Below are positions 1 through 64,000 of a stretch of 64,000 nt of DNA, piece after piece. The translations under genes were made by a program, and so were the position numbers. The notes under the pieces are model-generated. The model saw only the letters and a list, made by a program, of their open reading frames with translations, searched no databases and was not told the DNA's origin. Location: contig PKDZ01000072.1 in the NCBI GenBank assembly GCA_002862785.1, forward strand, positions 1 through 64,000, in the 5' to 3' direction. How positions within the stretch are numbered: the first letter of the stretch is position 1; the number at the start of each line of letters is the position of its first letter. The DNA comes from Flavobacteriales bacterium (GTDB lineage: Bacteria; Bacteroidota; Bacteroidia; Flavobacteriales_D; Sanyastnellaceae).

Positions 1-6
1 CCATTC

Positions 7-2472
7 ATGCGCATGAAAAAAACAGGAATCGCATTGGGACTGTTGCTGGTTTTGCTCTTCAGCTATGCCGTCTTCTTCGTCCAGTCCCACAAGCCTGATT
101 ACGACTTTCACATCCAATCGGATGCGGTGAGCGCACCGGTGGAGGTGGTCTTTGATGACATGGCTGTGCCTCACATCTATGCGGAGACCGAAAGCGACGC
201 CATGTTTGCCCTCGGGTACGTGCACGCCTCGGAGCGCCTCTGGCAGATGGATCTGCTCCGCCGCGCCGGCGGTGGTGAGCTGTCCGCCCTTCTGGGAGAG
301 GAGATGATCTCCAACGACCGGTACCTGCGCACCTTGGGCATGCGCGAGGCGGCCGACCGGGTCACCGCGGAATTCCTCGCCAGCGGCCCGGTCCGCATCC
401 AAGAGGCGATGGCCGCCTACATCTCCGGCATCAACCGGTTCATCGAAGACGGGCGGACGCCCTTGGAGTACGAGCTGCTCGGACAGGACCCGGAGCCCTT
501 TGACACCCATGATGTGTACTGCGCCACCGGCTTCATGGCCTATTCATTTGCCATCCACCTGAAGTTTGAGCCCATCCTGGACTGGATGAAGCGCAATCTG
601 GACCGTAAGTACTTCGTTGACCTCGCCACAGGGGTGGAAGGGTTCACCACCATTCCCGTCACCGGATCGCCAGCTGATGCTCAGTGGGATTCGCTGATGA
701 CCCTCATTCCGGTCACCGCCTCCGCACCGACACCCGTCGCCAACCGAGGCAACTCGGACATCTCGGGCATCGCGTCTCGGGTGCACCGACTGGACGCCCT
801 GCGCCCGGTTCCACAATGGCTGGGGTCGAATGCTTGGGTCATCGGAGAGGACAAGACCGCTTCGGGAAAAGTGCTCTTTTGCAACGATGCTCACATGGCC
901 TTTGCCCAGCCCTCCGTCTGGTACGAAGCCCACATCGTCTGCCCGGAGGTCGAATACTACGGCAACCATTTGGCGGGACTCCCCTTCCCTGCCATTGGCC
1001 ACACGCGCCACCATTCCTGGGGCATCACGATGTTTGAGAATGACGACATCGACCTCTACCGCGAAACCATTGAGGGAGACCGATATCTGCATGGCGGAGA
1101 ATGGCGGGACCTCGACATCCGCACAGAGACCATCGAGGTGGCCGGCGGCGATCCGGTGACGTTCGACATCCGCAGCACCCACCATGGACCGTTCATCGAA
1201 GACTCGGTCTCCATGTGGTGGACGTTTACCCAGTACCCGGAAAACCGAATTCACGAAGCCTTCTTCGGGTTTTCTAGGGCTCAGGACATGGGGGATATCG
1301 AAGCGGCGGCGTCCATCATGCACGCGCCGGGAATCAACCTGATGTACGGCGATTCTTCGGGCAACGTCGCTTGGTGGGCGTGCGCCAAACTGCCCGTTCG
1401 CCCCGAAGGACTCGACACCAAAATTGCCATCGACGGCACCGATCCTGCCAACGACTACACCGACTGGTTGCCCTTCCGGTTCAACCCCAAATCGGTCAAC
1501 CCCGAATCGGGGTACGTGTACTCCGCCAACAACGCCCCAGACAGCATCGCCGGGCGCCATTATCCTGGGCACTATTACTCCGGAAACACCCGAGGAGCGG
1601 GCATCGTGGACGCCATAGAGGCCAAGGACGACTGGACGCTCGCCGAGGCGCAGGAATTGCAGCTCGATCACCATTCGCCCGTCTACGAAAAAAACTGCGC
1701 CATGATGCTCGGGCACATCGCCTCTGGAACCCTTGATGAGGAACTCGAGAAAGCGGTGGCGCCCCTGCGCGATTGGGAGGGTGCCCACCGCGCCAGCGAC
1801 ATGGCCCCCACCCTCTACTACCGCTGGATGTACCGGTCCATTGAAGGGGCGATGTATGACGAATTCGAGCAGGCCGCTGGCCCGGAGACCGCCCCGGAGA
1901 AATTCGAGAGTTGGCACCGGACCATCATCAGCGAAAACACCTTCCCTCGTCTCCTCGCCAATGCAGACTCTCCCTGGTGGGACGACGTCCGCACGGACCT
2001 GAAGGAAGGGCCCGCTCTCGTGCTGGGCATCGCCCTCCTCAAGGCTTACGAAGACCTCGAAATCGCCCTTGGGCCAGAGGTCGAACATTGGCGCTACGAC
2101 CGACTCCACACCGCCACCCATCAGCACGCCATGACCGATGTGCCCGTGCTGGGGGACTGGCTCAACGTGGGGCCGTTCGGGTTGCCAGCCGCGAAGGACG
2201 CTTTGTGCAAGTACGAATTCAAACTGAAGAAAGCAGTCGATTACACCATCTTCTCCGGCCCGTCCAAGCGGATCGGCATCGACTTCGCCGACATAGACGG
2301 CGCCCAGAGCATCCTCCCCACCGGTCAATCCGGCAACCCCTTTAGCCCGTTCTACGACAACCAAGCATCCCTCTACCACGCCGGCCAGTTCCGGAAGATG
2401 CGCATGGACCGCGCCGACATCGAGGCCCACACCACGGGCGTCGCTTCCATCCATCCGCAAACGGACCGCTGA
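7..2472 (+). CDS. Penicillin acylase family amidohydrolase
   Basis: 821-aa Ntn-hydrolase precursor of the penicillin acylase (peptidase S45) family, which cleaves amide bonds of N-acylated substrates; the substrate here cannot be told from sequence. Residues 5-26 form a hydrophobic N-terminal signal or anchor, so it should act in the periplasm. The alpha-chain motif AVPHIYAE is near residue 55. The beta-chain nucleophile is most likely Ser274 in WLGSNAW; in this family the precursor cuts itself just before that Ser and the linker (about 230-273) is removed. Length is normal for the family. ATG at 7 is used; ATG at 13 is equally possible, and only six bases upstream are visible. No operon partner is seen upstream; the next gene starts 65 nt downstream on the same strand. 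Confidence 0.9.
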   Translation: MRMKKTGIALGLLLVLLFSYAVFFVQSHKPDYDFHIQSDAVSAPVEVVFDDMAVPHIYAETESDAMFALGYVHASERLWQMDLLRRAGGGELSALLGEEMISNDRYLRTLGMREAADRVTAEFLASGPVRIQEAMAAYISGINRFIEDGRTPLEYELLGQDPEPFDTHDVYCATGFMAYSFAIHLKFEPILDWMKRNLDRKYFVDLATGVEGFTTIPVTGSPADAQWDSLMTLIPVTASAPTPVANRGNSDISGIASRVHRLDALRPVPQWLGSNAWVIGEDKTASGKVLFCNDAHMAFAQPSVWYEAHIVCPEVEYYGNHLAGLPFPAIGHTRHHSWGITMFENDDIDLYRETIEGDRYLHGGEWRDLDIRTETIEVAGGDPVTFDIRSTHHGPFIEDSVSMWWTFTQYPENRIHEAFFGFSRAQDMGDIEAAASIMHAPGINLMYGDSSGNVAWWACAKLPVRPEGLDTKIAIDGTDPANDYTDWLPFRFNPKSVNPESGYVYSANNAPDSIAGRHYPGHYYSGNTRGAGIVDAIEAKDDWTLAEAQELQLDHHSPVYEKNCAMMLGHIASGTLDEELEKAVAPLRDWEGAHRASDMAPTLYYRWMYRSIEGAMYDEFEQAAGPETAPEKFESWHRTIISENTFPRLLANADSPWWDDVRTDLKEGPALVLGIALLKAYEDLEIALGPEVEHWRYDRLHTATHQHAMTDVPVLGDWLNVGPFGLPAAKDALCKYEFKLKKAVDYTIFSGPSKRIGIDFADIDGAQSILPTGQSGNPFSPFYDNQASLYHAGQFRKMRMDRADIEAHTTGVASIHPQTDR

Positions 2473-2537
2473 CGCTCGTAGACAGAACCAAAGGGACCAC
2501 CCGTCCTCTCCTATCTTCCTGAGACAATCCACTCTTC

Positions 2538-3119
2538 ATGCGCCTTCGCCTCACCGCCCTCATCTTCCTCCTCCTCGGCTTCACCATGGTCAGTCGGGCA
2601 CAGAACGAGGTCCGAAATGAAGGCTACATCGAGTCCAATTGGGGATTGGCCGCCATCAGCGGGTTAGCGTCAGATGGGGCGGTGTTTCCGGGAACCTCAC
2701 TTTTGGCCGGTGGGCGCACCTTCATCGGGAAGACCACCTTCGTCGAAGGACAATTCGGGTTGGCCTTCCCATCCATCGTCACTGCCAAGGTGGGCGGAGG
2801 CCGGAAATGGGACTCTGGCTGGAGTTATTCCACGGGCGTCCGAATCTGGCCGATCCATTTCTACGCGGCGACCGGCATCCCCACCAAGCGGTGCAACCGG
2901 GACATCAGTGCGTCCAAACAGCGAAAGCTGGAACGTCGTGGCAAGACCACCGCCGACCTGAAATGTTCCGAGTGGGTCTTTTCCTTCGAGCTGTCCATGT
3001 TCGGACTGGGCGAAACAGTCTGGCCCAAATTGAAGGAGCACCCTGACTTTTATCGATGGCAAGAAATTAGCTTCTACTCCTACGGCATGATCACGGTCGG
3101 GCACCGCTGGCTGTTCTGA
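2538..3119 (+). CDS. Small secreted/outer-membrane protein, unknown family
   Basis: 193-aa protein that I do not recognise. Residues 1-21 are a clear signal peptide (basic start, hydrophobic core, cleavage near SRAQ). The mature part has alternating polar/hydrophobic stretches with Gly-rich turns and ends in an aromatic residue (GHRWLF), which suits an outer-membrane beta-barrel. A Lys/Arg-rich segment with two cysteines lies near residues 115-145. It follows the penicillin acylase gene by 65 nt on the same strand and may be co-transcribed, although TATCTTCC at about 2512 could be its own -7 element. No function is proposed. Confidence 0.6.
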   Translation: MRLRLTALIFLLLGFTMVSRAQNEVRNEGYIESNWGLAAISGLASDGAVFPGTSLLAGGRTFIGKTTFVEGQFGLAFPSIVTAKVGGGRKWDSGWSYSTGVRIWPIHFYAATGIPTKRCNRDISASKQRKLERRGKTTADLKCSEWVFSFELSMFGLGETVWPKLKEHPDFYRWQEISFYSYGMITVGHRWLF

Positions 3120-3228
3120 TGAGGCGCCCCCCCATTGAATGAAGATTTCACCCAAGGGCCTGAACGGCGCTTTGGCACCTGAATTTTTCACTTTCAGTCC
3201 AATTGTTCGCTTCAGCTGAACTTAGGTA

Positions 3229-3243
3229 GTGTACATTGTACAC
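3229..3243 (+). promoter_or_regulatory. Palindromic promoter/operator element upstream of susC
   Basis: GTGTACATTGTACAC is a perfect 7-bp inverted repeat around one base. It contains TACATTG, close to the Bacteroidota -7 consensus TAnnTTTG. It lies 74 nt upstream of the susC start, inside the 198-bp gap 3120-3317 that otherwise shows nothing recognisable. The same 15-bp pattern precedes GH5, GH16 and the gene ending at 40675. Confidence 0.5.
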
Positions 3244-3317
3244 CAAGCCGGGAGAGCGGAATGTATTTGCCTTGCCAATTCGCGAATACATCGGCCAAAC
3301 AGCTGTAAATCAAAACG

Positions 3318-6300
3318 ATGACCAACCACACCTCGCGCCGAGCCTCATGGGCTGCGCTGCTGACATTGGGACTGCTCGCCTGGAGCACTGGTCCCTTGTC
3401 TGCCCAATCGATTTCCCTCACCGGAACCGTCCTCGACGGTGAATCTGGAGACCCGCTCATCGGGGCCACCATCCTGGAGAGCGGCACCACCAATGCCACA
3501 AGCGCCGGAGCCGACGGCTCTTTCACACTGAAGGTCAACGGACTGCCCGCCGCCCTCAAGGTGAGCTTCATCGGCTATGTGGCCCAGACCTTGACAGTGG
3601 AGACCGCCTCCCCCATCCGAGTCTCCCTCGACATTGACGCCCAGCTCGTCGACGAGGTCGTCGTGGTGGGATACGGCCGGCAGAAAAAGAAGGTCTCCAC
3701 CGGATCGATCTCCAAGGTGACCGCCAAAGACATCGAAGGCATTGCCGTTCCCGACGTGACCTCCACGCTCGAGGGCCTGACCTCCGGTCTGATCGTCAAC
3801 GAGTCCAGTGGCCAGCCGGGATCCGGAAAGAGCATCCTCATCCGCGGCATCAGCACCAACGGAGACAACTCCCCGCTCTACATCGTGGACGGCGTGCAGC
3901 TCGGCAACATCGACAACATCAACCCGAGCGACATCGAGTCCGTCGACGTGCTGAAGGATGCCGCCTCCAGTGCCATCTACGGAGCCCGGGCCGCCAACGG
4001 TGTGGTCATCATCACCACCAAGAATGGCAGCAAGGGAGACGCGAGCATCACATACTCCGCGAGCTACCTGAACTCCCAACCCTGGAAACTCCCGACCATG
4101 CTCGGGGCTGAGGACTATGTGATCCTGATGCGCGAGAAATTCGCCAACAGCAACCAGACCTCCGCGCTGGACGTGTTGGGCTTCCCCAACTTCGGAGACC
4201 CGCTCACCGCCAGCACCAACTGGATGGAGGAGATCTTCAACCCGGCGCAGGTCATCAACCACCGCATCACCGCCTCCGGGGACAACAGCTACATCTCCTT
4301 TGACTACTGGGACCAGAACGGCGTCATCGGTGGCGAGAAGTCCAACTACAAGCGCTACGCCATGCGCTACAACTCGTCCAAGAAGATCAAGGACTTCCTG
4401 ACCGTGGGCCAAAACCTTTACCTGAACCGTACACAGAACAACAACATCGGCACCAACAGCGCCTTCGGCGGCGTTCAGTCCGACGCCTTCGCCTACGATC
4501 CGCTGACCCCGATCTATGACGACGAGGCCGACTTCGGCTTCGCGCAGTCGCCCTGGGTCCAGAAGGAGTACATCAACCCGCTGAGCCGGCTGTACCTCGC
4601 TGGAGGAGACAACAAGTCCGACCAGATCATCGGCAACGTCTACATCGAATACGAGCCGATCGAAGGACTGCGCCTCAAGACCGATGGTGGTTTCGACCTC
4701 AACTGGTACGACTACCGCTACTTCACCCCCACCTACTACTTCCACCCGGCGGCCCAGAACCTGAGCAACGACGTGGGACAGGGGTCCGGGAATTTCCAGG
4801 GCTTCCAGTGGGAGAACACCGCCAACTACACGACCACGCTGCAGGAGAAGCACAACCTCGACTTCCTCGTCGGAACGTCGTTCCGGACCACGGCGTCCCG
4901 CCAAGTCGGAGGCTCCTCCCAAGGCGTTCCGATGGACGCGGAGTTCAACCCCAACTTCCACTACATCGACGCCGGTCAGGACACCACTGATTTGGCCTTT
5001 GGCGGTGCTTCCGTCGACTATGCCATCATCAGCACGTTCGGGCGACTGCTCTACAACTACGACGAGAAGTACCTCTTCTCCGCGACCATCCGCCGCGACG
5101 GCTCCTCCAACTTCGGAGAGAACAACCGCTACGGCGTCTTCCCTTCCGCCTCCCTCGGCTGGGTCGCCTCCAAGGAGGACTTCCTCAAGGATTCAGACAA
5201 GATCAGCTTCCTGAAGATCCGCGCCTCCTGGGGAGTCAATGGTTCCGACCGCATTTCCCCGCTGAGCTATGTGGCCCGCATCCAGAACGTGTTCACCTAC
5301 CCCTTCGGCTCGGAGGTCCAGACCCTGAATACCGGAACGGCCCTGGCCGCACCGCCGAACCCCAATGTCCGTTGGGAAGAGAGTGTCCAGCTTGACCTCG
5401 GTGTCGAATTGGGACTCTTTGATGACAAGGTGTCCTTCGAGGCGGACGTCTACCGCAAGCAGACCAAGGACCTGCTCATGACCCAGCAGATTCCCGGCTA
5501 CGTAGGCGCCACCAACAACCCGACCTCCAACCTCGGTGAGATTCTCAACGAAGGCGTCGAGTTCTCCCTCAGATACCGCATGGGACAGGGTGATCTCAAG
5601 CTCAACACCACCCTCAACTACACCCACTTCCGCAACGAGGTCATCAGCGTGGCCGGCGAAACGGGCTACCTGAACGGATGGGGCTGGCCGGTGCGCAACA
5701 CCGCCATCACCCGGATGACCGAGGGCTATGCCGTCGGCCACTTCGTCGGCTACCAAGCCGATGGCATCTTCCAGACGCAGGCCGACATCTTCAGCCACAT
5801 CAACCTCGAAGGCGATCCACTGCAGCCCAACGCCCAACCCGGAGACATCCGGTTCCTGGACACCAACGGGGACGGCGTCATCAACTCCGACGACATCGGC
5901 GACATCGGCACCCCGTGGCCGAAGCACATCCTCGGTCTGAGCGCCAACCTCACCTACAAGGACTTCTACGTCAACGCCATCTTCAACGCCCAGCTCGGCC
6001 ACGAGATCTACCGCACCTACGAGCGGAGCGACGTGACCTTCTCCAACATGCAGACCTTCTGGCTGGACCGTTGGACACCCGAGGCGCCGAGCGAGGAGCT
6101 GCCCCGCCTCACCTCCACCGACCCCAACAACAACCAGCGCCCCTCCAGCTTCTACGTGGAGAACGGCAACTTCCTTCGCCTGCGCAACCTGCAGATCGGC
6201 TGGAACCTGCCGGCGGAGTGGACACACCGCGCCAAGATGAAGGACGTCAAGGTCTACCTGACCGGAAACAACCTCTTCACCGTCACCAACTACCGCGGAT

Positions 6301-6407
6301 TTGACCCGGACATCGGCACCAGCGGCTGGATCCTGGACACCGGCATCGACAAGGGTTTCTATCCCAACAACCGTTCCTTCGGCGCCGGCCTCAACGTCAC
6401 CTTCTGA
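3318..6407 (+). CDS. SusC/RagA-family TonB-linked outer-membrane transporter
   Basis: 1029-aa TonB-dependent importer that takes up glycan oligosaccharides with its SusD partner. Order seen: signal peptide (1-30, ending LSAQ); carboxypeptidase-regulatory-like domain (about 32-105, motif GTVLDGESGDPLIGATI); the SusC signature VDEVVVVGYG near 111-120; plug domain to about 230 (SILIRGISTNGDNSPLYIVDG, DVLKDAASSAIYGARAANG); and a beta-barrel ending in an aromatic residue (NVTF). There is no STN domain, so direct signalling to an anti-sigma factor is not expected. It is the first gene of the PUL; SusD starts 10 nt after its stop. A palindromic promoter-like element lies 74 nt upstream. Length is typical. 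Confidence 0.97.
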   Translation: MTNHTSRRASWAALLTLGLLAWSTGPLSAQSISLTGTVLDGESGDPLIGATILESGTTNATSAGADGSFTLKVNGLPAALKVSFIGYVAQTLTVETASPIRVSLDIDAQLVDEVVVVGYGRQKKKVSTGSISKVTAKDIEGIAVPDVTSTLEGLTSGLIVNESSGQPGSGKSILIRGISTNGDNSPLYIVDGVQLGNIDNINPSDIESVDVLKDAASSAIYGARAANGVVIITTKNGSKGDASITYSASYLNSQPWKLPTMLGAEDYVILMREKFANSNQTSALDVLGFPNFGDPLTASTNWMEEIFNPAQVINHRITASGDNSYISFDYWDQNGVIGGEKSNYKRYAMRYNSSKKIKDFLTVGQNLYLNRTQNNNIGTNSAFGGVQSDAFAYDPLTPIYDDEADFGFAQSPWVQKEYINPLSRLYLAGGDNKSDQIIGNVYIEYEPIEGLRLKTDGGFDLNWYDYRYFTPTYYFHPAAQNLSNDVGQGSGNFQGFQWENTANYTTTLQEKHNLDFLVGTSFRTTASRQVGGSSQGVPMDAEFNPNFHYIDAGQDTTDLAFGGASVDYAIISTFGRLLYNYDEKYLFSATIRRDGSSNFGENNRYGVFPSASLGWVASKEDFLKDSDKISFLKIRASWGVNGSDRISPLSYVARIQNVFTYPFGSEVQTLNTGTALAAPPNPNVRWEESVQLDLGVELGLFDDKVSFEADVYRKQTKDLLMTQQIPGYVGATNNPTSNLGEILNEGVEFSLRYRMGQGDLKLNTTLNYTHFRNEVISVAGETGYLNGWGWPVRNTAITRMTEGYAVGHFVGYQADGIFQTQADIFSHINLEGDPLQPNAQPGDIRFLDTNGDGVINSDDIGDIGTPWPKHILGLSANLTYKDFYVNAIFNAQLGHEIYRTYERSDVTFSNMQTFWLDRWTPEAPSEELPRLTSTDPNNNQRPSSFYVENGNFLRLRNLQIGWNLPAEWTHRAKMKDVKVYLTGNNLFTVTNYRGFDPDIGTSGWILDTGIDKGFYPNNRSFGAGLNVTF

Positions 6408-6417
6408 TTCGACCATC

Positions 6418-8043
6418 ATGAACAAGCTTCAACGCAACCTCACCGTCCTCGCCGGAATCGCGCTCGTGCTGGCCGCCTGCAGCAAGGACCGCCTCGAAGT
6501 GGAACCCGTCAACGAGTTCCTCTCGAGCAACTATTACCAGACCGAAGGCCAGATCGGCTCGGCCCTGATTGCCGTCTACGACCCCCTCGGATGGGGCATG
6601 GCCTATGGCCAATGGGTCGGCCACGTCATGTACGGAGACATCCGTTCGGACAACGCCAACGCCGGGGGTGACCCGTCCAACAACGACCAGCCCGGCTGGC
6701 AGGAGTTCGACGACTTCACCAACACGAACACCAACGTCGTCACCCACCCGATCTACCGCCGGGGATACGTCGGCATCAGTCGGGCCAATGCCCTGCTGGA
6801 CCTCGCGCAGATCGAGTCCAACGCCGTGACCGAGTACAAGGCCCAGGCCAAGTTCCTGCGCGCCTACTACCACTTCGATCTGTTCCGCCACTTCGGCCCG
6901 ATTCCGCTCATCACCACGAGCCTGACGCCGGAAGATGTGAACCTCGAACGCAGCACGCTGTCGGCCATCATGCAGCAAATCGTGACCGACTGCGAGGAAG
7001 CCATCCCCCACCTCCCGCTCATCGCCCCGACCGGGCAAGAAGGCCGGGTGACCAAGGGCGCTGCCTACGCCCTCATGGGCAAGGCCTACCTCTACTGGGC
7101 CGACCTCAAGAACGACGACCCTCAGCTCTTCCAGAGTGCCGCCGCCGCCTTCCAGAATGTGGTGGACCTCGGCGTCTACCAACTGGTCGACGACATGGAG
7201 GACCTGTACAAGTTCGAAAACCGCAACACGGTCGAGTCCGTCTTTGAAATCCAGCGCACGCCGCTCTACCAGAGCGACTGGGGCTGGTTCGAAGGCGTCG
7301 ACGGCAACGGCATGATCCAGCTCTGCGGCATCCGTGGACTGTGTGCCGCCCACCCGAACTACGAAGCCGGCTGGGGCTTCATGAGTGTGACGCCCAGCCT
7401 GTGGAACCACTTCCTCGACGACGACACCTACCGCCGCGATGTGGCCATCATCTCCGAGGACGGGCTCGCCCAGGACCTCGCCGATGCAGGGCTGAGCTGC
7501 GACCCGATCATCGACATGACCCAGAACAACCCGTTGGACTTCACCGGATACTGGCAGGTGAAGTTCCCCAACCTGAAAGCCTACGCCGGCACCAACATCA
7601 ACGGTGGAAACGAGCACCTGACCAAGGCCCAGAACACCTCGGTGTTCCGCTACGCCGACGTCCTGCTCATGCTCGCCGAGGCCCTGCACCGCGGCTCCGG
7701 AGACGACGGACTCGCGATGGCCTACATCGACCAGGTCCGCGAGCGCGCCGCCGGCCCCGGGGACAACAGCAGCACCTACCGCACGGCCTCCATGGTGATG
7801 GCCGACGAAGGCTGGAGCCTGCTCGACCTCATCTGGTACGAGCGCCGCGCCGAGCTCGCCTGCGAGGGCGACCGCTGGTTCGACCTCGTCCGGAGTGGAC
7901 GCGCCAGCGCCGACCTCTTCCTCGACGATGGGGACAAGGCCGCCAACTTCAGCGAGACCCACCTGTGGCTGCCGATTGCCCTCGAAGAGACGCAAATCGC
8001 CCCCACCCTCACGACCTACCCCGACGCCTCCCTCTTCAATTGA
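6418..8043 (+). CDS. SusD/RagB-family glycan-binding lipoprotein
   Basis: 541-aa surface lipoprotein forming the lid of the SusC transporter and binding the glycan. The start at 6418 gives a lipoprotein signal with lipobox LAAC (Cys at about 20) followed by SKDR; the open frame extends further upstream but overlaps susC and lacks a signal. The usual RagB/SusD features are present: a helical TPR-like scaffold (ALLDLAQIESNAVTEYKAQAKFLRAYYHFDLFRHFG near 120-160) and the C-terminal half with FRYADVLLMLAEAL and LIWYERRAELACEGDRWFDLVR. It lies 10 nt after susC and 49 nt before the PKD lipoprotein, so the three are almost surely one transcript. Confidence 0.96.
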   Translation: MNKLQRNLTVLAGIALVLAACSKDRLEVEPVNEFLSSNYYQTEGQIGSALIAVYDPLGWGMAYGQWVGHVMYGDIRSDNANAGGDPSNNDQPGWQEFDDFTNTNTNVVTHPIYRRGYVGISRANALLDLAQIESNAVTEYKAQAKFLRAYYHFDLFRHFGPIPLITTSLTPEDVNLERSTLSAIMQQIVTDCEEAIPHLPLIAPTGQEGRVTKGAAYALMGKAYLYWADLKNDDPQLFQSAAAAFQNVVDLGVYQLVDDMEDLYKFENRNTVESVFEIQRTPLYQSDWGWFEGVDGNGMIQLCGIRGLCAAHPNYEAGWGFMSVTPSLWNHFLDDDTYRRDVAIISEDGLAQDLADAGLSCDPIIDMTQNNPLDFTGYWQVKFPNLKAYAGTNINGGNEHLTKAQNTSVFRYADVLLMLAEALHRGSGDDGLAMAYIDQVRERAAGPGDNSSTYRTASMVMADEGWSLLDLIWYERRAELACEGDRWFDLVRSGRASADLFLDDGDKAANFSETHLWLPIALEETQIAPTLTTYPDASLFN

Positions 8044-8092
8044 GGCCGGGAATCCTTTTGCGAATTCAATCACACAACCCAATCCAACCAAC

Positions 8093-9790
8093 ATGAACAA
8101 GACGATCCAGGCCCTGAGCCTGCTCCTCGTTGCCAGCGTGGTCATCACCAGCTGCCGCAAGGACCCCGAACCGGAACCGACCGCCTCGGTGATCGCTAGC
8201 TTCCAGTACGAAGTGAGCGAGACCAACTGGGCCGAAGTGACCTTCACCAATTACTCGGTCAACGCCACCTCCCACGCATGGGATTTCGGTGACGGCAACA
8301 CGAGCACGGAGACCAACCCGACCCACATCTTCGCCGAAGGTGGAGAGTACGAAGTCACCTTGACGGCCACCGGACTGGACGGCTCCGCCTCCAAGACAGA
8401 GACCATCGCTATCGTGGACCCGAACAATGCCGCCATCTTCCTGTCCGGAGCGGGCGGAAAGACCTGGTACCTCGACCGTGAGGAAGTCGCCCTTGGCATC
8501 GGCCCGGCCATCAACGACAACAGCTGGTGGTCCTTCGGTGGCATGACGCCGCTGGGTGAGCGTCCGTGCATCCTCGACGACAGCTACACGTTCAACCCCG
8601 ACGGCACATGGGAGAAGAACACCAATGGCACGATGTTCATGGACTCCGACGGCAACGGCGGATGGCTCGGCATCGACGAGACCTGCCTCGACGAGAGCGA
8701 GCCCGGCCTGTGGACCGGCCCCAACGGAGAGGATCTGAGCGCCTTCGCCGACGGTGGTAACTACACCTACGACTTCAATGTGAACACCAACACGGTGACC
8801 ATCGACGGCTTCGGCGCCTACATCGGTCTCTGCAACAAGACGGAGAATGGCGACAGCTACATCCCCGCTGCGAGCAAGATGTACACCATCATCGACATGG
8901 TCGAGGGTGACACGGAAGACCGCCTGAGCCTGGCTCTGGTCCGCGGAGACGGCAGCGCATGGAACTTCTACCTCGTGCACTACCACGACGAGGCCGACCT
9001 GCCGCCGATCCCGGCTTCCTCCCCGGTGGCCAACTTCTCGTACGCCATCGACGGCAATACGGTGACCTTCACCAACAGCACGTCCAACGCCACCTCCTAC
9101 GTCTGGGAATTCGGTGACGGAGCGGTCAGCTCCCAGGAGGACCCGGTCCACACCTACGCCATGGACGGCAACTACGAGGTGTCCCTCACGGCGTACGACG
9201 ATGCCGGCGAAAGCGACAACGCCACGCAAACGGTGACCATCAGCTCGGCCTCCTTCATGGCCTCCGCTCTGTCCAGCGCGACCGGCAAGACCTGGTTGCT
9301 CGACGGAGAAGGCAGCTACTACGTAGGACCATGCCAGGGGTGCAACGACTGGTGGGGTGGCATTGACGCCAACGGTGTCATCGAGCGTGCCTGCCAAATG
9401 GACGACCAGTGGGTCTTCTACGACGACGGCACCATGGAGTACATCACGGACGGCGTCATCTGGGCCGAGGATTACCTCGGGTTTGCCGGAGAGTGCATCG
9501 ACGAAACCGAGCTCGTCGCGCCGCTCGATGCTTACGCAGCCGGCACGCACACCTTCAGTGCAACGGACGCGGAGATCACCGTCGATGGCGTGGGCGCCTT
9601 CATCGGATTCAACAAAGCCTACAACGGCGGCGAGCATCCTGGTGATGGGTCCGGAGTCCCAGCCAGCACCATCACCTACGAAGTCTTCCAGTACACCAAT
9701 GTGGACGGCGTCGAACGCCTCACCATTTCGGTCGATTACGGAGCCAACCCCGGAGAAGCCTACTGGCACATGCGCCTCATCGCGCAGTAA
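8093..9790 (+). CDS. Two-PKD-domain surface lipoprotein of the PUL (SusE/F position)
   Basis: 565-aa lipoprotein (lipobox VITSC, Cys at about 20) in the third position of the PUL, where surface glycan-binding proteins normally sit. It is an internal tandem duplication. Each half has a PKD domain (about 30-110 with WDFGDG; about 310-395 with WEFGDG) followed by a domain starting with a GKTWYLD or GKTWLLD motif that contains ERPCILDD or ERACQMDD, a D-rich strand and a W-rich stretch. The repeated domain is probably the glycan binder (inference). PKD-containing lipoproteins are known in flavobacterial laminarin PULs. The start at 8093 was chosen because it gives the lipoprotein signal; the frame upstream overlaps susD. 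A strong terminator follows at 9813-9849. Confidence 0.88.
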   Translation: MNKTIQALSLLLVASVVITSCRKDPEPEPTASVIASFQYEVSETNWAEVTFTNYSVNATSHAWDFGDGNTSTETNPTHIFAEGGEYEVTLTATGLDGSASKTETIAIVDPNNAAIFLSGAGGKTWYLDREEVALGIGPAINDNSWWSFGGMTPLGERPCILDDSYTFNPDGTWEKNTNGTMFMDSDGNGGWLGIDETCLDESEPGLWTGPNGEDLSAFADGGNYTYDFNVNTNTVTIDGFGAYIGLCNKTENGDSYIPAASKMYTIIDMVEGDTEDRLSLALVRGDGSAWNFYLVHYHDEADLPPIPASSPVANFSYAIDGNTVTFTNSTSNATSYVWEFGDGAVSSQEDPVHTYAMDGNYEVSLTAYDDAGESDNATQTVTISSASFMASALSSATGKTWLLDGEGSYYVGPCQGCNDWWGGIDANGVIERACQMDDQWVFYDDGTMEYITDGVIWAEDYLGFAGECIDETELVAPLDAYAAGTHTFSATDAEITVDGVGAFIGFNKAYNGGEHPGDGSGVPASTITYEVFQYTNVDGVERLTISVDYGANPGEAYWHMRLIAQ

Positions 9791-9812
9791 TCTCACCCTT
9801 CTCACTTGAACC

Positions 9813-9849
9813 AAAAAGGGGAATCGGCATCGCGCCGGTTCCCCTTTTT
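9813..9849. terminator. Bidirectional rho-independent terminator
   Basis: Long hairpin with arms AAAAAGGGGAA and TTCCCCTTTTT and an inner TCGGC/GCCGG stem, A-tract on one side and T-tract on the other. It lies between the converging PKD lipoprotein (ends 9790) and GH5 gene (ends 9886), so it can stop both transcripts. Confidence 0.9.
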
Positions 9850-9885
9850 CAATTCAGGCCTCGCCCAAATCCAGCCGAATTCGAA

Positions 9886-12800
9886 TCAGCGGATGGGCTT
9901 GAGGAATCGGCCCGAATTCACGGTACCGTCTTCGCGGGTGACGAACACCTCGTAGACCCCGGCAGCAAGGCCGTCGAGCGTCAGCCGCTCCGCAATGGAC
10001 GCCGTGTCGTAGTAAGTCTTGCCGAAGACGGGACGGCCGGTGGCGTCGTAGATGGACAGCGTCAGGTTTTGCGGAAAGAACACCGAAAAGGCGATGTTGA
10101 CCTCCCCAGTCTGGACGGGATTCGGGAACACCATCACCGACTGGTACGAGGTCGGGCCTGCATCGACAATCTCCTCATCGTATTGGAACTCCATCCAGTT
10201 GAAGTTGAAGGGCGCTTCCGTGACCACAACCCGAAGCGTGTAGAGCCCCTCATCCATGACCAGATCTCGGCTCGTGGTCGCCCACGTCTGCCAGCCGCCC
10301 GTGGCGGAAAAGGACACGGTCCCCAGACCTGTGACCTGACCATTGAGGTCCACCAGCTCCAGCGCCACCGACCCGTCCTGCTCAGATGCGGTCCGGAAGT
10401 TCACCATATAGTCTCCCGAGTACTGGACGTTGACCTCGTATTCCATGTAGTCACCCGGATCGAGGAAACCGAGGTTCTGACCTCCTCCATTGTCAGACGT
10501 GGACTCGACTTCGACCCCGGATTGGTTGCTGAAGCCTTCGGCCTCGATCCACCCGGGAATGGCATAGCGGAAATCCAGGTCATTGTAGACGTCCTCCATC
10601 GTGAAGGCCGCCAAGGCACCGCCGTCGGGCGCCTCGATCTCATTCCCCGAGTAGGACAGCGTGAGGTTCATCGTCGCGTCCATGTTCTCTTCGACTTCGA
10701 ACAGGAGCACACGGTCATTCTGGGGATCCGTGGACGCGGACACCAAGGTCAGCACCTCGCCATCGTCCTGAAGCGTGAACACCTCCGGCCCCTCCACGAA
10801 GGGGAGCTGGATGGGCTTGTTCAAGGTCAATCGAATGTGGTTGGCATCCTCCGTCTTCGCATTGACGAAGGCCATGCCCACCTCCGAGGCGGGCGTTCCC
10901 GTCGCCACGAAGTTCAAGTGGCTGATTTCAAATCCACCTTGGTCCGCATAGAAGACGACGCCAGCCGGGCCTTCCTCCAGGAACACATCCTCAATGGTCA
11001 CCGTCTGCCAGCCGCCGGCCACGCCGAATGGAACGAACTCGACATAGGAACTCACGTCCTGGCCCTCCACCTCGAAGTGCACCAGCCCCGGCGTCTCCCC
11101 CACGGACACACGCATCTGGATGTCATAGAGTCCCCCGGAAGTCACGTCGACGGTGTACTTCATCCACTCGTCGGTGGCCAGCCAGCTGACTTTGTAGCCG
11201 TTGTCGTGGACGGGGTCGTTGGAGAAGGTGATGTCCACCCCGTCATTGCGGTACTGCCACCCAGAATTCCACTCTGTGTAGTTACCGGTGGACACGTGGT
11301 AATTGGCCACCTGGACGTCCCCATACGCCGACCCGACGACGCCCATGTCGAAGTCCGTTGCGTGGACAACCCCGGGGACCGTGCGCATCTCCCCGCCGTA
11401 GGGAATGGTCTCGTCAGTCTGCACCTGTCGGAACATGGCGTCGGCCACATCCGGCTGGAACCGGCAGTTCTCGAATTTGAGCTTCTCCGTCAGGTCCATC
11501 AGGATGGCCGTGGCCTCTTCCGCAGACGGCGCAGCGGCATTGCCACTCCAATAATCGAGGAGGTCCTGATACCCGTCGGTCTTTTCGATCGCGAGGCATC
11601 CGGAGATGCTGGCCACCTTCTTCAACGGCCACCAGGCCCACCCGATGTTGAGGTCCTCGAGCAGGTGGATGGCATCGCGAAACCAGACGTTGGAGTTCTC
11701 TCCACTCTCGCCGAGGTAGAGGGGCACGTTGTATGCGTCTCGGATGCCCGTGGCGAAATTCATCGAACCGACGTCGTTGTGGCTCCAATACTTGTGGGGA
11801 GAGTAGACCAATTGGTCATCCCAGGGCGGGGTCAAGCCCGTGAAATCATTGGCCCACCAATTGCCTTCGATGAAAATGATGTGGTCAGGGTCCACCGAAC
11901 GGATGCTGTCGGTGCACTGTTCGTAGAGGTTCCGGAGGGCGGTCCCGTTGGGCAGATCCCAGTTGGGCTCGTTGAGCAAATCGTAACCGGCCACCCAGTC
12001 CTCGTCGACATAGATCTCGGCGAGGCGCTTCCACAGCGAGGCCATCTTGTTGCGGTTCTCGACACTCTCCCAGAGGGACGGCTTGGACGGGTCGTAGTCG
12101 GAAATGGCCGCGTCGTAGCCCTGACCGCCGGGTGCAGCGTGCAGGTCGAGGATGACGTACATCTCATTCTGCTTGCACCAAGAAATCACGCTGTCGGTCA
12201 GCTCGAATCCGATTTCGAGCCACGTGTTCTCGCCCGGAATAGGCTCCTCCTCGATGGGCAAGGTGAACAGGTTGTAGTGCATCGGCAGGCGCACGGAGTT
12301 GAATCCCCACGCCTTCATCGCATCGATGTCAGCCTTGGTGCAGTGGTTCTGCAACCAAGCATCGTAGAAGTCCTGCGTCGCCTCCTCGCCGATGAGCTGC
12401 TCGATGATGGCGCGGATCTCGTGCTGCGGGTTCGCAAAGCCAGCCGTCTGAAGCATATAGCCCTCCTGCACCATCCATCCGCCGAGGCCCATGCCGCGCA
12501 GCAACACGTTCTCGCCGCTCTCGTTGACGATGCTGCCGCCGCTCGTGGACAGGCGCGGGCCATTGGCGAAAGGCGGTGGTGGTGGGCACGCCTGACCAAA
12601 GGCGGCCAACTGCAGCAGCATGTCGCCCACCCCGACGAGGCCATCCCCGTCGTGGTCCGGGCAGCTCAGGTCCGCCAATTCAAATGCGCAGCTTCCGTCT
12701 TCCCACCGTGCACCGGGACTGAAGTTTACCGCTTCCTGATAGGTACAGCCCGCACCAGGTCCCTCCACGCACAATCCAGAGGGCGAGGCCGGGTCAGCCA

Positions 12801-13206
12801 GGGGATCATAGTTCGGAGACAAGGGGTCCGCACACCCAGCACACCGAGAGCAGGCATCAAAGCAAACCGCACCCAAGGCCGTATTGCCGTCCACTGACAC
12901 CATGCGGAGACCGTTGTCGAAGCACTCGCTGGCCGCACTCTCCCACGCCGTGCCCAGAGGGCCTGCCGGCGTGCCGAACCGGAATTCGGCCGTGGCCTCT
13001 TCGACCCAGACTGTGGCGACTTTGGAGCCCCACCGTCCATTGTCCATCGCATGGACCTCCCCGTTGACCTCCACCACAGCCTCCATGGCCGGGTCAGGCA
13101 TGTGGACGCGGAACGTAACGAGGTGGGCATTCGCTGAAATCATCTGGCTGCTCCATACAAGGAAGAGGAGTACGAGACGAAAAACGCCCTGAACATACTT
13201 GGTCAT
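9886..13206 (-). CDS. GH5-family secreted glucanase with CBM-like domains and T9SS sorting domain
   Basis: 1106-aa exoenzyme. Signal peptide 1-27. An N-terminal module (28-207) is shared with the GH3 protein and ends in a Cys-rich DGSC segment and a dockerin-like EF-hand (DHDGDGLVGVGDM). The GH5 catalytic domain spans about 215-560, with acid/base Glu413 in LNEP and nucleophile Glu500 in LGESGE. Two CBM6-like beta-sandwich domains follow at about 620-770 and 880-1008. A T9SS type A sorting domain begins at VFPNPVQTG (about 1026). It probably cleaves a beta-glucan at or outside the cell surface; the GH5 subfamily cannot be assigned. The start at 13206 fits the signal peptide and lies one base after a promoter-like element. 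It is divergent from GH16. Confidence 0.9.
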   Translation of the reverse strand: MTKYVQGVFRLVLLFLVWSSQMISANAHLVTFRVHMPDPAMEAVVEVNGEVHAMDNGRWGSKVATVWVEEATAEFRFGTPAGPLGTAWESAASECFDNGLRMVSVDGNTALGAVCFDACSRCAGCADPLSPNYDPLADPASPSGLCVEGPGAGCTYQEAVNFSPGARWEDGSCAFELADLSCPDHDGDGLVGVGDMLLQLAAFGQACPPPPPFANGPRLSTSGGSIVNESGENVLLRGMGLGGWMVQEGYMLQTAGFANPQHEIRAIIEQLIGEEATQDFYDAWLQNHCTKADIDAMKAWGFNSVRLPMHYNLFTLPIEEEPIPGENTWLEIGFELTDSVISWCKQNEMYVILDLHAAPGGQGYDAAISDYDPSKPSLWESVENRNKMASLWKRLAEIYVDEDWVAGYDLLNEPNWDLPNGTALRNLYEQCTDSIRSVDPDHIIFIEGNWWANDFTGLTPPWDDQLVYSPHKYWSHNDVGSMNFATGIRDAYNVPLYLGESGENSNVWFRDAIHLLEDLNIGWAWWPLKKVASISGCLAIEKTDGYQDLLDYWSGNAAAPSAEEATAILMDLTEKLKFENCRFQPDVADAMFRQVQTDETIPYGGEMRTVPGVVHATDFDMGVVGSAYGDVQVANYHVSTGNYTEWNSGWQYRNDGVDITFSNDPVHDNGYKVSWLATDEWMKYTVDVTSGGLYDIQMRVSVGETPGLVHFEVEGQDVSSYVEFVPFGVAGGWQTVTIEDVFLEEGPAGVVFYADQGGFEISHLNFVATGTPASEVGMAFVNAKTEDANHIRLTLNKPIQLPFVEGPEVFTLQDDGEVLTLVSASTDPQNDRVLLFEVEENMDATMNLTLSYSGNEIEAPDGGALAAFTMEDVYNDLDFRYAIPGWIEAEGFSNQSGVEVESTSDNGGGQNLGFLDPGDYMEYEVNVQYSGDYMVNFRTASEQDGSVALELVDLNGQVTGLGTVSFSATGGWQTWATTSRDLVMDEGLYTLRVVVTEAPFNFNWMEFQYDEEIVDAGPTSYQSVMVFPNPVQTGEVNIAFSVFFPQNLTLSIYDATGRPVFGKTYYDTASIAERLTLDGLAAGVYEVFVTREDGTVNSGRFLKPIR

Positions 13207-13207
13207 G

Positions 13208-13222
13208 GTGTGCAAAATACAC
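13208..13222 (-). promoter_or_regulatory. Promoter/operator element directly upstream of GH5
   Basis: Read on the minus strand: GTGTATTTTGCACAC, then one base, then the ATG. It contains a TATTTTG -7-like box and GTGT...ACAC arms as at susC. If used as a promoter, the mRNA would have almost no leader. Confidence 0.45.
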
Positions 13223-13335
13223 ACCCTCTCCCCGCTTTCGTTGAACTTGGTCCCGTTGGGTCTTTCGACGGAGTTCAGAAGTCCCTGAGAAGGGAATGAA
13301 CCCGCCATTCTGCTGTCACAAACGCCTGTCAGGAG

Positions 13336-13350
13336 GTGTACCTTTGGCAC
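13336..13350 (+). promoter_or_regulatory. Promoter element upstream of GH16
   Basis: GTGTACCTTTGGCAC contains a perfect TAnnTTTG -7 box (TACCTTTG, 13339-13346) 18 nt before the ATG at 13365. It matches the 15-bp pattern found at susC, GH5 and 41977. The 158-bp divergent GH5/GH16 gap therefore has one such element for each direction. Confidence 0.5.
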
Positions 13351-13364
13351 ACGCCAGTTTCGTC

Positions 13365-14540
13365 ATGAGAGCCCTGCCTGTCCTCCCCCTCCTCGTTGTT
13401 CTCTCCACGTTCATCCATTGCCGACCGGAAGACACGGTGCCTTTCGTTCCCGAGATCCGGTTCCCCATCGACATCAGTGCAGATGAAACGCAGGCCAACA
13501 GCACCTTCGAGTTCCCCCTCGTGCTCAACCAGAGCACCACGCGGGACATCACCGTGCGCTATGAAACCCGGGACCTGACGGCCATCGAAGGAGAGGACTA
13601 TCTCCCTGTGGCGGACTCCCTCATCATCCCGGCAGGGACGGCATCGGCGTCGATTTTCGTGGACATCGTGGTCGACGATTACCTCGAGGAGGACGAGCAA
13701 TTCCGTCTCGTGTTGACCGGGTCCACCAACGCCATCCTCGCCGGCGGCATCCAAGAGGCCATCGGCACCATCCGCAACGACGACAGCCTGTTCCCAGTGA
13801 CCAACGAAGGCTATCTGTCCGCCTCGAGCTATCCCGGCCAGTCCTTGGTGTGGTCCGATGAATTCGACGGGGAGGCCATTGACCTCTCCCACTGGACCTA
13901 CGACCTCGGCGCCAGCGGCTGGGGCAACCAAGAACTGCAGAACTACACCAGCGACAGCGAGAACTCGTATGTGGACGGCGGCAACCTGTTCATCGTGGCA
14001 CGGGAGAATGGCATGCACTACACCTCCGCCCGCATGAAGTCCATCGGACTGCAGGAATTCCAATACGGACGCCTTGATGTCCGTGCCATCCTGCCCAAGG
14101 GCCAGGGCATCTGGCCGGCCATCTGGATGCTCGGTGCCAACTACCCATCCGTCGGCTGGCCGGCCTGTGGCGAAATCGACATCATGGAGCTCATCGGCAG
14201 CTCACCGAACACCGTCCACGGGACTGTCCACTACGGAGCGGACTGGACCCAGCACAATTACACCGGAAGCGGAACCAGCATCCCTTGGACCGAAACGTTC
14301 TCGGACGAATTCCACGTCTTCTCCATTGATTGGGACGAGAATGGCATCACCTGGCTCCTGGACGACCAGCCCTTCTACACCGTCGACAACGACGTCACCG
14401 GGAGCCAACCCTACCCGTTCGACAACCCGTTCTTCTTCATCATGAACATCGCCGTGGGCGGCCAGTGGCCGGGCTATCCCGATGCCACCACCGAGTTCCC
14501 ACAGTTCATGGCCGTGGACTACGTCCGCGTGTTCCAATGA
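13365..14540 (+). CDS. GH16-family beta-glucanase (laminarinase-type) lipoprotein
   Basis: 391-aa endo-beta-1,3(4)-glucanase-like enzyme. The N-terminus is a probable lipoprotein signal with Cys19 (FIHC, an imperfect lipobox because of His at -1). A Calx-beta-like domain spans about 30-140 (EGEDYLPVADSLIIPAGT, EDEQFRLVL). The GH16 domain runs from about 160 to the end with the hallmark GEIDIMELIG, i.e. catalytic Glu270, Asp272 and Glu275. This ExDxxE form is the bacterial laminarinase-type motif. It should cut beta-1,3-glucan into oligosaccharides at the cell surface. The start at 13365 was preferred over an upstream in-frame ATG (13296) because it gives the signal and follows the -7 box. Its stop overlaps the next start (ATGA). 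Confidence 0.93.
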   Translation: MRALPVLPLLVVLSTFIHCRPEDTVPFVPEIRFPIDISADETQANSTFEFPLVLNQSTTRDITVRYETRDLTAIEGEDYLPVADSLIIPAGTASASIFVDIVVDDYLEEDEQFRLVLTGSTNAILAGGIQEAIGTIRNDDSLFPVTNEGYLSASSYPGQSLVWSDEFDGEAIDLSHWTYDLGASGWGNQELQNYTSDSENSYVDGGNLFIVARENGMHYTSARMKSIGLQEFQYGRLDVRAILPKGQGIWPAIWMLGANYPSVGWPACGEIDIMELIGSSPNTVHGTVHYGADWTQHNYTGSGTSIPWTETFSDEFHVFSIDWDENGITWLLDDQPFYTVDNDVTGSQPYPFDNPFFFIMNIAVGGQWPGYPDATTEFPQFMAVDYVRVFQ

Positions 14541-15751
14541 GCACGGAAGCACCCGTCGACGGGAAAGACCGCATCCGCCAGCTGGACATTCTCCGAGGTG
14601 TTGCCCTCCTCGGCATCCTCGTGATGAACATGATTTCGTTTGGGCTGCCCGGGGTCCATTATCTCAACCCCACCGCTGAAGGCCCACTGGAAGGGCTGGA
14701 CCACATCGCGTTCCTGTTCTCCGAAGTCTTCGCGAGCGAGAAGTTCATGGGCCTGTTCTCGGTCCTCTTCGGTGCCGGGGTGGTGCTGTTCACCGACCGC
14801 GTCCGCAGCAAGGGGAAATCCGAAGCCGCCTGGCACTACCGCCGGAATTTCTGGCTGCTTGTGTTCGGGCTCGCCCACGCCTACCTGCTTTGGAGCGGAG
14901 ACATCCTCGTGACCTACGCCGTCTGTTCGGTTTGGCTCTTCTTCTTTCGCCACTGGTCGGTCCGCGGCCTCCTCATTGCAGCCAGCACATTCCTCGGATT
15001 GCTCATGGCGGTCAACGCCTTCTTCGGCCTCTCTATGCCCTACTGGGCGCCTGAGGATATCGACGGACTGCGCGCCTTCTGGACCCCCGATGCTTCGAGC
15101 ATTGCCCGGGAAGTGGCCGCCTTCCGCGGATCGTGGTGGCAGCAGATGTCCGAACGCATTCCCAACTCCCTCGCCTTCCAGACGGAGCTGATGCCCTTCA
15201 CCGCACCCCGCGCCACCGGCATGATGCTGCTGGGCATGGCGCTCTACAAGGCCGGCGTGCTCACCGGCCAGCGGGACCGCCGGTGGAATGGGCGCCTCGC
15301 CTTCTTCGGCCTGACCCTCGGTACGCTGATCAGCGGCTTCGGCGTCTGGCAAAACGAACTCGCCGGATGGACCATCGAGTACAGCTTCTTCCAAGGCGGC
15401 CAATTCCGGACCCTTGGCATGGTGCCGCTGGTGCTCGGATACACCGGGGCCATCCTCTGGCTTTGTGAAGGCCGTCTGGGGGCGTGGATGGAGCGCCGCC
15501 TCGCGCCGGTGGGCCGGATGGCGCTGACCAATTACCTCACGCAGACCCTCCTGGCCACGGCCGTCATGTATGGACACGGCCTCGGTTGGTTCGCTACACT
15601 GGGCCGCGCTGAACTGTGGCTCGTCATCCTGCCCATCTGGGGGCTGCAGATCGCGTGGTCCTCCTGGTGGATGGAGCGCTTCCGCTTCGGTCCCTTCGAG
15701 TGGCTGTGGCGCACGGCGACCTATTGGAAGGCCCAGCCGATGCGCCACTGA
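14537..15751 (+). CDS. DUF418 (YeiB-like) multipass membrane protein
   Basis: 404-aa inner-membrane protein of the DUF418/YeiB family. The family signature RIRQLDILRGVALLGILVMN lies at residues 12-31, and about nine to ten hydrophobic helices follow. The C-terminal DUF418 region contains GRMALTNYLTQT and W-rich helices. The molecular function is unknown; related proteins are predicted acyltransferase-like or transporter-like. It starts inside the GH16 stop codon (ATGA, 14537-14540), so it is translationally coupled to GH16 and probably helps in the same pathway, for instance in envelope modification or sugar handling (inference). Its stop (15749-15751) directly abuts the stop of the converging GH3 gene. 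Confidence 0.85.
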   Translation: MSTEAPVDGKDRIRQLDILRGVALLGILVMNMISFGLPGVHYLNPTAEGPLEGLDHIAFLFSEVFASEKFMGLFSVLFGAGVVLFTDRVRSKGKSEAAWHYRRNFWLLVFGLAHAYLLWSGDILVTYAVCSVWLFFFRHWSVRGLLIAASTFLGLLMAVNAFFGLSMPYWAPEDIDGLRAFWTPDASSIAREVAAFRGSWWQQMSERIPNSLAFQTELMPFTAPRATGMMLLGMALYKAGVLTGQRDRRWNGRLAFFGLTLGTLISGFGVWQNELAGWTIEYSFFQGGQFRTLGMVPLVLGYTGAILWLCEGRLGAWMERRLAPVGRMALTNYLTQTLLATAVMYGHGLGWFATLGRAELWLVILPIWGLQIAWSSWWMERFRFGPFEWLWRTATYWKAQPMRH

Positions 15752-18700
15752 TCAGTCGACGACGAGGTTGAACGAGGACTGAACGTCCTCGGACTCCAGA
15801 CGCACCACATACATGCCGGCCGGCATCCGCAACCGGGGCAGGGCCACGGGGTCTCCGTTCCGAACCAGACCCGACAAGAGCCGCTGGCCCGTCATGCTGA
15901 AGAGCTCCATGCCCACTTCGCCGGGCAGCCCTTGGAACCGGATTTCATCGCGGGCAGGGTTGGGCAGCATCTGCACATCGGCCATCGGAGACTCGGGCAA
16001 CCCGACCACCAATTCGCCAAAGGCCTGAATCTCCCACAGGGAATGTCCCCACGCCGTGGCGCGCTGCAGCCCCTCGACCTGGATGTAGCGCGCATCCACG
16101 TCCGGATAGAACAGGTCATACCCACCGTCTCCGTCGGTCTCGTGGACCAGCGTAGTGAAGGTCGACCCGTCCAAGGACACCTTGAGCTTGTATTCGCTGC
16201 TGTAGGCCGTCTCCCAGGCCAGCGCGATCTCGTTGAGCGTGTAGACATCAAGCAGGTCCACTGTGATGGTCTGGGGGTCGGAGAATTCCGAGCTCCAACG
16301 GGTCGAGAAGTCCCCATCGACTGCCTGGTCCGCGCCGAGGTCCCAGGCCTCCTGCGACGTCGCCGTAGCGGGCTTGAGGTAGCAGAGGTTCGGCACGACT
16401 TCCGACGCCGCTTGGACATCGACGGTGTGGGCGAGCGCGTTGTTGTCCTCCATCAATTCCGCCCAGTCTCCCGCTGGGTCCACCGTGGCGAGCACCTCGA
16501 GGTCGTCCGCGCCCGTCACGGCCCACTGGCCTGTGCTGGCGCACAGCAAGGTCGACCCCGCGATGTTCAAGGTGTCGAGCAGCGTTTGCGTGGCCGCAAC
16601 CTCCTGCCCGGCCACAGAGAACGACACCTCCAACGCCTCGTCCATGAGAACGGTCTGGGTGCCGGGGTTCTTGACCAGCGCGCACAGGATGAGCGAGTCG
16701 CCCTCCACCGGATACCGGGGTACGCTGTACACGCGGGTGACCTCGAAGTCCGGCGTTGGCTGTCCCGCCGTGACCGAAAAGGAGGCTGACGTTGCGAGGG
16801 CGTCGGAGCTCGCGCCGGCGTAGAGGGTGTAATCTCCCACCGCCACCTCGTAACGGTCAAGAGCCTCATCGAAATAGAACAGCTCGTTGGCCCCCAGCGA
16901 GAACGACACCGTGGCGGACTCCCCCGGAGCGAGGAATACCTTTTCGAAGCCCTTCAATTCCTTCTCCGGCATCCACACCGGGGCCGCCTGGTTGTCGAGG
17001 TACAATTGGACCACTTCCGCCCCGGCCACATCGCCCGTGTTGGTCACCTCCACCGTGGCCGTGATGGGCATACCCTGCGACACGGTCGTGGCGTCCAACT
17101 GCAGGGCACTGATGGCAAAGTCCGTGTAACTCAGGCCGAACCCGAACGGAAACTGCGGCGTGATGTCGAGCTCGTCGTAGTACCGGTAGCCCGTGTTGTA
17201 ATCGTCGCTGAAGTCCGAATTCCATTCCGGCATCTGCGCATCGTCCACGGGCATGGTCACCGGCAGCTTGCCGCTCGGGTTGACGTCGCCAAACAGGACA
17301 TCTGCAATCGCGTTGCCCCCTTCCATACCCGGGTAAAACGCGTAGAGGAAGCCCTGCATGTCGTCGATGGCCTCCGGCGCGGAGCAGATGCCCCCGCTCT
17401 TCAGGACGACCACAACGTTGGGGTTGACCTCGGCAAGCTCCTGGATGAGCAGCTGCTGGACACCCGGCAATTCGACGCTTCCGCTCGTGCGGTCCACGGG
17501 GCCGGGGTAGTAGTTCTCCCCCTCCTGCGTTTGGTCGAGTCCACCGACGAAGACCACGATGTCCGAGGCCATTGCTGCAGCGCGGGCGGCCGCAAAACCC
17601 GTGGTGTCCGTGCTGTTGATCGCGCAGCCTGGCGCGAACTCCACCTGGCTGGACGAAATCTTGTTCAGCACGCCCTGCAGCGGGGTGATGGCGTAGGGCG
17701 GGTCCACCCAGCTCGAGCCGAAGCCGTCCAGCTGGGCGACCGCGGCACTCGGGCCGACCATGGCGATCGTCTGTTCCATGTTCAACGGCAGGATGTCCGC
17801 CTCATTCTTGAGCAGGACAATTGCCTCTCGGCCGGCATCGAGACACAACGCCTGGTGCTCGGGCGTGTTGGCCCCTGTGATGGGATTGCCCTGTGGCAGG
17901 TTGTCCATCATGCCCGTCAGGTATTTGACCCGCAGGACGCGCCGGACCGCGCGGTCGAGGTCGGCATCGTTGATGTAGCCGTTGACGTAATCGGCGGTCA
18001 GCTGCTCCTCGAAGGAGGACACGTCCACATCCATTTCGAGGTCACACCCCGCTTTCAGCGCCTTGCTCGCATCCCACACCGAGCCCCAATCTGAGACCAC
18101 ATAGAAAGGGAAGCCCCAGCGTCCCTTCAGAATGCCGTTGAGGAGGTTGGCGTTTTCCGCGGACTTCTCGCCGTTGACCTTGTTGTAGGCGTTCATCACC
18201 GACAAAGCGCCGGCGTCTTGGATGACCCGGCGGAAGTTGTAGCCATAGTGCTCCATGAGCTGGCGCTGCGTCATCGTGTGGTTGACGTTGTGCCGGTCCA
18301 CCTGCTGGTTGACCCCATTGAAGTGCTTGACCGTGGCGATGACCGGCTGCTTCTGAATGCCGCGCACCACCTCCACGTTCATGTGCGCTGTCAGGAAGGG
18401 GTCCTCCCCGCCCGTCTCCGGGCTCCGGCCGTTGCGCGGGTCGCGGCACAGGTCCACAGCCGGACCGAGCTGCTGGTGCTTGCCATAGGCGTGGAATTCG
18501 GTGCCCATCGCGTAGCCAATGTCATGGGCGAGCTGGCGGTTCCAGGAGGCCGCGATGCCGATGCCCACCGGGAAGGATGTCGACGCTACGAAACGCACAC
18601 CATGTGGACCATCCGACATGGTGAACCCGGGAATGGGCGGGGTCGAGTTGTCGGGCGTCGTCCAAAACGTATTGCGGTGAATCTGGGCAATCTTCTCCGA

Positions 18701-19423
18701 CCATGACAGCTGGTCAATTTGCTGCTGGATGAGGATTTCCAGCGGATTCTCGTCCGTCGCGGACGCAGTGGCGCAGGCCTGTCCGAAGTTGGACAGGAGA
18801 ATGAGCATGTCCCCCACGTCGACGAGACCGTCACCATCGTGGTCCGGACAATCCGATGTCTGTCCGGTGAATTGGCAGGAACCATCGTCCCATTGGGCAC
18901 CGGCCAAGAAATTGGACGCGGCGGCATAGGTGCAGCCTCCCTGCCCTTCATCGAGGCAGAGGTGCGCGGGAGAATCCGTTGCGGCGAGCGGATCATAGTT
19001 GGGCGAGAACGGGTCAGCGCACCCCTCACAAGGATCACAGTCGTTGAAGCAGACCACGGCCAAAGCGGCATCGGCGGTCACGGCTGCATGGCGGACTCCG
19101 CCTTCCGCACAGCTGGAAGGCGCCGCCTCCCACGCCATGCCAAGCGGCCCCGCCGGCGTTCCGAACCGATATTCGACATTGCCGTCCACGAGCACCGTCG
19201 CTTCGCGGGCGCCCCACGGACCCGTTTCCATGGCGTGAATCTGCCCGTCGACTTCCACCACAGCTTCCATGGCCGGATCGAGCATCTGCACCCGGAAGGT
19301 GACGGCATGCGGCTGGGCCCGGAGCCACAGTCCCATCGCGGACAACAGGCAGAGGAATCCAAATCGGTTCAGGCCCCGTCCAACAGACGGTAACCCTGCA
19401 TTGGCAAAGCAGTTTCGGTGCAT
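15752..19423 (-). CDS. GH3-family secreted beta-glucosidase with discoidin domain and T9SS sorting domain
   Basis: 1223-aa exoenzyme. Signal peptide about 1-36. The N-terminal module (37-217) resembles that of the GH5 protein and ends in the dockerin-like DHDGDGLVDVGDM. The GH3 N-domain (about 225-520) has nucleophile Asp445 in VVSDWG and substrate-binding KHF at 366-368. The GH3 C-domain (about 530-725) has the likely acid/base Glu634 or Glu636 (QEGEN). An Fn3-like domain (about 795-870), a CARDB-like domain (about 893-1003), an F5/8-type C discoidin domain (about 1010-1137) and a T9SS type A tail from MLPNPARDE (about 1152) follow. It likely releases glucose from beta-glucan oligosaccharides outside the cell. 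ATG at 19423 is chosen because the frame further upstream overlaps the divergent gene. Confidence 0.93.
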   Translation of the reverse strand: MHRNCFANAGLPSVGRGLNRFGFLCLLSAMGLWLRAQPHAVTFRVQMLDPAMEAVVEVDGQIHAMETGPWGAREATVLVDGNVEYRFGTPAGPLGMAWEAAPSSCAEGGVRHAAVTADAALAVVCFNDCDPCEGCADPFSPNYDPLAATDSPAHLCLDEGQGGCTYAAASNFLAGAQWDDGSCQFTGQTSDCPDHDGDGLVDVGDMLILLSNFGQACATASATDENPLEILIQQQIDQLSWSEKIAQIHRNTFWTTPDNSTPPIPGFTMSDGPHGVRFVASTSFPVGIGIAASWNRQLAHDIGYAMGTEFHAYGKHQQLGPAVDLCRDPRNGRSPETGGEDPFLTAHMNVEVVRGIQKQPVIATVKHFNGVNQQVDRHNVNHTMTQRQLMEHYGYNFRRVIQDAGALSVMNAYNKVNGEKSAENANLLNGILKGRWGFPFYVVSDWGSVWDASKALKAGCDLEMDVDVSSFEEQLTADYVNGYINDADLDRAVRRVLRVKYLTGMMDNLPQGNPITGANTPEHQALCLDAGREAIVLLKNEADILPLNMEQTIAMVGPSAAVAQLDGFGSSWVDPPYAITPLQGVLNKISSSQVEFAPGCAINSTDTTGFAAARAAAMASDIVVFVGGLDQTQEGENYYPGPVDRTSGSVELPGVQQLLIQELAEVNPNVVVVLKSGGICSAPEAIDDMQGFLYAFYPGMEGGNAIADVLFGDVNPSGKLPVTMPVDDAQMPEWNSDFSDDYNTGYRYYDELDITPQFPFGFGLSYTDFAISALQLDATTVSQGMPITATVEVTNTGDVAGAEVVQLYLDNQAAPVWMPEKELKGFEKVFLAPGESATVSFSLGANELFYFDEALDRYEVAVGDYTLYAGASSDALATSASFSVTAGQPTPDFEVTRVYSVPRYPVEGDSLILCALVKNPGTQTVLMDEALEVSFSVAGQEVAATQTLLDTLNIAGSTLLCASTGQWAVTGADDLEVLATVDPAGDWAELMEDNNALAHTVDVQAASEVVPNLCYLKPATATSQEAWDLGADQAVDGDFSTRWSSEFSDPQTITVDLLDVYTLNEIALAWETAYSSEYKLKVSLDGSTFTTLVHETDGDGGYDLFYPDVDARYIQVEGLQRATAWGHSLWEIQAFGELVVGLPESPMADVQMLPNPARDEIRFQGLPGEVGMELFSMTGQRLLSGLVRNGDPVALPRLRMPAGMYVVRLESEDVQSSFNLVVD

Positions 19424-19488
19424 GTCCCCAAAATACGACGCCCCAGCCGCCCCCACTCTTTCCGCCCCGAATCTGGAGCCTGACCCCG

Positions 19489-19496
19489 TACCTTTC
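19489..19496 (+). promoter_or_regulatory. -7-like promoter box upstream of the BaiN-type gene
   Basis: TACCTTTC lies four bases before the ATG at 19501, in the 77-bp divergent gap with GH3. On the minus strand the same gap has TATTTTG (about 19431-19437), nine bases before the GH3 ATG. Both would give transcripts with almost no leader. Confidence 0.35.
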
Positions 19497-19500
19497 CGGC

Positions 19501-20709
19501 ATGGACGCGGTCGGCAAGGTGGCGGTGATCGGAGGCGGGGCGGCCGGCTTTTTTGCGGCCCTCTCAGCCGCACATCACCATCCAGATTCCCGCGTCGTGC
19601 TCTTCGAAAAGACCGGCAAACTGCTGTCCAAAGTCAAGGTTTCCGGGGGTGGCCGATGCAACGTCACCCACGCCTGCTTTTCCCCCAGCGCCTTCGCCAA
19701 ACATTACCCCCGCGGAGGACGCCAATTGAAAAAGGCATTCGGCACCTTCAGTGCCCAAGACACCATCGACTGGTTCACCGAGCGCGGCGTCCCGCTCAAG
19801 ATCGAAGAGGACGGCCGGATGTTTCCTGTCGCCAACACCTCCCAAGCGGTCATCGATTGCCTCCTCGGCGAGGCCCGCTCGACCGGCATCGACATCCGAA
19901 TGAAGGCCCCCATCCAGTCCATCCAGCCGCTGGACGGCGGCGGATTGGACCTCCACGGCGAGGGGTTCGACCGGGTCATCGTCGCCACCGGGGGCAGCCC
20001 CAAGGCCACTGGATTCGACTGGCTGGTCGGCCTCGGCCACACCATCAGCGCACCGGTTCCGTCGCTGTTCACCTTCAACATGCCGGGCGAAACCATCACC
20101 GAGCGTATGGGGCTGGTCGTGCAAGAGGCCATCGTTCGCATCCAAGGCACCAAGCTGTCCCACCAGGGCCCCGTGCTCATCACCCACTGGGGCATGAGCG
20201 GCCCGGCCGTCCTCAAGCTGTCCGCGTGGGGCGCCCGCGAGCTGGCCGAGCGCGACTACGGATTCACCATCCAGGTCAACTGGATCGGCATGACCAACGA
20301 AGCAGACGTCAACGCCCAATTGGAGGAGGCCCTGCCCGGCATGCTGAAAAAGAAGATGGCCAACGCCTGCCCCTTCGACCTGCCGAAGAACTTCTGGGTT
20401 CACGCGCTGGCGAAGGCCGGCATCGACCCCGACTCGCCGTGGGCGGAGCTCGGCAAGAAGCCGCGCAACCGGCTCATCAACGGCCTGCTCAACGACACCT
20501 ACACGGTCGCCGGCAAGACCACCTTCAAAGAGGAGTTCGTGACCTGCGGGGGCGTCACCCTCGGCGAGGTCGACTTCAACACCATGGAGAGCCGGGTCGT
20601 ACCCGGCCTGCATTTCGCGGGCGAGGTCCTCGATGTGGACGGCATCACCGGCGGCTTCAATTTTCAGGCGGCCTGGACCACCGGCTTCATCGCCGGCCGC
20701 CTGTCTTAA
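19501..20709 (+). CDS. BaiN/HI0933-family FAD-dependent oxidoreductase
   Basis: 402-aa flavoprotein of the HI0933/BaiN family (NAD(P)/FAD-dependent oxidoreductase; physiological substrate unknown). The Rossmann FAD motif VIGGGAAGFFAA is at residues 8-19. The family signature KVSGGGRCNVTH is near 50-61, and the C-terminal FAD-binding stretch GGVTLGEVD...HFAGEVLDVDGITGGFNFQ is near 350-390. There is no signal peptide, so it is cytosolic. It is divergent from GH3 with 77 bp between starts and has no obvious link to the PUL. Its last 23 nt overlap the end of the converging gene at 20687. Confidence 0.93.
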   Translation: MDAVGKVAVIGGGAAGFFAALSAAHHHPDSRVVLFEKTGKLLSKVKVSGGGRCNVTHACFSPSAFAKHYPRGGRQLKKAFGTFSAQDTIDWFTERGVPLKIEEDGRMFPVANTSQAVIDCLLGEARSTGIDIRMKAPIQSIQPLDGGGLDLHGEGFDRVIVATGGSPKATGFDWLVGLGHTISAPVPSLFTFNMPGETITERMGLVVQEAIVRIQGTKLSHQGPVLITHWGMSGPAVLKLSAWGARELAERDYGFTIQVNWIGMTNEADVNAQLEEALPGMLKKKMANACPFDLPKNFWVHALAKAGIDPDSPWAELGKKPRNRLINGLLNDTYTVAGKTTFKEEFVTCGGVTLGEVDFNTMESRVVPGLHFAGEVLDVDGITGGFNFQAAWTTGFIAGRLS

Positions 20710-21274
20710 AACCGAGGCGGAGGCCACCGGAAACGCGCAGTCCCGACGCTTGGGGAAAGAGCGGCAGGTCCTCATAGAAGATGCCCATATCGTCCTCCGA
20801 GGTCCACGTTCCGCCCAAGTATCCGTCGAGCAAGACCCGGCCGAGGGTCAACTGATGCCCCACATGCAGGGACGCTCCCTGGACCATCCACTCTGGGGCC
20901 CCCACACCCCACGATTCTCCATCCATCCGATGGTACCGGGCATACCCGAAGAATCCGGACAGGGCGGCGTACGTCCCACGACCAGACTCCGCACCGGGAT
21001 ACCACCGCACTTGCGGTTCGAGGATCACGCCCCGTTTCTGAGCATCGCCTCCGGGATACCACGGGTGATCTGACCCCACGAACACGTCTCGCGCGATGTA
21101 GTCGACGTCCAGTCCAACAGAAAGGTGGGGACGAACCGGAACCTCAGCGCCGAGGGAGTAGCGACCGACCACGAGGTCGGTGAGATTGGCCCGGAAGATG
21201 GGGCCGTCCTGTGCTGCAGATTGAACCGTACATCCGCAGAGGAGAGCGAGGAGAATCGAATGGATCTTGAACAT
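20687..21274 (-). CDS. Predicted outer-membrane beta-barrel protein
   Basis: 195-aa protein with an N-terminal signal (1-21, LLALLCGCTVQSAAQ). The mature part has amphipathic beta-strands separated by Gly/Asp turns (LSVGLDVDYIARDVF, VILEPQVRWYPG, GTYAALSGFFGYARY, LHVGHQLTLG, LRVSGGLRLGF). It resembles DUF3575-type small outer-membrane proteins, but the family is not certain. Its 3' end overlaps the converging flavoprotein gene by 23 nt, so the last eight codons lie on the opposite strand of another gene. Function unknown. Confidence 0.65.
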   Translation of the reverse strand: MFKIHSILLALLCGCTVQSAAQDGPIFRANLTDLVVGRYSLGAEVPVRPHLSVGLDVDYIARDVFVGSDHPWYPGGDAQKRGVILEPQVRWYPGAESGRGTYAALSGFFGYARYHRMDGESWGVGAPEWMVQGASLHVGHQLTLGRVLLDGYLGGTWTSEDDMGIFYEDLPLFPQASGLRVSGGLRLGFKTGGRR

Positions 21275-21376
21275 GAAAATGGATTTCTACCCTCCTTGAC
21301 CACAATCTCCGGGCCAAGTTCGTGACTCGTGACCGAACTGGACGGGGTGCGCCGGACGCCGCCTTAATTTGACCCC

Positions 21377-24300
21377 ATGCCGCATGCCACGCACCGCGCT
21401 CAAACCCTGCGCCTTTCCCTGTTGCCTTTCGCCCTAATGTCCCTGCTCTTGATGCCGGAAACGGGCCATTCTCAATCCGCTGATCTGAATGTCAGCGCGC
21501 TCGAGGAGGCGCTGCAGTTCCGCTGCATCGGTCCCTTCCGAGGTGGCCGAAGTGCGGCTGTGACTGGCGTGCCGGGTGACCCCATGACGTTCTATATGGG
21601 CGCCACCGGCGGCGGCGTCTGGAAGACGACCAATGGTGGCTCGACGTGGAAGAACATTTCCGATGGATTCTTTGGCGGCTCCATCGGGGCCGTGGCGGTG
21701 AGCCCCTCCCACCCCAACGTGCTCTACGTTGGGGGCGGCGAAGTGACCGTCCGAGGCAACGTGTCCCCCGGCACCGGCTTATACAAGAGCATCGACGGCG
21801 GCCGGAGCTGGACCGCCATCGGCCTCGAGGCGTCGCGCCACATCCCGCGCATCCGCATCCACCCCGACAACCCGGACATCGTCTACGCCGCTGTGCTCGG
21901 CGACCTCTTCGCCGACAGCGACGAGCGGGGCGTCTACAAATCCACCGACGGAGGCAAGAGCTGGGCACGCGTGCTGTTTGCCAACGAGCGGGCCGGCGCC
22001 GTGGACCTCGTCTTCGACCCCGTCAACCCCGAAGTGCTCTACGCCAGCACCTGGAACGTGCGGCGCACGCCGTACGACTTCTCGTCCGGAGGGCCAGGAT
22101 CGGTCCTCTGGAAATCCGAGGATGGGGGCGCAAACTGGACCTCCCTGATGGAGATGGAGGGCATGCCGGAGGGGCCGTTCGGCATCATCGGCGTGACCGT
22201 GTCGCCCGTGGATCCGGACCGCGTCTGGGCCATCCTCGAGAACGACAAGGGCGGCGTCTACCGCTCGGACGATGCCGGAAAGACGTGGGAGCGGACCAAC
22301 GCCGACCGCAGCCTCCGCCAGCGCGCGTGGTACTACACCCGCATCTACGCCGACACCGAAGACGTCAACCGGGTGTATGTCATGAACGTCGCCTACCACG
22401 TCTCCACCGATGGCGGACTCACCTTCGAGGCGAAGTACGCGCCGCACGGCGACCACCACGACCTGTGGATTGCGCCAGAGGACGCCAGCCGGCTCATCAT
22501 CGGCGACGACGGCGGCGCCCAAGTCAGCTACGATGCCGGCGAATCCTGGTCGACCTACATGAACCAGCCGACGTCGCAGTTCTACCGGGTCACCACGGAC
22601 GACCATTTTCCCTACCGCGTCTACGGCGCCCAACAGGACAATTCGGCCATCCGCATCGACGTCCGTTCCTCCGGCCGCTACATCGGCGAGGGCAACTGGG
22701 AGTCCACCGCTGGCGGCGAGAGCGCCCACCTGGCGCCTGACCCGGTCGACAACGACATCGTTTTCGGCGGCAGCTACGGCGGATTCCTCACCCGATTCGA
22801 TCACGACCGCGATCTGAACCGCGCCATCAACGTGTGGCCCGACAACCCCATGGGCTCGGGCGCCGAAGGCATGAAGTACCGCTTCCAGTGGAACTTCCCG
22901 GTCTTCTTCTCCCCCCACGACCCCAAAAAGCTCTACACCTGTTCGCAGCACCTCCACGTCTCGACCGACGGTGGCGGAAGCTGGGACATCATCAGCCCGG
23001 ACCTCACCCGCAACGAGGCGGAAAAGTTGGTCTCCTCCGGCGGCCCGATCACCCAGGATAACACGGGCGTCGAGTACTACGCCACCATTTTCGCCGCCGC
23101 CGAATCGCACTTGGAGGCCGGCCTCCTCTGGTGCGGCTCCGACGACGGCCTCGTCCACGTGTCCCGCAACGGAGGCGGCGATTGGACCGACGTGACGCCG
23201 AAAGGCATGCCGACTGACGCCATGGTCAACTGCATCGACATTGACCCTCACCGACCCGGCGGACTCTACCTGGCCGCCACCCGCTATAAGTCGGGCGACT
23301 ACCAGCCCTACCTCTACCACACCACAGACTACGGCGCCTCATGGACGGCCATCACCAAGGGCATCGACGAGGGCCACTTCACCCGCGTCATCCGGGCGGA
23401 CCGCACCATGCCTGGCCTGCTTTACGCCGGCACCGAATTCGGCCTCTACGTCAGCACCGACGACGGTGCGAATTGGCAATCGCTGCAACACAACCTGCCG
23501 CTGGTGCCCATCACCGACCTCGCCCTCAAGGACAACGACCTCATCGTCGCCACGCAAGGCCGGAGCTTCTGGGTCCTCGACGACCTCGACGTCCTCTGGC
23601 AATCGATGGAGGACGCACCCGGTGACGGCCTGCGCCTCTTCCAGCCCCACCCCACCGTCGGATTCGGCGGCGGCCGTGGGCAAACCTCCCTCACGCAGGG
23701 CACCAACCATCCAGCGGGCGTGCGCCTGCACTTTGAGGTGCCGGAGGGCGCCGAGCGGGGCGAGCTCACCTTCATGGACGCCAAGGGAGAGGCCATCCGC
23801 ACCTTCGCCACCGACGCCAGAGATAAGGCCGACAAGCTCGAACTCGAAAACGGTCTGCAGCACTTCGATTGGAACCTGCGCCACGAAAAGGCCGACGACT
23901 TCGACGGCCTGCTCATGTGGTGGGGCACCCTGAATGGACCCGTCAGCCCGCCGGGCACGTACTCTGCCCAACTCATCGTGGGCGGTGACACGGCCACCAC
24001 CGCCTTTGAGATTCTGCCCGACCCAAGGACGGACGCCTCCGTGGAAGACCTGCAGGCGCGGTTCGACTTCCTGCAATCGGTACGCGACAAGGTGGACGAG
24101 ACCCACGACGTCATCCGCCACATGCGGGACACCCGCAGCCAGATCGGCGCCCTGTCCGTCCGCCTCAACGAGGAGGCCCACGCCGAGGTCATCGCCACAG
24201 GGAAGCGGCTCGACTCCACAATGGTGGCCATCGAAGAGGTGCTCTACCAGACCAAGCTGAAGAGCAACCAGGACATGTTGAACTACCCCATCCGGCTCAA

Positions 24301-24505
24301 CAACAAGCTGGCCCACGTCGGCTCACTCGCCAGCATGGGGCTCTACCGCCCCACCGAACAGATGGTCGGCGTACGGGACGACATCACCGCGCAAATCGAT
24401 GCCCAGCTCGCCCTGTGGTACGCGCTGCGCGACACCGAGGTCCCCGCCCTGAACGCCCTCATCCGCGCCAGCGAAATCGACCTCATCGGCGTCCCCGAGG
24501 ACTGA
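21377..24505 (+). CDS. BNR/sortilin (VPS10)-like beta-propeller exoprotein
   Basis: 1042-aa secreted protein of the large Bacteroidota family usually annotated as a glycosyl-hydrolase-like or sortilin-type protein. The signal peptide covers about 1-32. Repeated BNR/Asp-box signatures are easy to see: GGVWKTTNGGSTWKN, GLYKSIDGGRSW, GVYKSTDGGKSW, VLWKSEDGGANW, GVYRSDDAGKTW, LHVSTDGGGSW, LYVSTDDGANW. They form one or two beta-propellers over about 40-760. A helical region with a beta-rich linker covers about 780-1042. Catalytic activity is not demonstrated for the family. It has no T9SS tail. TTAATTTG (about 21364) lies a few bases before the ATG and may be its -7 box. Confidence 0.85.
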   Translation: MPHATHRAQTLRLSLLPFALMSLLLMPETGHSQSADLNVSALEEALQFRCIGPFRGGRSAAVTGVPGDPMTFYMGATGGGVWKTTNGGSTWKNISDGFFGGSIGAVAVSPSHPNVLYVGGGEVTVRGNVSPGTGLYKSIDGGRSWTAIGLEASRHIPRIRIHPDNPDIVYAAVLGDLFADSDERGVYKSTDGGKSWARVLFANERAGAVDLVFDPVNPEVLYASTWNVRRTPYDFSSGGPGSVLWKSEDGGANWTSLMEMEGMPEGPFGIIGVTVSPVDPDRVWAILENDKGGVYRSDDAGKTWERTNADRSLRQRAWYYTRIYADTEDVNRVYVMNVAYHVSTDGGLTFEAKYAPHGDHHDLWIAPEDASRLIIGDDGGAQVSYDAGESWSTYMNQPTSQFYRVTTDDHFPYRVYGAQQDNSAIRIDVRSSGRYIGEGNWESTAGGESAHLAPDPVDNDIVFGGSYGGFLTRFDHDRDLNRAINVWPDNPMGSGAEGMKYRFQWNFPVFFSPHDPKKLYTCSQHLHVSTDGGGSWDIISPDLTRNEAEKLVSSGGPITQDNTGVEYYATIFAAAESHLEAGLLWCGSDDGLVHVSRNGGGDWTDVTPKGMPTDAMVNCIDIDPHRPGGLYLAATRYKSGDYQPYLYHTTDYGASWTAITKGIDEGHFTRVIRADRTMPGLLYAGTEFGLYVSTDDGANWQSLQHNLPLVPITDLALKDNDLIVATQGRSFWVLDDLDVLWQSMEDAPGDGLRLFQPHPTVGFGGGRGQTSLTQGTNHPAGVRLHFEVPEGAERGELTFMDAKGEAIRTFATDARDKADKLELENGLQHFDWNLRHEKADDFDGLLMWWGTLNGPVSPPGTYSAQLIVGGDTATTAFEILPDPRTDASVEDLQARFDFLQSVRDKVDETHDVIRHMRDTRSQIGALSVRLNEEAHAEVIATGKRLDSTMVAIEEVLYQTKLKSNQDMLNYPIRLNNKLAHVGSLASMGLYRPTEQMVGVRDDITAQIDAQLALWYALRDTEVPALNALIRASEIDLIGVPED

Positions 24506-24549
24506 CTGTCCAACGCGAAACGCAACGTTGGGCATTATGCCCGAGTTTT

Positions 24550-27513
24550 ATGGCCATGCGCCGCCTTGACCTTGCCCGGCTCGGATCCAGACCGGATCCG
24601 GTGGATACATGGTCAACGTGGGCCCTCACACTCGGCTTGATGCTCCTCGCGTCGATAGGACAGGCTCAGGTCGTGGAGCCGTTCGACATCCGGTATCAGA
24701 CCCAGCAGAACGGCGGCATCGTCTTTCTCGCCAACAGCACGATGTACTGCGGTGGCGGCAACAACTGCACCCAGACGCAGCAGGCCATGCCGTCGAGCAA
24801 TTGGTCCCAGGACAATAACAACGACCACAACATGGTCTACTACGACGGGGACAACGACCCCGACACGTGGTGCTCCTCCTCCGACAGCCTCGCCCTCGGG
24901 CTTTGCGCCGACATCAGCTTCGCCGGGCTCTATTGGGCCGGACGGCTCGGCAATGGGTTCGTACCCAATGAATCCCTCCGGGACCAGGTCAAAATCCGGT
25001 CTGCGGATCAGCCGTACATCGACATCGAATCCGATGAGGAAATCGAATTCGATGCGTCCAACGTCGACAACTACTGCTGCTTCGCAGACATCACCGACTG
25101 GATGCAGCAGCAACAGGTCAACGCACGCGTGACTGTGGCCAACGTCATCGCCGACGAAGACGACTCCTCCTGGGGCGGGTGGGTCCTCATCCTCGTCTAC
25201 GCAGATGCGTTGGAGCCCATGCGCAACCTCACCGTCTTTGACGGACTCGCGATGATCACCTCGGGATGGGGCGGTGGCGGCGACAACAGCACCGTCGACG
25301 TCGACATCTCCGGGTTCCTCACCCCTCCGCTCGGCCCGGTAGACTTTCAACTCGGCGTGGTGGCCTACGACGGGGACCGGGGCTCGGATGGAGACCAACT
25401 CGGGTTCAATGGAACCGGCGGGTTCGAGTACATCTCCGACGCCACCCACCCCATCAACAACGCCTTCAACAGCACCCACAGCACCGGGGGCACCATGAAT
25501 CCCTTCCGGATTCCGGGGCCCAACAACACCCTCGGACACGACGCCAACGTCTTCATTCCCGACAACAGTGGCTACGACTTCCTCCCCAACAACACCACCG
25601 ACGCCACCATCCGGGTGACGACCGGAGGAGAGTCCATCACACTGCACGCCATCACCTCCTCCATCGATGTGTACGAACCCGACCTCCGGGCCACGGTCTA
25701 CATCGAGGACCTGAACGGCGGCGTAGCCGAACCGGGGGACATCCTCCAGTACACGGTGGTGGGCAAGAATCTTGGGTCAGACGCCGCCGTCGACATAGAA
25801 CTCTCGAAGACCCTCGACCTGCGGACGACCTATATCCCCGGCACGCTGTTCTGGCTGTCCGGCCCCCTTTCCGGGACCATGACCGATGCAGAGGGAGACG
25901 ACGAGGGGGAATTCCTTGTCGACGAGGAGACCGTCCGCGTCCGGGCCGGCGTCGGGGCCAATGCAGGGCAAGGCGGACTGCTCGGCAACGACCCACTGGG
26001 AATGGACAGCGTGGCCTTCCGCTTCCAAGTCCAGCTGACCGACGACTGCCTCCTGCTCCAATGCGACGGCACCCTGACCGGGGTGGCCCAGATTACCGGT
26101 TCCGGCGAGATCTCCGGCAACCCGCAGGACAACGACGGTCAAAGCGCCCTCGTCGACGCCAACGGTTGCCCCGTGGAGGCCGTCACCACCCTCGATGTGC
26201 AGACCGGTGTCTGCCCACCCGTCCTCATCGAACCCGTCGGGACCACGTGTCTCGGCAGCGACATCGCCCTGGAGGTGCCCGAGTTCATCAACAACCCCAT
26301 CGCCGAGTCCCTTGCCAACTACACGTGGACCGGCCCCGAGGGATTTTCCGCCAACACGGCTTCAGCCCTGATCGAGAATGCCCAGTTCGAGAATGCGGGC
26401 AGCTACCTGCTCGAGGTAACCTTCACCGGACTCGAGTGCCTGCTTTCCACCGCCGACTTCGACCTGCTTGTCCACCAGCCCGCGCCGCAGTTCACCCCAC
26501 CCCCGTCCCAATGCGACGGCGACAACGCCTTTACCTTTGCCAGCTCGGGCGCCCAGTTCATCGGCCCGGAGTACACCTGGTCCTTCGATGGCGGGGTGCC
26601 GGCCGCCGCGACTGGAACCCAGGTGGACAGCATCCACTTCGCGGAGTCCGGGTGGCACTCGGTGACGCTCACCCTCGACGAAATCGGCTGCACGCACAGC
26701 ATCACCGACTCCATTTTTGTGGAGCAGACCCCCACCCTCATGCCCTTCGCTGTGAACGTCTGGCCCGAAGAGGGTTGCCTCCCACTGACCGTGAACTTCG
26801 CGGATGCGGAGACCTTGTGGCCCCTCGATTACCATTGGCATTTCAGCGACGGCACATCCAGCCTGCAGGACACGCCGGCCCACCTCTTCACCGAGAGCGG
26901 CACGTTCAGTGCGTCGGTCGATGTCGTGTCCATTGGCAATTGTCCTGCCACCCTCTCTTTTGACCTGCCCCAGACCATCACCGTCTATCCGCCGCCCCAG
27001 GTCGGCTTCGAGGTCGAGCCCACCGTGGTGGACCTGTTGACGCCCATCGTCGACATCACCTCTACGGCACAGGAGAATGCGAACGTCACCTACTGGATGT
27101 CCGACGGGGGCAGCCTCGGCAGTGCCGACGGGAGCTACATCTTCAGCAACGGGGGCGCCTTCGACATCGTGCAGACCGTCATCAGCCCCTTTGGTTGTGC
27201 GGCGACCGCCACCGCCGAGGTCGTGGTCAACGGCACCATCTTCTTCGCACCCAGCGCCTTCACGCCGGACGGGGACGGCATTAACGACTTCTGGCTCCCT
27301 TCCGCCCTGGGCGTGACCGAGTATCACATGGACGTCTACAACCGATGGGGAGCCGTGCTCTGGACCTCCAATGACCCCGAACGCCCCTGGATGGGCGAGG
27401 TCGATGGCGGAACGCACTTCGTGCCGGACGGCCTCTACCTCTGGCGCGTCCGCTACCGCGACCAAATCGGGTTCCGGCACGCCGAGACCGGCACCGTCCA
27501 AATCATCCGCTGA
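24550..27513 (+). CDS. Large T9SS type B (gliding-motility C-terminal) exoprotein
   Basis: 987-aa cell-surface or secreted protein. The signal peptide is long, with hydrophobic core TLGLMLLASIGQAQ near 27-40. Residues about 40-390 are a beta-rich region with many Asn/Asp (NGGIVFLANSTMYC start) of a kind seen in DUF11-containing surface proteins. A DUF11-like repeat is near 400-530, followed by Ig/PKD-like domains (YTWSFDGG about 675, YHWHFSDGTSS about 760). The end is a type B sorting domain (SAFTPDGDGINDFWLP at about 905, VYNRWGAVLW at about 930, ending GTVQIIR). No enzymatic motif is seen; adhesion or gliding is plausible. The start at 24550 is chosen because the frame upstream overlaps the previous gene. 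Confidence 0.85.
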   Translation: MAMRRLDLARLGSRPDPVDTWSTWALTLGLMLLASIGQAQVVEPFDIRYQTQQNGGIVFLANSTMYCGGGNNCTQTQQAMPSSNWSQDNNNDHNMVYYDGDNDPDTWCSSSDSLALGLCADISFAGLYWAGRLGNGFVPNESLRDQVKIRSADQPYIDIESDEEIEFDASNVDNYCCFADITDWMQQQQVNARVTVANVIADEDDSSWGGWVLILVYADALEPMRNLTVFDGLAMITSGWGGGGDNSTVDVDISGFLTPPLGPVDFQLGVVAYDGDRGSDGDQLGFNGTGGFEYISDATHPINNAFNSTHSTGGTMNPFRIPGPNNTLGHDANVFIPDNSGYDFLPNNTTDATIRVTTGGESITLHAITSSIDVYEPDLRATVYIEDLNGGVAEPGDILQYTVVGKNLGSDAAVDIELSKTLDLRTTYIPGTLFWLSGPLSGTMTDAEGDDEGEFLVDEETVRVRAGVGANAGQGGLLGNDPLGMDSVAFRFQVQLTDDCLLLQCDGTLTGVAQITGSGEISGNPQDNDGQSALVDANGCPVEAVTTLDVQTGVCPPVLIEPVGTTCLGSDIALEVPEFINNPIAESLANYTWTGPEGFSANTASALIENAQFENAGSYLLEVTFTGLECLLSTADFDLLVHQPAPQFTPPPSQCDGDNAFTFASSGAQFIGPEYTWSFDGGVPAAATGTQVDSIHFAESGWHSVTLTLDEIGCTHSITDSIFVEQTPTLMPFAVNVWPEEGCLPLTVNFADAETLWPLDYHWHFSDGTSSLQDTPAHLFTESGTFSASVDVVSIGNCPATLSFDLPQTITVYPPPQVGFEVEPTVVDLLTPIVDITSTAQENANVTYWMSDGGSLGSADGSYIFSNGGAFDIVQTVISPFGCAATATAEVVVNGTIFFAPSAFTPDGDGINDFWLPSALGVTEYHMDVYNRWGAVLWTSNDPERPWMGEVDGGTHFVPDGLYLWRVRYRDQIGFRHAETGTVQIIR

Positions 27514-27627
27514 CCTCTCCTTCCGGAATCAGCGGTCCCGAAGCTCTTCCCCTGGACTCCATCGTCCGCGCCCACCTCTGACCCAGCCGGGTGAACATTG
27601 GGGAAGGCGAAGCGGTACTTTCGCTAC

Positions 27628-29802
27628 ATGATTCCACGCCTCCTTCTCCCCCTGCTTGTGCTGACCTCCACCATCGCGCACGGCCAGATCCCCTGTGAGA
27701 ACGGGATGGCGGGCGAGTTCCCCTGCGAGAACATCGATCTGATGGCCTTCCTGGCGCTGGACGAGTTGGGCGGCGGAGAAGCCAACGACATCTGGGGCTG
27801 GGTGGATCCGGTCGACAGCACGGAGTACGTGATCATGGGCCGGACGAACGGGACTGCCTTCATCAACATCTCCGACCCTCTGAATCCGTTCATGTTGGCC
27901 GACGTGCCCACCGAAACGACGAGCTCCCTGTGGCGTGACGTCAAGGTCTACGGGGATCACGCCTTCATCGTCTCCGAGGCCGGCGGCCACGGCATGCAGG
28001 TCGTGGACCTGAACCAGCTCGGCGGCATCGCCAACCCGCCGGTGACCCTCCAACCCAACGCGGTCTACACCGGGTTCGGCAACGCACACAACATCGTCAT
28101 CAACCCCGAAATCGGACGGGCTTACGGCGTGGGCACCGACACCTTCGCCGGTGGACTGCACATCGTCGACATCAGCGATCCGACCAACCCGACGGCCCTC
28201 GGCTCCTTTGCCGCGGACGGATACACCCACGATGCCCAGGTCGTATCCTACATCGGCCCGGACACGGAGTTCTCCGGCAAGGAGATCGCCTTCTGCTTCA
28301 ACGAGAACACCCTGACCATCCTGGACGTGACGAATGCGTCCGACCCCGCCCTCATCAGTGCCACCGGGTACTCGAGCTCGGCCTACACCCACCAGGGATG
28401 GCTGACCGAGGACCACAAGTATGTGCTTCTCGGCGATGAACTTGACGAGGGAGCCATCAACACCCGGACCTACATCTTCGACGTCCAAGACCTCGACAAC
28501 GTCACCCTGATCGGCACGCACATCGGCGCCACTTCGGCCACCGACCACAACATGTACACCCACGAGGGCTTTGTCTACCAGTCCAACTACACCGCGGGCT
28601 TGCGCATCCTCGACACGGACGGCGTGGAAAATGGCCAACTTGAGGAAGTCGCCCACTTCGACCTGTATCCGCAAAACGATGCGCCGTCCTTCAGCGGAAC
28701 GTGGTCCAATTACCCCTACTTCCCCTCCGGCGTCATCGCGGTGACCCACATGGGACTGGGCCTCTTCCTCGTCCAACCATCCGGCGATCTCAGCATCCTC
28801 GGGTGCACCGACCCGGAGGCCTGCAACTTCGATCCGGAGGCCCTAGAGGACAATGGATCCTGCGTCGGCTACAACGAATGTGGAGGCTGTGAGGGCGAGG
28901 CCCTCTTCTGCCTCGGATGCACGGACGCCGAAGCCTGCAACTTCTCCGAAGCGGCCACCATCGACGACGGCTCCTGCTTCGCCATCGAGCCCCCAGTCGC
29001 CCAGACCGCCATCCAGAGCGACGAGCCAACCACGTTCACCGTCGAGGACGGCACGCATTGGTTCGAGACGGAGACCTCCGAAACGCCGCTGTCCATCGGC
29101 GCAGCCTTCACCCTGCCCGTCGCCACCGAAGGCCAATCCGTGTGGGTGGCCAACTCCAACGGGGAGTACGGCGTGATCGGCGGCAAGGCTGAGCCCGACT
29201 TCGACAACGGGCAGTACCACCCCAACAACAACTACTGGATGCTCTTCGACGTGCACCAAGACGCCGTCCTCGAGACCGTCGACGTGTACTCCGCGGGCGG
29301 AGGCATGCAGACCATCGAGATCCTCAATGGGTCCGGTGCCCTCGTCCACTCCGTCTCCCAGGTGCTCGAGCCCGGTCTGAACGTGTTCACGGTCGACGCC
29401 GAGCTACAGGCCGGCGCCAACTACGGCATCCGGTCCGGCACCGACGAGCCCTTGCTCTGGCGGGAGGACAGCGGTGCAGAAGTCAACTACCCCTACGAAG
29501 TCGGAAACCTCGCCAGCATCACCAGCACGACCATCAACGGGGACAACCAGTACACGTATTACTATTTCTACTACAACTGGAAGATGTCCTCCATCGCGCC
29601 GTGCCTCTCCCCGCGCGTGGAGTTCACCGTTGAGGTCGAGGAGGTCAATGGCCTGGGCGAACTGTCCCCCACCGCAGACCGCGAGCTCATCAAGACCATC
29701 GATGTGACCGGCCGCGAAGTCCGGAACCCCGCCCACCAGATGGTGTTCCGCCTCTACTCCGACGGCACCACCGAGAAGGCCATCGTCGGCGACCGGGACT
29801 GA
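27628..29802 (+). CDS. Choice-of-anchor B family protein with LVIVD-like repeats and T9SS-type tail
   Basis: 724-aa secreted protein of the choice-of-anchor B family. Signal peptide about 1-20 (TIAHGQ). A beta-propeller of LVIVD-type repeats covers about 40-390 (AFINISDPLNPFMLADV, LHIVDISDPTNPTALG, LTILDVTNASDPALIS). It is followed by two Cys-rich units, CTDPEACNFDPEALEDNGSC and CTDAEACNFSEAATIDDGSC, about 390-450. A beta-sandwich comes next (about 480-660), and the tail RELIKTIDVTGREV...FRLYSDGTTEK matches the Flavobacteriales T9SS sorting variant. No catalytic motif is visible. ATG 27628 is chosen over an upstream TTG because it starts the signal peptide. Confidence 0.87.
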   Translation: MIPRLLLPLLVLTSTIAHGQIPCENGMAGEFPCENIDLMAFLALDELGGGEANDIWGWVDPVDSTEYVIMGRTNGTAFINISDPLNPFMLADVPTETTSSLWRDVKVYGDHAFIVSEAGGHGMQVVDLNQLGGIANPPVTLQPNAVYTGFGNAHNIVINPEIGRAYGVGTDTFAGGLHIVDISDPTNPTALGSFAADGYTHDAQVVSYIGPDTEFSGKEIAFCFNENTLTILDVTNASDPALISATGYSSSAYTHQGWLTEDHKYVLLGDELDEGAINTRTYIFDVQDLDNVTLIGTHIGATSATDHNMYTHEGFVYQSNYTAGLRILDTDGVENGQLEEVAHFDLYPQNDAPSFSGTWSNYPYFPSGVIAVTHMGLGLFLVQPSGDLSILGCTDPEACNFDPEALEDNGSCVGYNECGGCEGEALFCLGCTDAEACNFSEAATIDDGSCFAIEPPVAQTAIQSDEPTTFTVEDGTHWFETETSETPLSIGAAFTLPVATEGQSVWVANSNGEYGVIGGKAEPDFDNGQYHPNNNYWMLFDVHQDAVLETVDVYSAGGGMQTIEILNGSGALVHSVSQVLEPGLNVFTVDAELQAGANYGIRSGTDEPLLWREDSGAEVNYPYEVGNLASITSTTINGDNQYTYYYFYYNWKMSSIAPCLSPRVEFTVEVEEVNGLGELSPTADRELIKTIDVTGREVRNPAHQMVFRLYSDGTTEKAIVGDRD

Positions 29803-29949
29803 GGACGCCAACAGACTGGCACCTTCAACAGAAGGTGAGCCTTCCATCACAATGGAGGGATGTGGGTTGTATTGTATCTGAACACCTCCTGATCAGTGCT
29901 CGGATAGGTGGGTTCATCCACACCTTCGAAACCCCACATGGACGCCATC

Positions 29950-30318
29950 ATGAAACACATTCTGACTCTCTTGGCGCTGGCTTGTGCCTCCACCAGCCTG
30001 TTCGCCCAGAACTCCACCCTGACCCTCTACATCACCTCGACCATTCCGGGATCAACCGAATTGACCGTCTCCGCCGTGCCAATGGGCACAAATGACACCA
30101 CCGTGGTGGATGTCGTCATGGTCACGGACACCGACGAAACCGTCGTGGTGTATGCCTTGCCTGACTCGATCGGAGGCGCCTTGGTTCTTCTCTCATACGC
30201 CTGCGATGGGGTCGACATGGAGGTTCCTGCCGGATTTGCGTTCGGCCCCAACACGCCCGGAGGTGACCCAATGGCGTTGGCGCAAGCCCCTCGTCGTCCG
30301 CTGAACAACTGGAGTTGA
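29950..30318 (+). CDS. Small secreted protein, unknown
   Basis: 122-aa secreted protein not recognised. The signal peptide MKHILTLLALACASTSLFAQ ends at residue 20. The mature part is rich in Thr/Val and looks like a single small beta-sandwich (TLTLYITSTIPGSTELTVSA), followed by a Pro/Gly-rich tail ending PRRPLNNWS. Two further in-frame ATGs lie upstream (29908, 29938), but only 29950 starts a signal peptide. The next gene begins 13 nt downstream, so both are likely one transcript. The 147-bp gap before it holds no clear promoter or terminator. Confidence 0.55.
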   Translation: MKHILTLLALACASTSLFAQNSTLTLYITSTIPGSTELTVSAVPMGTNDTTVVDVVMVTDTDETVVVYALPDSIGGALVLLSYACDGVDMEVPAGFAFGPNTPGGDPMALAQAPRRPLNNWS

Positions 30319-30331
30319 CTACCTTACTCCT

Positions 30332-30979
30332 ATGTATCGGCTTTTTCTACTCTTCGCCCTCGTTCCCACGATGGCCATGGCCCAGTCCCACTCCATCGAT
30401 TCGCATGAGGTGTACCTCTCGGGCAATGCGGATGCCGCGAGCGTGGCCAACAACACCTACTACCAAGCCATTGACCAAGTCCAAGTCGAATGGTCCATCA
30501 TCGAGGTCGTGGGACCGACAGAATGGGAGCATTCCTTCTGTTTTCCCAATTGCAACATCATCGGGGTCGTGGCGGGCAACAACACCTTCCCAGCCTCCAG
30601 CGAGCAATACCTCAACTGTCATGTTTATCCCAATGGCGTCGCGGGAGAAGGCCATGTGCGCATGTTGCTGACAACCAATGCCTCGGTACAGGACACGGTC
30701 ACGTGGTTTGCCACGATCGATGCCGTAGCCGCTGTGGGAGACGCTTCGGAACTGGCCATTCAGGCACACCCCAATCCGTGTGCGGGCCGCTTGAACCTGA
30801 GTGGATTGCCCTTGGGTGCTGACGTCACGTTCTGCGATGCGTCCGGCCAATGCGTGCGCCGAATGGCCATCACCGAAACGCACGAGCTGACCGTCGAGGA
30901 CCTGCCCACCGGACTGCTGTTCATGACGGTCACCGACCAGAATGAGGTCCTGTTGCGGCAGCGCATTGTGTCCCTCTAA
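30332..30979 (+). CDS. Secreted protein with short T9SS type A tail
   Basis: 215-aa secreted protein of unknown function. Signal peptide 1-18 (ALVPTMAMAQ). The middle (about 20-135) is a beta-rich domain with a Cys pair (SFCFPNCN), possibly a disulfide. The end has a T9SS type A-like sorting domain: AIQAHPNPCAGRLNLSG (about 145-161), VTFCDASGQCVRR, LPTGLLFMTVTDQNEVLLRQRIVSL. Type A domains send the protein through the T9SS to the surface. It follows the previous small secreted protein by 13 nt, which suggests a two-gene exoprotein operon. Confidence 0.65.
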   Translation: MYRLFLLFALVPTMAMAQSHSIDSHEVYLSGNADAASVANNTYYQAIDQVQVEWSIIEVVGPTEWEHSFCFPNCNIIGVVAGNNTFPASSEQYLNCHVYPNGVAGEGHVRMLLTTNASVQDTVTWFATIDAVAAVGDASELAIQAHPNPCAGRLNLSGLPLGADVTFCDASGQCVRRMAITETHELTVEDLPTGLLFMTVTDQNEVLLRQRIVSL

Positions 30980-31200
30980 AGGGCGTCCAAACCCCAAGTG
31001 GAACCGGTGAATTTCACACAGGGGTAATACACTGATCGAGGGTGGTTTGACCACATCGCGCGGTTGCCGATGCGGTGCCCCAACACCACCTCCCCCACGG
31101 CGGCCCCCAACACGATCTGCGACAGTGAATCCATGGCGCAAAGGTCGGTCGCCCCACACGAGGCTCGGGTTATTCAATTGCACCCCACATTGTGCCCGAC

Positions 31201-31692
31201 ATGGACCTGACCTTCATTCCGTACGACCCAGCCTACCGGAAGGCCTTCTTCGATCTGAACAAGGCTTGGCTGGAGGCCCATTTTCTACTCGAACCCTACG
31301 ACATTCAAGTCCTCTCCGACCCCGAGACCATGGTGCTCGAGCCCGGTGGCGAGGTCCATTTCGGTCTGCTCGACGGGGAAGCAATCGCCACGTTTGCCCT
31401 GACCCCGCGCGCAGAAGGCACGCTGGAGCTCAACAAGATGGCCGTGAAGGCGTCACACCGGTCGCACGGATACGGCCACCAGATGATGAAATACCTCATC
31501 GGCCTTTGCCGCAAGCGAGGCGTGCACACACTGGAATTGTATTCGCACACCTCCTTGGCCAGCGCCATCCACCTCTACCGCAAATTCGGGTTTGAGGTCA
31601 TCCCCCTCCCCGACGACTGCGTCTACGACCGGGCCGACATCCGAATGCAACTGGCCCTGTCATCGCGGCCAAAACATCCCGTCGACGGCTGA
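31201..31692 (+). CDS. GNAT-family N-acetyltransferase
   Basis: 163-aa cytosolic acyl-CoA-dependent N-acetyltransferase; the substrate is unknown. The GNAT core is visible: LELNKMAVKASHRSHGYGHQMM (about 79-100) contains motif A (Q/RxxGxG/A; here RSHGYG), followed by ELYSHTSLASAIHLYRKFGFE (motif B, about 118-138). An in-frame GTG at 31192 would add three residues; ATG 31201 is preferred. It stands alone, 221 bp after the previous gene, and converges with the DUF2490 gene. That gap shows nothing recognisable. Confidence 0.87.
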   Translation: MDLTFIPYDPAYRKAFFDLNKAWLEAHFLLEPYDIQVLSDPETMVLEPGGEVHFGLLDGEAIATFALTPRAEGTLELNKMAVKASHRSHGYGHQMMKYLIGLCRKRGVHTLELYSHTSLASAIHLYRKFGFEVIPLPDDCVYDRADIRMQLALSSRPKHPVDG

Positions 31693-31732
31693 CCACCAGT
31701 GTGTTCAATCCGTTCGCACCCCCAAGGATGCG

Positions 31733-32560
31733 TTACTCCCCTTGGGACAGGGTGAAGAAGGCGGTGGTCTGCAGGTACCAATAGTGGGACCAGCCGAGGC
31801 TGCCTTCAGCGCCGAGCTGCTTCCAACTCACCACGAGGGGGCCAGCGTCCCACCGGAAGCGGTCGTTGACCTTGCGGCTGTATTGGAGTGAGCTCCACGC
31901 CTCGCGGAAGCGGTCTTCGCCCGAAGCGACCTTGGCCCCATCCCACGCTTCCACGAAGCCTTCTGTACTGGCCACCACCGCACCTTGTCCCAGCCCCACG
32001 GAGGCACCGATCTGCTGGCGCAATCGGGGACGCACCAACCACGTGGCTTCCGGCTGGGGTGCGAGGTCCTCGATGAACCGTTGGTCCCAGCGCATGCGCC
32101 ACCACCACGAGACTGTCTCCCCTTTGTGTTGGTATTTGGATTGCAGCCAAACCCGGTGCTCATTGCGGGTGTCGCGCTCCACGCCCTCGGCCCGGACCAC
32201 ATTGCTCGGCACCCACTCGTGGGTGTAGCTGCCCGTCAAGGACCAGGCGGGGCTCAGTGTGCGCGTCACATCGAATTCCGTGTAGGCAAACACCAGCGCG
32301 CGGACGCTTCGACCATCCTCTACCTCGCCCGGCCCGTAGGCGTCCATGACGTTCGTCGCGCCAAACGACGGCCTCAGCTGTTCCATCGGCAGGATGCAGG
32401 CAAACGAGTAATTCTCGACGTACCAGCCTTCGCCGATCGGCATCCCGACATCCACTGTGGGCATGACCCCGTAGAGGTGAATGTGCTGTTGGGACTGGGC
32501 GACAGTCAGCAGGCCCATCATTCCGGCGAACAACGCGCCCCATCGGTATGCAGTCATCAT
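31733..32560 (-). CDS. DUF2490-like outer-membrane beta-barrel protein
   Basis: 275-aa protein with signal peptide (1-23, LLTVAQSQ). The body has long amphipathic strands with paired aromatic residues (HRVWLQSKYQHKGETVSWWWRMRWDQRF at about 133-160) like the DUF2490 family of predicted outer-membrane barrels; the function is unknown. It is transcribed away from the GNAT gene and lies 42 nt downstream of GH30 on the same strand, so it could be co-transcribed with GH30. A decayed copy of its last 37 or so codons lies at 35614-35727 in opposite orientation. Confidence 0.7.
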   Translation of the reverse strand: MMTAYRWGALFAGMMGLLTVAQSQQHIHLYGVMPTVDVGMPIGEGWYVENYSFACILPMEQLRPSFGATNVMDAYGPGEVEDGRSVRALVFAYTEFDVTRTLSPAWSLTGSYTHEWVPSNVVRAEGVERDTRNEHRVWLQSKYQHKGETVSWWWRMRWDQRFIEDLAPQPEATWLVRPRLRQQIGASVGLGQGAVVASTEGFVEAWDGAKVASGEDRFREAWSSLQYSRKVNDRFRWDAGPLVVSWKQLGAEGSLGWSHYWYLQTTAFFTLSQGE

Positions 32561-32602
32561 GGGGCGAAAGTCGGCCCCAAGGATTGCCCCTGTGTTAAGT
32601 GG

Positions 32603-34078
32603 TCAATAGACCAGGGTCTGCATGGCGTGCGGCAGGATGCTCGCCTTGACTTGCTGGTCACCCACGATGAGTGCATAGTCCATCGGCTCGTCCGTACGGT
32701 TCATCACCACGGTCACCTTTTCGCCCGACGGATTCTCAAACGTGGTGCTTTCGAGGGTGCTGCGGCTGGTCGCGGTGCTCACGCGGCGCGCACCCGGCTC
32801 GATGAATTTCGAGAAGTGACCGATGTAGTAGTAGGTCGGTGTCAGGATCAACTCGTCGGTCTGCGTGTCGCCGTGGATGGGCGCAAAGCAGAAGTTCTGG
32901 ACGTGATTGGGCCCTCCCCCTTCGTTGAGCAGGATGTTCCAATCCGTCCAGCCCACGGTGCCGCTGTTGAAGTCGTTGATCATGCTGTTGCCGTAGCGCT
33001 CGGCGTTGGACCAGCGCTCGTAGTGGTCGCTGTCAAAGCCCTCCTGGCACCCTTCCGTGAACATCAGCTTCTTGTCCGGAAACGACTCCTGGATCAGCTT
33101 GAGGTTGTCGTACTTCGGCAAGCCACCAGTCCAGGTCTCGTACCAATGGAACCCGGTGCCCCACGCGTAGGACGCGGCCACGGAATCCTCGAAAATGGTG
33201 TTGGCGCGGTGCGTGATCAGGTCGCGGTTGTGGTCCCACACCACAATGTTCTTGTCGCCGTACCCGGCGGCGTCCATGGCCGGACCGAGGTGGTACTTCA
33301 GGAAGTCCCGCTCCTGCTCCGCCGTGTAGATGCACGACTCCCAGCGCTGCACCGCCATGGGCTCATTCTGGATGGTCACCCCCCACACGGGCAACCCTTG
33401 CGCTTCGTAGGCCTCGATGAACTTCACGAAATACTGCGCCCACGCCCCGTAGAACTCCGGCAGCAGCGAGCCACCGTACAGCATGTTGTTGTTGGTTTTC
33501 ATGAACGCCGGCGGGCTCCACGGGCTGGCATAAAATACCAGGTCCTCACCCACCATTTCCGCCGCCCGCTGGATCATGGGGATGCGCTTCACGGTGTCCG
33601 GCGCGATGGAGAACGTTTCCAGCTCCGCATCTCCCTCCTCGATGTAGGTGTGGCTTCCGAGACCAAAGTCACAGGAATGGATGCTGGTGCGGATGATGGT
33701 GTATCCGATGCCCTCCTCCCCGTAGTAGGCCTTCAGCAACGCCTCCTGCTTCGCCGGGCTCATCTGCGAGAACACCTCCGCTGAGGCGTCGGTGATCGCC
33801 CCACCAATGCCGAGGAACGTCTGGAACTTCTTGTTGGGGTTGACGAAAATGGCCACCTCCGTTTCGAGGGGCTGATTCGCCGCTTCGAAATCCAGTCGTC
33901 CTCCATCCGCCAGCCGCATCTCCGTGTTCTCAGCCGTGGCATACACCTGCGCCGACGTCAGGGCTTCCGCTGAAGCGGGAGCCACTGCAGAGTCAGCAGC
34001 CACAGAAGAAACGTCCGTCGCAGGCGGCGTGCCGCAGGAAACAAGGCCAAGAACAAGGGGCAAGGCGAATCGAAACAT
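32603..34078 (-). CDS. GH30-family glucanase lipoprotein
   Basis: 491-aa glycoside hydrolase of family 30 (glucosylceramidase/beta-1,6-glucanase/beta-glucosidase group). The signal has lipobox GLVSC (Cys15) and is followed by a low-complexity Ala/Ser linker (16-45). The catalytic (beta/alpha)8 domain starts at QTFLGIGGAITDASAEV (86-102). The acid/base is Glu239 in TIQNEP and the nucleophile Glu342 in FTEGC. The C-terminal beta-domain (about 430-491) is typical. GH30 enzymes in flavobacterial laminarin PULs remove beta-1,6 branches, which would complement GH16, GH5 and GH3 here. It lies about 13 kb from GH3 and is not in the same operon. A TAAACTTG box is on the minus strand at about 34106. 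Confidence 0.93.
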   Translation of the reverse strand: MFRFALPLVLGLVSCGTPPATDVSSVAADSAVAPASAEALTSAQVYATAENTEMRLADGGRLDFEAANQPLETEVAIFVNPNKKFQTFLGIGGAITDASAEVFSQMSPAKQEALLKAYYGEEGIGYTIIRTSIHSCDFGLGSHTYIEEGDAELETFSIAPDTVKRIPMIQRAAEMVGEDLVFYASPWSPPAFMKTNNNMLYGGSLLPEFYGAWAQYFVKFIEAYEAQGLPVWGVTIQNEPMAVQRWESCIYTAEQERDFLKYHLGPAMDAAGYGDKNIVVWDHNRDLITHRANTIFEDSVAASYAWGTGFHWYETWTGGLPKYDNLKLIQESFPDKKLMFTEGCQEGFDSDHYERWSNAERYGNSMINDFNSGTVGWTDWNILLNEGGGPNHVQNFCFAPIHGDTQTDELILTPTYYYIGHFSKFIEPGARRVSTATSRSTLESTTFENPSGEKVTVVMNRTDEPMDYALIVGDQQVKASILPHAMQTLVY

Positions 34079-34157
34079 GGTATCAGATTTGGTGCCGCAA
34101 GTTTACCCCCGAACGAGAACGTGCTGGCGTCGGGGATAAAACGATGTGGCCCGGGGG

Positions 34158-34398
34158 TCACCGAGGCAGCTGCAACGCCCGTACTTCCTCTTCGAAGAAG
34201 GCGTCCAACACCGCCCGGGTGGCATCGTCCAAGCGGTGTTGCATCGCCTCAATGTTGACCAGCAATTGGGCTTCCGAGACCGCGCCCGGAATCACCGTGC
34301 TCACAGCGTCAAACGACGTGCAGAACGAGAGAGCGGCGGACATCAGCCGCTCCTCACCGACGATTTCCTTCACCCGATTTATACCGAATAAGAGTTTG
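34158..34398 (-). pseudogene. C-terminal fragment of an aldo/keto reductase
   Basis: The minus-strand frame encodes about 70 residues matching the C-terminus of aldo/keto reductases: SAALSFCTSFDAVSTVIPGA corresponds to the conserved last strand/helix with the IPG motif, followed by a helix and stop. The N-terminal 230 or so residues, including the catalytic tetrad, are missing. The frame runs into a stop codon upstream (about 34397), where base composition shifts to the AT-richer island. The only start inside is a GTG at 34373. This is a truncated remnant at the island edge. Confidence 0.75.
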
Positions 34399-34490
34399 GC
34401 TCAAGTTAACGCCCCGTGAATTGACCCAGCAGGACAAAGCCCCCCAACCCCGATGTTGTGATGAAGACCTTTTCGAGATTGTCCACAAAC

Positions 34491-34520
34491 AAAAAGAGCC
34501 CTGCATGACGCAGGGCCCTT
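34491..34520 (-). terminator. Rho-independent terminator
   Basis: Stem GCCCTGC/GCAGGGC (34498-34504 with 34510-34516), loop of five, followed on the minus strand by TCTTTTTG. It lies 43 nt after the stop of the minus-strand SnoaL-like gene. Confidence 0.85.
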
Positions 34521-34562
34521 TCCGTCTGGAATGATCTGTCCTGGAGCGGACTCAGAATACGA

Positions 34563-35081
34563 TCATTCGCTCGCTTTGGCTGCAGCGTAAGCGGCGGCTT
34601 CTGCATTCTGAGCATCCTCGCTCCAATACCCGTGCAATTCGACAATGCGACCATCCTCCCACTTGTAGCCAAAGTGACCGCGGTTGGAGTAGCTGTCTCC
34701 TGTGGTTTGACCATCTCCTGTCCAAGTGAACCAAGAGCGCGACCAGACCTCTCCATCGCTCCAGTATTCGGATTGGATGCGCATGTCTTTGATGTCAATG
34801 TTGCTGTAGAGTGCGTCATGGTGCATTTTGAATCCGCCCATGAGGTTCTCCCTTCCAGAGAATTCCAGGTTGTTGATTTTGCACACCACATCTTCGGCAT
34901 ACAAGTCCATGACGTCCCATTCGTTTTGAACGTATTTGTCAAAGAGAAGCTCAATCTTGGCTGAGAACTCGTCGTCCATGCTCACTGTAGGCTGTTCCAC
35001 GGCTCCGTTCTGATCGGCTGGTGCGCATCCGAAGAGCATTGCTGCTGCCCAAAGGACCAGTGTGTAAGGTGCTTTGTTCAT
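34563..35081 (-). CDS. SnoaL/NTF2-like lipoprotein
   Basis: 172-aa lipoprotein: signal MNKAPYTLVLWAAAMLFGC with Cys19. The mature domain (about 38-160) has the cone-like NTF2/SnoaL pattern: a helical start (IELLFDKYVQNEWDVMDLYAEDVVCKINN), then GRENLMGGFKMHHDALYSNI, then long strands (SRSWFTWTGDG, GHFGYKWEDGRIVELHGYW). Such domains are enzymes or ligand binders; no catalytic residues can be named. The tail is Ala/Glu-rich. The start at 35081 is chosen for the lipobox; the open frame continues 27 codons upstream without a signal. It is the first intact gene inside the island and is followed by a good terminator. Confidence 0.7.
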   Translation of the reverse strand: MNKAPYTLVLWAAAMLFGCAPADQNGAVEQPTVSMDDEFSAKIELLFDKYVQNEWDVMDLYAEDVVCKINNLEFSGRENLMGGFKMHHDALYSNIDIKDMRIQSEYWSDGEVWSRSWFTWTGDGQTTGDSYSNRGHFGYKWEDGRIVELHGYWSEDAQNAEAAAYAAAKASE

Positions 35082-35231
35082 TTGATTTGATTTGTATGCA
35101 CCGTAAATAATGATATGGAGCATTATGCTGACATGAACTGCCTTTGATGTTGTCAACACCAAAACCAGCGCTCATGAGAGACACCAAACCGCTTCGCGGA
35201 TCATTGAGCCACAACTCGAGCCCTTGGGGGC

Positions 35232-35513
35232 TCAAATCTGTTTGAGCTCATAGATCTCGTACGATTCCATCACTTCATCAAAAACGGGCTTCGACACTGG
35301 ATTCGACCCGTCCAAAAAGGCATGTAACGCGTCCATGTCGTGGACTGCAATTTTGAACATGACTTTGCTTTGATCCGGGGCCACAGTGCCGATGGTCTTG
35401 CTGAGGTCAGCAACCTTCTTCCTTTCAGCAATCCCCGCATCGGATTGCATGAATTCCATGAATTTTGGGAATTGGCCAGCTTTCAGCATTCCGACGACGA
35501 GTAAATCCTTCAT
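35232..35513 (-). CDS. Small ferredoxin-fold-like protein, unknown
   Basis: 93-aa cytosolic protein (start at 35513; an in-frame ATG at 35546 would add 11 residues). It reads MKDLLVVGMLKAGQFPKFMEF... with a strand-helix-strand pattern (VMFKIAVHDMDALHAFLDG, FDEVMESYEIYEL) reminiscent of small dimeric alpha/beta-barrel or antibiotic-monooxygenase-like (ABM) domains. I cannot assign a family. It lies about 150 nt upstream of the SnoaL-like gene on the same strand inside the island. Confidence 0.5.
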   Translation of the reverse strand: MKDLLVVGMLKAGQFPKFMEFMQSDAGIAERKKVADLSKTIGTVAPDQSKVMFKIAVHDMDALHAFLDGSNPVSKPVFDEVMESYEIYELKQI

Positions 35514-35613
35514 GTCTTTTTGCCGCAAGAACGGGCCGAAAATCATAAATCCAGCTCATCATCTCGGGAAGTAGTGAACTACACTCATGTGCCAATCCTC
35601 CAGTCTCATCTAG

Positions 35614-35727
35614 GTCGAAACAGGGGCTCTCATTGTGAGCTGAAAGCAGCTCGGCGCAGAAGGAAGTCTCGGCTGGTCCCATTACTGGTGCCTGCAATCC
35701 ACTGCGTTCTTCACTTTGGGACTTTGA
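35614..35727 (+). pseudogene. Decayed 3' fragment of a DUF2490-like gene
   Basis: The plus-strand frame starting at 35614 reads ETGALIVS, then a TGA at 35641 where the intact gene has Trp, then KQLGAEGSLGWSHYW and CLQSTAFFTLGL and a stop. The DUF2490 gene at 31733-32560 ends VVSWKQLGAEGSLGWSHYW, YLQTTAFFTLSQGE. The fragment is thus a mutated copy of only the last 37 or so codons, in opposite orientation and about 3.9 kb away. Weaker similarity seems to extend a little upstream (about 35600). The rest of the 35547-35834 gap holds nothing I recognise. Confidence 0.7.
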
Positions 35728-35834
35728 TGTCTGCAGCTGCATGGTGGGTCCTGTTGTCACCCTGACGACATGCAGCTTGGCCGATTGACCGGAGGGTTTA
35801 TTAAGTGGCATAATTCTTGATATTTGGGGGGGGC

Positions 35835-36611
35835 ATGCCCATTTACACCGCCCCAAAACACGTTTTCGCCTGGTTGTTAGCCGCATTGATTCTTCTGTCT
35901 TCTTGTTCGAGCAGCATTCTCATCTCTTCAGTCCCAAGCAAGGCAGATGTTTATGCCAACGGGGAGTATATCGGCCAAACTCCTGTGCGCCATCGGGATT
36001 CGGAAGTCGGTGGAAGCCTGCTGGATTTGCAGATTGAAAAAGAGGGTTACGAAGTCCTCACAACTGGAGTAGAAAAAAGGGGGAGAATCAACCTCTGGGC
36101 ATTGATGGGGTGTTGGATGCTTTTTCCATTGGCATGGCTGGAAATGTATCCTAAGCGATATCTGGGCCGTTTGCAGCCGATCACGAAAGAGCATTCTCCG
36201 CTGCATGTGGAGGTCCAGACGAGTGAGGCTGTTGGCTCAAATATTTTCGTTGTGGTCCTCGAGAATGCGCCTTGCCATGGTTCGACCAACGCCTCAGTGC
36301 TCGAGGCTTCAATTGGCATCCGGCTGATGGAAAAATATCGGGTGCTGGAGCGACAAGCATTGGATGTGGTCAGTGCAGAGCAGCATCGAAACATGACTTG
36401 GATACACGATGAGTCGAGCATCGTGGATGCAGGCAAATTCTCTGGAGCGAGAGGGGTGGTCATGGTGAGCCGGTTCTGCGATCAGCGGTCTACATTAACC
36501 TCCATGCGCTTCGTGGATTGTGAAAGCGGTGCTCTGCATTGGGCGGTGCTGGCTAAAAATCAAACTGTGGACGTGCTGGTGCAAGCGCTGTTCAATCATT
36601 TGGATTCGTGA
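35835..36611 (+). CDS. PEGA-domain lipoprotein
   Basis: 258-aa lipoprotein with a long signal (Cys24 in LLSSC). A PEGA-type domain follows directly (SVPSKADVYANGEYIGQTPVRHRD, about 30-55), then a GYEVL strand and a hydrophobic segment (INLWALMGCWMLFPLAWLEM, about 85-104) that may be a membrane anchor. The C-terminal half (about 130-258) is an alpha/beta domain with EASIGIRLMEKYRVLERQALD and a VVMVSRFCD strand, resembling CsgG-like or curli-type assembly proteins only loosely. Function unknown. An in-frame ATG at 35817 gives a worse signal. It is the only plus-strand intact gene of the island. Confidence 0.65.
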   Translation: MPIYTAPKHVFAWLLAALILLSSCSSSILISSVPSKADVYANGEYIGQTPVRHRDSEVGGSLLDLQIEKEGYEVLTTGVEKRGRINLWALMGCWMLFPLAWLEMYPKRYLGRLQPITKEHSPLHVEVQTSEAVGSNIFVVVLENAPCHGSTNASVLEASIGIRLMEKYRVLERQALDVVSAEQHRNMTWIHDESSIVDAGKFSGARGVVMVSRFCDQRSTLTSMRFVDCESGALHWAVLAKNQTVDVLVQALFNHLDS

Positions 36612-37029
36612 AACCGGCTACCGGCATCAATCATGATTGCCCGTCCAGATTCTCAGAATTTTGGAGCCCCTTGAGGGTAAATGTGGAGCCCCCGAAGGAG
36701 CCCCCTTTCATCCGCGGCACAACACCCGAAACCCCAGTAAACATTGGTGTTTTTCTTTTTCACACGCTTGCCTTCACCATTAGAAAAAGAGTGCTTTACA
36801 CCTCTTCGTGGAGCCGGGGGGAGTGTAGACACCCCCTCTGACCCCCAATGATTCCTGGCCATTCAGCGCTTGATTCTTTCATATCACCTATTGTGTCACC
36901 TATTTGATGCAAACTTAAAAGGATCTGAATTCCTTGTGCTGCGAGTTTACCCCTGGAATGGTTAAGCTTGGCATTCTTACAGTGCGAAACCCCTCAAACA
37001 GAAGCCGAACACCATCAACCTAATAATAG
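36612..37029. other. Gene-free gap inside the island containing an ssrA-like repeat
   Basis: 418 bp without a supported gene. It contains the ssrA-like repeat at 36808-36824, three GGAGCCCC runs between 36662 and 36705, and two direct 9-bp repeats TCACCTATT at 36884 and 36896. Short open frames on the minus strand run through it but have no recognisable product. Confidence 0.5.
36808..36824 (-). repeat. ssrA 3'-end copy C (probable att remnant)
   Basis: GTGGAGCCGGGGGGAGT is identical over 17 bp to 40153-40169, the acceptor-stem end of the tmRNA gene, in the same orientation. Beyond this the T-loop sequence differs (GTAGACACCCCC). Confidence 0.65.
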
Positions 37030-38130
37030 TCACACAAAATGTCGCTTTAGCCGATTGATGGGCGATTCGAACAAGCGCCAGCTCAACTCAGACACTGCGA
37101 TGCTCAACGCAACGCTCGTGGCAAGGCTGGTCAAACCAAAAAACACACCTCTGGTATGCCCAAGGACCAACAAGTCGTACCCAACCTCCGGAGCATGACA
37201 AAAATCCAGAACACCCTCCACCATGAGAGGAACGAACTTATGCCATACGTAGAGGCCGTAGCTGATCATGCCAATGCGTCGAATGAGATGGTGACGCAAA
37301 AATGTTCCTGTCCAAGCGGAGGAGACACCTGACGCACATCTTGCAACCACAAAACCAAATAACCCGACCATCCCGACGTTCAGCAGGGGGACAATTTTTT
37401 CCACGCCATAGAACTTGCCAACCCAACCTACAACCATCATCAATGCTGCCAACATCATCCACCGGTTGCGATGACGAAGGGCATTCACCGACTTGGCACC
37501 AAAAAATGCTATCAAACTGCCAAGGCCCAAGGCATGTAGATTGTAGAACAACAAAAGGTTGACCTTAGATTCCACAAAAAACCATGGTTCTACCAGCCTC
37601 AGGATCACACTTAAGGCTATGGAAAAGACGGTGATCCGGACAAATGAAGATTTGGCCGTCAGCAACACGAGCAGCGGCCAAATCAAATAGAACTGTTCCT
37701 CCACACTCAACGACCACAAGTGCCCTCCTAATTCAGGCCAATGGCCAAGCATACTGATGTAAACGTTGCTCAGGTAAAACACATGCCACGCCAAGCCCTC
37801 ATGCCAATTCATCCAACCAGCAAAGGCACACAGTCCGAGTACGAGGTAGTACAGTGGGAAAATTCGGAGAAACCGTCGGGCATAAAAATCCTTGAGACTT
37901 TTGCTCAGCTTCACATCCTTTGAGCGCAACAAAATTGACGTGATCAAAAATCCACTGAGCACAAAGAAGAGTTGAACACCTGCGCTGCCAAACGGCAAAG
38001 ACAGTTGATACTTCAATGGAAAGAAGTGTGCAAAAAGTACAGAGCTTACGGCTAACGCCCGCAGGCCATCGAGCTCGGGCATATATTCCAGCTTGGAATT
38101 CACACTTGAAAAATAAAGCAGGATTAACAA
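37030..38130 (-). CDS. Acyltransferase-3 (OafA/YrhL-like) membrane protein
   Basis: 366-aa integral membrane acyltransferase of family 3, which transfers acyl groups to sugars of surface polysaccharides or similar substrates. Visible motifs: MPELDGLRALAVSSVLFAHFF (17-37, with the conserved RA and His), GSAGVQLFFVLSGFLIT (49-65), FYARRFLRIFPLYYL, and HLWSLSVEEQFYLIWPL (about 137-153). About ten membrane helices follow, and the C-terminus WRLFESPINRLKRHF is typical. It could start at 38130 or 38082 (M17). It is the only gene between repeats C and B. Cell-surface acylation is a common cargo of islands that change phage receptors (inference). Confidence 0.9.
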   Translation of the reverse strand: MLILLYFSSVNSKLEYMPELDGLRALAVSSVLFAHFFPLKYQLSLPFGSAGVQLFFVLSGFLITSILLRSKDVKLSKSLKDFYARRFLRIFPLYYLVLGLCAFAGWMNWHEGLAWHVFYLSNVYISMLGHWPELGGHLWSLSVEEQFYLIWPLLVLLTAKSSFVRITVFSIALSVILRLVEPWFFVESKVNLLLFYNLHALGLGSLIAFFGAKSVNALRHRNRWMMLAALMMVVGWVGKFYGVEKIVPLLNVGMVGLFGFVVARCASGVSSAWTGTFLRHHLIRRIGMISYGLYVWHKFVPLMVEGVLDFCHAPEVGYDLLVLGHTRGVFFGLTSLATSVALSIAVSELSWRLFESPINRLKRHFV

Positions 38131-38302
38131 TCAACAATTAAGTCCAATTCACATTTAGCCCCCCAGCAAGACAGACATCTTTATTAGGGCCTGAACAGAT
38201 CGCTGTTATCGTCATACTCATTTTTATTTGAGCCTCCCTTCCATTCTTTTGGGACATGCAAGAATGCCTGAAACGGCCTGTTTATCCTGCAGAGTTAGGC
38301 GC

Positions 38303-38333
38303 AAAAAGCCCGTGAACACCGGGCTCACGGGCT
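38303..38333 (-). terminator. Rho-independent terminator after the HTH gene
   Basis: Stem AGCCCGTGA/TCACGGGCT (38307-38315 with 38325-38333), nine-base loop; on the minus strand it is followed by TTTTTGC. It lies 120 nt after the HTH stop, beyond repeat B, and can end the restriction-HTH transcript. Confidence 0.85.
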
Positions 38334-38353
38334 GTTCCCTGTAATCGTTTCAG

Positions 38354-38397
38354 GTGGAGTCGGGAAGTCGAACCCCCGTCCAAGTGGAGCCGGCGGG
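38354..38397 (-). repeat. ssrA 3'-end copy B (probable att remnant, two parts)
   Basis: 38366-38383 (AGTCGAACCCCCGTCCAA) is identical over 18 bp to the tmRNA T-arm at 40167-40184. The acceptor part before it is degenerate (GTGGAGTCGGGA). Directly after it, at 38384-38393, a second GTGGAGCCGG matches the tmRNA end again, suggesting two superimposed junctions. Confidence 0.7.
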
Positions 38398-38452
38398 AAT
38401 CAGCACCCCGTTGAAACCATCAGCAATCACTATCATTTCAGAGGCAGATGCC

Positions 38453-38725
38453 TTAATGGTCCCTATGATGGCCACCCTTTTTCCTATGCTTGACCCACTC
38501 GGCGCCAGCAGGAACCAAGTATGCTTCAATCTGCTTTTGCGTGATGAGATAGGGGCCGCGGCCGCCACCTTTTCGGAAAGCCCCAAGCTGATGTGAGCTG
38601 ATTTCTTTACGCACCACCTCCGGATTCATGCGGAGGATTTCTGCGGCTTCTTTGAGAGTGTAGTATTTGATCAAGGGGAAATGCTTAAAATGGAAAAGCA
38701 GTTCTTCAGGGCTTATAGACTTCAT
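38453..38725 (-). CDS. Excisionase-like HTH_17 DNA-binding protein
   Basis: 90-aa protein with a winged-helix/MerR-like excisionase fold: YYTLKEAAEILRMNPEVVRK (about 22-41) matches the HTH_17 pattern, and GAFRKGGGRGPYLITQKQIEAYL (about 47-69) matches its wing. A basic tail follows (KHRKKGGHHRDH). Proteins of this type act as recombination directionality factors or as small regulators. The start at 38725 lies four bases after the stop of the restriction endonuclease gene on the same strand, so they form an operon. It may control the nuclease gene or, with an integrase supplied in trans, excision of the cassette (inference). Confidence 0.75.
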   Translation of the reverse strand: MKSISPEELLFHFKHFPLIKYYTLKEAAEILRMNPEVVRKEISSHQLGAFRKGGGRGPYLITQKQIEAYLVPAGAEWVKHRKKGGHHRDH

Positions 38726-38729
38726 TGTC

Positions 38730-39998
38730 TTAAATGGTGAGAATCTCCTCTGGACGACGGTTAGCGACCATTGAATCATGTTCTTCATCAATTTCTTCAA
38801 GCAATTCGGTAACACTCGTTATCCCCCTATCAAATTTCATCTGCTCTACTACAGTTGCGACCTCCAAACCATTCACCATCATGATCGGGTAGGAATCTTC
38901 AATGATCTCGCGCTGCACTTGCAATGAAAAATAGCTAGTAGTGACATAGGCACCTATCCAACCTCTTTGCAAACGGGCGACAGTTCTGGCAATGTGATTA
39001 CCCCCTGTGGGAGTATCGAGCTTCTCACATTTTGCTTGACCTAAGACTATGATTTTGGTCAAGCTAAAATCACGTCCCACATCAATTCTTCCATAAAAAT
39101 CAGCACCGCCGTCTGACCCTTTTGACGTTATCCAGCCCGGAATGAAATGCCCATTTGATTTAGTTACGAGGTGCTCGACAACTTTTAGTGCAAGCAATTC
39201 AAAACGATCCTTACGATTTTGGTAGAAGCCATAAATGTCCTTCAGGGTTTTCTCGAGCTTACTTCCTGGTTCTGGCCTTTGGACATGGCCTGGCAATGCC
39301 TGAATTCTGGCCACATTACGCCGAATTGACTCAATCGACTTCTTTGCTCTAACCCAGCTTGTCCAGGATGACGGAGCGTGTTCAATCGTCGACTGAAGAT
39401 CTAGCTTTGGATTTCGTCGATCGTTGATCCAACTCCAATTGAACTGCTCGTTTTCATCCTGCAAATTGAACACCACACAGTCAAAAGCGTAATTTGAAAA
39501 AGAAAGTCCAGCAGTGTTGACCTGAGTCACCAACTCTACCCTTTCAATGATCCCAAAACCACTGAAAATGACTTTTCCCGACTCCTCAGAACGATAGAAA
39601 ACCAACGGTACGGCATTATCCCTATTCGATTCGCGTACATGTGTCTCATATGCCTCAAGAAGCGCCTTGTTTCCTGAAGCCTCGTGAGCCCTCTTTGAGC
39701 GTGACTTGTTATCCCCAAAGTACCTTAGGTGGCCTCTGTCGAGATCATAGACATCTTGCCACGGCGTCGTGGCCGAACCGACCTTATGAGAACTAGTCCT
39801 AAGAATAATTGCCGCAACGCGACCAGAACCAGGCCCCTTGCCTTTTGATCTAATGACATTGATCCCCCGAGAAAGATTAATTTTTGGCTGGCCTTGAAGA
39901 TGTGTTACATGAAAATGATTGCGCAGACCATCTATGCTTTCAATACTGTCATCTTGGCTATGCGGGGTTCGACAGGTCTCGTTAAACTCAATTTTCAT
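38730..39998 (-). CDS. Modification-dependent restriction endonuclease, MspJI/AspBHI-like
   Basis: 422-aa predicted type IV-like restriction enzyme that would cut DNA carrying modified cytosine. The N-terminal half (about 1-200) contains DLDRGHLRYFGDNK (85-98) and fits the AspBHI-type N-terminal, SRA-like recognition domain. The C-terminal half is a PD-(D/E)XK nuclease: EHLVTK (275-280) and KGSDGGADFYG (293-303) with Asp300, then GQAK with Gln321 and Lys323. Asp, a 20-residue gap and QxK match the D-(X)n-QxK signature of the MspJI family. The start at 39998 is chosen as the first ATG after composition-compatible upstream sequence; the open frame extends to 40043. No methyltransferase is adjacent, as expected for a modification-dependent enzyme. 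It is co-transcribed with the HTH gene. Confidence 0.82.
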   Translation of the reverse strand: MKIEFNETCRTPHSQDDSIESIDGLRNHFHVTHLQGQPKINLSRGINVIRSKGKGPGSGRVAAIILRTSSHKVGSATTPWQDVYDLDRGHLRYFGDNKSRSKRAHEASGNKALLEAYETHVRESNRDNAVPLVFYRSEESGKVIFSGFGIIERVELVTQVNTAGLSFSNYAFDCVVFNLQDENEQFNWSWINDRRNPKLDLQSTIEHAPSSWTSWVRAKKSIESIRRNVARIQALPGHVQRPEPGSKLEKTLKDIYGFYQNRKDRFELLALKVVEHLVTKSNGHFIPGWITSKGSDGGADFYGRIDVGRDFSLTKIIVLGQAKCEKLDTPTGGNHIARTVARLQRGWIGAYVTTSYFSLQVQREIIEDSYPIMMVNGLEVATVVEQMKFDRGITSVTELLEEIDEEHDSMVANRRPEEILTI

Positions 39999-40152
39999 GT
40001 GAGGGAGATATTTCAAACGGAAGCAACATTGCGGTCGAAGCACTTCAGCACGCCGATTCGACCCACCTAAGACGCCGCTTTTTTCTTGAAACCAACGAAG
40101 TTAAAGGCAAGAACAGTCAGGATGCAAATACCTGAACATCAAATAGTTATTA

Positions 40153-40184
40153 GTGGAGCCGGGGGGAGTCGAACCCCCGTCCAA
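40153..40184 (-). repeat. Intact ssrA 3' end, copy A (putative attachment site)
   Basis: The acceptor stem plus T-arm end of the tmRNA gene. Its halves recur at 36808 (17/17 bp) and 38366 (18/18 bp). It marks the boundary between conserved ssrA and the island. Confidence 0.65.
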
Positions 40185-40553
40185 ACAAGCAACGCCTGCA
40201 GCGTTCTCCATGCTCAGTCCACGATTGATTTTCGACCAGGGGCTGACCGTGGACGGCCCACCCTTGACTTAGCCTTGTAAAATTTCGCTACAGGGTCAAG
40301 ACGCCCCTTTCGCTAGATCCATTCTCCTGATGCCCCATTGCCTCGCGGATAGGATCCGAACGACGAGACGGGACAGCTCGTTCTGCCACCTAGTGGCTAG
40401 AATTAGGCGAATCCTCCGAGAGGATTAGGCCGCGAGCGCGTAGGAAGTGTTGCCAGTTATGGCTTGGGTTTCTTGATTAACGAGTAGCCACCCTACGCAC
40501 TCGGCATGCTGACCGCGACGTTCAGACTTGCTGTCAAATCCAAAATCGGCCCC
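40154..40553 (-). ncRNA. ssrA: tmRNA (transfer-messenger RNA)
   Basis: About 400-nt tmRNA on the minus strand, which rescues stalled ribosomes and tags the nascent peptide. The 5' end is GGGGCCGATTTTGGATTTGAC and the 3' end GGGGGTTCGACTCCCCC-CGGCTCCA. The acceptor stem pairs GGGGCCG with CGGCTCC and keeps the G-U pair at the third position that alanyl-tRNA synthetase reads. The T-loop is TTCGACT. The tag frame ends GNTSYALAA (40428-40454) followed by TAA (40425-40427); YALAA is the usual degradation tag end. The first tag codon is inferred by length from the known Bacteroidota nonapeptide. CCA is not encoded (CTA follows the discriminator A). Confidence 0.95.
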
Positions 40554-40674
40554 ATTTATTGTTGCTATTTCCACTTCTTGGGTCGGGATGTCAGAGAACG
40601 CGGCACGCAAGGGTGCTGACCGCTCCGCACAGGGCGGGACGGCCGTCGAAGATACGACTTGGGTTGCGCCGTGG

Positions 40675-41976
40675 TTACTGAATGAGCAAACGTTGGCGCT
40701 CGAGGCCTTGCAGTCCTTGGAAGACCACCGTGTAAGCGCCGCTCTCGAGGCCGAGGTCGGTGCCGTTGCGGTGGAGCATGCCCTGCCACGCCGTGCGGCC
40801 CATGGCGTCGAGGATGAGCGCTTCAGTCTGCTGGCCGAAGCCGCTGCCGCTCAGGGGCTGGCCTTGGCGCAGCGGATTGGGGAACAGCGCAACGTCCTCG
40901 GCGGGCGTCGGGCCGATGCCGACCACCGGGCCTTCGCCGAAGTAGACGTTGTCGAAATAGTACGTGGTGCCGCCCTCGACGCCCTCATCGCCGAAGCCAA
41001 AGAAGATGACGAGCAAGTGGTGCGGGAAACCGGTCTCGAGCTCCGGGGTACCGGGCAGCTCGTTGCCGAAGTTGAATTCCAGCGTCTCCCAGCCGGCCTG
41101 GCTGGTGTACTGGATGGTCTCGGTGTAAAACGGATTGCCACCGATCATCTCCGCCTTGAGCAAGATGGGCGTGCCGGCCTCCGGCGTCCAGACCCGGACG
41201 CTGACCGTCTGCTCCTCGTCGGTGAACGGCACCGGGTTGGCGAAGCCCTCGACCGTGCCGATCATCGTGCCGGCCCAGCCCACAGCGGTGGGCATCTTGA
41301 CGACCTCCACCACTTGGTTGTTGGGGTTGGTCGGATCCACCACGACCTGCGAGGCGGCGCCCCAAAAATCGTAGGTGGTCTGGTCCACGGTCTCGTCCTC
41401 GAACGTGCACGGCAAATCGATCTGAGCGAGGCCTCCGCTGGCGTCCACCTGCTCGATGTCGTCGAAATAGAAGGTCGACTCGTCGCTGCCATCGCCGGTG
41501 GTCTCGAAGTCAAACATGAAGACCAACTTGTCGAACGTCATGGACAGCGCGTTGGTGAAGTTCCAATGCATCTCTTCCCAGCCGCCCTGCGTGGTGTTCC
41601 ACTGGTCGACCTCATAGGACAACTCCGGCGGCCCCTCGAGCTTGAGCTTGATGCGAACACCTGCACGCGGAGACCACACCTTCATGCGGATGGAACTGGC
41701 TTCGGAGAAATCAAGCGGAGCATCCAACGTGAGCAGGGAGCCGGCCCAGGCCGCTCCCCCATCGCGGACAATCCGACCGACGGTAGCGCTGCTATTGCCC
41801 GCATCGGGGCCGGGGTTGGCGATGACCTCGGCCATGCCGCCGTCAAAATCGGTGAAGTCGGCGGTGGTGGTGCCGGACTCAAAGTCAATCGGCAGGCTCA
41901 CCTGAGCGGAAGCGACCGAAAAGCTGAGCACAAAAAAAGCCCCTGCAAGAAGGGCATCATAACGTGGGAGATGCAT
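40675..41976 (-). CDS. T9SS-exported protein with two CBM-like repeats
   Basis: 433-aa secreted protein. Signal peptide 1-24 (SVASAQ). Two homologous beta-sandwich domains follow (about 27-205 and 210-375). Each starts with a F-E-D/S strand (LPIDFESGTTTADFTDFDGG; LPCTFEDETVDQTTYDFWG) and contains AWAGSLLTLD or GWAGTMIGTV, KVWSPRAG or RVWTPEAG, and an FDDIEQVD or FDNVYFGEG end. This is the shape of CBM4/9-like carbohydrate-binding domains in laminarin-degrading Bacteroidota. The tail ALFPNPLRQGQ...ILDAMGRTAWQG is a T9SS type A domain. A 15-bp element like that of susC directly touches its ATG, so it may belong to the beta-glucan regulon (inference). The 120-bp gap to ssrA shows nothing else. 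Confidence 0.8.
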   Translation of the reverse strand: MHLPRYDALLAGAFFVLSFSVASAQVSLPIDFESGTTTADFTDFDGGMAEVIANPGPDAGNSSATVGRIVRDGGAAWAGSLLTLDAPLDFSEASSIRMKVWSPRAGVRIKLKLEGPPELSYEVDQWNTTQGGWEEMHWNFTNALSMTFDKLVFMFDFETTGDGSDESTFYFDDIEQVDASGGLAQIDLPCTFEDETVDQTTYDFWGAASQVVVDPTNPNNQVVEVVKMPTAVGWAGTMIGTVEGFANPVPFTDEEQTVSVRVWTPEAGTPILLKAEMIGGNPFYTETIQYTSQAGWETLEFNFGNELPGTPELETGFPHHLLVIFFGFGDEGVEGGTTYYFDNVYFGEGPVVGIGPTPAEDVALFPNPLRQGQPLSGSGFGQQTEALILDAMGRTAWQGMLHRNGTDLGLESGAYTVVFQGLQGLERQRLLIQ

Positions 41977-41991
41977 GTGTCAAATGTACAC
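41977..41991 (-). promoter_or_regulatory. Promoter/operator element abutting the start codon
   Basis: Minus strand GTGTACATTTGACAC directly followed by ATG. It includes TACATTTG, a perfect TAnnTTTG -7 box, and near-palindromic GTGT...ACAC arms as at susC. It lies in the 19-bp gap after the DUF3089 gene, so the downstream gene would have its own, nearly leaderless promoter. Confidence 0.5.
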
Positions 41992-41995
41992 CAAC

Positions 41996-43039
41996 TCAGC
42001 GCTCCTCGCCGGCGGCGGTCACCCGGTCGTGCACATTGTCCCGGATATCGGACCAGAAGAGGTTGAAATCGCCCACGTGCCAGTTGTCGCGGTGCAGCCA
42101 TTTACCCACCAGAAACATGTGCGGCTGGTCGACCCAGAGCACCCCGTCCGCCGTAACGCGGGCCGTGATGCTGCCAGGGTTCTTGTTGCGGAAGGACTCG
42201 CGCACCGCTCCGCCGTGTTCGCTGCGCGGGTTGGTCCGATCCACCTCCGTGGTCCAGGTGACAGGATGGATGACGCTCGGGGTGGCGGGCTTCGCGGCAA
42301 TCCACCGCGGAATAAATCCCGTACCGTAGCTCATCCAGGTGCAATAGCAGCGCCGATCGGTGGCGGCGGCACAAGGCGGGATGGCCTCAAAATCTGTGGG
42401 ATAGATGTCCATTCCCGGGATGTAGGCAGCAACGAGCCGGTCCTGCAGTTCGGTGCCGTCGAAGAACTCCTGCAGCAACCAACGGGCGTGCCAACTGCCC
42501 TGGCTGTGGGCCGCAATGACCAGGGGCCGGCCCGCGTCCCAGTGGTCGAGGAAATGCTGGAAGGCCGCGCGGATGTCGCTGTAGGCAATCTGGAGCGCGC
42601 CGAGGCTGAGGCTGTCACCGACCGAGAAGACGCGGATGTGGGCCTGGCGGTAGCGCGGGGCGAAGACCCGGCCGGCCCCGTTGAAGATGGCCGCTTGGTG
42701 GCGGACAGGCCATTCGTCGACGGCCGCATTGAGGGCGGCACTGTCAAGGGGGGCATTCCAATGGGCGCCCTCCTCGAAAATCGTCGGATGCAAGTAGAAG
42801 ACGTCGGCCGTGCCCGGGCCCTCCGACACGGTGCGCCCCTTCGGAAGGAGGTCGGCGGGGTCCTCTGTCCATGGCAACGCCGCCCAATGGGCCTCGTCTG
42901 CGTAGTCCGGCGGCGCCGGAATCGGCTCGAGCCGGTCCGCAATGCGCTCCACGTGCAGCCCCGTTTCCACCACGGACTCATACCGCTTGCACCCGCTGAC
43001 GGTCAGCACGATGACGGAGAAGAACAGGAGGCGCCGCAT
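41996..43039 (-). CDS. DUF3089 alpha/beta-hydrolase lipoprotein
   Basis: 347-aa lipoprotein (Cys17 in VSGC) of the DUF3089 family, predicted esterase/lipase-like alpha/beta-hydrolases. The nucleophile elbow AAHSQG has Ser179; DVFYLHPTIFE (79-89) is a family motif, and the strand RPLVIAAHSQG precedes it. A His candidate near the C-terminus is in DQPHMFLVG or HRDNWHVGD. The substrate is unknown. It lies 19 nt upstream of the T9SS CBM-like gene on the same strand. GACCTTTG on the minus strand about 8 nt before the ATG resembles the -7 box. Confidence 0.82.
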   Translation of the reverse strand: MRRLLFFSVIVLTVSGCKRYESVVETGLHVERIADRLEPIPAPPDYADEAHWAALPWTEDPADLLPKGRTVSEGPGTADVFYLHPTIFEEGAHWNAPLDSAALNAAVDEWPVRHQAAIFNGAGRVFAPRYRQAHIRVFSVGDSLSLGALQIAYSDIRAAFQHFLDHWDAGRPLVIAAHSQGSWHARWLLQEFFDGTELQDRLVAAYIPGMDIYPTDFEAIPPCAAATDRRCYCTWMSYGTGFIPRWIAAKPATPSVIHPVTWTTEVDRTNPRSEHGGAVRESFRNKNPGSITARVTADGVLWVDQPHMFLVGKWLHRDNWHVGDFNLFWSDIRDNVHDRVTAAGEER

Positions 43040-43174
43040 GGTACAAAGGTCAACAACGTGACGCGCTCTGGGTTTTCACCAATCGCCATTCTTGAGAACC
43101 CGCACCGACGCCAGCAAAATCCATCGGGACGGATGTGCATCCCGGTCTAATTTTCCCTGCGTTGAACTGAGACG

Positions 43175-44389
43175 ATGAAGATTGGAATCATCCGGGAGGG
43201 AAAGGTGCCGCCGGACCAGCGGGTCCCGCTGACGCCCGAACAATGCGCCGAGGTGCTGGTGCGCTTTCCGTACATCGAGCTGGCCGTCCAGCCGAGTGAC
43301 GTGCGCCGCATCACCGACGCCGAATACACCGAGGCCGGCGTCCAGCTCCAGGAAGACCTGAGCGATTGCGACGTTCTGTTCGGAGTGAAGGAAGTGCCGG
43401 TGGACCAGTTGATCCCCGAGAAGACCTATTTCTTCTTCTCGCACACCTTCAAACTCCAGCCCTACAACGCCAAGCTGCTGCGGGCCTGCATCGACAAGAA
43501 AGTCCGGCTCATCGATTACGAACTGCTCAAGCGCCCCGGTGGACAGCGCATCATTGGCTTCGGTCGCTATGCCGGCATCGTGGGGACGTACAACGCGTTC
43601 CGCACCTACGGCGCCCACCACGGCACCTACGATCTGCCTCGCGCCATCGACTGTGTGGACCGTAAGGAGATGGAAGGCCACCTCTCCAAAGTCTGCCTCG
43701 CCCCGACCACCAAGATTGCCCTGACCGGCCATGGCCGGGTCGGCAACGGCGCCCGGGAAATCCTGGAAGCCATGCGCATCCGCGAGGTGCACCCCGTGGA
43801 CTACCTCCGCGAAGACTTCGGCGAGCCGGTCTTCACCCACCTCGACCTGAAGGACTACAACCGACGCAAGGGCGATGGCGGCTTCGACTTCGCCGAATTC
43901 TGCGAAGACCCGATTGACTACGAGAGCACCTTCATGGCGTTCGCCCGGTCGACGGACCTTTTCGTAGCCGGCCATTTCTGGGCCGAAGGCTCACCCTTCC
44001 TCTTCACCCGGGAAGACGTCCGCGATGAAGATTGGCGCATCTCGGTCGTCGCCGACATCAGCTGCGACATCGACGGTCCTGTGGCCTCGACGGTCGAGCC
44101 GAGCACCATTGCTGACCCGATGTATGGGTATGATCCGGTCAAGGAATGCCGCGTTCCGTTCCGCACACCGGGTTCGGTTGGCGTCATGGCCGTGGACAAC
44201 CTGCCCTGCGAACTGCCCCGCGACGCCAGCGCCGACTTCGGCGCGACGCTCGTGAAGCACATCATTCCGCTCGTGGTGGAGGGCGACGCCCAAGGCATCC
44301 TAGAGGGAGCCTCAGAAACCAACCTCGCCGGGAAGCTCACTCGGGCCTTTGCCTACCTGTCCGAGTACGCCGGACTCACTGGGCAATGA
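43175..44389 (+). CDS. Saccharopine/alanine dehydrogenase-like NAD(P)-dependent oxidoreductase
   Basis: 404-aa cytosolic enzyme of the alanine dehydrogenase/saccharopine dehydrogenase (lysine-forming) superfamily. The N-terminal domain begins KIGIIREGKVPPDQRVPLTP (2-21), typical of AlaDh/PNT N-domains, and contains the conserved KEVP motif (72-75). The nucleotide-binding part has IALTGHGRVGNGAREILE (about 184-201), a Gly-rich GxGxxG-like loop. VVADISCDIDGPVAST (about 287-302) is conserved in saccharopine dehydrogenases. It probably oxidises an amino acid or saccharopine-like compound; the exact substrate is not certain. It is divergent from DUF3089 and its last 14 nt overlap the converging TonB-like gene. 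Confidence 0.82.
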   Translation: MKIGIIREGKVPPDQRVPLTPEQCAEVLVRFPYIELAVQPSDVRRITDAEYTEAGVQLQEDLSDCDVLFGVKEVPVDQLIPEKTYFFFSHTFKLQPYNAKLLRACIDKKVRLIDYELLKRPGGQRIIGFGRYAGIVGTYNAFRTYGAHHGTYDLPRAIDCVDRKEMEGHLSKVCLAPTTKIALTGHGRVGNGAREILEAMRIREVHPVDYLREDFGEPVFTHLDLKDYNRRKGDGGFDFAEFCEDPIDYESTFMAFARSTDLFVAGHFWAEGSPFLFTREDVRDEDWRISVVADISCDIDGPVASTVEPSTIADPMYGYDPVKECRVPFRTPGSVGVMAVDNLPCELPRDASADFGATLVKHIIPLVVEGDAQGILEGASETNLAGKLTRAFAYLSEYAGLTGQ

Positions 44390-45140
44390 ACCGGTAGGTC
44401 AGCGTGCCCGATTGACGTCGGGGCGCCTCCGACTTGGACTGGAACCGGCACTGCCGCGCACTGCGCAGGGATTCGGTCTCGAGGCACACGGCCATTGCCT
44501 CGCCCCCATCAGAAGTCGTGGAGAGCACCGAGGCTTCCAGGACATCGCCACCGGGCGACACCACGATGGCCAGGCGGACCACACCCCCTCCTCGACAACG
44601 ATAGCCGGGAATGTTGAGGTTGAGCGCCTTTCGGCCTTCGAGGTCGTATTCGGCCGTGACCTGACCGGCCACCCGCTCATCCCAACCATCGTAGTGCTCG
44701 ATGGGCCTTTCGTCCCGATCCGGGCGGGACACACCCTGCGCGGGGTCGGTTCGGCCCTCGGACAGGGCATCGAACGCGGCCTGCTCAAAGGCGCGCAACT
44801 CGGCTTCCACCTCCTCGGACAGGGCCTCCCGCTCCGCCCTTGAACTGCGGACCTCCTCTCCAGTCCGGGCGCGGACATCGGCCGAGACATTGGTGATTCG
44901 CTCGTTCATCCGGGCCTCCAGCCGATCACGGATGGCCTCCTCCATCGTGCGGGTTTCCACCTCCTCGAAGTCCACGAAGTCGACCTGGGCATACGGCTGG
45001 GCCTCCGGAGCCGTAAGCCGCCCCCAGCGCTCGAGGATGCCCAGCGCCACGACATGCACCAGCAGGGCGGCGATGGCCGCCTGCCACACGGCGCGCTCTG
45101 TGCGCGTGATCCGCTTGCCGGACTGTGGGGACATGGGCAT
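44376..45140 (-). CDS. TonB-like energy-transducing protein
   Basis: 254-aa protein with one N-terminal membrane helix (about 17-37, WQAAIAALLVHVVALGIL) and a charged, Arg/Glu-rich coiled-coil-like periplasmic stretch (about 55-130) instead of a classical Pro-rich linker. The C-terminal domain (about 165-254) fits the TonB/TolA C-terminal fold (GVVRLAIVVSPGGDVLEASVLSTTSDG, then CRF and LTYRFIAQ). It may link to TonB-dependent transporters such as SusC. No ExbB/ExbD genes are nearby. Its 3' end overlaps the dehydrogenase gene by 14 nt. Confidence 0.7.
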   Translation of the reverse strand: MPMSPQSGKRITRTERAVWQAAIAALLVHVVALGILERWGRLTAPEAQPYAQVDFVDFEEVETRTMEEAIRDRLEARMNERITNVSADVRARTGEEVRSSRAEREALSEEVEAELRAFEQAAFDALSEGRTDPAQGVSRPDRDERPIEHYDGWDERVAGQVTAEYDLEGRKALNLNIPGYRCRGGGVVRLAIVVSPGGDVLEASVLSTTSDGGEAMAVCLETESLRSARQCRFQSKSEAPRRQSGTLTYRFIAQ

Positions 45141-45196
45141 GGACAGGATTCGTCTACAAAATAACGGGCGCTGTCACACGTTGAACCAAGAGTTCG

Positions 45197-45204
45197 TACC
45201 TTTA
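45197..45204 (+). promoter_or_regulatory. -7-like promoter box before the small secreted protein
   Basis: TACCTTTA, 17 nt before the ATG at 45222, matches TAnnTTTG in seven of eight positions. It lies in the 81-bp divergent gap to the TonB-like gene, which has TTATTTTG on the minus strand (about 45156). Confidence 0.4.
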
Positions 45205-45221
45205 TTGCAACAAATGACGAC

Positions 45222-45509
45222 ATGAAGCACATTCTCCTCCTCGGCGCCCTCTTTCTCTTCGGCGCTGCCGCATCCGCTCAGAGCTGCACCGGCGCTTCCG
45301 GCGACAAGGCCAAGACCGAGTGCACCAAGAGCAAGTCCTCCTGCTGCCAAGGCGCCAAGGCCGCCAGCTGCTGTGACTCCAAGTCCAAAAAGGGCAAGAA
45401 GAAGGCCAAGAAGGCTTCTAACAAGGAGCAGGGCAAGCAGCAGATGGCCATGAACCGCCCTGAAGAGAAGGCGGACAAGAAAGTCAAGGTGAGCCCCGCC
45501 AAGAACTGA
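45222..45509 (+). CDS. Small Lys/Cys-rich secreted protein
   Basis: 95-aa secreted protein of unknown function. Signal peptide 1-19 (AAASAQ). The mature part has six or so cysteines in SCTGASGDKAKTEC, SSCCQGAK, ASCCDSK, then a strongly basic tail (KSKKGKKKAKKASNK). It could bind metal through the CC pairs or bind anionic polymers; both are inference. It has its own promoter-like box and a strong terminator 24 nt after the stop, so it is probably a well-expressed single-gene unit. Confidence 0.6.
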   Translation: MKHILLLGALFLFGAAASAQSCTGASGDKAKTECTKSKSSCCQGAKAASCCDSKSKKGKKKAKKASNKEQGKQQMAMNRPEEKADKKVKVSPAKN

Positions 45510-45533
45510 TTGGAACCCCGTTCCACCCACTGA

Positions 45534-45559
45534 GAAAAGCCCGCCTCCGCGGGCTTTTC
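45534..45559. terminator. Rho-independent terminator
   Basis: GAAAAGCCCGC and GCGGGCTTTTC form an 11-bp stem with a CTCC loop, with A-tract and T-tract at the sides, so it can work both ways. It ends the small secreted protein transcript 15 nt before the next start. Confidence 0.92.
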
Positions 45560-45573
45560 TATTTTGCAAAGCC

Positions 45574-48156
45574 GTGTACCGCCTCCTGACCCTCCCCCTG
45601 TTGCTCCTGTCCTTGAGCAGCCTCGCCCAACTCAACGTGGTCGGGGACGCCATCGCGCTCGGGAGCGACTGTTACCGGTTGACCGAGGCCATCGGCACGC
45701 AACAGGGCGCGGCTTGGTCAGACTGCACCATCGACATTTCCGAGCCCTTCACGATGGACTTCACGGTCTATCTAGGCAGCAACAACGGCGGAGCGGACGG
45801 CATCGCCTGGGTCCTCCAGCAGATTGGCTCCCAAGCGGACAACCCGACCGGCGGAGGCAGCATCGGATACGATACCGATCCGCCCTACTTCAATCCGGCC
45901 CTCATCATCGAGTTCGACACCTACCAGAACGGATGGGCTGGTGACCCAGGCTATGACCATCTGGCCTTGCAACGGGATGGCTCCGGCGACCACACCGGCC
46001 CCAACTGCATCACCGGTTGCCCCCCCAACACGATTCAAGCCAGTGCCACCGCCGCCAACATCGAAGACGGACAGGACCACGATGTCCACATTGAATGGGA
46101 CCCCTTGGCCCAAATCCTGTCCATGGATTTCGACGGTCAAGAACGCATCAACGCCTCCGTCGACCTCGTCGGCGACCTCTTCTCCGGAAACCCCAACGTT
46201 TACTGGGGGTTCACGGGCAGCACCGGCGGCGCCAACAACGTCCAGGAGTTCTGCGTCATCGCCACGGACTTCAGCTCCGACATCGGCATCGAGGACATCA
46301 CCTTCGACCCGCCGGGCCCCTACACAGTGTGCCCAGGCGAGACCATAACCGTGACCGCCTCCGTCCCTTCCGGAAGCGTCGCATGGGCCTCCTCGGGCAC
46401 CGCCACCCTGACCGCCGGCGTCGGGGACCATCTGGTCCAGGCCAATGCCACCGGGTGTCCCCAAACAGAGACCATCTCCATCGAGGAATTGCCCTCGCCC
46501 AATCTGTCGACCATCCCGTCGGTGACCCTGTGTGATGGGGCGCCAACCGTCCTCAACGCGGAGGCTGACGCCGGCACCGCCCTCGATTGGGACGGGACAG
46601 GCCAGGCCACGCTGGCGGTCAGCGGGGCCGGCAGCCACACAGTGACCGGCGTGCTCGGCACCTGCAGCGAGAGCGTCGACGTGACCGTCATCGAACAGGC
46701 TTCCCCCACCGTGTCAGTCAGTCCCGGACTCTCCATCGACGTCTGCGATGGCGAGGTGGTCACGGTGGAGGCCTCCACCGACATCGCCGCCTCGATCCAA
46801 TGGACGGTCAACGGCGGCGGCGTTCCGGGGACGGCTCTCGATGTGACCTCGGTCGTGTTGGCGCAGGCCACGGCAGTCGCAGGCGGGTGCCCGGGCAACA
46901 CGGTCACCCTCGACATCTCCGTCCTGCCCCTCCCCACCGCGTCCCTCTCGACCATCCCCGACCAACTCTGCTGGGGCGCGACCGGATTGGTGACCGCCGT
47001 CCCCAACACCGGTTCCACCGTGACCGAATGGACGCTCCCGGCCGGCACCCCCGCCCCGAACCAGGCCGGACCCGGTCTGTACACGGCCCACCTGCTTGGC
47101 GACAACGGGTGCACCTCGTCGGCCTCCATTGCCTTGAACCAACTGCCGCCCATCGAGTGGGCCCTCAGCGGGCCGCTGGGCGAGTGCAACAACGCCCCCG
47201 CCGCCCTGACCGTCACCGGCAACCACGAGACCGCCACCTGGTCCACCGGCGCCACCGGCAACCTGCTCGAACTGACCGCTGCGGACGGACCGGGCCCGTA
47301 CGAGGTCACCGTGAGCCTCGGCGGCTGCACGGAAACCGACCAGACCACCATCGAATGGTGGCCGGTGCCGGTCATCGGCCCCCTCCCCGACACCGTCATC
47401 CATTGCGTGCTCGACCAGCCGGAGGTCTGGTCCTGGCCCACCCAGGCCGAAACCCCCGTGGGTTGGTGGGTCTGGACTATCAATGATGACGTGATTGCCG
47501 GCGGCCCCGCGTGGGACACCGAAGGCGATTACACCATCCGCATCTTCGACAGCATGACCGGGTGCGAAGACACCACCTCGGTCGTGGTCGACGTCTGGCC
47601 CAACCTCGACGTGGCCGCCGCCCCCCTACAACGCGTCGTCTGCTGGGGTGAGGAAACCGAAGTCCTTGGCGAACTGCGCGCCGTGGAAGGCACCAACCTC
47701 GAGGAGATCCCCTACACCCTCTCCTGGTCCGAACCCGGCATCGAGGGCCTCAACCCCACCGTTCCCGCCGGCACCTATCTCTTGACCGCGGAGAACGCCT
47801 GCGGCATCGCCGTGGACGTGGTCGAGGTGGCCCAGGAATACTGCGGCTGCGACATGTGGGTGCCGACCGCCTTCACACCGGACAACGACGGCATCAACGA
47901 CGGCTTCCGCGTGGAGACCAACTGCCCTGAACTCGACGAATTCCGGTTCCAGGTCTTCGACCGTTGGGGCGAACTCATCTGGTCCACAGAGGATCCCGAG
48001 GCCCCTTGGGTTGGGCAAGGCGTCGAAGGCAAGGCGATGGAGGGCCTGCACTACATCCCGGATGGGGTCTATGGCTACCGGCTTTTCTGGAAATACGGCA
48101 AGCTCGGCATCCCCATCATCGAGGAGCGGACCGGGCACATCCACATCCTCCGCTGA
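45574..48156 (+). CDS. L-type-lectin-domain T9SS type B exoprotein
   Basis: 860-aa secreted protein. It starts with GTG at 45574 (no better ATG) and a signal peptide 1-18 (LSSLAQ). An L-type lectin-like domain covers about 20-230: MDFTVYLGSNNGGADGIAWVLQ, IIEFDTYQNGWAGDPGYDHLAL and VYWGFTGSTGG are the conserved strands, so it probably binds sugars. Several Ig/PKD-like beta-sandwiches follow (about 240-740). The end is a type B (gliding-motility) sorting domain with TAFTPDNDGINDGF (about 767), VFDRWGELIW and TGHIHILR. No enzyme motif is visible; surface adhesin is the best guess. Confidence 0.85.
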   Translation: MYRLLTLPLLLLSLSSLAQLNVVGDAIALGSDCYRLTEAIGTQQGAAWSDCTIDISEPFTMDFTVYLGSNNGGADGIAWVLQQIGSQADNPTGGGSIGYDTDPPYFNPALIIEFDTYQNGWAGDPGYDHLALQRDGSGDHTGPNCITGCPPNTIQASATAANIEDGQDHDVHIEWDPLAQILSMDFDGQERINASVDLVGDLFSGNPNVYWGFTGSTGGANNVQEFCVIATDFSSDIGIEDITFDPPGPYTVCPGETITVTASVPSGSVAWASSGTATLTAGVGDHLVQANATGCPQTETISIEELPSPNLSTIPSVTLCDGAPTVLNAEADAGTALDWDGTGQATLAVSGAGSHTVTGVLGTCSESVDVTVIEQASPTVSVSPGLSIDVCDGEVVTVEASTDIAASIQWTVNGGGVPGTALDVTSVVLAQATAVAGGCPGNTVTLDISVLPLPTASLSTIPDQLCWGATGLVTAVPNTGSTVTEWTLPAGTPAPNQAGPGLYTAHLLGDNGCTSSASIALNQLPPIEWALSGPLGECNNAPAALTVTGNHETATWSTGATGNLLELTAADGPGPYEVTVSLGGCTETDQTTIEWWPVPVIGPLPDTVIHCVLDQPEVWSWPTQAETPVGWWVWTINDDVIAGGPAWDTEGDYTIRIFDSMTGCEDTTSVVVDVWPNLDVAAAPLQRVVCWGEETEVLGELRAVEGTNLEEIPYTLSWSEPGIEGLNPTVPAGTYLLTAENACGIAVDVVEVAQEYCGCDMWVPTAFTPDNDGINDGFRVETNCPELDEFRFQVFDRWGELIWSTEDPEAPWVGQGVEGKAMEGLHYIPDGVYGYRLFWKYGKLGIPIIEERTGHIHILR

Positions 48157-48247
48157 TTTCCTAGACACCGGGGCAGCCCCTTTACACCGGGGACAGAACC
48201 CGGCCGCGGACAAGCGGTTATCTTCGCCGACCGCACAGCGGACCTGC

Positions 48248-49471
48248 ATGGATTCACAACGCCAATTCGACCTCATCGTGGTGGGGGGCGGCATCGTCGG
48301 TGCCGCCGCCTTCCTCAAGCTGCAGCGCCGGCACCCGCAGGCCCGCATCGCCCTGCTCGAAAAGGAGGCCATCCTGAGCGACCACCAGACCGGCCACAAC
48401 AGCGGGGTCATTCACAGCGGGCTCTACTACCCCCCGGGCAGCCTGAAGGCCATCAACTGCGTCAAGGGGCGCCATGAGCTCGTCGCCTTTGCCAAGGAAT
48501 ATGGCGTTGACCACGACGTCTGCGGCAAGGTCGTCGCCGCCGCCACCGAGGACGAGCTCCCGATGCTGGAGAAGATCCACGGCCTCGGCATCCAGAACGA
48601 GATCGAAGGCCTCGAGCGCATCACCGGGGACGCGGTCAAGGACATCGAACCTCACTGTCGCGCGGTGGCCGGCCTCTGGGTGCCTTGCACAGGCATCATC
48701 GACTTCCGGGGCGCCACCAAGACCATGGCCGAAGTGGCCATGGGCCTGCAGCCGGAGAGCGGCGTCTTCACCGGCGTGGAGGCGATCGGGTTCACCCAGA
48801 AGGACGGAGGCGTCACCGTGCACACCCGTCAGGGGGACTTCACAGCGCGGGGCCTTGTGGTCTGCGCCGGCCTCCAGGCCGACCGCCTCGCCCGCAAGGA
48901 TGGCGTAGACCTGCCCGAACGGGTCGTGGGCTTCCGGGGCGACTACTACGAACTCGAGGACCACGCCAAGCACAAGGTTCGCAACCTGATTTATCCGGTC
49001 CCCAACCCGCAATTCCCCTTTCTCGGCGTGCACTTCACGCGCATGACCAACGGGGATATTGAATGCGGACCGAACGCCGTGTTCACCTTCAAGCGCGAGG
49101 GATACGGCAAGACCGACTTCAGCCTGCGGGATACGGCTGAGGCCCTCGGCTATGGGGGCACGTGGAAGCTGTTCTTCAAGAACATGTCCTTCGGGATCAA
49201 CGAATACCGCCGCGCCTTCTCCAAGCGGCTCTTCCTCAAGACGCTCCAGCGCCTCGTCCCCTCCCTCGAAATGGACGACCTGCGCCCGGGGCGGAGTGGC
49301 GTACGCGCCCTGCTCCTGCGCCCCGACGGCGACACCAAGGACGATTTCCGCATCATCGCCCAAGGCCGCAGTGTCCACGTGCTGAACGCCCCCTCTCCGG
49401 CCGCCACGGCCTCCCTCGCCATCGGGGACCACATCGCCGACGCCGTGGAAAAGCAGGGGCTCTTCTCCTGA
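48248..49471 (+). CDS. lhgO: L-2-hydroxyglutarate oxidase
   Basis: 407-aa FAD-dependent enzyme that oxidises L-2-hydroxyglutarate to 2-oxoglutarate. The FAD-binding motif is IVVGGGIVGAAAFLKL (10-25); HNSGVIHSGLYYPPGSLKA (about 50-68) is the family hallmark, with GIIDFRGAT (about 151-159) and the C-terminal GRSVHVLNAPSPAATASL. Length is normal. The ATG at 48248 is chosen because it gives the standard N-terminus; the frame upstream overlaps the previous gene. TATCTTCG about 21 nt before it may be its -7 box. It stands between an exoprotein and an MFS gene without obvious operon partners. Confidence 0.92.
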   Translation: MDSQRQFDLIVVGGGIVGAAAFLKLQRRHPQARIALLEKEAILSDHQTGHNSGVIHSGLYYPPGSLKAINCVKGRHELVAFAKEYGVDHDVCGKVVAAATEDELPMLEKIHGLGIQNEIEGLERITGDAVKDIEPHCRAVAGLWVPCTGIIDFRGATKTMAEVAMGLQPESGVFTGVEAIGFTQKDGGVTVHTRQGDFTARGLVVCAGLQADRLARKDGVDLPERVVGFRGDYYELEDHAKHKVRNLIYPVPNPQFPFLGVHFTRMTNGDIECGPNAVFTFKREGYGKTDFSLRDTAEALGYGGTWKLFFKNMSFGINEYRRAFSKRLFLKTLQRLVPSLEMDDLRPGRSGVRALLLRPDGDTKDDFRIIAQGRSVHVLNAPSPAATASLAIGDHIADAVEKQGLFS

Positions 49472-49516
49472 CCTGTCCACCGGAAGCGCACCCTGCTCCC
49501 CCTATCTTGAGCGGAC

Positions 49517-50821
49517 ATGGGATTCAAGCGCACTCGCAAGGAGTACACGGACAAGGCCGTCCGCATGGGATGGATGATGTACGACTGGGCCAACGGCGCC
49601 TACTTCCTCGTCATCACCACGGCCATCTTCCCCCTTTTCTACAACGCCGTCACGACCACGGAGGGAGCCGACGGGTCCGTGAGCGACACCGTGACCTTCC
49701 TCGGGTGGGAATTCATCAACACCCAGCTCTACAGCTACGTGTTGGGCGCCTCCTTCCTCATCGTCATCCTCGCCTCGCCCCTGCTGGCCGGCATGGCGGA
49801 TTACTTGGGTCGCAAGCTGACCTTCCTGAAGGCGTTCTGCTACATGGGCGCTTCGGGGTGCATTGGCCTGTTCTGGTTCGATCCGCAGCACCTCGAATGG
49901 AGCATGACCGCCTTGTTCCTGGCCAACGTCGGCGCGTGGGGCAGCCTCGGCTTCTACAACGCCTTCCTCCCGGAAATCGCCCCGGCCCAAGACCATGACC
50001 TGCTGTCGGCCAAGGGCTACTCCTGGGGGTTCTTCGGCTCCATCATCATTCTGGTGCTCTGCCTGGCGCTCATCATGGGCGTCGGCGCCCATCTGACGCG
50101 GTGGGCCTTCATCTTCGTCGGCCTCTGGTGGGCCGGATGGGCCCAGGTGACCTTCCGGCGCATGCCCGTGCAGGTCAAGGACCGGCCGGACGGCAACCTC
50201 CTGTGGCAGGGCTTCCGCGAGTTGAAGGGCGTCGCCCTCGATCTCAAGGGCAAGACCCGGGTCATCCGCTACCTCCTGAGTTTCTTCGTGATGAGCATGG
50301 CCATCCAGACCATCATGCTCATGGCCTCTTCCTTCGGCATCAAGGAAATCCAGTTGCCGGAGGACCAACTCATCGTCGCCATCATTGTCGTGCAAATCGT
50401 GGCCATTCCCGGCTCCTTCCTGTTCAGCCGGCTCAGCGGCCGCTACGGCAATGTGCCCGTCCTCATCGTGGCCACCTTCCTGTGGGGCGCCACGTGCGCC
50501 TTTGCCTACTCGCTGGTCAACGGGTCGACCATGTTCTTCATTGCCGCCGGCCTGATCGGCTTCATGATGGGCGGCACGCAGAGCCTCAACCGCTCCACCT
50601 ACACCAAGATGCTGCCGGAGACCGATGACACCGCGTCCTACTTCAGCTTCTACGAGGTGCTCGAAAAGCTCGGCGTGGTCATTGGCATGTTCAGCTGGGG
50701 CTACATCGAAGGCCTGACGGGCAGCATGCGAAATTCCATCCTCGTGCTCATCGTGTTCTTCACCGTGGCGTTGGGCCTGCTCCTGGCCATCCCCAAGGAA
50801 AACAAGCTCCAGATCGGCTGA
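49517..50821 (+). CDS. UMF1/Atg22-like MFS transporter
   Basis: 434-aa inner-membrane transporter with about 12 helices. MMYDWANGAYFLVITTAIFP (20-39) is the typical N-terminal signature of the UMF1 (Atg22-like) major facilitator family. ADYLGRKLTFLKAFCYMG follows the usual loop 2-3 position, and GGTQSLNRSTYTKMLPETDD (about 354-373) is the conserved C-half motif. Substrate unknown; eukaryotic Atg22 exports amino acids from vacuoles. It starts 45 nt after lhgO on the same strand, possibly in one transcript. TATCTTGA about 8 nt upstream may be a promoter. Confidence 0.9.
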   Translation: MGFKRTRKEYTDKAVRMGWMMYDWANGAYFLVITTAIFPLFYNAVTTTEGADGSVSDTVTFLGWEFINTQLYSYVLGASFLIVILASPLLAGMADYLGRKLTFLKAFCYMGASGCIGLFWFDPQHLEWSMTALFLANVGAWGSLGFYNAFLPEIAPAQDHDLLSAKGYSWGFFGSIIILVLCLALIMGVGAHLTRWAFIFVGLWWAGWAQVTFRRMPVQVKDRPDGNLLWQGFRELKGVALDLKGKTRVIRYLLSFFVMSMAIQTIMLMASSFGIKEIQLPEDQLIVAIIVVQIVAIPGSFLFSRLSGRYGNVPVLIVATFLWGATCAFAYSLVNGSTMFFIAAGLIGFMMGGTQSLNRSTYTKMLPETDDTASYFSFYEVLEKLGVVIGMFSWGYIEGLTGSMRNSILVLIVFFTVALGLLLAIPKENKLQIG

Positions 50822-50842
50822 GGCCCGAGACGAGCCGGGCCT

Positions 50843-52036
50843 TCATTCTAGCTCGATGAACGCCTGCTCCACCAAGCGGAACTCTACGCGTCGGTTGCGC
50901 GCCCGGCCAGCCCCGCTCGAATTCGAGGCCGCAGGCTGCAGGCTGCCGTGGGCGGCCATCCGCATCCGGTCCGGCTGCACCCCCTGGTCCATCAGATAGT
51001 CGAAGGCGGCCTCGGCGCGCCGTTGGGACAGCCCGGCATTGTAGCCCTCCGGACCGATGGCATCGGTGTGGCCATGGACCTCCAGGCGGAGGAATCGGTT
51101 CTTCCGTAGCAACGCCCCCCACCGGTCCAGGATGGCCCGGCCCTCCGGCCGCAATTCATCCCGGTCAAAGTCGAAATGCAGCGTATCCCGGTCCAACTCC
51201 CGTATCCGGGTCAGCGGCTCGGGCGGGTCCTGCATCTCATCGGCAATCTTCCGGACCAGGCAGGCACAGTCCTCCGGCCGGTCCACCGGCACCACCTCCA
51301 CCCCGTCGACATAGACGTAGGCCCACTTCGTGGCGTCCTTCGGCGCATCCGCCGACGCCGCAATGCGCGTGTGGCCCTTGGCGTCGAAGTTCCCGATGGT
51401 CAGCCACCGCTCCCCACCTGTGGCCTGCACCGCGTCAGAGAGGTTGACCCAACCGTCTTTGGCCTCGAGGAAATGGCCCTGCGGATTCACCAGTTGCGGT
51501 GCAAACTCCAGGGCGAAATCGCGCTCCCCCTTGGGCATCGCTTCCGAAAGGAGCACGCCGAATCCATCCGCCACGATGCCGGCCTGCTCGGCCGCGGACA
51601 CCCAAGCGGAGACGCAGACCCATTCTCCGGGTGCCAGGTCCCGCATCAATTCGGTCGAGAGGTATTCCCGGTAGCGCCACTTGGACCGGCTGAACAAGAC
51701 CAGCCCTCCGTAGGACGCGCCCTCCAGGGCAGGCTCCGACCCGAAACGGTTGTCGGGCACGCCGGCCAGCTTGCTGCAGGCCGCGAAATGGTCCGGGGTC
51801 CCCTCTGTCGGCTGGCGCCAGTCGGACAGGGAACGGAGCCGCTGTTGGTTGTAGTCAATGGGACAGCCTCCGCGGCGCTCAAAGCCCCCATCCTTCACGA
51901 GGGATCGAGAATCCAACGCACCCTCCACCTGGGCCCCCAGGCCGGGTGCAAGGAGGGCGGCGGCCAGCACCGTCCCACAGAAGCGGAGGCGGACCTCCTT
52001 ACTTGAGGCGGAACGTGACGCGGCGGTTCTTAGCAC
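50843..52036 (-). CDS. OmpA-family protein with N-terminal beta-sandwich domain (paralogue 2)
   Basis: 397-aa envelope protein: long signal (about 1-36, LLAPGLGAQ), N-terminal jelly-roll-like domain (about 45-250; starts LVKDGGFERRGGCP and ends KWAYVYVDGVEVVPVD), Cys pair (CACL), then a C-terminal OmpA domain (about 285-397). In the latter, TLHFDFDRDELRPEG and LEVHGHTDAIGPEGYNAGLSQRRAEAAFDYL contain the Asp and Arg that bind peptidoglycan. Its start overlaps the upstream OmpA gene by 38 nt; no alternative start exists after the overlap, so translational coupling is likely. It is a diverged tandem copy of the next gene. Confidence 0.85.
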   Translation of the reverse strand: MLRTAASRSASSKEVRLRFCGTVLAAALLAPGLGAQVEGALDSRSLVKDGGFERRGGCPIDYNQQRLRSLSDWRQPTEGTPDHFAACSKLAGVPDNRFGSEPALEGASYGGLVLFSRSKWRYREYLSTELMRDLAPGEWVCVSAWVSAAEQAGIVADGFGVLLSEAMPKGERDFALEFAPQLVNPQGHFLEAKDGWVNLSDAVQATGGERWLTIGNFDAKGHTRIAASADAPKDATKWAYVYVDGVEVVPVDRPEDCACLVRKIADEMQDPPEPLTRIRELDRDTLHFDFDRDELRPEGRAILDRWGALLRKNRFLRLEVHGHTDAIGPEGYNAGLSQRRAEAAFDYLMDQGVQPDRMRMAAHGSLQPAASNSSGAGRARNRRVEFRLVEQAFIELE

Positions 52037-53171
52037 GCGCGAGGTCGGAATCCTTGGTGGAGGCAGGATCGGCGTTTTCCACGCCCATCACCGACAGCTG
52101 TCCTTCCCCGACGCCCTGGGACACCAAGTAGCGCTTCACCTGATCTGCGCGCTTCCGGCCGGTGTCGGCGAAACGGGGATTAATCTTGCCCTCGGCGACC
52201 TCATCGTTGTCGCAGTGGCCCATGATTTCGACGGACCAGTTGGGGTGACCCTTGAGGATGCGGGCAAGACGGTCCAAGGTGGCTTTGCCGTCTTCGGTGA
52301 AGGCGCGCTTCACAAAGGCGTAGTAGACCGCGGAGCGCCCCACGACCATGTCGGCTTCCATGTCGCTTGGCAGGGTCGGTCCCCCGTACACGAGGTCCGG
52401 CGCCGTACTGGAGGACTTCGAACAAGAGCACTGGCTCTTGGCGTCAATCGGCACGACGCTGACGTTGTCAATGTAGTAGTAGGCCTGCATCTGCTGGACG
52501 CCGGCCATGCCGCTGGGCTTCTTCATCTTCTCCTCCTCGAGGTCCTTGCTGCCATTGAAGCAGCCGATGGTCATGTACTCCTCGGTTCCCGTGCCGAGCA
52601 CGGTGCCACAGACGGTCTCCCAGCCTTCGGTCAGCTGCATCACCTTGTCGGCACGGTGCTTGACCTGCGGGTCCCGAGCCACGATGCCGGTGTTGGGCTG
52701 CGTCTCCTTCCGGTCGGAGAAGTAGGCCCCGATGCCGTTGACGGCGTACTTGGAGAGGTCACTCAGGCTGATGTCGAAGCTCACACAGTACATCTGGTTG
52801 GCCTCGAGGTTTTCCGACAGGTGGACCTGCAGGTAGGTACGCGACAGCTTCGGGCTTTTGGTGTGGGCGCGGAATCCAGCGTAGCGGCTGCCATCCGCCG
52901 GGTCCTCGTATCCGTAGCTGTTGGACGGCACCGAGACCTTCTCGCTCTTGACCTCGGTGGAGTACCAGTCCAACGGGGCGTCGGTGTAAGCGAACCAATC
53001 GGTGGTGAAATCCTCGAGCTGGCCATAGGCCTTGAGCTTCTTGGAGTCTCCATTCTCGAAGCTTCCGTTGGGGACGAGGTTCTCGTCTTGGGCCGTCATG
53101 GACGCCGGGGCAACCGGCAGGAGGAGCGCGATGAGCGCACAGGTGGGGATCAGATTCCGCATGGTGTTCAA
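51999..53171 (-). CDS. OmpA-family protein with N-terminal beta-sandwich domain (paralogue 1)
   Basis: 390-aa envelope protein with signal peptide (1-27, PASMTAQ), an N-terminal jelly-roll-like domain (about 32-245: LVPNGSFENGD to MQAYYYIDNVSVVPID), a short Cys-rich spacer (CSCSKSSS) and a C-terminal OmpA domain (about 275-390, VEIMGHCDNDEVAEGKINPRFADTGRKRADQVKRYL). The N-domain resembles the carbohydrate-binding-like domains of exoproteins; OmpA domains tie the protein to peptidoglycan. It follows hemE by 16 nt on the minus strand and overlaps paralogue 2 by 38 nt. Confidence 0.87.
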   Translation of the reverse strand: MNTMRNLIPTCALIALLLPVAPASMTAQDENLVPNGSFENGDSKKLKAYGQLEDFTTDWFAYTDAPLDWYSTEVKSEKVSVPSNSYGYEDPADGSRYAGFRAHTKSPKLSRTYLQVHLSENLEANQMYCVSFDISLSDLSKYAVNGIGAYFSDRKETQPNTGIVARDPQVKHRADKVMQLTEGWETVCGTVLGTGTEEYMTIGCFNGSKDLEEEKMKKPSGMAGVQQMQAYYYIDNVSVVPIDAKSQCSCSKSSSTAPDLVYGGPTLPSDMEADMVVGRSAVYYAFVKRAFTEDGKATLDRLARILKGHPNWSVEIMGHCDNDEVAEGKINPRFADTGRKRADQVKRYLVSQGVGEGQLSVMGVENADPASTKDSDLARAKNRRVTFRLK

Positions 53172-53187
53172 TACTCAGGCAACGTCT

Positions 53188-54216
53188 TCAGCGATCGCCG
53201 CTCCGTTGGATTTCATCAATGAAGGCACGGACGCGGTCGGGGTGAATGTCGGGATAGACGCCGTGGCCCAAGTTAGCCACGTGCCTGCCGCGTCCAAAAT
53301 CAGTCAACATCTGTTGGGTGGCGGCCCGAACCTCGGCCTCCGTGCCATAGAGAACGGACGGATCCAGGTTGCCTTGAAGCACGTGCTGGGGAGCCCTCTG
53401 GCGGGCCTCAGCCACCGGCATGTGCCAGTCTACACCCAGCGCCTCGCACGGGAGCGTGGCGAGCCGGTCCATTTGCCAACCGGCCCCCTTGGCGAAAACG
53501 ATCATCGGCGCGCCCTTCACCGACTCGCAGATGCGCCGCAAGCGCGGCAGGCTGTAGCGTTCGAAGAGGGTCCGGTCCAGCGCCCCGGCCCAGCTGTCGA
53601 AGAGCTGAACGGCCTGGACGCCCGCCTCAATCTTGGCGTTGAGGTAGACGATGGTGGCGTCGGTGATGCGGTCGAGCAGGTCCTCGGCGAGCTCCGGCGC
53701 CTCCCGGAGCATGCGGCGGGCCCGACTCCACTCCTTGCTGCCTCCCCCTTCCACCATGTAGCAGAAGATGGTCCAAGGCGCCCCGGCGAATCCGATGAGC
53801 GGCACCCGGCCGCCCAGTTCGCTCCGCGTAAGGCGCACGGCGTCCATCACATACTTCAAATGCTCCTCCGGCTCCACGGCATGGAGCCTCGTCAGGTCGG
53901 CCGCTGACCGAATCGTCTCCGGGAAGCGCGGCCCGACCTTTTCTATGAGTTCATACGGCAACCCCATCGCCTCCGGCACCACGAGGATGTCGCTAAAAAG
54001 GATGGCCGCGTCGACCCCCAGCAAATCCACGGGCTGAATCGTCACCTCACAGGCGAGCTCCGGGGTTTCCACGAGCTCCTTGAATCCCGAAAGCCGGCTG
54101 CGCACCGCCCGGTATTCCGGCAGGATGCGTCCAGCCTGGCGCATCACCCAGACGGGCGGCCGCTCGGTCATCTCGCCGTTCAAGGCCCGAAGGAGGAGGT
54201 CGTTCTGGAGGATCAT
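53188..54216 (-). CDS. hemE: Uroporphyrinogen decarboxylase
   Basis: 342-aa cytosolic enzyme that decarboxylates uroporphyrinogen III to coproporphyrinogen III in haem synthesis. The N-terminal signature RPPVWVMRQAGRILPEYR (19-36) has the substrate-binding Arg residues. Asp71-Asp76 region AAILFSDILVVPEAMG matches the conserved catalytic Asp motif, and PLIGFAGAPWTIFCYMVEGGGS (135-156) is the second signature; HVANLGHGVYPDI near the C-terminus holds the conserved His. Length is normal. It is 41 nt downstream of holA and 16 nt upstream of the OmpA pair. Confidence 0.96.
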   Translation of the reverse strand: MILQNDLLLRALNGEMTERPPVWVMRQAGRILPEYRAVRSRLSGFKELVETPELACEVTIQPVDLLGVDAAILFSDILVVPEAMGLPYELIEKVGPRFPETIRSAADLTRLHAVEPEEHLKYVMDAVRLTRSELGGRVPLIGFAGAPWTIFCYMVEGGGSKEWSRARRMLREAPELAEDLLDRITDATIVYLNAKIEAGVQAVQLFDSWAGALDRTLFERYSLPRLRRICESVKGAPMIVFAKGAGWQMDRLATLPCEALGVDWHMPVAEARQRAPQHVLQGNLDPSVLYGTEAEVRAATQQMLTDFGRGRHVANLGHGVYPDIHPDRVRAFIDEIQRSGDR

Positions 54217-54257
54217 GGTCGGGTCAACAGTTCTCGACGGACGGGGTTTCCCGCAGC

Positions 54258-55277
54258 TCAGTGCAGGGTCTTAAAGAGCGCCTCCTCGAGCAGGTCGTAA
54301 GGCGCCACGGTCGCATTGTCGATGCCCTTGGACCGGGCGTCGCACTCGCGGAGGTAGCCGAAGATGCGGGACACCTTGCGCGCTGGATAGTTCCGCGCGG
54401 CCCGGGCGTATTCCTTGGCCGCATAAGGATGGACGCGCAGCGCCGAGGCCACGGCCGAAGGGTCGTGATTTGGCAGGTGGTGGAAGGTCAACACCCGTGC
54501 GAAGTAGTTGGTCAGCGTGGGCAGGATGCGCGGCACCGGATGGTTCTTCTCATTGGCGCGCATGTACTGGACGATTCGGGTCACCCGGCCGACATCCTTG
54601 TCGGCAAGGGCATTGGTCAACTCGAAGATGTTGTACTCCTTGGAGATGCCGATGTGCTGCTCAATGAGGCCGTCGCTGACCTCTCCCCCCTCGGGCAGGG
54701 CGATGAACAGCTTGTCCATCTCGCCGGCAATCTTCTTGAGGTCGTTGCCGAGGTATTCGGCGAGGAGCTGAGCGGTGCGAGGGTGGATCTGCCGCTTTCG
54801 CGAGGACACATACCCCTCAATCCACTCGGCCAGCTTGTAGTCGCGCACCTTGTCGGATTGGAACACGACCCCGGCCTTCTGGATGCGCTTGACCGCGGAG
54901 AGCCGCTTGTCCGGCATCTTGTTGCGGTGGACGAGCACAAGGACCGTGGAGGCCACCGGATTGTCGGCGTAGGCCGCGAGCTTCTCGAGCTTGTCCTTGG
55001 ATTTCCATTCGCGCAAATCCTGAGCCTCCTTCACGAGGACCAACCGGCGCTCAGCCATCATCGGGAATTGCCGGGCTGCGGCCAGCACCTGGTCGAGGTC
55101 ACTGTCCCGACCGTAGAGAATGGTCTGGTTGAAATCCCGCTCGTGCTCCTCCATGGCGCTCGCCTCGATGGCATCGGAGAGCACATCGAGGTGATAGGGC
55201 TCCTCCCCACCCAGCAGATAGAGCGGGGCAAATTGGCGCGACTGGATGGCGCTCAGGAGGTCCCTCATCCCCTTCAT
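54258..55277 (-). CDS. holA: DNA polymerase III subunit delta
   Basis: 339-aa clamp-loader delta subunit. LSAIQSRQFAPLYLLGGEEPYHLDVLSDAIE (8-38) is the typical N-terminus with the degenerate Walker-like GEEPY; RRLVLVKEAQDL (about 77-88) and FELTNALADKDVGRVTRIVQYM (about 223-244) are conserved. It may start at 55277 or at ATG 55268. It begins two bases after the stop of the 3-hydroxyacyl-CoA dehydrogenase gene and is followed by hemE, so it is part of the minus-strand cluster 56655-50843. Confidence 0.93.
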   Translation of the reverse strand: MKGMRDLLSAIQSRQFAPLYLLGGEEPYHLDVLSDAIEASAMEEHERDFNQTILYGRDSDLDQVLAAARQFPMMAERRLVLVKEAQDLREWKSKDKLEKLAAYADNPVASTVLVLVHRNKMPDKRLSAVKRIQKAGVVFQSDKVRDYKLAEWIEGYVSSRKRQIHPRTAQLLAEYLGNDLKKIAGEMDKLFIALPEGGEVSDGLIEQHIGISKEYNIFELTNALADKDVGRVTRIVQYMRANEKNHPVPRILPTLTNYFARVLTFHHLPNHDPSAVASALRVHPYAAKEYARAARNYPARKVSRIFGYLRECDARSKGIDNATVAPYDLLEEALFKTLH

Positions 55278-55279
55278 GA

Positions 55280-56179
55280 TCAGGAGAACGCGGGGGCGAC
55301 CTGGATGTCCTTGCTGCCCTTGGTATGGACGTAGAACCCTTCGCCCGACTTGACGCCGAGCTTGCCGGCCGTCACCATGTTGACCAGCAGCGGGCACGGC
55401 GCATATTTCGGCTGGCCAAATCCGTCGTGCAACACCCGAAGGATGCTCAAGCAGACGTCCAGCCCGATGAAATCCGCGAGGTGCAGTGGGCCCATCGGGT
55501 GGGCCATGCCGAGCTTCATCACCTCATCGATTTCCGCCACTCCGGCCACGCCCTCGTGCAGGCTGCAAATGGCCTCGTTGATCATGGGCATCAGGATGCG
55601 GTTGGCGACGAAACCCGGGTAATCGTTGACCTCCACCGGCACCTTGCCGAGCTGCTTGGAGAGGGCCACGGTGGTCTCGGTCGTGGCGTCGCTCGTGTCG
55701 TAGCCGCGGATGACCTCTACGAGCTTCATGATCGGCACGGGGTTCATGAAATGCATGCCGATCACTTGGGCCGGCCGCTTCGTGGCCGCCGCGATTTTCG
55801 TGATGGAAATGCTCGACGTATTGGTGGCCAAGATGCAGTGCTGCGGGGTGGCCGCATCGAGCTGCTGGAAGATCTTCAGCTTGAGGTCGAGACGTTCCGT
55901 GGTGGCCTCGACGACGAGATCCGCATCGGAGACAGCACCGTGCATCTCGGTGGACGTGCTCAGGCGGGCCAGTGTGGCCGCCTTGTCTTCAGCGGAAATG
56001 CGCTCCTTGGCCACCAGCCGATCGAGGTTGCGGTCGATGGTCGCCTGCGCCCGGTCAAGGGCGGCCGCATGAACGTCTACCAAGGTGACGGTATGCCCGC
56101 TCTGGGCAAAGACGTGGGCAATGCCGTTGCCCATCGTGCCGGCGCCGATGACGGCGACCCGCTTCAATCCCTCGCTCAT
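55280..56179 (-). CDS. 3-hydroxybutyryl/3-hydroxyacyl-CoA dehydrogenase
   Basis: 299-aa NAD-dependent dehydrogenase acting on 3-hydroxyacyl-CoA, likely the short-chain (3-hydroxybutyryl) type. The Rossmann motif VAVIGAGTMGNGIAHVFAQSG is at 8-28. The catalytic segment has HFMNPVP (about 142-148), where His pairs with Glu in LVEVIRG, and the C-terminal domain has DYPGFVANRILMPMINEA (about 187-204) and GLGM-like KLGMAHPMGP. Length fits Hbd/FadB2-type single-domain enzymes. It overlaps the DUF5606 gene by four bases (ATGA). Confidence 0.93.
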   Translation of the reverse strand: MSEGLKRVAVIGAGTMGNGIAHVFAQSGHTVTLVDVHAAALDRAQATIDRNLDRLVAKERISAEDKAATLARLSTSTEMHGAVSDADLVVEATTERLDLKLKIFQQLDAATPQHCILATNTSSISITKIAAATKRPAQVIGMHFMNPVPIMKLVEVIRGYDTSDATTETTVALSKQLGKVPVEVNDYPGFVANRILMPMINEAICSLHEGVAGVAEIDEVMKLGMAHPMGPLHLADFIGLDVCLSILRVLHDGFGQPKYAPCPLLVNMVTAGKLGVKSGEGFYVHTKGSKDIQVAPAFS

Positions 56180-56655
56180 GCCTCGTCGCCTTCGTTGGCT
56201 TCCTCCTCGACCTCAGCGGCTTCCTCGGCCGCTTCCTCCGCTGCGGGCGCCTCCTCTCCAGCCTCCTCATCCGAGAAGGGCAGCAGGGACAACTCGGCCA
56301 GCGCATTGTACCACGTGCAGAGCTTCTTCAGATCACTGTGGTAGACCCGCTCCTGGTCCAGGTCGGGCACAACCTGCGTGACGAAATCCCGCAATTCGGC
56401 ATGGGAAACCTTGGCATCCGGTGCCTTCTCCCCCTTGAGGTGGGCATGCATCGTGTTGAGCACCTCGGCCAGCGGCAAGTCCGCCTCGTAGGTGAAAATG
56501 CTGATGTCATCGAAGCTTGAGACACGGGCGGAAGCCGGAACGGCGGTCCGCTTCCCTTCCCCGAGGGGCTCCACGACAATGGCCCGGTGGGTGGTGTTCA
56601 GCACTTTGTACAGGCCGGGCTTGCCGGAGATGGCCAGGATGTCCTTTGGTTCCAT
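56176..56655 (-). CDS. DUF5606 family protein
   Basis: 159-aa protein matching the Bacteroidota DUF5606 family: start DILAISGKPGLYKVLNTTHRAIVVEPLGEGKR (5-36), ISIFTYEADLPLAEVLNTM (about 51-69), LCTWYNAL (about 111-118), and a very acidic Glu/Ala-rich tail (about 128-159). Function unknown; cytosolic. The start at 56655 fits the family N-terminus. On the minus strand TACTTTG (56661-56667) lies five bases before the ATG and may be its -7 box. It heads the cluster that runs to the OmpA genes. Confidence 0.85.
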   Translation of the reverse strand: MEPKDILAISGKPGLYKVLNTTHRAIVVEPLGEGKRTAVPASARVSSFDDISIFTYEADLPLAEVLNTMHAHLKGEKAPDAKVSHAELRDFVTQVVPDLDQERVYHSDLKKLCTWYNALAELSLLPFSDEEAGEEAPAAEEAAEEAAEVEEEANEGDEA

Positions 56656-56660
56656 GCGTG

Positions 56661-56668
56661 CAAAGTAC
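56661..56668 (-). promoter_or_regulatory. -7-like box upstream of DUF5606
   Basis: Minus strand GTACTTTGCACGC then ATG; TACTTTG resembles TAnnTTTG with one base less in the spacer. This would be the promoter of the DUF5606-hbd-holA-hemE-ompA cluster. Confidence 0.35.
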
Positions 56669-56761
56669 CTCCGCCGTGTCAGGTGAACACCGCCGCCAGC
56701 CCGCGCAGGACGGCGGCTTTCCCACATTTCATCCACTTTCTTCCACACCGACCAGGGCGGC

Positions 56762-57238
56762 TCAGCCGCAGGAAACCGGCCATGCCCGGTGCGGCCGGCA
56801 CACGCCATCCTCGGCACGGCGCCAGACCGCATTCTGCAACCCGTTGGAAATCATGAGCCAAGGGCACCCGAGGGCCAAGTCATACTTCGCGACCTGGTCG
56901 GCCACGGACTGATCGAGCCGGACCTGAGGGGCCTTGACCTCGACGGCGAGCGCCACACGGCCGTTCCGATCGAAACAGGCGATGTCGATGCGTCCGTCGA
57001 CCTGACCAACCCGGACCGGGTGCTCGAGCACCATGCGCGACAGCGGCCAACCAGAGGCGACGAGGGCGTGCACGACATGTTGGCGCACCCATTCCTCGGG
57101 TTCGAGCTTGACCCACTTCTTTCGAACGGCACACCGAATGGACCATTGGCCCTCCCGGAGCTCCACCTCCGTGACGCACGCCGGCAAAGCCAGTTCCGGC
57201 CAAAGGGCGCGAGGATCGGAAGCGGTGGAGCGGTTCAC
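56762..57238 (-). CDS. HsdR N-terminal-like PD-(D/E)XK nuclease-fold protein
   Basis: 158-aa protein of the small Bacteroidota group annotated as type I restriction enzyme HsdR N-terminal domain protein. VRKKWVKLEPEEWVRQHVV (about 39-57) is the family signature; GRIDIACFDRNGRVALAVEVKAP (about 83-105) carries the D...ExK nuclease-fold residues. It is not a complete HsdR: there is no helicase part and no HsdM/HsdS nearby. The frame extends to an ATG at 57307 but that overlaps the divergent gene; GTG 57238 aligns better with family N-termini. It often lies near holA in this phylum, which suits this context. Confidence 0.75.
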   Translation of the reverse strand: MNRSTASDPRALWPELALPACVTEVELREGQWSIRCAVRKKWVKLEPEEWVRQHVVHALVASGWPLSRMVLEHPVRVGQVDGRIDIACFDRNGRVALAVEVKAPQVRLDQSVADQVAKYDLALGCPWLMISNGLQNAVWRRAEDGVCRPHRAWPVSCG

Positions 57239-57293
57239 CCTGCGAAAGTGCAACAGCCGCGCACTAAATTGGGGCACCTTGAACCACAACCTG

Positions 57294-59075
57294 ATGGAGA
57301 ACCCCACTCGGCTTTTTGATTTTCCGCGCTACCAGTTGGCCAATGCGCCGCAGGACGCCATGATGACCATGCCCAACGAGGGCAACCGTGTTACGTATTC
57401 CACCCAGCAGTTCGTCGACGAGATGGACGCGGTGAGCCGTGGCCTCATCGCCCTCGGCCTCGAACCGGGCGAGCGCGTCGCGCTGATTTCCCACAACAAC
57501 CGCTGCGAGTGGAATCTGATGGACCACGGCATCCTGCAGGCCGGCGGCATCGATGTGCCTCTGTATCCGACGATGACCCCAGACGATTACGTCTACATCC
57601 TCAACCACAGTGAAAGCAAGTTCTGCTTCGTCTCCAACCAAGAACTCCACGACAAAGTCCAGTCCATCATGGAGCAGGTGCCCTCCCTCGAGGCCGTCTT
57701 CACCTTCGAAAAAGTGGAAGGCGCGAGGCATTGGAGCGAGGTCGTGGAGGCCGGCCGCGAAGCCGGGGAGCACGAAGCGACCCTGACCGCCCGCCGGGAC
57801 GCCGTGACCGACACGGACATGGCCACCATCATCTACACCTCCGGCACCACGGGCAAACCGAAGGGGGTGATGCTGACCCACCGCAACATTGCCCAGAACG
57901 CCCTCAACAGCGTGCCACGTCTGCCGGAGCGCGAAGCCGGAACCGATTACCGCGTCCTGAGCTTCCTGCCGGTCTGCCACATTTTCGAGCGCATGCTACA
58001 CTACCTGTACATGCACGAGGGCGCCATGATTCACTTCGGCGAGAGCCTGGAGACGGTCAAGGACGACCTGGCCGGCGCCAAGCCGCACATGTTCACCGCT
58101 GTGCCGCGTCTGCTCGAGAAGTTCTACGACGGCATTGTCGCGAAGGGCCAGGCGGCCGGCGGCGTCAAGGCGCGCATCTTCAGCTGGGCTGTCGGCGTTG
58201 CCCTCCAATGGGAGCCGGACGGTCAGAACGGCGGTTTCTACGAGTGGAAGCTCGGCATCGCCCGCAAGCTCGTCTTCGACAAGGTCAAAGAGGCCCTCGG
58301 CCTGACCCAAATCATGGCGGTGGCCTGTGGTTCCGCCGCATTGGCCCCTCGCCTCGCCCGCTTCTTCAACGGCGCCGGCATCCCGGTGTACGAGGGGTAC
58401 GGCCTGACCGAAACCTCGCCTGTGGTGTCCGTCAACACATTCAACCAGCCCAACATGCTCCGCGTGGGCACGGTGGGCAAGCTCATCGACGACACGGAGG
58501 TCCAGATCGCCGAGGACGGCGAAATCCTCGTCAAGGGCCATCAGGTCATGATGGGCTACTACAAGGACCAGGACAAGACCGACGAGGTCATCAAGGACGG
58601 TTGGTTCCACACCGGCGACATCGGCGTCATTGAGGACGGGTTCCTGCGCATCACCGACCGCAAGAAGGAGATGTTCAAGACCTCCGCCGGCAAGTATGTC
58701 GCGCCACAGCTCCTCGAGAATGCCATCAAGGGCTCGCGTTTCGTGGAACAGGTCATCGTCATCGGCGAAAGCCGCAAGCACCCCTCCGCCCTGGTGGTGC
58801 CCGACATGGTCGCCCTGGAAGAATGGTGCAAGCGCCACAACCGCGATTGCCCAGCCGCTGCCGACGTCCCGAAGGACGAGGAGATTTGCGCTCGCATCAC
58901 CGCAGACATCGAGGGCCTTGTGTCCTCCTTTGCCTCGTGGGAGCGCGTCAAGCAGGTGCGGGTGCTGCCCGAGCCGTTCTCCATCGACGGTGGAGAGCTC
59001 ACCCCTACCCTCAAGCTCAAGCGGAAGCCGATTCTGGCCAAATACGCGGATCTGATTGAATCCATCTACGCCTGA
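57294..59075 (+). CDS. Long-chain acyl-CoA synthetase (AMP-forming)
   Basis: 593-aa AMP-dependent synthetase that activates fatty acids to acyl-CoA. Motifs: IIYTSGTTGKPKGVMLTHRN (about 179-198, P-loop), FLPVCHIFERM (about 224-234), GYGLTETSP (about 369-377), DGWFHTGDIG (about 435-444) and ITDRKKEMFKTSAGKYVAP (about 453-471) with the conserved Lys. It has the long insertion of the FadD15/ACSL group. ATG 57294 gives the usual N-terminus; further upstream the frame lies over the divergent gene. It joins the next gene by a TGATG overlap and heads the plus-strand run to the window end. Confidence 0.93.
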   Translation: MENPTRLFDFPRYQLANAPQDAMMTMPNEGNRVTYSTQQFVDEMDAVSRGLIALGLEPGERVALISHNNRCEWNLMDHGILQAGGIDVPLYPTMTPDDYVYILNHSESKFCFVSNQELHDKVQSIMEQVPSLEAVFTFEKVEGARHWSEVVEAGREAGEHEATLTARRDAVTDTDMATIIYTSGTTGKPKGVMLTHRNIAQNALNSVPRLPEREAGTDYRVLSFLPVCHIFERMLHYLYMHEGAMIHFGESLETVKDDLAGAKPHMFTAVPRLLEKFYDGIVAKGQAAGGVKARIFSWAVGVALQWEPDGQNGGFYEWKLGIARKLVFDKVKEALGLTQIMAVACGSAALAPRLARFFNGAGIPVYEGYGLTETSPVVSVNTFNQPNMLRVGTVGKLIDDTEVQIAEDGEILVKGHQVMMGYYKDQDKTDEVIKDGWFHTGDIGVIEDGFLRITDRKKEMFKTSAGKYVAPQLLENAIKGSRFVEQVIVIGESRKHPSALVVPDMVALEEWCKRHNRDCPAAADVPKDEEICARITADIEGLVSSFASWERVKQVRVLPEPFSIDGGELTPTLKLKRKPILAKYADLIESIYA

Positions 59076-59650
59076 TGGACGCCCTGCAGGCCTGGGATGA
59101 GGCCCTGCTGCTGACCCTCAATGGACACCCCGATTGGCTGCACCACACGGCCTGGGTGCTCACGTCCAAATGGGCGGCCGCGCCGGTGGTCCTGCTCATC
59201 CTGTTCCGGCTGTTCAAAGGGGGCATCCGCAGAAGCGCTTGGATTGCGCTCGCTGCCTTCCTCGTGACCTTCGCCGGAACCGACGCCATCTCCAGCCGGC
59301 TCATGAAACCGGGTTTTGAACGCCTGCGCCCAAGCCACGAAGACCGACTTTCCGATGCGCTGACCCTGCACCAATTCGAAGACGGCTCCATCTACCGGGG
59401 AGGGCGATTCGGGTTCGTCTCCTCCCACGCCGCCAACACCTTTGGCCTGGCCACCCTCGCCGTCCTGATGTTCGGCGCCGGAGCCTGGCGATGGCTGTGG
59501 CTGTGGGCCCTGCTCGTGTCATGGACCAGAATCTATCTCGGCGTGCATTATCCGGGCGACATTCTTTTTGGCGCGTTGTTTGGCGCAGGATGGGCCGCTG
59601 CTTGCCTCACCCTCTTCCGGAAGATTGACCCCCGAATCCAGACCCCATGA
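59075..59650 (+). CDS. PAP2-superfamily membrane phosphatase
   Basis: 191-aa inner-membrane protein with about five helices. The PAP2 phosphatase motifs are KPGFERLRPS (about 78-87, motif 1 KX6RP), SSHAANTFG (about 114-122, motif 2 with His) and SWTRIYLGVHYPGDILFG (about 149-166, motif 3 SRX5HX3D). It likely removes phosphate from a lipid such as phosphatidic acid or undecaprenyl diphosphate. It starts inside the stop codon of the acyl-CoA ligase gene (TGATG) and overlaps the next gene by four bases, so coupling is tight. Confidence 0.92.
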   Translation: MDALQAWDEALLLTLNGHPDWLHHTAWVLTSKWAAAPVVLLILFRLFKGGIRRSAWIALAAFLVTFAGTDAISSRLMKPGFERLRPSHEDRLSDALTLHQFEDGSIYRGGRFGFVSSHAANTFGLATLAVLMFGAGAWRWLWLWALLVSWTRIYLGVHYPGDILFGALFGAGWAAACLTLFRKIDPRIQTP

Positions 59651-60027
59651 ACGCCCTCTCCCTCCCCTTTCTCGTCGGCATTTTCCTCGGCGGCGGAGCC
59701 GGATCGGTCCTCCGCCACCTGCTGGGCGTCTGGCTCAATGGCCGGCACCTCATGCCCCTTGGCACCCTCGCCGCGAATCTCGTGGCCACGGGCCTGCTGG
59801 CGATGGTCACCCTGAAGGTCGCCGCCCGCTTTCCTGAGGGCCACGTGCTGCCCGCTGCCCTCGCCATCGGCCTGTGCGGAGGATTCAGCACCTTCAGCAC
59901 GTTCAGCGCCGACACCCACCGCCTCTTCGCCGCTGGACATTGGGGATGGGGCACCCTGAACATTGCGGCCAGCGTCCTCGGCTGCGTTCTCGTCTTCGCC
60001 CTCGTGGCCGCCACCGTGCGGCGTTAA
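59647..60027 (+). CDS. crcB: Fluoride exporter/channel
   Basis: 126-aa protein with four helices: FluC/CrcB fluoride channel. Family motifs: GGGAGSVLRHLLG (15-27), GTLAANLVATGLLA (38-51, with the conserved Asn) and GLCGGFSTFSTFSAD (75-89, the Phe-box and Thr/Ser track). It forms a dual-topology dimer that lets fluoride leave the cell. The gene overlaps the PAP2 gene by four bases (ATGA). No fluoride riboswitch is visible, as the gene is internal to an operon. Confidence 0.95.
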   Translation: MNALSLPFLVGIFLGGGAGSVLRHLLGVWLNGRHLMPLGTLAANLVATGLLAMVTLKVAARFPEGHVLPAALAIGLCGGFSTFSTFSADTHRLFAAGHWGWGTLNIAASVLGCVLVFALVAATVRR

Positions 60028-60053
60028 CTTCACGGACGATTCACGACCTCACC

Positions 60054-61724
60054 ATGCCCACCTGTTTGCCCCGGCTCCTCGCTCTCGGCCTCATTGTGCT
60101 TCCCCTCCTTGCCTGCGCGCAGAAGCGGAAGAAAAAGGACACACCGCCCAAGCTCATCGTCGCCCTGACGGTGGACCAGATGCGCGCCGATTACCTCACG
60201 CGATATGCCGACGGATTCGGGATGGACGGTTTCGTCCGGCTCATCGACGAGGGCTTCATGTCGCTCGACCACCATTTCAGCTATGCGCCGACCTATACCG
60301 GGCCCGGCCATGCGAGCATCGCCACGGGGACCACGCCTGCGGTGCACGGCATCATCGGCAACAACTGGTATTCCCGGGCAGAAAGCCGCAAAGTCTACTG
60401 CGCCGAGGACGCTTCCGTGAACCCTGTGGCCATGCCGGGGACGGATCCCGGTTCCAAGGGGCAGATGTCTCCGGGAAGGATGCACGGCAGCACCTGGGCG
60501 GACGAACTCAAACTGCATTTCACCCGCCCCGATGGCACGGCCCCGATCGTCATCGGCGCGAGCATGAAAGACCGTGGCGCCATTCTCCCGGCAGGCCATG
60601 CGGCGGACGCAGCCTACTGGCTCAACCAGGGCGACTTCATCACCAGCAACCACTATCTCGAAACGCTCCCGGAATGGGTGCAAAATTTCAATGAATCCAA
60701 TGCCCTTGAAGACAGGCTAAATGATGGATGGAATCTTCGTGACAATCCAGAAACCTACACGGGAAGTTCTGTTGACAATACTCCTTATGAAAGCAAATGG
60801 AAAGGCGTCGACCGCCCCACCTTTCCCTACGACCTTGCGGCCCTGGCCGAAGCCAATGGCGGAAAGGACATCGTCAAGGGCACCCCGATCGGAAATGATC
60901 TGCTCGTCGACTTCGGTCTCGCGGCCATCGACGCCCACGGACTCGGCCTCGACGACACGCCCGACGTCCTTGCCCTCTCCTTCAGCAGCACCGACTACGT
61001 GGGGCACCAGTTCGGCGCCCATGCCATGGAGACTGAGGACACCTACCGCCGGCTGGACGATGCGCTGACCCGCCTGTTCGACGCTCTGGATGAAAAGGTG
61101 GGCATGGGCGAATGGATGGCGTTTCTGACTGCAGACCATGGGGCCGTGACGGTACCCGGACAGGAGAAGGCCCGAGGTCTGCCCGTCGACTATTGGAATC
61201 CCGAGCCCATGAAGGCCCGGGTGGACACGGCTGTGGCTCAGCGCTACGGGCGCACCGACTTGATCCTGACCTACGACAACGACCAGTTCTTCCTGAATCG
61301 CCCACTGCTGCTCGACGCCGGACTGGACCTCGACGAGGTGGCCCGGTTCGTCGCCGGCGTGGCGGAAACCGCCCCCGAGGTGCAACGCGTGCTGACCGCA
61401 GAGGAATTGCGGCCCGGCGCATTCTTCGAGGGCGCCGAAGCCAACGTGCTTCGGGGCTGGAGCGCCAAAATGTCCGGCGATGTGGTCGTCATGCTCAAGC
61501 CGGGCTTCCTCGAATATGGCCGGACCGGAACGAGCCATGGCAGCCCCTACGCCTATGACACCCACGTGCCCTTCCTCATCATGGGACCGGGCGTGCCCGA
61601 AGGCCTGACCGGCATGGCCCGCACCGAAATCCGGGACATCGCCCCGACCCTGTCGGCCCTGATCGGCTTCCCACGCCCCAGCGGATGCACCGGCCGCCCC
61701 ATCGAAGACCTTTTCTACGAATGA
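60054..61724 (+). CDS. PafA-type alkaline phosphatase lipoprotein
   Basis: 556-aa phosphatase of the alkaline phosphatase/nucleotide pyrophosphatase superfamily, with lipobox LLAC (Cys21). The catalytic Thr is most likely Thr82 in APTYTGPGHASI, and Asn103 lies 21 residues later as in PafA. SMKDRGAILPAGH (170-182) carries Lys172 and Arg174, the monoesterase signature of PafA. Metal ligands include D41 (TVDQMRADY), D359-H363-type DYVGHQ and TADHGA (about 358-363). It should release phosphate from organic phosphomonoesters in the periplasm or at the surface. Bases 60682-60806 have markedly lower GC and other codon choice than the rest of the gene. It starts 26 nt after crcB and overlaps the next gene by four bases. 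Confidence 0.9.
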   Translation: MPTCLPRLLALGLIVLPLLACAQKRKKKDTPPKLIVALTVDQMRADYLTRYADGFGMDGFVRLIDEGFMSLDHHFSYAPTYTGPGHASIATGTTPAVHGIIGNNWYSRAESRKVYCAEDASVNPVAMPGTDPGSKGQMSPGRMHGSTWADELKLHFTRPDGTAPIVIGASMKDRGAILPAGHAADAAYWLNQGDFITSNHYLETLPEWVQNFNESNALEDRLNDGWNLRDNPETYTGSSVDNTPYESKWKGVDRPTFPYDLAALAEANGGKDIVKGTPIGNDLLVDFGLAAIDAHGLGLDDTPDVLALSFSSTDYVGHQFGAHAMETEDTYRRLDDALTRLFDALDEKVGMGEWMAFLTADHGAVTVPGQEKARGLPVDYWNPEPMKARVDTAVAQRYGRTDLILTYDNDQFFLNRPLLLDAGLDLDEVARFVAGVAETAPEVQRVLTAEELRPGAFFEGAEANVLRGWSAKMSGDVVVMLKPGFLEYGRTGTSHGSPYAYDTHVPFLIMGPGVPEGLTGMARTEIRDIAPTLSALIGFPRPSGCTGRPIEDLFYE

Positions 61725-63391
61725 GCACCATCCGGCACCGCATCGAGCGCGATGGACGGCATGAGCTGCTCATCACCTCCACGTTTCCCGCCGGCACAGA
61801 CCACATCCAGCTGCCCGTCTGGCGACCAGGACGCTACGAGCGCGGGGATTTCGGCCAGTACGTGCGCGACATGGCGCAAAAAACAGACGGCGGCTGGACG
61901 GCCCTGCCTCAGACGGAACTGCACCGTTGGAACTGCCTGAAGACCGACACCGCGGTCGAGGTCCGGTTCCGGTTCACGGCGGCCCAGCTCAATGCCGGCA
62001 GCACCTGGGCGGACGATGCGCTGCTCTACGTCAACCCGGTCAACTGTTTGCCCTACCACCCGGACCTGGCCGAATCGTCCGTCGAGATCCATCTTCCGGA
62101 CGTGCCCCACACCTGGAGCCTGGCCACAGCCCTGCCCCACATGGCAGACAGCGACGACGGGCTCTACTTGTCCGCCCGGGGCACCCAAGAACTGATGGAC
62201 AGCCCCTGGATCGCTGCACCCCCGTCGGACCTGTGGCATGGAGAATACGAGGTCGACGGACACACCTTCCATGTGCACGTCTGGGGCGGCCGCCACTATG
62301 ACGAGGCCGCCTTCATGGAGGCCCACCGGAAATTCACTGAGGCCCAGATGACCGTGTTCGGCTGGCTCCCCGTCCCGCAATACCATTTCCTCTACCTCTT
62401 CCCGGACTTTCCTGCGCGCCACGGCGTGGAACACGAAGCGTCCACCGTGATCACCTGGGGCCCGGCCGATGGCCTGACCCACGACGACGGTCAACCCTCC
62501 CCGGGCATGGAAGAGGTCATCGACATCGCGAGCCACGAACTCGTGCACACCTGGAATGTCAAGCGGCTCAGGCCGGCCGAGTGGATGCCCTATGACTTCT
62601 CTCAAGCTTGCCCCAGCCGGCTCGGCTATGTGGCGGAGGGCGTCACGACCTACCTCGGTGACCTGTTCCTGCTCGAGGCCGAGGTCATCAGCATGGAAGG
62701 CTGGCTGGCCCGCTTCGAGAAACTGCTCACGCGCCACCTCTGGAATCCCGGCCGGCTTGAGACGTCCGTGGCCGACAGCAGCGTGCAAACGTGGCTGGAT
62801 GGCTACGCAGTCGGCGTGCCCCACCGCCGGGGCAACATCTACGTGGAGGGCGCCGTCCTGGCGTTTCTGTGCGATGTGGCCCTGAACCGGGCCGGAGGCG
62901 GTTGGCTGATGGACGCCCTGTCCGAGTTGACCGGCCCGGACCAGCCCCGCGCCCTCACCGAAGCCATCTGGTGGTCCAAGCTCGAGGAGCGGGCCAGCGC
63001 CCGAGGGCCGGAGGGCGCCGAGGAGATCCGTCGGCTCCGCGCCGACTTCTGCGAAGGCACGGAAGACAGCTGGCCCGACCTGGTCGACGCCCTCCTCCAC
63101 CAGGGAGTCCAAGCGACGCTGGAGCCTCATGAGGATGCTTTGGCCCGCTGCGGTGCGCTGTGCGGCAAAGGCCGGGAAGGCCGGACCGAGGTGAAGGTGT
63201 GCTGGCCGGACAGTGCGGCCTGGCAGGCCGGGCTGCGCCGCGGCGATGTCGTGGACTCCACCACGGAGGAAGGCCAGAATTTGGTCGTCGAATGGAAGCG
63301 GGATGCAGTTCATGTCGAGCGCGCCACCCTGCCCGTGCCTGCAGGAGCTGGCCATTTTGCGCGGCCCCGGTTGGCGGCCTTTCCAGGCTGA
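61721..63391 (+). CDS. M61-family (glycyl aminopeptidase-like) metallopeptidase
   Basis: 556-aa zinc peptidase. The zinc motif is SHELVHTWNVKR (271-282; His272, Glu273, His276), with the third ligand probably Glu in AEGVTTYLGD (about 304-313). GVEHEAST (235-242) is the M61 signature. An N-terminal beta-domain (about 5-170) and a C-terminal PDZ-like part (VKVCWPDSAAWQAGLRRGDVVDS, about 500-522) are present, as in family M61. There is no signal peptide, so it is probably cytosolic. It begins inside the stop of the PafA gene (ATGA). Length is normal. Confidence 0.9.
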   Translation: MSTIRHRIERDGRHELLITSTFPAGTDHIQLPVWRPGRYERGDFGQYVRDMAQKTDGGWTALPQTELHRWNCLKTDTAVEVRFRFTAAQLNAGSTWADDALLYVNPVNCLPYHPDLAESSVEIHLPDVPHTWSLATALPHMADSDDGLYLSARGTQELMDSPWIAAPPSDLWHGEYEVDGHTFHVHVWGGRHYDEAAFMEAHRKFTEAQMTVFGWLPVPQYHFLYLFPDFPARHGVEHEASTVITWGPADGLTHDDGQPSPGMEEVIDIASHELVHTWNVKRLRPAEWMPYDFSQACPSRLGYVAEGVTTYLGDLFLLEAEVISMEGWLARFEKLLTRHLWNPGRLETSVADSSVQTWLDGYAVGVPHRRGNIYVEGAVLAFLCDVALNRAGGGWLMDALSELTGPDQPRALTEAIWWSKLEERASARGPEGAEEIRRLRADFCEGTEDSWPDLVDALLHQGVQATLEPHEDALARCGALCGKGREGRTEVKVCWPDSAAWQAGLRRGDVVDSTTEEGQNLVVEWKRDAVHVERATLPVPAGAGHFARPRLAAFPG

Positions 63392-63442
63392 CCTGCCTTG
63401 AAACCGTGGCCCCGGTCACAGCAAATCAACTTCACAACACCC

Positions 63443-64000
63443 ATGGACATCACCCTCTCCATCCGGAGGCAGGAGTCGTATTCCCGAAGCGAACTCCTGC
63501 TCCGCACCTTCTTTGGCGTTTTCTATATCCTCATTCCCCACACCATCGCCCTCCTGTTCGTCAGCCTCTGGGGCGGCATCCTGCAGTTCCTGACCTTCTG
63601 GGTGGTCCTGTTCACGGGCCGATACCCGCGCAACTGGTTTGACACGCAACTGGGCATCCTCAACTGGAATCTCCGGCTCAACGCCACCCTGCTCAACATG
63701 GCCGACGGCTACCCGGCCTTTGGACTCAGCGGATAGCACCCCGGCATCCAGCTCCACATTCCCTACAGGGAAAACGTCCCGCTCTATGAAGCCCTGGTCC
63801 GCGGCCTGCTCGGGGGACTCGTCATTCTGCCCCACGCGGTCATCCTCGTCTTCCGGGTCTACTGGGTCCTCTTCCTGAATTTCCTGGCGTGGTGGGCCAT
63901 CCTCTTCACGGGACGGTTCCCGGGGAACTGGTTCATCTGGTGCGAGGAACAGATGCGGTGGGGCACCCGGCTCAATGCCTACCTGCTCTACAAGACCGAG
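63443..64000 (+). pseudogene. DUF4389 membrane protein gene interrupted by an in-frame TAG, open at window end
   Basis: The frame from 63443 reads a DUF4389-type protein (ITLSIRRQESYSRSELLLRTFFGVFYI...; FTGRYPRNWFD, MADGYPAFGLSG) and meets TAG at 63734-63736. The same frame then stays open for 88 codons to the window end and encodes the second half of the family: HPGIQLHIPYRENVPLY, two helices, LAWWAILFTGRFPGNWF. The two halves have the same repeated pattern, so TAG splits what should be one protein. It is either a nonsense mutation, a sequencing error, or read through. ATG 63443 is chosen over 63398 because of the family N-terminus. It follows the M61 gene by 51 nt. Confidence 0.75.

Follow-up and report, generated by a model that had tools for sequence, protein, structure and literature searches.

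Probable serial stacking of small integrase-free elements at the ssrA 3' end of a Flavobacteriales bacterium

Introduction

Tandem islands at ssrA have been described in Dehalococcoides, where a copy of the ssrA 3' end with a conserved motif beside it delimits each island, 15 of 31 islands are without an integration module, the enzyme is a serine recombinase (DsiB), and vcr islands of about 12 kb have been described (McMurdie et al. 2011, PMC3146451). Integrase-free elements stacked in tandem are also known as CIMEs, which belong to the model of site-specific accretion and which Pavlovic (2004), as relayed in PMC5704250, is cited as viewing as decayed ICEs or IMEs. Our search of the open-access literature, which was not exhaustive, found no published description of comparable arrays in Flavobacteriales.

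Here we analyse a 64,000-nucleotide stretch of a Flavobacteriales genome (the window; contig PKDZ01000072.1), in which an AT-rich island lies next to ssrA. Comparison with relatives (genomes given as G numbers) indicates that this island is very probably a series of small integrative elements stacked at the ssrA 3' end, the newest nearest ssrA, for which an integrase may act in trans.

Results

Copies of the ssrA 3' end

Downstream of ssrA, copies of its 3' end lie in the same orientation as the gene throughout. When the final 45 nt of ssrA were aligned locally, three places scored 23, 20 and 19, against at most 17 in 20 shuffles; the repeats exceed chance. A first-pass annotation made from the letters alone had described an acceptor-half copy at 36808-36824 and a T-arm-half copy at 38366-38383 within an AT-rich island, and all three hold up: the copies match at 17/17 and 18/18 positions, the second with an acceptor match directly after it, and the region from 34.4 to 40.15 kb has a GC content of about 44-54% compared with 58-66% in the flanks. 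The T-arm copy is part of a degenerate copy of the entire ssrA 3' end (38354-38383), and the acceptor match that follows (38384-38391) forms the core of a distinct right-end site, 38384-38444. The copy at 36808 likewise belongs to a right-end site (36808-36871), which has arm repeats of its own at 36884-36904. The core that these sites share is the final 8 bases of ssrA, 40153-40160, GGCTCCAC. From ssrA outward, the cargo consists of an AspBHI-like enzyme with an HTH protein, an acyltransferase, and small PEGA and SnoaL_2 proteins.

Two types of site recur among relatives. C-type sites are stretches of about 50 bp, conserved but not derived from ssrA, that terminate in GGCTCCAC, and U-type sites are about 60 bp long and terminate in GGGTCCAC. 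The features nearest ssrA are:

40153-40553, minus strand: ssrA (tmRNA gene), the docking site; ARAGORN and Rfam; 3' end at 40153
38384-40152, no strand: element I, 1769 bp, adjoining ssrA; missing from the other genomes examined at ssrA
38730-40043, minus strand: AspBHI-like methyl-directed restriction endonuclease, cargo of I; PADLOC mREase_II 3e-137, Pfam RE_AspBHI_N 1e-25
38453-38815, minus strand: HTH_17 protein, cargo of I; excisionase-like, under the NCBIfam cut-off
38456-38476, minus strand: weak arm-repeat pair of I (38468-38476 and 38456-38464), 6/9 alike
38384-38444, minus strand: right-end site of I, C-type; core 38384-38391; blind profile E=1e-8

Terminator DNA like that at 38264-38383 adjoins ssrA in G003 and G016, and 38384-40152 thus reads as an insertion that displaced this DNA. 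A peptide-pattern scan of genome contigs found no relatives of the element I restriction enzyme, for which the ATG at 39998 is the more likely start.

Element II and segment III

Element II lies back to back with element I:

36808-38383, no strand: element II, with a tandem ssrA 3'-end copy at its head; sequence comparison and profile search
38354-38383, minus strand: degenerate 30-nt copy of the full ssrA 3' end, directly abutting the site of I
38240-38353, minus strand: left end of II, with the terminator at 38303-38333 and homology to left ends from other genera; lacks arm repeats
37030-38130, minus strand: acyltransferase (Acyl_transf_3), cargo of II; domain match
36998-37020, minus strand: U-like half-site; begins the 218-bp right end, which is also present in G016
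36884-36904, minus strand: two arm repeats of II, both AATAGGTGA (36896-36904 and 36884-36892), at a distance of 12 bp
36808-36871, minus strand: right-end site of II, C-type; core 36808-36815; blind profile E=2e-11

The terminator that follows the 38354-38383 copy is strong (fold z=-3.0). The right end of II recurs with different cargo, as window positions 36803-37020 are 78% identical to 10254-10459 of locus L080 in G016, where the neighbouring gene is an amine oxidase rather than an acyltransferase.

The outermost part of the island differs from elements I and II:

34423-36807, no strand: segment III, outermost; sequence comparison and profile search
35817-36611, plus strand: PEGA-domain protein, probable lipoprotein, cargo of III; domain match
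35145-35629, minus strand: block common to sister species G007; contains the gene 35232-35546; in G007 after another C-type site
34563-35162, minus strand: SnoaL_2-domain protein, probable lipoprotein, cargo of III; domain match
34423-34468, minus strand: degenerate U-type site at the far edge; blind profile E=7e-4
34158-34373, minus strand: aldo/keto reductase C-terminal fragment, cut at the array edge
32603-34078, minus strand: GH30 gene, chromosomal far flank, also reached by the G010 and G016 arrays

Segment III, bounded by the weak U-type site alone, is probably composite and the oldest part of the stack. The first-pass annotation had set its left boundary at about 34374, where there is no ssrA repeat; the weak copy at 34423-34468 belongs to the other site type. 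The same annotation saw small lipoproteins and debris here. Probable lipoproteins are indeed present, but a reading as pure debris is ruled out by the conserved block also found in G007 (35145-35521 is 84% identical in a sister species).

Distribution of the sites

We built a blind C-type profile from nine C-type sites, all in other genomes. Its top two matches in the window were 36808-36863 (E=2e-11) and 38384-38432 (E=1e-8), and with the ssrA-like core removed the same two ranked first and second, at E=2e-5 and 0.06, of which only the first is significant. A U-type profile from other genomes matched 36998-37020 (E=1e-4) and 34423-34468 (E=7e-4), the remaining window matches lying at about E=1 or above. 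A C-site model that was built with the site of element I included gave E=2.9e-13 on that site. Across 17 genomes of the genus, matches to the C-site model with E<1e-8 fell only on ssrA contigs, on array-tied contigs (those linked through the GH30 flank or common modules) and on one short unplaced contig of G004. At the family level, strong matches occurred in at least two other genera.

These distributions bear on whether the repeats might be ordinary intergenic repeats or terminators with an incidental likeness to ssrA, a reading that we consider very improbable. Some U-type sites do sit away from arrays, elsewhere on the chromosome, which makes U sites less secure as ssrA-specific ends. Against this reading, the C-site model matched only the two window sites and ssrA itself in the bacterium's own genome, and the sites are uniform in orientation, have arms at fixed distances and are unrelated to gene ends. 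For C-type sites the ordinary-repeat reading is already contradicted. The uniform orientation extends to 67 sites on 19 contigs (each with at least two sites), which keep one orientation within every contig at a median spacing of 1.3 kb (range 88 bp to 5.1 kb), and units of 88-94 bp without cargo are found repeatedly, in three genomes. Draft genomes titled Flavobacteriales, Crocinitomicaceae or Bacteroidetes gave exact U sites in 21 stretches, and the placement of several U-only arrays at ssrA is putative. Viral contigs contained no C-type site and three 17-mer U matches, all outside a site context. Integron attC boxes (RYYYAAC / GTTRRRY) were present at 0 of 25 sites.

Arm repeats at the element ends

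In C-type right ends a direct repeat occurs twice at a distance of 12 bp, its copies starting 85 bp and 73 bp before the core. Across 17 sites from relatives the two right-arm repeats agreed at a mean of 6.7 of 9 positions, compared with a background of 2.4 and at a lag of 12 only, and 12 of these sites reached at least 7/9. In intact copies the left ends hold three repeats at about 141, 153 and 175 bp from the core. The arm sequence varies between elements, with both ends of an element agreeing in G003 (GGTTCTAA) and G121 (AGGTGCCAA) and agreeing closely in G016. One element of G120 has unlike arms at its ends, which we count against the preferred explanation; it may be a hybrid. In integrase-free elements of relatives, 0.7-2.4 kb long, each end has paired arm repeats whose positions are fixed; an example is a 681-bp unit of G003 that runs from ssrA through a terminator, three AGGTTCTAA repeats, a 112-aa frame and two further repeats to an acceptor copy. 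Arm repeats that flank a core are typical of lambda-type attachment sites, which work with an arm-binding integrase, and by this likeness the mini-elements seem to have all that a substrate of an integrase supplied in trans would need.

Elements I and II have no recognisable left arms; II retains its right arms and I a weak pair. With the left arms lost, both are probably stranded in place and would be immobile unless carried by a newly arrived neighbour. This loss also bears on a possibility that the first-pass annotation had left standing, namely that older islands have shrunk by deletion. In a fuller form, integrase-bearing islands of full size inserted serially and later shrank to end-plus-cargo remnants, with no movement in trans. 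Deletion does hold in part, in the missing left arms of I and II, and the idea also fits the finding that integrase-bearing elements do insert at ssrA (G010) and the frequent loss of integrases from tandem elements (PMC5704250). It sits poorly with the integrase-free elements of G003, G121 and G016, in which both arm sets are intact, and with the 88-94 bp units. We regard decay as a plausible but somewhat doubtful account of the array, on which the relatives' segment boundaries described below also bear.

Junctions and segment differences among relatives

Within the genus, the DNA that follows ssrA varies between genomes. A family of left ends (terminator and arm repeats), 84-96% identical, follows ssrA in G003, a U site in G121 and G120, and a C site in G093. 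Its homology starts precisely at the 8-bp core GGNTCCAC, upstream of which the DNA is 45-73% alike in gapped global alignment, the maximum being between two U sites. Since homologous blocks begin at GGNTCCAC, a crossover in the T-loop was set aside. Left-end DNA is also found after sites other than ssrA, which rejects native ssrA downstream DNA as a general reading of it.

Both boundaries of a 1.2-kb Fic module are identical in G014, G015 and G120 (three genomes, two genera), where its left neighbour is a C site in the first two and a U site in the third, and the right-hand DNA is unrelated. Boundaries this exact between differing neighbours imply movement in small form, which counts against decay. 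A glucoamylase module behaves similarly, with a U site ahead of it in G015 and a C site in G016.

Contigs C31 (G016) and C52 (G010) carry site arrays that end in GH30, 86-87% identical to window positions 32603-33941. On the strength of this synteny we take them as the far part of the ssrA array, a joining inferred across the assembly breaks that separate them from ssrA. G010 and G016 have common blocks that are 97.6-98.9% identical and are separated by segments found only in G016. Two of these, L080 8829-10577 and 12563-15621, begin and end at or close to U and C sites, and the third, 3787-6522, has edges that were not traced to a site. In the window, two boundaries are ssrA-type sites and the outermost is of another type. 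The earlier expectation that breakpoints fall exactly at the repeats is borne out for most breakpoints in relatives, several of them resolved to the 8-bp core itself.

Could the sites be passive repeats between which segments are exchanged by RecA-type recombination? Repeats of 50-60 bp would suffice for occasional exchange, and G016-only segments do lie between sites. The junctions at ssrA, U and C sites, however, have only the 8-bp core in common, which is too short for such exchange, and homologous shuffling does not account for an arm layout at fixed distance within one site type. We judge it unlikely. Serial insertion of integrase-free modules at the ssrA end, as first proposed, is well supported by the core-precise junctions of relatives. 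Rather than one whole block with an integrase, different pieces lie at ssrA in the sister species, and the island contains no integrase, so a single intact integrase-bearing island was rejected. Comparison of the sequences brings out core-precise junctions, common ends with different cargo, and paired arms.

Source of the recombinase

The window elements hold no integrase gene, in agreement with their initial description as integrase-free. The bacterium's own genome (98.5% complete) encodes two tyrosine recombinases, XerD (over the cut-off) and a XerC-like protein (best match XerC, under the cut-off), and the ssrA-type tyrosine recombinase that might have been sought elsewhere in this genome did not materialise, the search giving XerC/XerD types only. 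No gene with a resolvase domain was found in it, and a serine recombinase as in Dehalococcoides was rejected on this ground. In G010, a tyrosine integrase with arm-binding, SAM-like and catalytic domains lies about 180 bp after ssrA. A 16-sequence integrase profile run over the scanned array loci detected no integrase beyond this one. The candidate helper is therefore known from one genome, where the right end of its element is on another contig, and phage records gave only distant homologues, 20-30% identical among the matches listed. Given a genome with Xer proteins only and no other integrase in the scanned arrays, an integrase supplied in trans by a passing element is the best supported, if unproven, source, and mobilisation in trans would fit the intact arm-bearing mini-elements of relatives.

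Discussion

In the mechanism that we propose, an element starts with a left end (terminator and, in intact copies, arms), continues with a single cargo gene or a few, and closes with a right end; in the C-type this is a pair of arm repeats followed by about 50 bp of conserved sequence whose last bases are GGCTCCAC. Recombination by a tyrosine integrase would then take place between the core of the circular element and the core at the ssrA end, and each insertion would rebuild ssrA and shift the older stack outward. The circular intermediates and strand exchange inside the core are predicted steps, and the integrase would come in trans from a full-length relative such as that in G010.

The same ends occur with other cargo in related genera, so that an essential gene seems to have become the port at which small modules dock with a borrowed enzyme. 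It is quite possible, though short of probable, that this amounts to a family-wide cassette exchange in Flavobacteriales, in which ssrA would act as an integron-like dock, arm-matched passing integrases would mobilise mini-elements with defence genes among their cargo, and outward order would record the insertions. The arrays offer a concrete example of modules that retain nothing of an integrative element but its DNA ends and rely on a recombinase encoded elsewhere, as MITEs rely on transposons. Because paired, element-specific arms predict which integrase matches which cassette, the spread of integrase-free islets becomes testable. The arrays also suggest a reason for the frequent breaks at ssrA in this group's draft assemblies, and a place where small genomes gather their defence and accessory genes.

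Among known systems, islands that tyrosine integrases form at tRNA and tmRNA genes (Islander, PMC4383910) resemble this locus in the restored tmRNA 3' end and the displaced fragment at the far end, but the units here are serial and the window elements contain no integrase, which is present only in G010. Integron arrays and CALINs, as outlined in PMC11389934, share small co-oriented cassettes with one site each, a single dock and an enzyme encoded elsewhere, whereas attC boxes and an integron integrase are lacking here and cargo genes run in both directions. Tycheposons, in summary descriptions, are cargo elements with a tyrosine recombinase at specific tRNA genes and differ in size, at 4-200 kb. 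CIMEs are alike in their tandem stacking at one target gene and in having no integrase and no transfer genes. CIMEs have attachment sites; the window elements keep cores and right arms and have no left arms, and both ends are intact in G003 and G121. Unlike CIMEs, some units are single-gene or cargo-free, and several have both arm sets. With the Dehalococcoides islands the arrays share several tandem units bounded by ssrA or its 3'-end copy, but they have tyrosine-type arm repeats, a median unit of 1.3 kb and cassettes that are integrase-free except in G010; the serine-recombinase module was not encountered, and the sole ssrA-adjacent integrase found is of the tyrosine type. Relative to the known tandem ssrA islands, the tyrosine-type sites, the minute cassettes and the element-specific arms are new.

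Cargo genes and outlying sites

Two neighbouring genes are concerned first:

38730-40043 (-), AspBHI-like methyl-directed restriction endonuclease gene, cargo of element I (38384-40152)
40153-40553 (-), ssrA, the tmRNA gene

The endonuclease gene is co-directional with ssrA and lies ~150 bp downstream of it. The gap contains no clear terminator, so that read-through from ssrA could express the enzyme. Elsewhere, the end of a DUF262/HNH-like gene together with its C-type right-end site was 91% identical between relatives of two different genera, G010 and G093 (L081 7090-7972 and L123 778-1661), which suggests that a possible defence gene was exchanged recently.

The ssrA T-stem (window 40161-40182 and ssrA of relatives) occurs within the genus in two compensated forms, GGGGG/CCCCC and CCGGG/CCCGG, which are distributed over its clades and were possibly swapped through earlier insertions. 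In G121, a 31-bp sequence resembling the ssrA 3' end (L118 11341-11372) sits immediately behind a chromosomal hydrolase gene and heads an array with five sites; it is perhaps a secondary docking place away from ssrA. Lone U-type right-end sites, external to all arrays seen, adjoin ordinary chromosomal genes for an efflux pump (L131 7686-7743) and DAHP synthase (L143 1548-1604).

Three genomes contain cargo-free units of 88-94 bp (L140 2751-2904, L034 2823-2967, L121 3680-3828), two of the three with a palindromic left end (ATGTAAAGTGGACTTTACAT), and these units resemble miniature elements.
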